Below, in pieces: positions 1 through 21,816 of a stretch of 21,816 nucleotides of DNA. The notes beneath the pieces were generated by a model. It did no database searches and was not told where the DNA came from. It saw only the letters and a list, made by a program, of their open reading frames with translations. Origin of the DNA: a virus; the IMG/VR virus record IMGVR_UViG_3300039018_000215, positions 1 through 21,816 of that record. One strand, written 5' to 3'. Made by a program: the position numbers and the translations under genes. How positions within the stretch are numbered: the stretch's first letter is position 1; the number at the start of each line of letters is the position of its first letter.

Positions 1-2
1 AG

Positions 3-515
3 AAAAGGGTCATTTGGCGGGGAAGTCAAACGCACTTAGAAGATCTTGCCACGGTAAAGAACTTTTGGATTGAGTTGCAGAAAAACGAAAAAGTTGAATT
101 AGGTATGGTCGGTTTGGCTGATTGGCTTGGGAAAACATTGTACCCTAAAGCAATCATTGTGCCGTGGAACAATTCCCTTTTCCAGTATTTTGAGATGGTG
201 AAGAACTCAGCGCCGCACTATGGCGTATTTCCCTTAACGATTGACAATTTCAATCAGGCGAAGTCAAATAACTTTGCGATGGAAATGTTGGTTGCTGGTT
301 GTATTTCCTACGCGCCTGAGGAAATCAAAGAATTTAATATTCCAGGGGTGCGGACATACAAAAACGAATTAGATTTAATCCACAAATTTACTAAGGCATT
401 GGATAAAGATGATGCGTACTTTGTTGACTTAGAGGCTGGGCACAAGTGGTTGCAGGAGGAAAGGGACTTGAAAAAGGTAAATATTTTAAGGTTGGAAATA
501 ATGGAAAGTATATAA
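3..515 (+). CDS. GT-B-like glycosyltransferase, C-terminal part (5' truncated by window)
   Basis: The reading frame is open from the window edge (codon phase begins at base 3), so this is the C-terminal part of a longer gene and the in-frame TTG at 75 is not a convincing start. The visible part contains an I-W-R-G-S-x-T-H element just before base 75, then a P-L-x-x-D-N-F-N-x-x-K-S-N-N segment around 231-273, followed by E-M-L-V-A-G-C. This pattern is typical of the nucleotide-sugar-binding half of GT-B (GT1/GT4-like) glycosyltransferases. The family moves a sugar from a nucleotide donor to an acceptor. The acceptor cannot be read here; modified DNA bases or virion surface are both possible. 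It ends in TAATG, sharing a base with the next start. I am fairly sure of the fold and unsure of the substrate. Confidence 0.7.
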   Translation, partial: KRVIWRGSQTHLEDLATVKNFWIELQKNEKVELGMVGLADWLGKTLYPKAIIVPWNNSLFQYFEMVKNSAPHYGVFPLTIDNFNQAKSNNFAMEMLVAGCISYAPEEIKEFNIPGVRTYKNELDLIHKFTKALDKDDAYFVDLEAGHKWLQEERDLKKVNILRLEIMESI

Positions 516-769
516 TGGGAACATCTGGAGGAAATAATGACGTATCGTTTGACCCAAACGAAAAAGAAAGCACGGTTGAGGATTTATATAAATCAAACAC
601 CACGGTTAATGCTGACCTACCACAATGCTCAGGCGCTTATTGGGATCCAGAAGCCGAAAGACAATGGAAAGAAAGGGCGGCTGCAATTAACGCACAAAGA
701 CGGTTGGAAAAGAAAATTGAAACAAAGATTTATAAGCGATTAATTAAAGAGTTGCTAAAGAAAATATGA
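515..769 (+). CDS. Small hypothetical protein, charged helical C-terminus (84 aa)
   Basis: I start this gene at the ATG at 515, which overlaps the upstream stop in a TAATG junction and suggests translational coupling. A longer reading from GTG at 446 would overlap the glycosyltransferase by 70 bases and is less likely. The protein has a polar N-terminal half and a C-terminal half that looks like one long basic amphipathic helix (AERQWKERAAAINAQRRLEK and following). No membrane segment, signal peptide or catalytic motif is visible. It ends with an ATGA overlap onto the ParB-like gene. I do not recognise a family. Its place suggests it belongs to the same transcript as the ParB and glycosyltransferase genes. 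Confidence 0.65.
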   Translation: MGTSGGNNDVSFDPNEKESTVEDLYKSNTTVNADLPQCSGAYWDPEAERQWKERAAAINAQRRLEKKIETKIYKRLIKELLKKI

Positions 770-1356
770 AGCTAAAGGATATAAAACCAAACCCGAACAA
801 CCCACGCGTCCTAAGGGACGACAAGTTTCAAAAGCTAAAGCAAAGCATACAGGAGTTTCCAAAGATGCTATCGCTTCGCCCAATGGTCATTGACGAAAAT
901 AACGTGGTTCTCGGGGGAAACATGAGGCTTCGCGCTTTGCAAGAACTTGGATTCACGGACGTGGAAGAGGCGTGGGTAAAGCGAAGCAGCGATTTAACTG
1001 AGGACGAAAAGAAGCGGTTTATCATTGCGGACAATGTAGCCTTTGGCGAATGGGACTGGGACACCTTGGCGAACGATTGGGATGTGGTGGACTTGGAAGC
1101 GTGGGGCTTGGAGATACCGAATTGGTCGGCAGGTTCAGAATTAAACACAATGAATGAAGATGAATTGGATATTAATGAAGAGTTTGACCCTGTTGGTAAT
1201 TCAAAAGGATTGCATCGTATTATTTTTATTTTTGATAGTGAAGATTTAGCAGCCGAATGGTATGATAAAAATAAAATGAGGTATGATTATAAAAAATTTG
1301 GTGGCGATGATGTAGGAGTGTGGCACGTTAATTTAAGTACAAAATATGCAAAATAA
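766..1356 (+). CDS. ParB/sulfiredoxin-fold protein (phage ParB-like nuclease domain)
   Basis: The N-terminus I-K-P-N-P-N-N-P-R (residues 6-14) and the motif LGGNMRLRAL (49-58) match the ParB N-terminal domain, in which the G-G-x-x-R-x-x-A box binds phosphate or nucleotide. Modern members of the fold hydrolyse CTP, cut DNA or act as phosphotransferases. In phages, standalone ParB-fold proteins often sit beside DNA-modifying enzymes and terminases, as here. The domain ends near residue 125; a second segment (about 126-196) has a different, AT-rich base composition and no motif I know. No helix-turn-helix or ParA partner is visible, so a plasmid-style partition role is unlikely. It starts in an ATGA overlap and overlaps the next gene by 11 bases. 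Fold assignment is firm; the exact activity is inference. Confidence 0.82.
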   Translation: MKLKDIKPNPNNPRVLRDDKFQKLKQSIQEFPKMLSLRPMVIDENNVVLGGNMRLRALQELGFTDVEEAWVKRSSDLTEDEKKRFIIADNVAFGEWDWDTLANDWDVVDLEAWGLEIPNWSAGSELNTMNEDELDINEEFDPVGNSKGLHRIIFIFDSEDLAAEWYDKNKMRYDYKKFGGDDVGVWHVNLSTKYAK

Positions 1357-2122
1357 ATTCCCTGTTTACATAATTAGCAAAGGAAGATTTGACGTTACAA
1401 TGACTGCAAATTTATTTGAAGCAGATAACTTAGATTATTTAATAGCAGTTGAGCCACAAGAATATGATAGTTATGTAAATAAATTGGGAAAAGAAAAGGT
1501 TCTAAAATTACCTTTTTCAAATTTAGGACTTGGAAGTTTTCCAGCAAGAAATTTTTGTTGGGAGCATTCAATAAAATTAGGATACACTTACCATTGGTTG
1601 TTTGATGATAATATAACATCTTTTTATAAATGGATTAATGGAAAAAGAACGCAAATTAAAGATATAAAGACAGTTTTATTATATATAGAAAATTACACTT
1701 TAAAAAATAATATAGATTTGGCAGGATTTGAGGAATATAATTTTGTTAGAAGAATACCTAAAAATCCTTTTAAACATAATTGTCATATTTATTCAGCATT
1801 ATTAATAAAAAATAGCTTAACATATAGGTGGAGATTAAAATATAATGAAGATGTTGATTTGTGTTTACAAATCTTACATAACGGTGGAACAACTGCAAGT
1901 TGTGTTTATTACATGGCAAACAAAGTAAGTACCGCAGAAAAAATGAAAGGAGGTAATCAAGATGAATTATACAAAGGAAATGACCCAAAAAAGAAACTTT
2001 TAAAAGCAAAAATGTTAGAAGCACAATGGCCGCAATATGCAAAAACCGTAATACGTTTTAACCGTATTCATCATTTTGTTGACTGGAAAGTTTTTAAAAA
2101 ACCAATTTCAAAACAGGGTTAA
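1346..2122 (+). CDS. TET-associated-glycosyltransferase-like (TAGT) GT-A enzyme
   Basis: The 258-residue protein carries the marks I know from the TAGT family: VYIISKGRFD at 7-16, VEPQEYDSY at 35-43, L-P-F-S-N-L-G-x-G-S-x-P-A-R-N at 55-69, a W-L-F-D-D-N metal-site-like motif at 84-89, Y-N-E-D-V-D-L at 166-172 and KGGNQDELY at 201-209. TAGTs are GT-A-fold enzymes found in phages, often near TET/JBP dioxygenases, and are predicted to add sugars to hydroxylated bases in DNA; the GREB1 C-terminal domain is a eukaryotic relative. No TET/JBP or thymidylate-hydroxymethylase homologue is in this window, but the upstream side is cut off. The gene is strongly AT-rich compared with the flanks. It overlaps ParB by 11 bases and ends 10 bases before the small terminase. 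Confidence 0.83.
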   Translation: MQNKFPVYIISKGRFDVTMTANLFEADNLDYLIAVEPQEYDSYVNKLGKEKVLKLPFSNLGLGSFPARNFCWEHSIKLGYTYHWLFDDNITSFYKWINGKRTQIKDIKTVLLYIENYTLKNNIDLAGFEEYNFVRRIPKNPFKHNCHIYSALLIKNSLTYRWRLKYNEDVDLCLQILHNGGTTASCVYYMANKVSTAEKMKGGNQDELYKGNDPKKKLLKAKMLEAQWPQYAKTVIRFNRIHHFVDWKVFKKPISKQG

Positions 2123-2132
2123 AACAGGGAAA

Positions 2133-2447
2133 ATGAAAGGAAAACCACCCGAACATACAAAGTTTCCCAAAGGACAATCAGGCAACCCCAACGGTCGCCC
2201 TAAGAAGCTCCCAGCCCTTGACCTTATCATGGCAAATGTCATGGGGCAGGAAAAGGATGGCATCACGGCTGCCGAGGCGATTATCATGAAGCTCAGAGAA
2301 CAGGCGGCAAAGGGTGACATCAAGGCGGCTCAGTTGCTCCTTGACAGGGCATACGGGAAGGCAAAGCAAAACATTGATATCACGACGCAGGGGGAAAAGG
2401 TCACCGTGCCAACGATTATATTTACAAAAGAAAATAATAATGGATAG
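2133..2447 (+). CDS. DUF5681-type protein, putative small terminase subunit
   Basis: I use ATG 2133, 10 bases after the TAGT stop; an upstream in-frame TTG at 2076 would add non-conserved residues overlapping the TAGT gene. The N-terminus contains F-P-K-G-Q-S-G-N-P-N-G-R-P-K-K, the signature of DUF5681 proteins, which are commonly found just upstream of phage large terminases. The remainder is a helical segment (TAAEAIIMKLREQAAKGDIK) in the style of small terminase or DNA-binding phage proteins, ending with a polar tail. Small terminases recognise the packaging site and regulate the large subunit. Position (one short gene from TerL) and motif agree; direct proof of terminase function is missing. 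It overlaps the next gene by 8 bases. Confidence 0.7.
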   Translation: MKGKPPEHTKFPKGQSGNPNGRPKKLPALDLIMANVMGQEKDGITAAEAIIMKLREQAAKGDIKAAQLLLDRAYGKAKQNIDITTQGEKVTVPTIIFTKENNNG

Positions 2448-2658
2448 AATTAAAATTTTAATATTCCTTAAGGTAATTCAAATAAGGAAAATAACGCCAA
2501 AGCATAAAATGTACATGGTTGAAGAAAGACGTTTAAATCCTTATAATCCTTTATCTTACCTTACCCTTACAATATTTTTTTATGTAGGAATTATTCTATT
2601 TGGCGTTATAGGTTTTTGGAATGAGGTTGATTTAAATAATCCTTTTAAATGGAGATAA
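2440..2658 (+). CDS. Small single-helix membrane protein (72 aa)
   Basis: The ATG at 2440 overlaps the upstream stop by 8 bases and the gene overlaps TerL by 10 bases, so it fits the packed operon. The first 36 residues are basic and the hydrophobic stretch LTLTIFFYVGIILFGVIGFW (residues 41-60) is a clear transmembrane helix; a short acidic/aromatic tail follows. A longer reading from 2314 would run through the small-terminase gene and looks like a frame shadow. The gene is AT-rich. Single-helix proteins next to terminases are sometimes holins or membrane-acting morons, but nothing here shows that, and no endolysin is adjacent. Treat it as a membrane protein of unknown role. Confidence 0.6.
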   Translation: MDRIKILIFLKVIQIRKITPKHKMYMVEERRLNPYNPLSYLTLTIFFYVGIILFGVIGFWNEVDLNNPFKWR

Positions 2659-3878
2659 AGGTTAGTGACAAATACCAAGCCCTTTGGCAACCGCGCACGC
2701 GTTACTTCCTTATCACGGGTGGACGTGGTTCGGCAAAGTCTTTTACCGTGGGGCTTTGGGCTTGTAATATGTTATTAGCCTATAAGAATTGGAAGGTACT
2801 TTTCACGCGGTACACGTTATCAAGTGCCAATATTTCCGTGATCCCTGAATTCAGGGAAAAGATTGATTTATTGGGCGTGGGTGACGAGTTCAACATGACC
2901 AACGCGCAGATTGGTCACAAGGTGACAAAGAGTGAAATAATATTCTCAGGTATAAAAACAAGTTCGGGAAATCAAACGGCAAAGTTAAAGTCAATCCCTG
3001 GGCTTAATGTTTTCATCGTTGACGAGGCTGAAGAATTTGTAAGCGAAAAGGATTTTGATACAATCGACGAATCAATTCGTATGCCTGACACACCTAACCT
3101 TGTTATCCTTGTCATGAACCCGCAGGACGTGGAGCATTGGATTTGGAAACGTTGGTTTGAAAAGTCGCATCGCATGGAAATCATTGACGGGCACGCGGTC
3201 CCGATAAGCACGCATGAGGATATAACGCACATACATACAACGTACTTAGATAACTTTCACAACCTTAGCGTTGATTACATCGCAAAGATTGACGCAATTA
3301 AAAGCAAGTCACCTGAGGCATACGCGCATAGGTTCTTGGGCAAATGGCTGGATAAGAAACAGGGCGTAATATTTCCAAACTGGGTGGAGGGCGAATTTGA
3401 TACAAGCCTACCTTTTGCCTACGGGCTTGACTTTGGCTTTTACCCAGACCCTTTGGCATTGGTTAAAGTTGCGGTTGACACGGGGGCAAAGAAAATATAC
3501 GTTGACGAGGTGATATATAAACAATCGCTTTCGTATGACGCGGTCATTGAACAGATGAAACAATTTGTTGCATTAAACGCCATGATAGTTGCGGACACGA
3601 GCGAACCACGTTTGATTGAGGCATTGCAACAAAGTGGCTTGAATGTACACAAGGCGGAAAAAGGGGCGGGGTCAATCGTTGAGGGCATTAAAAAAATGTT
3701 GGATTATCAAATCGTTGTGACTGAAAAATCATATAACATGAAGCATGAATTAAGAAATTACATTTGGAACGATAAGAAATCGTCAACGCCAATGGACGCG
3801 GAAAACCATTGTTGCGACAGTCTTAGGTACGCATTCCAACGGCTGGCGCAAGGCAGCGATTTATTGGCTTATAATTAA
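2649..3878 (+). CDS. terL: Terminase large subunit
   Basis: This 409-residue protein is the packaging motor ATPase and headful/cos nuclease. A Walker A motif GGRGSAKS lies at residues 24-31 and a Walker B LNVFIVDEAEEF has D125 and E126. The C-terminal RNase H-like nuclease shows its acidic residues at D261 (YGLDFGF), D316 (IVADTSEP) and D390 (HCCDSLRYAF). All key residues are present and the length is normal for the Terminase_3 type, so the motor should be functional. It would dock on the portal (17066-18499), which is unusually far away in this genome. The ATG at 2649 overlaps the membrane-protein gene by 10 bases; an 11-base A-rich gap separates the stop from the next gene. Confidence 0.95.
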   Translation: MEIKVSDKYQALWQPRTRYFLITGGRGSAKSFTVGLWACNMLLAYKNWKVLFTRYTLSSANISVIPEFREKIDLLGVGDEFNMTNAQIGHKVTKSEIIFSGIKTSSGNQTAKLKSIPGLNVFIVDEAEEFVSEKDFDTIDESIRMPDTPNLVILVMNPQDVEHWIWKRWFEKSHRMEIIDGHAVPISTHEDITHIHTTYLDNFHNLSVDYIAKIDAIKSKSPEAYAHRFLGKWLDKKQGVIFPNWVEGEFDTSLPFAYGLDFGFYPDPLALVKVAVDTGAKKIYVDEVIYKQSLSYDAVIEQMKQFVALNAMIVADTSEPRLIEALQQSGLNVHKAEKGAGSIVEGIKKMLDYQIVVTEKSYNMKHELRNYIWNDKKSSTPMDAENHCCDSLRYAFQRLAQGSDLLAYN

Positions 3879-3889
3879 AATAAAAAGAT

Positions 3890-4177
3890 ATGACAGATAA
3901 AGAAAAGGCGGTTATCATTATTGACCTGATCGAAAAGGTTACGCAAGAAATAATTGACAAACCGCAACACCGAAAGAAATACTTGCAGATGCGTGGACAC
4001 CTTGAAAAAGCCGTGAAGCTTACAGGCAACGGAATCAAAAGGGAATGGTCACGACCGCAGAGCCTTCCAATTTTTCAGCATGAAAAGGGAACGGCAAAGC
4101 CATTTAAAGCCGAAACAAGCGGCGACGTATTGGCTGACAATTCACCTGAACCAACACGCAAAGCAAAGAAAAAGTAA
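3890..4177 (+). CDS. Hypothetical protein (95 aa) between terminase and tail chaperone
   Basis: The gene begins after an A-rich leader (aataaaaagat) and ends in a TAATG junction with the chaperone gene. The N-terminal 50 residues look like two amphipathic helices (IIIDLIEKVTQEIIDK and KYLQMRGHLEKAVKL); the C-terminal half is polar, with a lysine-rich end KAKKK. There are no cysteines, signal peptide or membrane segment. I do not recognise the family. The position between the terminase and the tail genes would fit a small tail or connector accessory protein, but that is only context. Confidence 0.6.
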   Translation: MTDKEKAVIIIDLIEKVTQEIIDKPQHRKKYLQMRGHLEKAVKLTGNGIKREWSRPQSLPIFQHEKGTAKPFKAETSGDVLADNSPEPTRKAKKK

Positions 4178-5070
4178 TGGTACAATTTCATTTATCTCAC
4201 TCAGATAAAAAGTATTTTTATCCTGAGACCGCAGCGGATATTACATTGGAACAATATGTTTACTTCCATAAATTTATCCTTCCTCAATACCCTGAGGTTG
4301 AACTTGACGCATTAGTGGCACAAAAGCAAATGATTGCGGCGTATGAAAAAATCAAACCGTATGCAAAGAAGTTAGGCATTGATTTACTTAAATTGTGGCG
4401 GGACGTGGTTCAAGAATTGGAAATAATCCTTTTGACAGATAATGTCAAAGACAATGTACGTCGTTTCCTTCCAGCATTGATTAACCAATTTAATCAAAGT
4501 CAAAGTAAACTTGTTGAATGCTTTGGAATCATGGACGAAGTCTGGGAGGCGCAAGTAAAATACCCGTACATGGCAAAGGTGGTGAACTATTTTACGGGCA
4601 TTCCCATTGACGCGTGTTATGGCAAGGTTGCGGAAAGTCTGGAGTTAAAATATTTAACTTACATGTTTACAAAGATACTCAATGCAATAAGTGTACCTGA
4701 GGAATTGAAATACAAACAGATTTATGACTTCAACGGAACATTGTATTACCTTCCTGATAAGCTAATGGCAAAGTCCACGTTGCTTGAATTTGCGGAGGCG
4801 GCTCAATTTGACAAGGGACGCAAGGCGATTGAAAACAATGACGCTCAGGGCTTGCTTCATGTCATTGCCGTGTTGCTAAGGAAGAAGGATGAGGCATATA
4901 GCGAAGAGGTATTTCAAAGGAATTGCCTTGACTTTTTAAAATTGCCGTTACAAGTTGGCTTTGAAATTGGTTTTTTTTTGACGAAGTTAAGCGAGAATTA
5001 TCAAGTCGATTTGCAGACCTCTATGCTTCGCAAGGCGATTCAAAGTATGCCAATGCTTCAAGACAATTGA
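4177..5070 (+). CDS. Tail assembly chaperone, unshifted form (lambda gpG-like by position and architecture)
   Basis: This 297-residue helical protein starts at the TAATG overlap. It has an N-terminal S-D-I-T-L-E-Q-Y-type segment (ADITLEQYVYFHKFILPQYP) and a C-terminal VLLRKKDEAYSE / LPLQVGFEIGFFL segment. I associate this layout with a conserved gene of Bacteroidota phages that lies upstream of a short partner and the tape measure. Such pairs serve as tail-assembly chaperones: they coat the tape-measure protein during tail tube growth and are not in the virion. The codons for GFFL contain a T9 tract (4971-4979) where a -1 shift would fuse the protein to the downstream frame. In the unshifted frame translation ends at TGA 5068-5070, giving 29 further residues. 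Chaperone identity rests on architecture and frameshift, not on a known active site. Confidence 0.7.
   Translation: MVQFHLSHSDKKYFYPETAADITLEQYVYFHKFILPQYPEVELDALVAQKQMIAAYEKIKPYAKKLGIDLLKLWRDVVQELEIILLTDNVKDNVRRFLPALINQFNQSQSKLVECFGIMDEVWEAQVKYPYMAKVVNYFTGIPIDACYGKVAESLELKYLTYMFTKILNAISVPEELKYKQIYDFNGTLYYLPDKLMAKSTLLEFAEAAQFDKGRKAIENNDAQGLLHVIAVLLRKKDEAYSEEVFQRNCLDFLKLPLQVGFEIGFFLTKLSENYQVDLQTSMLRKAIQSMPMLQDN
4971..4979 (+). other. Slippery T9 tract for programmed -1 frameshift
   Basis: Nine T in a row read GGT TTT TTT TTG in the upstream frame, so T-TTT-TTT and T-TTT-TTG both permit full re-pairing after a -1 slip. The -1 frame opens only two codons upstream of the tract. A weak potential stem pairs CGAAG (4982-4986) with CTTCG (5026-5030). 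RNA polymerase slippage adding one U would produce the same fusion, so the mechanism could be translational or transcriptional. Confidence 0.75.
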
Positions 5071-5252
5071 ATGATAAATACGGTTGGTACTTGACGATTA
5101 AGAAAATAGCTGAGTGCGGATTGTTTAACTTGGCAGGGTTCACCCCCTTACAATCAAGCGAAAGGGCAAATTTATACGAAGTCTTTCAATACCTTGCGAG
5201 CAAAGCGGCTGAGGATAATCTTTACAATGAGATACAAAAGCAAAAGAAATGA
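4980..5252 (+). CDS. -1 frame extension of tail assembly chaperone (lambda GT-like; fused to 4177-4979)
   Basis: This frame is open from just before the T9 tract to TAA/TGA at 5250-5252, while an in-frame TGA lies at 4962-4964 immediately upstream, and it contains no ATG or GTG; the only start-like codon is TTG 5067. A -1 shift on the T tract joins residues 1-268 of the upstream gene to 90 residues beginning D-E-V-K-R-E-L, for a fusion of about 358 residues. The extension includes KYGWYLTIKKIAECGLFNLA and L-Y-E-V-F-Q-Y-L-A, a pattern that resembles the short partner gene of tail-chaperone pairs in related phages. The T part of lambda GT binds the tail tube protein. Reading only from TTG 5067 would discard about 29 well-formed codons, so I prefer the fusion. 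Confidence 0.75.
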   Translation, partial: DEVKRELSSRFADLYASQGDSKYANASRQLNDKYGWYLTIKKIAECGLFNLAGFTPLQSSERANLYEVFQYLASKAAEDNLYNEIQKQKK

Positions 5253-5704
5253 CACTATTAGAAATAGCAGACTTATTCAAAAGTACCACGGACGCAACGC
5301 AAGGACTAAACGGCTTTTCTTTCGGTTGGCCGTCGGATCGGACACGGTCACAGGATTACGATTCCGTGGGCGAAAACAGTACAAACTTATTCCCCAGGGT
5401 TTTCTTTGCCGTGCCAACGCTGACAAACAACCCGATAACACGCCGAGATGTGTACCAAATTACTTTGTTCTTTGACGATTTACTTGGATACAATGAGGAC
5501 GGCACGGTTAACGAGGATACGCAAATTGAAAAGTGGTCAGCATTAACCGTGTTGGCTGAGAAATTCATGTTACAGATAAATACTAATAAACAGGCTGGCA
5601 ATATTTCCGAAGGGGTTCAAATGACATTGGATAGCTTTTCCTCAATACAAAGATTGATAAGTGTACAGGCGACGTTTAACTTAAACGTTATTTCATCATG
5701 TTAA
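5249..5704 (+). CDS. Putative tail/neck structural protein (151 aa)
   Basis: It starts in an ATGA overlap with the end of the chaperone fusion and overlaps the next gene by 7 bases. The sequence has an early N-terminal helix, a F-S-F-G-W-P segment, a central beta-rich part (FPRVFFAVPTLTNN, DVYQITLFFDDLLGYNEDG) and a C-terminal Q-A-T-F-N-L-N-V. Proteins with this style (a short helix, then the phrase L-F-P-x-V-F-x, D-D-x-x-x-x-x-N) occur between chaperone and gp10-like genes in Bacteroidota phages. A tail terminator or neck role is plausible from size and position. No catalytic motif is present, and I cannot name the family with certainty. Confidence 0.55.
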   Translation: MTLLEIADLFKSTTDATQGLNGFSFGWPSDRTRSQDYDSVGENSTNLFPRVFFAVPTLTNNPITRRDVYQITLFFDDLLGYNEDGTVNEDTQIEKWSALTVLAEKFMLQINTNKQAGNISEGVQMTLDSFSSIQRLISVQATFNLNVISSC

Positions 5705-6225
5705 ACGAGCTTCAAAAGTTAGCGGATGACATTGCGCAAATGGCGATTGATGCCGTGGCGAATGAATGGAAAGCGCAAGGACATAACTTGACGGGGGCAG
5801 CCATAAAAAACATGGAAACGGTTATTCGCATGGAAACCGATAAGATTATCGTTGAAGGCTTTGTGCCTGATTACATGGCGATAAACAATAAAGGCGTACT
5901 TGCAACAAAGATTCCTTATTACTCAGGCAGCGGACGAAAGGAAAGCGAATATATTAAAGGCTTAATGAAATACGCAAAACAAAGGTTTGGCGCTTCGGAT
6001 AAAGAAGCTAAATCAATTGCCTTCGCCATTGCAAGTAAACACAAGAAAGAAGGTATGCCAACGATTAAAAGTCAAAAGCATTCAAAGACGGGAAAGCGCA
6101 CGGGCTTCATTGAACAGGCACTTGAAAAGAAGGAGGCTGAGATGGCTGACTTGATAAACAGGGCGATTACATATAGCATTGAAACCACGGTTGAAACATT
6201 TTACAAATCAATACTTAACAGATGA
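5698..6225 (+). CDS. HK97 gp10-like head-tail/tail-completion protein candidate
   Basis: This 175-residue basic protein begins with a helix (MLNELQKLADDIAQMAIDAV), then NLTGAAIKNMETVI, a short beta segment, and a loop-rich middle containing KESEYIKGLMKYAKQRFGAS. A conserved-looking G-M-P-T-I-K-S and G-K-R-T-G-F-I precede a final long helix. This order (helix, two-strand core, G-x-P-T, R-x-G-F-I, C-terminal helix) matches the general plan of HK97 gp10-type or phage virion-morphogenesis proteins that finish the tail end joining the head. It overlaps both neighbours by 4-7 bases. The assignment is by architecture only. Confidence 0.5.
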   Translation: MLNELQKLADDIAQMAIDAVANEWKAQGHNLTGAAIKNMETVIRMETDKIIVEGFVPDYMAINNKGVLATKIPYYSGSGRKESEYIKGLMKYAKQRFGASDKEAKSIAFAIASKHKKEGMPTIKSQKHSKTGKRTGFIEQALEKKEAEMADLINRAITYSIETTVETFYKSILNR

Positions 6226-7424
6226 GTTACACGATAAACCCCGATACCATATCAAGTTCCCTTTACCCCGTGGCGTTTCGCTCCATTGAACCCTCAGGAG
6301 TTATCCAGCAACAAATCAATGTTTACCTTGATGGAACATTGGAAGGATCTTTTTTGGCAGCTCAAACGGGGACAAGTGGAACGTCGGCGATGTTTGACAC
6401 AAATGTTCAATCGTTCTTGATTACTCAGCTTGCACCAAAGACAAACGCCAAAACAAGTTTTTTCGGAAACCTTTACGGGTTCAGTCTTACAAATAATACC
6501 GACGTTATTTCATCATTGTATTGCACGGCGTTTAACCAAACGGTTAATTCATCGGGCTTTGTCGTTACCTCCACGGCTTCGCAAAGCAGCACCACGGCAT
6601 ACGTTTTACCTTCCTTGTTTGTCGATGGGGAATATGACATGGGGGACTTTTATCAACCGTCTGCGAATCCTTTTTTATTCCTGACACAAAGGAATGATTT
6701 TATTAAATGCAATTCATCTGGTAACATATTTTTAAGTTACCTCGGGCGTGGCACAAACGCGGCTCAATTTGAATTTTATTTTAAGTCAGGATCTTCAGCC
6801 GTCACCATTGTTGACAATTTAAACTCCACGGCAACAAATGATTTATATTCATTGTCCGTTGGCGTATCAAATATATTTGGAAGCAGCGCCATTTTTCATG
6901 CTGGCAACTTTCCAACAAATCCAGATTTATACGATTATTACGATGTCTCGGTTGGCTCTTATGACGGAGCATTCACAAGGCGAAGCGAAAGGCAACGTAT
7001 TTACATTTATCCAAATTGTAATGATAATATCGAGCTTCATTGGTTCGGTAATCATGGCGGCGCAGAAAGTTACCAATTCACGGGGCTAATGATTGACAAG
7101 CAAACGAGCAACGCGGACACGTTAAACCTTGCACAACGGTGGAACATTGCCGCAAGTCCAAAGGCAAACACGTTTGATAAAAATGTGATTAAGGTTAATC
7201 AAAGGTCAAACAAAAGCAAGACGGTCACGGTGGCGGTAAGTCATGAAGATGCTTTGTACATTGCCACAATGTTTAATTCTCCTGAGGTGTACATCATTGA
7301 AAATGGCAAATATGTAAACGTCACTATTGCCAACGGGGAGATAAACACGGATAACAACAGGGCGACGGATATTGGTGTTTCCTTTGAAATCATTTACCAA
7401 AATACGCCAGTCGCTCAGCTATGA
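6222..7424 (+). CDS. Minor tail protein (400 aa), Bacteroidota-phage type
   Basis: The ATG at 6222 sits in an ATGA overlap. The protein is beta-rich, Ser/Thr/Asn-rich and lacks signal or membrane segments. Around residues 260-295 it has RIYIYPNCNDNIELHWFGNH followed by G-G-A-E-S-Y-Q-F-T-G, a pattern that resembles the N-x-x-G-G-x-x-x-F-x-F element of tail proteins found just before the large baseplate gene in Bacteroidota phages. The C-terminus (DALYIATMFNSPEVYII, then a beta-hairpin and YQN) looks like a compact domain that contacts neighbours. Its position between connector-like genes and the 811-residue tail protein supports a distal-tail or baseplate role. The specific function is unknown. 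Confidence 0.6.
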   Translation: MSYTINPDTISSSLYPVAFRSIEPSGVIQQQINVYLDGTLEGSFLAAQTGTSGTSAMFDTNVQSFLITQLAPKTNAKTSFFGNLYGFSLTNNTDVISSLYCTAFNQTVNSSGFVVTSTASQSSTTAYVLPSLFVDGEYDMGDFYQPSANPFLFLTQRNDFIKCNSSGNIFLSYLGRGTNAAQFEFYFKSGSSAVTIVDNLNSTATNDLYSLSVGVSNIFGSSAIFHAGNFPTNPDLYDYYDVSVGSYDGAFTRRSERQRIYIYPNCNDNIELHWFGNHGGAESYQFTGLMIDKQTSNADTLNLAQRWNIAASPKANTFDKNVIKVNQRSNKSKTVTVAVSHEDALYIATMFNSPEVYIIENGKYVNVTIANGEINTDNNRATDIGVSFEIIYQNTPVAQL

Positions 7425-9856
7425 TAAAATTATTTATAAATAATAAAGAGGTCGATTTAAACCAAAAGGATGTCAATGTAACCATTGATTATTCCATTGA
7501 AAACATTGAACTCGGAAACATATCTGGGGCGCACTCGAAAAGGAATGTAACACTCCCAGGCACAAAGACAAACATTGAAATATTTGAAAACATTGAGACG
7601 CCTAACGTCATTGTAAATAATGCTTACAAGTTACTTCCTGCACGGCTTGAGGCAAATGGTGTGCCAATACTTACAGGAAAAGCAAGACTTGATTCAGGTG
7701 AATTAAATGCGATGAACCACGGATTCAAGGCGAATAATTACAAGGTTGCATTGATTGGAAACAATGCGGATTGGTTTGCGGACGTGGGTAACATTTTAGT
7801 CAGGTCATTGGGTTGGCAAGACATAACCGTTTCCACGGCGACGGTAAAAGCCAATTACAATCCATTGACTTCCGAACATTGCTTCATCTTGATGAAATGG
7901 AAAGCGTGGGAAAACGAAACGTACATTGTTGACAATGAGTTGACGCCTGCTATTTTTATTTGGCAAATCTTGGAAAAGGCGTTTCAAAATAAAGGATACC
8001 AATTAAACAGTATTTTTAAAACAGATCCTTTCAGTCGCCTAATTATTCCCATGGGACTTAATCTTGATGCTGATTACATTGCGGATTTTGTAAACATGAG
8101 GGCGTCGAATCCTTCACCTTCTTCCTTTGTTTATTCCTCAGGTGATTATGGCACGGTAAACATTGCATTCACAAACGAAACAACTTCACCAAACTTTGAC
8201 ACGGGGGGCAATTACTCGGGCGGCGTTTATACCGTGCCAATTAATGCCTTGTATGAATTAATCGCTGAGTTAAATGTTACCTTAACGGCTTCAATCGGAG
8301 ACTTAAACCAATTCGCAGAACTGATTCTTTTCTTTGAGGTCAATGGAAACAACGTTTCAACGTATGATTTGACAAATGAAACGACGTTAAATGATTCCAT
8401 TGCGCTTGAATTTCTGGGGGACTTGGTGGAAGGGGACACGGTCCGCATAAGGCTGAGATACGAAAACGTAACTTTTAACCTTGTTATCGGTGGTTCATTC
8501 TCCGTGGTGGCACAAAAGGAAGGATTAGAAGAAGGGGAAACAGTAAATTTGCAATACGTTATACCTAATTCATGGTATGTAAAGGATATTATTTCAGATT
8601 TAACAACCATTTTTAACCTTGCATGGGAGACCGACGTACTAAGCAAACAAGTGTACGCGTATCCAAAGGACAATTATACGGTAAGATACAGAGCCAACGC
8701 CAGCGGAGCGATTACCCTTACAACCTTTGACGGCTTTTTTAAGGATACGAATAAATATGACTTGAATACCCGTGACATTGATGGAAGCGAATTAACGATA
8801 TTAGATAATTATAAGTCAAGTCAGGTATTGGCGTATGCCACGGATGATGATACGACGAACAAAGAAGAAGCAAGGCGCGGAGTTAACATTTATTCAGGGG
8901 GTTACAATTTTCCTGAAGATCGTTTCCCAAATGGCATTGAATTTTTATATACAAAGTTCTTTGCCAAAGCGATTCATATAAACGACGTGGCAATTACCAC
9001 GGGTGGAATATACGGGGCACAGATACCCCTTGTTTTCGGTGACGATTATAACACCGTGCCAGACGCTGAGCCCAATTATAACTTGGCACCTCGTTTGCTT
9101 TATTACGCAGGAAGGCGCAGCGGCTTAGACGGATACGTTCGTTTGTTCGATGAGGCAAGTTCGGCGGCGTCGGCTTTTGATTTTCCAGCGGCGTTCATGG
9201 TAAATTACAATGACCCGAGCGGCGGAGATTTTAACCTTTCTTTTTCGGATGAGGTGACAAATTATACAAATGTAATGCAAGGCGTTTTTAAAACGTTTCA
9301 TCTTCAAACGTACAAAAGGATTGAACTTGGAAAGCAATACACGACCTTTGTTAAATGGGAAAACAAAGACATAACGCAATTATCATTCAGGCGCAAGGGA
9401 ATGATTGGAAGCTCAAATTTCATCATTCAAGAATTGGAATACAATCCCAAAAGCAATAGCCCAGCGCGTACCGTTATTTTATACGACGAAAAGCCAAATG
9501 TAAATGACCTAAGCAAAGTATCAAATACCATTACCTTAGCAGGCGCACCGCCTCAGGGTGGCACGGTGACAGGATCGGGAAGCGGATTGGTTGGAGCAAA
9601 TGGAGCGACGGTAAACATTCAGTTATCTTATACGCCGTTCCTTAACTCAATGACCAATATACTTGTATTGGCGGTTAACTCAGGTATAACACAGGTATCA
9701 AACACGAATGCAAATGTACTTGTATTCCAGAACGGGCAAAAGTTGATACCAACAGTTCAGTATATTATCAGTGGTTCAACCATTGGAATCAATGTGAACA
9801 CCCATTACGATGGGGCAAATTATGAAGTTATTGTAAACGGAGTAACAAAAGGATAA
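7421..9856 (+). CDS. Large tail/baseplate protein (811 aa) with C-terminal NGQ module
   Basis: The N-terminus IKLFINNKEVDLNQKDVNVT followed by I-D-Y-S-I-E-x-I and, about 20 residues on, N-V-T-L-P-G-T-K-T-N is a recurring start of large tail proteins in Bacteroidota phages, probably forming a baseplate hub or tail-associated ring. The middle is a long beta-rich region. The last roughly 100 residues form a Gly/Ser linker (GGTVTGSGSGLVGANGA) and a module with VLVFQNGQKLIPTVQYII that resembles two modules in the downstream fibre gene. This suggests a shared adhesion or interaction domain. It starts in an ATGA overlap and ends in TAATG shared with the tape-measure gene. No enzyme motif is visible. 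Confidence 0.65.
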   Translation: MIKLFINNKEVDLNQKDVNVTIDYSIENIELGNISGAHSKRNVTLPGTKTNIEIFENIETPNVIVNNAYKLLPARLEANGVPILTGKARLDSGELNAMNHGFKANNYKVALIGNNADWFADVGNILVRSLGWQDITVSTATVKANYNPLTSEHCFILMKWKAWENETYIVDNELTPAIFIWQILEKAFQNKGYQLNSIFKTDPFSRLIIPMGLNLDADYIADFVNMRASNPSPSSFVYSSGDYGTVNIAFTNETTSPNFDTGGNYSGGVYTVPINALYELIAELNVTLTASIGDLNQFAELILFFEVNGNNVSTYDLTNETTLNDSIALEFLGDLVEGDTVRIRLRYENVTFNLVIGGSFSVVAQKEGLEEGETVNLQYVIPNSWYVKDIISDLTTIFNLAWETDVLSKQVYAYPKDNYTVRYRANASGAITLTTFDGFFKDTNKYDLNTRDIDGSELTILDNYKSSQVLAYATDDDTTNKEEARRGVNIYSGGYNFPEDRFPNGIEFLYTKFFAKAIHINDVAITTGGIYGAQIPLVFGDDYNTVPDAEPNYNLAPRLLYYAGRRSGLDGYVRLFDEASSAASAFDFPAAFMVNYNDPSGGDFNLSFSDEVTNYTNVMQGVFKTFHLQTYKRIELGKQYTTFVKWENKDITQLSFRRKGMIGSSNFIIQELEYNPKSNSPARTVILYDEKPNVNDLSKVSNTITLAGAPPQGGTVTGSGSGLVGANGATVNIQLSYTPFLNSMTNILVLAVNSGITQVSNTNANVLVFQNGQKLIPTVQYIISGSTIGINVNTHYDGANYEVIVNGVTKG
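9716..9835 (+). repeat. NGQ beta-module, copy in baseplate protein
   Basis: These 40 codons at the C-terminus of the 811-residue protein read V-L-V-F-Q-N-G-Q-K-L then Q-Y, then an I-rich strand and A-N-Y-E-V-I. The spacing matches the second half of the two 59-residue modules at 19535-19711 and 20213-20389. Confidence 0.55.
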
Positions 9857-12840
9857 TGGCACAAGTAATAGGTTTTCAAATACAAATAGATGGCTTAGGC
9901 AAAACAGTTGAAACGGCAACGGAGTTAAAAAGAGCCATTGCCGACGCAAACGCGGAACTCAAGAAAACAACCGACGTTCAAGAAATTAAAAAACTTGAAG
10001 CAAAGTTGGTTGACTTGAAGGCCGCGCAAATGGAGGTCAACAAGGTTGTTAAGGAGCAAATCAAAAGCCGCAACGAAGAAATAACCGCGACTGACAAAGC
10101 CAACGGGGCATATCGCAAGTTAAGCAAGGAGTTGAATGACCAGCGCAACCGATACAAGGATTTGGCGGCAGCTCAACAGGATAACACTCAGGAGGCAAAA
10201 GATCTTTTAGTTTCAATTGGGAAACTTGACAGAGAATTAAAAGGCATTGACGCAACAGTTGGACAATTTCAAAGAAACGTCGGCGGTTATACGGAAGCAT
10301 TGGGGCAATTTTTCCCGAAGCTTGGGGGGACGATTGGAAATGTCACAGGGCTTGTTGGCGACTTATCAAGTGGCTTCGCCCAGCTTGGGCAAACTTCGGG
10401 GATTGCAAACATTGGATTAGGTGGCATTGGTTTAGCATTAACCGCATTTAGTGGCATTAGTGCAATCATTGACGATATAAGTCAATCAGCAAGGGCAATA
10501 TTTGACCTTAAATTACAACTTGAAAACTTTGGCGTTGCCTCCGAAAACTTAGACCAAGTCGCGGTAAGGGCTCAAACCATTGGAGAAATATTCAAGGTTA
10601 GCGCGGATGAGGTTGCGGTTGCGGCAAACACATTGGTTAAAGAATTTGGCGTTCCCTTTGAAAAGGCTTTTGATACGATTCAAAGCGGATTTTTAAAAGG
10701 CGCAAACGCTCAGGGTGAATTTTTACAGGAATTAAAAGAATATCCAGCCCAATTTAAATTAGCTAAAATTGGTATTGAGGAATTTTTAGCCGTGTCTATT
10801 GATTCAGCTAATAAAGGCGTTTATTCGGATAAGGCATTAGACGCTGTAAAGGAATTTGGGATTCAAGTTAGAGACCAAGCAAAGTCAGCAAAAGACGCAT
10901 TGAATGCAGCGTTTGGCGAAGAATTTACAACTAACTTATTTGCAAATGTAAAAAATGGAAGCATTACCAGCGGTGAGGCTTTGCAAATCGTAACAAAGGA
11001 AATAGATAAGGTTGGTTTAAATAGCGTTGATTTACAAAGATTAATATCAACTTTATTTAAAGGTGCTGGTGAAGATGCTGGAGAATATGTACTTTCATTA
11101 GGAGATGTTTTAAATAATACGGATAATCTTTTTGTTGCCGAAACCGATTTACAAAAGCAACTCGAAAGAAATATTAAGGTTACTCAGGAATTAAACGAAG
11201 AAACGGCAGCGTATTCTCAAACCGTTATTGATGCAGAAATCTCACGAAAGGAATTTTTAAACGGTTTAAAAAGTATTGCTTTATTTATTGGAGATACCTT
11301 TATTGGAATATTAAATGCGGTTGGCAAAAGTTTTTCTGAATTGTTTGGAATTAATGATGAATATGTAAAAAGAATAAAAGCAGCTCAAGATAGAGCAAGT
11401 GAAGAGGATTTTCAAAGGTTGGTAAAACAAGGCGTTTTAAAAGCAAGGGAAACAAAGAAACAAGGCGAAGAAACATTGAAAGTTGGTTCTGAGGCATGGA
11501 AGAAAAAAGAAATACAAGAACAAAATCAAAGAGAAAAAGATTTAAACGCAGCCAATAAACAGAAAAAAGATTTAGAAGAATTAGAAAAAGGTAAAGGCGG
11601 CGTAACAGAAGGTAAGAAAGGAGGCGAAAAGATAGTTAAGGACTTTGTAAGCGGTTCACTTGCAGCCTTGGAAAATGAGCGAGGTAAATTACAAAGCGCC
11701 TTTTCAAACGCCGTGGTTGGATCAGGTACACAGAAAGAATTGGCGGTAAAGTTGAACGCAATTAACAACCAAATCAAATCAGCGGTTGAACAACAAAATC
11801 AAATCTTAGCTGATGCCAGCCGTGGTAACTTGCTTAAAAACCTTCAAGATGCACAGCAACTTGCGACGCTTCCGTTGTCTATTGAACCATTAAAAAGTAT
11901 TAAAGCAGCCGATTTGGCAAAGAAGGAGGCAGACGATTTACAAAAGGTATTTCAACAAGTAATAAAAAACGCTGACGAATTTAGAGATGACCAAAAGAAA
12001 AAAGAGGAGGAAGAATTAGAGGAAAGGCAAAAAAGAATTGAAACTTATTTGCAAGGCGCTTCATTATTAACCGACTTTTTTTCCACGATTCAGCAAGCGC
12101 GTTTTAAAAAGGACGCCGACCAATTAAATGAGCAGATTGAATTAACAGAGGAAAATATTGCAACACTTGAAGCCAAAGCCGAAAAAGCAAGCGGATTAAA
12201 AAAGAGGCGATTAGAAAAAGAAATTGTTCAGGAAAAAGCATTGTTAGAGGCAAAGAACAAAGAAGCCGAAGCATTACAATTAAAGGCGGCGAAGGCTGAA
12301 AAGAAAATAGCTATTGTTCAATCAATCATTCAAGGCGCTTTAGCAGTTACTCGTGCTTTAAATAATTTCCCTGGTCCTCCTGCAACTATTCCAGCAGCAA
12401 TTGCCGCAGGTGTTTTCGCAGGCATACAAACGGCAACAATCGTAGCCCAACCCCTTGCTGAGGGTGGCGTTGTAACTGGGCAAAGGGTTAATCAAAAGCA
12501 AAACATACCAACACGGTCAAACGGTGACAATGTACTTGCCTACGTGAAACGTGGTGAGGTTGTATTGAATCAACGTCAACAAAGTTTACTTGGCGGTTCT
12601 CCCACATTCAGGCGCCTTGGTATTAAAGGTTTTGCCGAGGGTGGCATGGTTCCACCGATTAATCCACCGATACAAGGCATGGGTTTACAGGGGAACATGA
12701 ATGAATTTTTGCAAGTCATGGAGGCAAAGACAGACGCGATAAACAATAGGATTGACAGGTTGCAGGCATACGTTGTGAGCGAGGATATTGCCCGCGATCT
12801 TGCTGAGGGAAATAAGTTGAAAATAAACGCCACTTTATAA
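9856..12840 (+). CDS. Tail tape measure protein
   Basis: At 994 residues this is the longest product, as expected for the protein that sets tail length and is ejected with DNA. Residues about 15-140 are coiled-coil (ELKRAIADANAELKKTTD, KKLEAKLVDLKAAQMEVNK). A Gly/hydrophobic stretch lies near 185-208 and another at about 815-866 (VQSIIQGALAVTRALNNF onward). A second coiled-coil with many E/K residues spans about 700-815. The end carries LAEGGVVTGQ, N-G-D-N-V-L-A-Y-V-K-R-G-E-V-V-L and FAEGGMV, hallmarks of tape-measure C-termini. If fully helical at about 1.5 angstrom per residue, a long tail (about 150 nm) is implied, which excludes a podovirus. The 10740-11640 part is more AT-rich than its flanks. 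It begins in TAATG and is followed directly by the next ATG. Confidence 0.9.
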   Translation: MAQVIGFQIQIDGLGKTVETATELKRAIADANAELKKTTDVQEIKKLEAKLVDLKAAQMEVNKVVKEQIKSRNEEITATDKANGAYRKLSKELNDQRNRYKDLAAAQQDNTQEAKDLLVSIGKLDRELKGIDATVGQFQRNVGGYTEALGQFFPKLGGTIGNVTGLVGDLSSGFAQLGQTSGIANIGLGGIGLALTAFSGISAIIDDISQSARAIFDLKLQLENFGVASENLDQVAVRAQTIGEIFKVSADEVAVAANTLVKEFGVPFEKAFDTIQSGFLKGANAQGEFLQELKEYPAQFKLAKIGIEEFLAVSIDSANKGVYSDKALDAVKEFGIQVRDQAKSAKDALNAAFGEEFTTNLFANVKNGSITSGEALQIVTKEIDKVGLNSVDLQRLISTLFKGAGEDAGEYVLSLGDVLNNTDNLFVAETDLQKQLERNIKVTQELNEETAAYSQTVIDAEISRKEFLNGLKSIALFIGDTFIGILNAVGKSFSELFGINDEYVKRIKAAQDRASEEDFQRLVKQGVLKARETKKQGEETLKVGSEAWKKKEIQEQNQREKDLNAANKQKKDLEELEKGKGGVTEGKKGGEKIVKDFVSGSLAALENERGKLQSAFSNAVVGSGTQKELAVKLNAINNQIKSAVEQQNQILADASRGNLLKNLQDAQQLATLPLSIEPLKSIKAADLAKKEADDLQKVFQQVIKNADEFRDDQKKKEEEELEERQKRIETYLQGASLLTDFFSTIQQARFKKDADQLNEQIELTEENIATLEAKAEKASGLKKRRLEKEIVQEKALLEAKNKEAEALQLKAAKAEKKIAIVQSIIQGALAVTRALNNFPGPPATIPAAIAAGVFAGIQTATIVAQPLAEGGVVTGQRVNQKQNIPTRSNGDNVLAYVKRGEVVLNQRQQSLLGGSPTFRRLGIKGFAEGGMVPPINPPIQGMGLQGNMNEFLQVMEAKTDAINNRIDRLQAYVVSEDIARDLAEGNKLKINATL

Positions 12841-13104
12841 ATGTGTAATTGCATGAAGACAGGAAACATCTGGGGGGAACTTGGTTCACGCATACCAGAG
12901 GAATACAAAGCGCAAGTTACCGCCACGGTAAACAGGACGTACAGGGTTTTGAGCATTGACCCGAACGATATGGATTATTTATTCAATGTTTATAACAACT
13001 TTGTTAATCATTATGAGCCTGAGCGGCGAAATTGTCCCGCGTGTCGTACAAAAGTAGTTGGTAAAATGAGGCAAATAGTACAATATTGGAATGAAAATGT
13101 ATGA
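12841..13104 (+). CDS. Small four-cysteine protein (87 aa), possible zinc binder
   Basis: The ATG follows the tape-measure stop with no gap. Cysteines at 2, 4, 65 and 68 (M-C-N-C near the start; N-C-P-A-C-R-T-K-V near the end) could close one metal site bringing the two ends together. The last part, C-x-x-C-R-x-K-V-V-x-K-M-R, looks like a motif I associate with small proteins of unknown role in Bacteroidota phages. The middle is helical. No enzyme or DNA-binding fold can be named. It overlaps the next gene by 14 bases (8 if the second ATG is used). Confidence 0.6.
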   Translation: MCNCMKTGNIWGELGSRIPEEYKAQVTATVNRTYRVLSIDPNDMDYLFNVYNNFVNHYEPERRNCPACRTKVVGKMRQIVQYWNENV

Positions 13105-13447
13105 ATTTGAAATGATTAACGAGGATTTATTGCAGGATTTTACGCATGAAATCTTGAATAAATACAGTGCATTTTGCCAAAAAGAAGGCATTACGCCAAA
13201 TTTCTTTCACCTTATTTCCTTCCTTGTTAAAACCGACGTGGTAAAGGAAAAGACGGTTGCAAAATATATGGTCATGCACCTTTATCCAAATAGCCTTTAT
13301 TCAAATGATTCAAAAATGGATGCCATGATGGAAATAAGCATAAGAACTGGAATAAGTAAGAAGCACGTTTATAACATGGTGCAGCACCCTGAGCGCTTTG
13401 GTTATCAAATCAAGCAAAAAAGAAAAGATAAAAACGATACCGAGTAA
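13091..13447 (+). CDS. Hypothetical protein with HTH-like C-terminal segment (118 aa)
   Basis: Two in-frame ATGs exist at 13091 and 13097; I keep the first. The first 70 residues are mixed helical with an aromatic patch (F-F-H-L-I-S-F-L). Residues 76-104 read as helix, turn (R-T-G-I-S-K-K-H-V) and helix, in the manner of a helix-turn-helix, followed by H-P-E-R-F-G-Y and a strongly basic tail (KQKRKDKN). DNA or RNA binding is therefore plausible. Lying between the tail and head modules, just before the largest leader in the window, it could regulate the head genes, but this is inference. It is also possible that the segment is simply a small structural protein helix pair. Confidence 0.5.
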   Translation: MKMYEFEMINEDLLQDFTHEILNKYSAFCQKEGITPNFFHLISFLVKTDVVKEKTVAKYMVMHLYPNSLYSNDSKMDAMMEISIRTGISKKHVYNMVQHPERFGYQIKQKRKDKNDTE

Positions 13448-13452
13448 TTTTG
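13445..13452 (+). promoter_or_regulatory. Possible Bacteroidota -7 promoter element (TAATTTTG)
   Basis: TAATTTTG fits the TAnnTTTG -7 consensus of Bacteroidota promoters and lies 21 bases before the protease ATG, in one of the few gaps of the window. It overlaps the stop codon of the HTH-like gene. No TTG-type -33 element is found at the right distance upstream, so this is weak evidence. Confidence 0.25.
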
Positions 13453-13473
13453 TAAATAAATTATTTTTCTTTT

Positions 13474-14853
13474 ATGACATACGCCGATTATCCAGATGCC
13501 GCAAAGAACAACGCACGACGCGCACTTGACCACAAGGAAAAGAACGGGTCTGATTGCGGAACGCTTGTTGGCTGGCAACGGGCGAATCAAATCGCCAACG
13601 GCGAGGGATTGTCCGAAGAAACAGTGCAGCGTACTTATTCCTTTTTAAGCCGTGCAGAAACGTATGACCAGGGGAAATACTTTGATGAAGATGGTTCTGA
13701 AATTTGCGGCTCAGTAATGTACGACGCATGGGGTGGAAGTGCGATGAGGGTTTGGGCTGAGGCAAAATACAAAGCAATCCAAAAGGACAAAGCAAAAAAC
13801 ATGGCAAAAGTAAGCATAGATATTTTAGGGGAAATTTCGGAATCGGTTAACTCTTACAACTCGGTAAGAACAAAGATTAACCAGGCGAACGGGCAGCCAA
13901 TTAATTTGACAATATCTTCAGGCGGTGGCAGCGTCACCGAAGGAATGGGTATTGCTGATTTAGTTGCAAATTACCCAGAAGAAACAACGGCAACAGGAAT
14001 CGGCTTGGTAGCAAGCATTGCAACGGTTGTATTGTTGGCAGCGGATAATGTTAAGATGACTGAGAACGCCTTCATGATGATCCACCGACCTTGGAGTTAT
14101 ACGATGGGTAACGCCGACGAACTCGAGGCAACGGCTGAATTATTGGACAAGATGGAATCAAAGTTACTTGACATTTACACGGCTTCGGTTATTAAACGCA
14201 AAGGAGACCAAAAGAACCTAAAAGAAATTATTACGAATATGATGGCAGCCGAAACATGGCTGACCGCTCAGGAGGCATTAGAATTTGGCTTCATTGATGA
14301 AATTGTGAAAGTTGGCGAAAAAAACATAGATATGTTACCGTTGCAAAATAGCCTAAACAAGTTCTTGAATGTACCAGCCGCATTATTAACAAATACAAAA
14401 AAAGAAGATGACATGGGTAATTCCATTTTAGAAAAAATCAAAAGCCTTCTTAATAGCATAGATGAAACTCCCGTTGTGGAAAATGTTATTGAGGAGGAGA
14501 AAGTAATTGAAGAGCCTGAGATGGATGAAGTTGAAAAGGCTATTTCCATGTTAAAGGAAAAAGGTTACATTGTAATGTCACCCGATGAAATGGACGCTAT
14601 TAACTCAAAGCAAAAAGAGGAAATGGAATCCATGTACAAAAAAAGTGATGAGCAAAAAAACTCAATCGGTGAAATCGAAAGCGTTCTTGAAACCTTATCA
14701 ACCGAACTGGTGGCACTAAGAAACCAAGTAAAAAAAGGCGTTGGTCTTCCTTCGGGCGGCACAACATCTGAAAAGATTATTGAAACAAAAGCAAAATCGA
14801 GTCACTTTGATTCTTTTGCTGGATTAGTTAAAAACAAAATTTCACAAAGATAA
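13474..14853 (+). CDS. ClpP-like prohead protease with N-terminal phage domain and C-terminal scaffold-like region
   Basis: The gene encodes 459 residues in three parts. Residues 1-108 form a helical domain with NNARRALDHKEKNG, VGWQRANQIANG and YDAWGGSAMRVWAEAKY, a unit seen on other phage head proteins. Residues about 110-300 are a ClpP-like (S14) protease: G-G-G-S-V-T-E-G, catalytic S181 in G-L-V-A-S-I-A, H204 in M-M-I-H-R-P, and AAETWLTAQEALEFGFIDEI, where E260 replaces the usual Asp, as in many phage variants. Residues 314-459 are acidic coiled-coil, like a scaffold. This resembles lambda C/Nu3, where the protease gene contains an in-frame scaffold gene; ATGs at 13801 (residue 110) and 14413 (residue 314) could start shorter products. 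The gene precedes the capsid gene by 1.5 genes and ends in TAATG. Confidence 0.85.
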   Translation: MTYADYPDAAKNNARRALDHKEKNGSDCGTLVGWQRANQIANGEGLSEETVQRTYSFLSRAETYDQGKYFDEDGSEICGSVMYDAWGGSAMRVWAEAKYKAIQKDKAKNMAKVSIDILGEISESVNSYNSVRTKINQANGQPINLTISSGGGSVTEGMGIADLVANYPEETTATGIGLVASIATVVLLAADNVKMTENAFMMIHRPWSYTMGNADELEATAELLDKMESKLLDIYTASVIKRKGDQKNLKEIITNMMAAETWLTAQEALEFGFIDEIVKVGEKNIDMLPLQNSLNKFLNVPAALLTNTKKEDDMGNSILEKIKSLLNSIDETPVVENVIEEEKVIEEPEMDEVEKAISMLKEKGYIVMSPDEMDAINSKQKEEMESMYKKSDEQKNSIGEIESVLETLSTELVALRNQVKKGVGLPSGGTTSEKIIETKAKSSHFDSFAGLVKNKISQR

Positions 14854-15326
14854 TGGCATTCAATCCAACCGCCCAAAATGTGAACAGTTTTGACAACGAT
14901 TATACATACGTTGGTCGAAACAGTTTAACCAGAACAAACCCTTACGCCAATGTTGACGGCTTAAATGCTGAAAAGTTGTATGGGGTTGATACCTTTGAAG
15001 ACCGCATTCCTATATCGGTGACATACGCAATCGCTTCAGCGGGTGACAGAACTACGATTACACCTATTTACGGTGTGACAAGTGCTTCCAGTTATTTAAA
15101 GTTTAACTTGATTGACGAAAGCGGTAACGAGGCATACGGACGCTGGATTTCTTCAGCACCTTCAGCAGCCTTTGACATTTCAACGACCGCGTTAAACCAC
15201 GCAAATGATTGGAAGGCTTTCTTTGCCACGGCTAAGGCTGGAGCAAAAACCGAGTTCTCATTTAAAATTGAATCGGCAGCGCAGTTAACAAACACGACTG
15301 CAACGATTACATACGCAAACCTTTAA
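14853..15326 (+). CDS. Putative head decoration or accessory protein (157 aa)
   Basis: It starts in the TAATG overlap with the protease and is followed by the capsid gene after a 12-base A/T leader. The order protease, small beta-rich protein, capsid is the usual place of a decoration or head-stabilising protein (lambda gpD position). The sequence is beta-rich, Ala/Thr/Ser-rich, and lacks cysteines, signal or membrane segments; its middle has Y-A-I-A-S-A-G-D-R-T-T-I-T-P-I-Y. I do not recognise the family from motifs, so the role comes from position. A minor structural protein is the main alternative. Confidence 0.5.
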   Translation: MAFNPTAQNVNSFDNDYTYVGRNSLTRTNPYANVDGLNAEKLYGVDTFEDRIPISVTYAIASAGDRTTITPIYGVTSASSYLKFNLIDESGNEAYGRWISSAPSAAFDISTTALNHANDWKAFFATAKAGAKTEFSFKIESAAQLTNTTATITYANL

Positions 15327-15338
15327 AATTAAATTAAA

Positions 15339-16322
15339 ATGCCAATAACAGAAGTTAGCCAATTAGACGTATCCTTTAGAGGTACGGAGGCGAATAACAT
15401 ATTTCTTGAGCCAGTTTTCTTTGACGATGATTTAAGGGGTCAATTCCGTATCCTTGGAAACGTTGCTAATAAAAAGAAAATGGTTTTCGTTCAGCAACTG
15501 GAAAACATTGTAAGAAAATACTCGGGCTGCGGTTTTAACCCCGTGGGCTCGGTGTCGATTTACGATAGAACAATCGACGTTGAAAAGATGAAGGTTGATT
15601 TAGAAATGTGCTGGGATGAATTTGAAGACACGGTTTTTGAGGAGTTGTTGAAAACGGGTACGCGTCTTCCAGATGTTTCGGGTACGTTGATTGAAAACAT
15701 TCTATTGACCCGTACACAACAGGCAATTCGTCAAGACGTTCAGCGCTTAAGCTACTTTGGACAGCAGTCTTCGAACAATCCTAACTATGATGCTTTAGAC
15801 GGTCTTTGGACTGTTTATTATCCTCAGTTGGTTACCAATGCCTTAGTGCCAAGAACCAACACGGGATCAGGTTCAGACCTTGCTTCGGGTGATGGTTTTG
15901 CAATCCTTAGGGCTATTTATGACCAAGCACCTTTGCAGTTAAAAGGTTTACCAGCGGCACAAAAAGTGTTTAATGTTACTGGTTCTGTTTACACTCAGCT
16001 TCGTGAAGACATTGAAGAAGGTGGCGGCGGTGACTACGGTCTATTGCAATTAATCAACGGGGTTGAGCAATTTACGTTCCGTGGTGTTCCTGTTGTGGCT
16101 CAATGGAGATGGGACGAGATTTTGACCAATCTTGGAACAACTAAGCCTCACTATGTGGAATATACAACGCCACAAAACAAGGTGCTTGCAACCGACGTGT
16201 TAAGCCCTGAGACGGCTTTGGAACTTTGGTACGACCAAAAAGACGAAAAGGTATATATTAAGGCTCGTTTTAAAATGGGTGTTAATTATATTCACCATTC
16301 CTTAATTAGCTTAGGCTACTAA
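15339..16322 (+). CDS. Major capsid protein (HK97-fold, probable)
   Basis: The 327-residue product follows the protease-decoration pair and starts after an AATTAAATTAAA leader, a strong A/T-rich initiation context for a Bacteroidota host. The N-terminal segment (R-G-T-E-A-N-N-I-F-L-E-P-V-F-F), M-C-W-D-E-F-E-D-T-V-F-E-E-L and the C-terminal R-F-K-M-G-V-N-Y-I-H-H-S-L fit a capsid family I associate with Bacteroidota phages. No enzymatic motif or membrane segment is present. Many copies would form the icosahedral shell, with assembly driven by the scaffold part and maturation by the ClpP-like protease upstream. The first residues may be an E-loop/N-arm but I cannot delimit it without a structure. 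It is separated from the next gene by 10 bases. Confidence 0.8.
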   Translation: MPITEVSQLDVSFRGTEANNIFLEPVFFDDDLRGQFRILGNVANKKKMVFVQQLENIVRKYSGCGFNPVGSVSIYDRTIDVEKMKVDLEMCWDEFEDTVFEELLKTGTRLPDVSGTLIENILLTRTQQAIRQDVQRLSYFGQQSSNNPNYDALDGLWTVYYPQLVTNALVPRTNTGSGSDLASGDGFAILRAIYDQAPLQLKGLPAAQKVFNVTGSVYTQLREDIEEGGGGDYGLLQLINGVEQFTFRGVPVVAQWRWDEILTNLGTTKPHYVEYTTPQNKVLATDVLSPETALELWYDQKDEKVYIKARFKMGVNYIHHSLISLGY

Positions 16323-16332
16323 TCAATAAAGA

Positions 16333-16881
16333 ATGAGTTCAATTACAAGCGGTTGGCTTAACCAATGCGTCGATGGAACTTGCGCTGGTGGTATCGGTAA
16401 ACTTTATATCGCCAATGCGAATCAAGTTACCAGTATCACCACCAATGCCACGGCGGCGGTTACGGCAATCACAATGTCTTCCACGGCTTCAGTATTTTAC
16501 GAGGTGGAATTTAGGGACAACTCAGGCGCGTTCACGGAAACGGTAACGCAAGACCCTGATACTTTATCGGTTGCCGTTGAGCAAAGTTTGGTTGGTGTCA
16601 TTAATTGCCGTGACCAGGAATTGCGTAACCTTATTCAAGATATGGCAAATCAGGCTTGCGGCTTAGTTTGTGTTCACGTTGAAAACACGGGCAACTATTG
16701 GATCTGGGGCGCTGAGACGATTGGGGCAAAGAAAAGACCAGCAAGGTTAACAAATGTCGAAGGTTTGTCAGGTGCTTTGTTTACCGATTCAAACCAAGAA
16801 ACATTGACGATTGCATGCCGAACAACGGAAAAAGCAAGATTTATTGTTAATGGCGCAACCGTAATGGCTGCATTAGATTAA
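16333..16881 (+). CDS. Probable major tail tube-like structural protein (182 aa)
   Basis: The protein follows the capsid gene with a TCAATAAAGA leader. The pattern F-Y-E-V-E-F-R-D-N-S-G-A-F-T-E-T-V, an E-Q-S-L-V-G-V-I strand, R-N-L-I-Q-D-M-A-N-Q-A helix and H-V-E-N-T-G-N-Y-W-I-W-G is that of a tube-like family which often sits near the capsid gene in Bacteroidota phages. Six cysteines are unusual for a virion protein: C12 and C17 (C-V-D-G-T-C), one in I-N-C-R-D, two in A-C-G-L-V-C, and one in I-A-C-R-T, so disulfides or a metal site may exist. Placing the tail tube in the head cluster rather than near the chaperone and tape measure is odd. I am moderately confident it is structural and less so that it is the tube. 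Confidence 0.6.
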   Translation: MSSITSGWLNQCVDGTCAGGIGKLYIANANQVTSITTNATAAVTAITMSSTASVFYEVEFRDNSGAFTETVTQDPDTLSVAVEQSLVGVINCRDQELRNLIQDMANQACGLVCVHVENTGNYWIWGAETIGAKKRPARLTNVEGLSGALFTDSNQETLTIACRTTEKARFIVNGATVMAALD

Positions 16882-16887
16882 TAAACA

Positions 16888-17112
16888 ATGATAGTCAGGG
16901 AAAAAAGTAAGTTGATGATTTACGTCGGGGCTGATCCAACGGGAAAGGCGGGAATACTTAAAAAGGCTATCGGAGATTTTACACAAGCAGAATTAAGGGG
17001 TTGGTATAGTGCCAGCCCCGCATCTGTTAGCCAACACGTCATTTTTACTCCTGAGAAAAAAACCTATGAGCCAAATAAAGAAAACGATTCAAGCGACACC
17101 GAACAGGGGTAA
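16888..17112 (+). CDS. Small hypothetical protein (74 aa)
   Basis: The gene starts 6 bases after the previous stop with an A-rich context and overlaps the portal by 47 bases if the portal begins at 17066. The N-terminus is basic (MIVREKSKLMIYVGADPTGK), a short helix follows, and the last 25 residues are polar and acidic. There is no recognised motif. The large overlap makes translational coupling with the portal likely. It may be a connector accessory protein; function unknown. Confidence 0.5.
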   Translation: MIVREKSKLMIYVGADPTGKAGILKKAIGDFTQAELRGWYSASPASVSQHVIFTPEKKTYEPNKENDSSDTEQG

Positions 17113-18499
17113 TAGAAATTTAAAAAGAAATCAAAGCCCTTTATTGGCTTCGGTGACTTTAGATACCTCAAACACTATGTTAGTGCAAGAGGACATTTTC
17201 AATGAACCTTCAAGGGAGCGGCTTGATTTCACGGGGGCAAAGTGGGTAAGATTTTTCACTCAGAAAGATGACTTTCTTAAAAGTTTAATAGCCATCGTAA
17301 ATAATTCGCCAACACTTAGGCGTATTATTGAGGATAAAGTAAACATGGTTGTAGGTGACGGATTTATCCCTATGAAAGGGAAATCTAACACATTACTTAC
17401 AACCTCAATGAAAGGCGAAGTAATAACCGATGATTCCTTAAACGATATTGAGGAAGTTATAGGTCAGGTCAATTTACATTCCCAAAATTTACAAGAAGTA
17501 TTAGGTGCTTTGGCTTTTGATTACGATGCTTTTGGTAATTGTTTTGCAGAAATTGTAAGGGGAAAGGTTGGCAGTCAGCCTTTCACTTACATTTATCATG
17601 TACCCGTTTACAACATTGGCATCAGAAAAGCCGAGGCTGACCAGATAATTCGTTCTATTGGCATTTACGACAACTGGGAAGAAGTGCCGTTGACGACTGA
17701 GGGGACGTATTACGAGAACGAAGGCTTTAGGGAAATACCGATTTACCCTGAGTTTAAAAAATTAGAGGACGGCACGGAGCGTTCGATTATCCACGTTAAG
17801 CAATACGCGGCGGGGTATTTTTACTTTGGCTTACCTGAGTGGATAGGGGCGAAGATGTGGGCTGAAATGGAATACCGTATTCAGCGGTTTAATACCAGTA
17901 AGTTTGAAAATGGCTTCATGCCTTCGGGTATATTGCAATTCTTCGGTTCAATGACGCAGACGGAAGCCAAAAGCCTTGTCGAGGGAATTGAATCAAAGTT
18001 CACGGGCATGGGCAACAATCATAAATTGTTTGTCCAGATTTTACGAGATGAAAAATTAAAAGCAAACTGGATTCCAACCTCAAAAGAAAACGAGGGCGAA
18101 TTTTTAAACTTGCAAAACTTGGCAGCCTCAGCGATTGTGGTTGCTAACCGTTGGTCAAAGTCCTTAGCGGGATTTGCAACGTCTGGACAACTTGGAACAA
18201 ATCAGCAGATACGCCAAGAAATGGAATACTTGCAAAACACGGTTATCAAGCCACGGCAAAACCTTTTATTATCAAAGATTATTAACCCCTATTTAAACGA
18301 AATAAGCGCTTATAATCCAGCGTTTGTTGACGTTACCTTTGGCATTTCTAATACTTTGCCCGTGTCCTTTATGGGAGATATTGCAGTTGAGCAAAACTTG
18401 TCAATGAATGAGAAAAGAGAAATATTGGGCTTTGCGCCTATTGAAACAGATATAACAATTACAACCCCAACCAATGAGCCAACTGATACAACCGAGTGA
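17066..18499 (+). CDS. Portal protein
   Basis: The 477-residue protein from ATG 17066 contains the usual portal elements: a first helix region with D-F-L-K-S-L-I-A-I-V and R-R-I-I-E-D-K-V-N-M-V-V-G, a central wing with Y-H-V-P-V-Y-N-I-G, then the crown/stem helices R-I-Q-R-F-N-T-S-K-F-E-N-G and Q-I-R-Q-E-M-E-Y-L-Q-N-T-V-I-K-P, and C-terminal E-K-R-E-I-L-G-F. Portals form the dodecameric vertex where the terminase docks and DNA enters and leaves. I prefer ATG 17066 over a longer reading from 17009, which adds hydrophobic, non-portal residues within the upstream gene. Its place downstream of the capsid gene and 13 kb from TerL is atypical. It overlaps the next gene by 26 bases. Confidence 0.85.
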   Translation: MSQIKKTIQATPNRGNRNLKRNQSPLLASVTLDTSNTMLVQEDIFNEPSRERLDFTGAKWVRFFTQKDDFLKSLIAIVNNSPTLRRIIEDKVNMVVGDGFIPMKGKSNTLLTTSMKGEVITDDSLNDIEEVIGQVNLHSQNLQEVLGALAFDYDAFGNCFAEIVRGKVGSQPFTYIYHVPVYNIGIRKAEADQIIRSIGIYDNWEEVPLTTEGTYYENEGFREIPIYPEFKKLEDGTERSIIHVKQYAAGYFYFGLPEWIGAKMWAEMEYRIQRFNTSKFENGFMPSGILQFFGSMTQTEAKSLVEGIESKFTGMGNNHKLFVQILRDEKLKANWIPTSKENEGEFLNLQNLAASAIVVANRWSKSLAGFATSGQLGTNQQIRQEMEYLQNTVIKPRQNLLLSKIINPYLNEISAYNPAFVDVTFGISNTLPVSFMGDIAVEQNLSMNEKREILGFAPIETDITITTPTNEPTDTTE

Positions 18500-19013
18500 A
18501 GTAATAGCTGGCGGCGTGGCAAGACCAACCCCAGCGGATATAAGAATTGATAAGTCACTTATTAGCCCTCATATTCAAGATGCTGAATATCGTTGGATTG
18601 TTCCCGCTATTGGCGTATCGTTTTATGATACATTGGTTGCAGCTAAAGGAAGTTCCACGGCGTTTAGTTCAACGGCTTACCAGCAACTTTGGGACGATCA
18701 ATTAAAATCCTTTTGTGCCAATGCCGTTCTTTACGAGGCGTCGCCTTATATCGTAATGCAGATGGGTTCAAATGGGCTTTATACCCTTGACAATGAATAC
18801 GGGCAAAACGTGGGCGTTGATGGATTAAAATTTTATCAAGATACTTTATTGCAAAGGCTTGACGTAAAAAAGAAAAGGATTAAGGATTATTTATGTTCAT
18901 GCGCTGCGGGTTTAACAGGCTTTGTTTCAAGCGCTATTGGTTGCCCTGAGTCAACTTGCGATGAACATGAAGAAATAACAGACATTTACAATACTTTAGG
19001 CATTGTGCTATGA
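18474..19013 (+). CDS. Head-tail adaptor/connector protein, DUF6712-like candidate
   Basis: The 179-residue protein starts inside the portal's 3' end (26-base overlap), the normal position for an adaptor (gp6/gp15-like) that binds the portal. It has I-R-I-D-K-S-L-I-S-P-H-I-Q-D-A-E, a W-I-V-P-A-I-G-V-S-F-Y-D-T-L strand-helix, and Y-Q-Q-L-W-D-D-Q-L-K-S-F-C-A-N-A, resembling DUF6712-type adaptors of Bacteroidota phages. The tail end is cysteine-containing (C-S-C-A, C-P-E-S-T-C) and otherwise unlike that family. An ATGA overlap links it to the fibre gene. The adaptor role is inferred from position and helix pattern. Confidence 0.6.
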   Translation: MSQLIQPSEVIAGGVARPTPADIRIDKSLISPHIQDAEYRWIVPAIGVSFYDTLVAAKGSSTAFSSTAYQQLWDDQLKSFCANAVLYEASPYIVMQMGSNGLYTLDNEYGQNVGVDGLKFYQDTLLQRLDVKKKRIKDYLCSCAAGLTGFVSSAIGCPESTCDEHEEITDIYNTLGIVL

Positions 19014-21505
19014 TAGAGAAACCAAAGAAAGAAAGGCGATTCCTAAAGGCATTAGGGCGCGTCGGTGAAATACTAATTCAGGAGGTTTTAATTAAAATAG
19101 GGAGTAATTTAATTAAGAAGATTGGAGGCAAAAAAACTTTGCCTTCAATTCTTTTTTTACTTGCTTCCCTTAGCCTCTTTGCCCAGTACCCAGCGACGGG
19201 CAACAAACAAAGACTTGGATTCCAGACCACGGGCGACGGTTTGACTTGGCGCGGTTCATTGTCCGACACGGCAACAATTCAACCAATAAACAACCAAAAC
19301 ACATGGGTCATTCTTGATACCGTTAACCTTAAAATATATTCCTTTGATTTTACTTCCAACGTCTGGAACTTAGTCGGCGGTGGTTCAACGATTGACACGG
19401 CATCATTAAGCAATCGAATAGATTTAAAGTTAAATATAAGCGATACGGCTAATATGCTTTTGCCTTATGCCACTAAAGCCTACGCGGACACAACGGGACG
19501 ATTATACGCAAGGCAAGATTATACGACAGGCGTAACAACGTCAACATTAACATGGACACAAAGTGACACATTGATTCCTGGTGGAGTTACCTTTGTTCAA
19601 GTATATCGCAACGGACAAATATTATTACCATCTCAATATACGATACCCACGTCAACAAGCGTAATTATCGCGGCTTCATCATTCAAAGTCAATGATAATT
19701 ACACGGTGATTTTTCCGCGTGGTGGCGGTGCAGGAAGTGGATCAGGATCGGGAAGTTTAACCTCAATTTCAGGCGGCACGGGAATCCTTGTTTCGCCTGA
19801 CCCGATAACAACCACGGGCACGGTTTCGGCTGACCTTTCAGTATTAATGGAGTTGACTGATACGTCTTTATTAAACCTTACTTCAAGATTTGCGGCAAAG
19901 CAAAATACTTTAGTATCTGGAACAAATATTAAGACAGTAAATTCAAATAGCTTATTAGGCTCAGGAAATATAAGCGTTGGTACATTGGTTGCAGCTGATA
20001 CTATTTCCCTTTCTAACAGGATAAACGCAAAGGACACGGGCACGGTTACAAGTGTTGCCACGGGTTACGGGTTAAGCGGTGGAACGATAACATCCACGGG
20101 AACTTTGTTACTTGATTCAGCCGTTGTATTTTCGAGAATAAGAGATTCGATTGTTGACGTTGCCATTGGGAATGATACCATAAAGATTTTAAAACAGGAA
20201 TACGCACCAGCCACAACCAGCGTTTTAACGTGGACGGTAACGTCAAAGTTTCCTATCCAATTAAAGGCTTATATTTTGGTGTTTAGAAATGGGCAGCTAC
20301 TTATCAATGACCAATATAATTTGACGGACACTAATAAAATTACCATTGTTTCCAATTCTTTTAAGGTAGGCGCTAATTACACTGTGGTAACGGTGTCGGG
20401 AATTGGCTCAGTTGGCACGGGAACATTCCCAAACCCCGTTTATCCTGAGGCAGGGATTGCGGTTAGTACGGGGACAACGTGGACAACGTCTATTCCTAAT
20501 AATTCAACTAATTGGAATATCGCATTTAATGATAAAATAAACAATGCAGCCTTCTCAGGAACAACGACAAAGAAATTAACATTGACCCAATATGACGGCG
20601 GTACATTTGAACCAACGTTTACCGATTTGCAAGGCATTGTTGCGGCTGACACAGCTTCAATGCTTACAAATTACTTGCGCACAGGCACGGCGGCTTCGAC
20701 TTATTTACCTTTGACAGGAGGGACATTGAGCGGTGATTTAGGTATTTCTAAAAGTAGTAATTCAATATTAAGATTATCTTCGGCAGACCCTGGAAGCTAC
20801 GGAAAATTAATATTTTCTTCAAATAATGGTGGTTTTTTAAATTACGGTGCATCAATAGAATCTTCTGGTGACGGCGTTGGAGTAGATGTTGGTAGTTTAA
20901 ATTTTCTTACAGGATATGGAACGGTAAGAACCAATAGAATGACAATAACACCAACAGGTAACTTAACTATTGTAAATAGCGCTACAATCGGCGGCACACT
21001 CGGTGTAACAGGCGCAACGACACTTGGCTCAACATTAGCGGTTTCGGGCAACATCACCGAAGACAACAACAATGTTCTTACCAACCTTGACACGGCATCT
21101 TTATCAAGTCGCATTGACCTTAAATTAAATAAAACGGATACCGCATCTTTATCAACGAGAATTGATGCCATTAATTCAGGAGGTAATCAAATTGCAAATA
21201 ACAATAATTCTACCCAAACAATTAGTAATCTAAGTGGACTAAGTAATTATTATTTATGGATTAATAATCCAAATACTGTTACCATAACTTTACCAAGTCC
21301 TTCAGCAAATAACAATAAAATGATAACGATTAAAAATACTGGCGCGGGTGCAGTATTTTCAGCAAGTTCAAATGTTCAACCGCTTGCTAATCCAACGCCT
21401 CCAGCAACACTTGTAAATCTAAACGTTATACTTGCCTCAGGCGGTGGCAAATGGACTACAATGGTTAGCAATGGATTTGAATGGGTAAAAATGGCTGGTA
21501 ATTAA
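19010..21505 (+). CDS. Tail fibre-like protein with internal signal-peptide-like segment (831 aa)
   Basis: Residues 1-43 form a basic amphipathic helix region. A hydrophobic stretch PSILFLLASLSLFA (45-58) then gives way to Q59-Y-P-A-T-G, as if cleaved by signal peptidase I at A|Q. The body is repeat-rich: DTASLSNRIDLKLN modules at both ends, two 59-residue NGQ modules, G-T-V-T-S-V-A-T-G-Y-G-L-S-G-G (about residues 345-360), V-S-G-T-N-I-K-T-V-N-S-N-S-L-L-G (about 301-316) and Y-L-P-L-T-G-G-T-L-S-G-D-L (about 564-576), all typical of phage tail fibres. The C-terminus is a compact beta domain (L-W-I-N-N-P-N-T-V-T-I-T-L). No S74 self-cleaving peptidase is seen. It likely binds the host surface. 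The paralogue at 21522 shares the start of the mature part. AT-rich patches at 20740-20960 and 21170-21340 suggest exchange. Confidence 0.75.
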   Translation: MIEKPKKERRFLKALGRVGEILIQEVLIKIGSNLIKKIGGKKTLPSILFLLASLSLFAQYPATGNKQRLGFQTTGDGLTWRGSLSDTATIQPINNQNTWVILDTVNLKIYSFDFTSNVWNLVGGGSTIDTASLSNRIDLKLNISDTANMLLPYATKAYADTTGRLYARQDYTTGVTTSTLTWTQSDTLIPGGVTFVQVYRNGQILLPSQYTIPTSTSVIIAASSFKVNDNYTVIFPRGGGAGSGSGSGSLTSISGGTGILVSPDPITTTGTVSADLSVLMELTDTSLLNLTSRFAAKQNTLVSGTNIKTVNSNSLLGSGNISVGTLVAADTISLSNRINAKDTGTVTSVATGYGLSGGTITSTGTLLLDSAVVFSRIRDSIVDVAIGNDTIKILKQEYAPATTSVLTWTVTSKFPIQLKAYILVFRNGQLLINDQYNLTDTNKITIVSNSFKVGANYTVVTVSGIGSVGTGTFPNPVYPEAGIAVSTGTTWTTSIPNNSTNWNIAFNDKINNAAFSGTTTKKLTLTQYDGGTFEPTFTDLQGIVAADTASMLTNYLRTGTAASTYLPLTGGTLSGDLGISKSSNSILRLSSADPGSYGKLIFSSNNGGFLNYGASIESSGDGVGVDVGSLNFLTGYGTVRTNRMTITPTGNLTIVNSATIGGTLGVTGATTLGSTLAVSGNITEDNNNVLTNLDTASLSSRIDLKLNKTDTASLSTRIDAINSGGNQIANNNNSTQTISNLSGLSNYYLWINNPNTVTITLPSPSANNNKMITIKNTGAGAVFSASSNVQPLANPTPPATLVNLNVILASGGGKWTTMVSNGFEWVKMAGN
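19394..19450 (+). repeat. DTASLSNRIDLKLN repeat, copy 1
   Basis: Nineteen codons, D-T-A-S-L-S-N-R-I-D-L-K-L-N-I-S-D-T-A, that recur near the end of the same protein (21089-21145) with 16 of 19 residues identical; variants with the S-L-S-N-R-I core lie at about 20000. Confidence 0.7.
19535..19711 (+). repeat. NGQ beta-module, copy 1 in fibre
   Basis: Fifty-nine codons from T-T-S-T-L-T-W-T to N-D-N-Y-T-V-I, with V-Y-R-N-G-Q-I-L in the middle. Aligned without gaps it is 24/59 identical to copy 2. A Gly/Ser linker follows (GSGSGSGS). Confidence 0.75.
20213..20389 (+). repeat. NGQ beta-module, copy 2 in fibre
   Basis: Fifty-nine codons from T-T-S-V-L-T-W-T to G-A-N-Y-T-V-V, with V-F-R-N-G-Q-L-L. 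Same length and ends as copy 1, so it is a tandemly duplicated domain within the fibre. Confidence 0.75.
21089..21145 (+). repeat. DTASLSNRIDLKLN repeat, copy 2
   Basis: Nineteen codons, D-T-A-S-L-S-S-R-I-D-L-K-L-N-K-T-D-T-A, matching copy 1 in register; the A-S-L-S-x-R-I-D core continues once more directly after it. These are probably coiled-coil or beta-helix turns of a trimeric fibre. Confidence 0.7.
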
Positions 21506-21521
21506 TCATTAAAACATAAAC

Positions 21522-21816
21522 ATGAAACAACTCCTTTTCCTCCTCCTTTTCCCTTGCTTATGCGTGGCACAGTACCCGGGCAATGCAGGGCAAAAGATAA
21601 CACTTGGAGAACAAACGACGGCAGACGGGCTCGTTTGGCGTGGTGTATTAAACGACACTGCCTTAATCACACCATTTAGCGATACAAGTGCATACATCAT
21701 TCTTGATACGGTAAATAACAGGTTTTACAATTACAAGAGAAATACAAACGCATGGACGCAGCTCAATCTTTTGCCTTCCGATACAACATCTATAAATTAC
21801 GTTAACACTTATGGCA
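21522..21816 (+). CDS. Second fibre-like protein with signal peptide (3' truncated by window)
   Basis: The ATG at 21522 opens a frame that is still open at the window end (98 codons). Residues 1-16 (MKQLLFLLLFPCLCVA) are a classic short signal peptide with a cleavage-like A16|Q17. The mature start Q-Y-P, L-G-x-Q-T-T-x-D-G-L-x-W-R-G, I-L-D-T-V-N and N-x-W aligns with residues 59-122 of the upstream fibre at about 45% identity (29 of 65 aligned positions by eye), so the two are tandem paralogues. This gene lacks the 43-residue basic lead that the first carries. The function is probably host binding or surface degradation, but the C-terminal part is missing here. Confidence 0.75.
   Translation, partial: MKQLLFLLLFPCLCVAQYPGNAGQKITLGEQTTADGLVWRGVLNDTALITPFSDTSAYIILDTVNNRFYNYKRNTNAWTQLNLLPSDTTSINYVNTYG

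Follow-up and report, generated by a model that had tools for sequence, protein, structure and literature searches.

The question raised by this locus is whether a tailed phage might send its own tail fibres out of the cytoplasm before they become part of the virion. At the end of the window (the whole stretch of DNA analysed here, a 21.8 kb IMG/VR virus record) lie two tandem fibre-like genes, both with an N-terminus that resembles a signal peptide, and the virions of tailed phages are taught as wholly cytoplasmic products.

Gene neighbourhood and layout of the fibre genes

The tailed-phage genes found in the window encode a terminase large subunit (TerL), a tape measure, a Clp-type prohead protease, a portal and a DUF6712 protein. 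Indirect evidence suggests that the host of this freshwater phage is a member of the Bacteroidota, because the best match to its TerL, at 93% identity, lies on a contig assigned to a Bacteroidia MAG, followed by Riemerella and Nonlabens phages at 44–47%. The DUF6712 gene lies between the portal and fibre 1 genes, and its stop codon overlaps the ATG start of fibre 1 (ATGA). In complete relatives the gene order is portal, DUF6712, fibre 1, fibre 2, gene 3, holin (PF05105), a 97-aa gene and amidase (PF01520). The product of gene 3, of about 200 aa, also begins with a Q-rule type N-terminus (MRYLFLFLPLFSFA↓Q and variants; arrows mark predicted cleavage sites); fold and PDB searches with gene 3 and with the N-domain common to the two fibres gave nothing interpretable. 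The features discussed below, all on the plus strand, are as follows.

18474–19013, plus: DUF6712 gene (PF20459), directly upstream of fibre 1
19010–21505, plus: fibre 1 reading frame, 831 aa, start ATG
19010–19138, plus: fibre 1 residues 1–43, basic N-terminal extension (net +8; dN/dS 0.11)
19139–19183, plus: fibre 1 residues 44–58, hydrophobic core and putative signal peptidase I (SPI) site, SLFA↓Q (from pattern, conservation and dN/dS)
19184–19369, plus: fibre 1 putative mature start Q59 and N-domain common to fibre 2 (from sequence comparison)
19370–21502, plus: fibre 1 shaft and C-terminal region (this copy without a family match; relatives' bodies are mosaic and resemble tail fibres)
21522–21816 (window end), plus: fibre 2 reading frame, open, 98 aa
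21522–21569, plus: fibre 2 putative signal peptide, MKQLLFLLLFPCLCVA, then ↓QYP
21570–21816, plus: fibre 2 putative mature start Q17 and N-domain common to fibre 1, incomplete at the window end (from sequence comparison)

Export signals at the N-termini

That both reading frames carry a hydrophobic stretch ending in A↓Q, with the Gln beginning the motif QYP, had been noted in a first-pass annotation of this DNA and is confirmed in the sequence, as are Gln59 and Gln17 as the positions of the predicted mature starts and the location of the signal-like segment of fibre 2 (MKQLLFLLLFPCLCVA↓QYP from 21522) at the very N-terminus. In fibre 1, a 43-residue extension precedes the hydrophobic core and SLFA↓QYP. 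This extension, modelled by AlphaFold2 as a long helix at low confidence, is basic, with a net charge of +8, but is not made of basic residues throughout, as it holds 12 K/R and 4 D/E. The resemblance between the two mature starts likewise stands: they are 50% identical across 62 residues (BLASTP E 5e-20), a little more than the 45% or so originally given.

In Bacteroidota, signal peptidase I exposes a Gln in about 71% of its substrates across the phylum (PMC5837995, PMC10653852). The two fibres resemble the proteins that follow this Q-rule in their hydrophobic core preceded by a basic n-region, in the small residue at position −1, in the Gln at +1, and, indirectly through TerL, in a Bacteroidota host; they differ in that the rule was described for cellular proteins, whereas here it concerns phage tail fibres, and in that fibre 1 has an unusually long basic n-region. 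A first scan with the fibre 1 N-terminus found 208 relatives in viral contigs, and further ones were added by scans with fibre 2 and with an alignment. All 235 distinct N-termini passing the motif filter have Gln at +1, following Ala in 218 and Gly in 17. That same filter left out of the count one subclade that has lost the Gln (ISYA↓SIDSIPYP), an exception that weighs against our preferred explanation, even though ISYA↓S is plausible as an SPI site without Gln.

Upstream of the conserved mature start, by comparison, the sequence has been replaced repeatedly. Several cores that cannot be aligned with each other sit on it (GGKKxLPSILF..., NK(R/K)QGL..., KLPKKRETL... and MKNIFYILLLLPTIIFA, with GGKK-LPSILF..., NKRQGLS... 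and KLPKKRETLS... among the variants), and a further type (MLNKFLKFIILF...; in one fibre, L165, the plain leader MLNKFLKFIILFIFPISLFA) does so without any extension. All fibre 2 alleles lack the extension as well. Within the GGKK type of fibre 1, the core evolves at a dN/dS of 0.41, the extension at 0.11 and the mature part at 0.12–0.16; the 43-residue extension is thus translated and constrained, and a fast-evolving core between two constrained segments is the pattern expected of a signal peptide.

The first-pass annotation had also suggested that the signal-like segments could be used as virion anchors. On such a reading, the hydrophobic segment would be an uncleaved signal anchor that tethers the fibre to the virion or to a membrane, with the fibre 1 extension remaining cytoplasmic or binding the tail. 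The strong constraint on that extension would suit such a role, as a throw-away leader need not be constrained. We nonetheless judge an anchor to be quite improbable, because the core is fast-evolving and exchangeable for unalignable sequences while the cleavage residues (Gln at +1, A/G at −1) are invariant in the counted set; moreover, the L165 fibre and fibre 2 do without the extension, and a tailed virion has no membrane to be anchored in. It could also be argued that these N-termini are hydrophobic by chance, or are products of misannotated starts, and have no export role. Composition shuffles fit a loose pattern (a hydrophobic stretch of eight residues together with [AGSC]↓Q) in 2.5% of cases over the first 75 residues and in 3.2% over the first 40. 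Against this stand the conservation of the signal in the 235 distinct N-termini, a start region translated under selection, the lack of conservation of an internal start (a TTG at 19139 with an upstream GGAGG, replaced by ATA or TTA in many relatives), and a signal property shared by three adjacent genes, so that we find this explanation hardly credible. Among the ORFs of three complete relatives, the pattern occurs in a single block made up of fibre 1, fibre 2 and gene 3, and, at a stricter threshold, in none of the other 176.

Other routes and readings of the fibre 1 N-terminus were considered and rejected. A lipoprotein processed by SPII would have Cys rather than Gln at +1; a T9SS cargo would carry a C-terminal secretion domain, for which there was no NCBIfam or Pfam match; the twin-arginine-like motif is (E/P)R(R/K)FLK and not RRxFLK, and lies about 30 residues before the core; and, in the case of a programmed frameshift at the A run, the alternative frames are not conserved. 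Based on pattern, conservation and replacement history, we are highly confident that fibre 1 and fibre 2 carry genuine host-type Sec/SPI export signals of the Q-rule kind, in agreement with the suggestion made at first pass that the proteins may be exported.

Fibre identity and proposed place in the virion

The fibre 2 proteins of relatives end, in many alleles, in a Peptidase_S74 domain (PF13884), the endosialidase chaperone of S74 tail fibres and spikes, and the bodies of relatives match tail-fibre PHROGs as well as, by tblastn, annotated tail fibres of Pseudomonas, Nitrincola and Roseobacter phages. The matched tail fibres from these three groups have their own N-termini without signals, and the S74 fibres matched here, such as that of Synechococcus phage S-B28, have no signal peptide either, unlike the fibre 2 family. 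Fibre 2 of the window is truncated by the window end, and the chaperone and fibre matches come from relatives; no tail-fibre family was matched by the fibre 1 body encoded here, a point against our preferred explanation, so that the fibre identity of this copy rests on its family. In that family, the N-domain of fibre 1 alleles is on average 81% identical, compared to 32% for the C-terminus, with 14 C-terminal clusters in 49 alleles; for fibre 2 the corresponding figures are 60% and 34%, with 13 clusters in 55, while an 811-aa tail protein used for comparison is 86–97% identical. A conserved N-domain with exchangeable, mosaic C-terminal modules is the way in which receptor-binding fibres evolve. 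A captured host adhesin was rejected, as a pattern search of 84,980 bacterial and archaeal genomes found no close relative of the N-domain, which is found in phages.

The main rival to a virion role, and in our opinion a doubtful one, is that these fibres are exported without being virion parts, and act in the periplasm or envelope, for example as adhesins or in receptor masking; the latter would amount to superinfection exclusion or to keeping progeny off debris, and altered adsorption at the host surface, raised at first pass, stays within this rival. The genuine export signals are compatible with such a role, as is the adjacency of a third exported partner of about 200 aa, the product of gene 3, and the Q-rule genes of Porphyromonas gingivalis phages have been proposed to alter the envelope (PMC10367356). 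Conversely, the N-domain occurs in phages but not in the cellular genomes searched; mosaic C-termini and S74 chaperones are typical of receptor-binding fibres; the three complete relatives show no other large variable protein that could be a receptor-binding candidate, and analogous Cellulophaga proteins are noted as virion components. With regard to the P. gingivalis phages, their Q-rule genes are of unknown function (PMC10367356; repeated in PMC10653852); they are similar to the genes studied here in that Q-rule signals occur on Bacteroidota phage genes, while the proteins of the window family are recognisable fibres and can be tied to the Cellulophaga virion evidence.

This evidence comes from Cellulophaga phages phi10:1 and phi19:1 (NC_021802 and NC_021799), whose fibre/spike blocks with N-terminal signals, like that of the window, end the tail genes. 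Database record notes state that gp091, gp092, gp093 (pectate lyase) and gp094 (tail fibre) of phi10:1, and gp101–gp104 of phi19:1, were identified in virions by MS/MS. All eight of these fibres and pectate-lyase spikes start with clear signal peptides, seven of which end in A/G↓Q (e.g., MKHTISIVLFFILSLGLNA↓QTV) and one, that of gp104, in G↓K; no such N-terminus was seen on the head, tape-measure and other tail proteins inspected. These proteins, noted as virion components by MS/MS, differ from the window fibres in their plain, short signals. By the tests made they are analogues of the window fibres, with no homology seen, which is a point against our preferred explanation; so is the fact that virion preparations can contain periplasmic proteins set free when cells lyse, which touches the MS/MS notes. 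The first-pass expectation that true Sec signals would be unusual on fibres agrees with textbook phages, but the Cellulophaga records list signal-bearing proteins among those identified in virions, and export and virion membership are therefore not alternatives.

A pectate-lyase spike with a Q-rule leader occurs in Assiduviridae (phi10:1, phi19:1 and Nekkels), in Pachyviridae (phi19:3, phi46:3 and phi13:2) and in Duneviridae (Ingeline), and the same body, without a leader, is carried by phi17:2 and by the crAss-like phi14:2, in which an MS/MS note also places the leaderless spike in the virion. No such signal was present on the fibres of phi12:1, phi17:1, phi38:1, B124-14, RAP44, P12024L and 11b, so that such leaders characterise particular lineages and are not general in Bacteroidota phages. 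It is an evenly balanced conjecture that several unrelated Bacteroidota tailed phages finish their virions outside the cytoplasm, with Sec-routed receptor-binding fibres and depolymerase spikes that host enzymes trim and cap in the periplasm and that dock on tails at lysis, and with export-type and cytoplasmic versions of the spikes being swapped between families.

The account that we favour, with moderate confidence, is that fibre 1 and fibre 2 are paralogous, receptor-binding tail fibres that would be made as Sec preproteins, exported by the host translocon and cut after A/G by signal peptidase I, the newly exposed Gln then probably becoming pyroglutamate, as it does in the host's own Q-rule proteins. 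The fibres would fold in the periplasm, many fibre 2 alleles with the help of their C-terminal S74 domain, and finished cytoplasmic virions would meet them only once the adjacent holin and amidase lyse the cell, at which point the fibres would dock on the tail; such docking fits the position of the genes beside holin and amidase. The sequence supports a signal peptide conserved as such, a fibre-type architecture and a gene block beside the lysis genes. For the window phage we infer the cleavage, the periplasmic folding, the pyroglutamate and the docking at lysis; virion proteins with such signals are on record for other phages, by database notes only. The cultured marine phages with the same type of signal suggest that some tailed phages add fibres outside the cell interior.

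We found no description of Sec-exported virion fibres in the open-access literature searched, subscription papers being outside that scope, nor did the open-access papers searched mention the signals of the phi10:1 and phi19:1 fibres. A paper on North Sea flavophages does not use the term "signal peptide" (PMC8776804), and phage DGR proteins are stated to be without signal peptides (PMC6199706). Were these fibres Sec substrates, Sec and SPI activity late in infection would decide progeny adsorption, periplasmic enzymes could modify the fibres, and fibre supply and virion assembly would be separated in space and time. This mechanistic question could be answered at once with existing cultured phages, and possibly with existing proteomic data.

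Glycosylation motifs and a hairpin in fibre 1

The Bacteroidota O-glycosylation motif D[ST][AILVMT] is enriched in fibre 1 (13 occurrences versus 4.0 expected), in fibre 2 and in gene 3, and is not enriched in other virion proteins of the window or in isolate fibres. We rejected it as proof of export, as a mild enrichment is also seen in two of seven related fibres from other hosts, and none in the exported fibres of the Cellulophaga phages; it is a family-specific hint only.

At the junction of extension and core, the fibre 1 reading frame contains one further element.

19115–19160, plus: terminator-like hairpin with T tract

This hairpin is confined to the GGKK clade. Among 65 haplotypes, synonymous diversity is 0.09 in codons 46–52, compared to about 0.35–0.46 in most other stretches and 0.20–0.26 immediately upstream and in two other segments; the low value may be partly due to coding bias, as the codons of lowest diversity are the T-rich ones of the hydrophobic core. 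The hairpin pairs covary (three pairs with double changes, 14 cells), with a score reached by none of 500 shuffles and slid controls that were all much lower. The hairpin may serve to adjust transcription between the structural genes on one side and the fibre and lysis genes on the other.

Leader variants in fibres and spikes

In L165, a relative of the window phage, the upstream genes differ and the fibre N-domain is the same; there a plain leader, lacking the 43-residue basic extension, stands ahead of this common domain.

L165 (contig 3300032313_001109), 4983-8204: fibre gene region, N-domain same as in the window fibres

The Gln that signal peptidase I (SPI) leaves at the mature N-terminus under the Q-rule has been lost from one fibre 1 subclade (L163, L166, L176, L182, L190, L206, L210 and L218), in which the N-terminal site, ISYA before the cut and SIDSIPYPITGNK after it, is non-Q and SPI-like. 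Among other Bacteroidota phages, a single pectate-lyase spike body is found with or without a signal peptide in phages from different families, and a small gene of Flavobacterium phage FCL-2, located outside the structural block, encodes a product with a fibre-like start.

phi14:2 (NC_021806) gp083 and phi17:2 (NC_021798) gp054, versus phi10:1 gp093: pectate-lyase spike comparison, Cellulophaga phages
FCL-2 (NC_027125), 45363-45806: 147-aa gene, Q-rule leader MKTIVITLLLSISTYS before and QVGIATTTPTETLDVNG after the cut

Gene 3 and the O-glycosylation motif

Relatives carry a third exported gene, gene 3, 3' of the fibres, and its product is about 200 aa long with a Q-rule leader.

L143, 10022-10618: gene 3
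L149, 16394-17017: gene 3
L165, 8213-8815 and 8866-9489: two gene 3 copies, a duplication

The AlphaFold2 model (mean pLDDT 73) points to a long helix linking two beta domains, and the sole informative match in a fold search was BFVD entry A0A516L8Z3 (E 5.6e-7). Across the window and its relatives, fibre 1 (window 19184-21502), fibre 2 and gene 3 are enriched for D[ST][AILVMT], the O-glycosylation motif of Bacteroidota; no enrichment of this motif was seen in Cellulophaga exported fibres.

Fibre 1 repeats and hairpin

The 811-aa tail protein (window 7421-9856) has a C-terminus that, by eye, resembles the fibre 1 repeats, with their VFxNGQxL...Y pattern.

Window 19115-19160, + strand: terminator-like hairpin with T tract, lying within the reading frame of fibre 1

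Within the GGKK clade, the fibre 1 relatives with a GGKK-type hydrophobic core, this hairpin shows synonymous-site conservation and covariation, and it is possible that it acts as an attenuator between the structural genes and the fibre and lysis genes.
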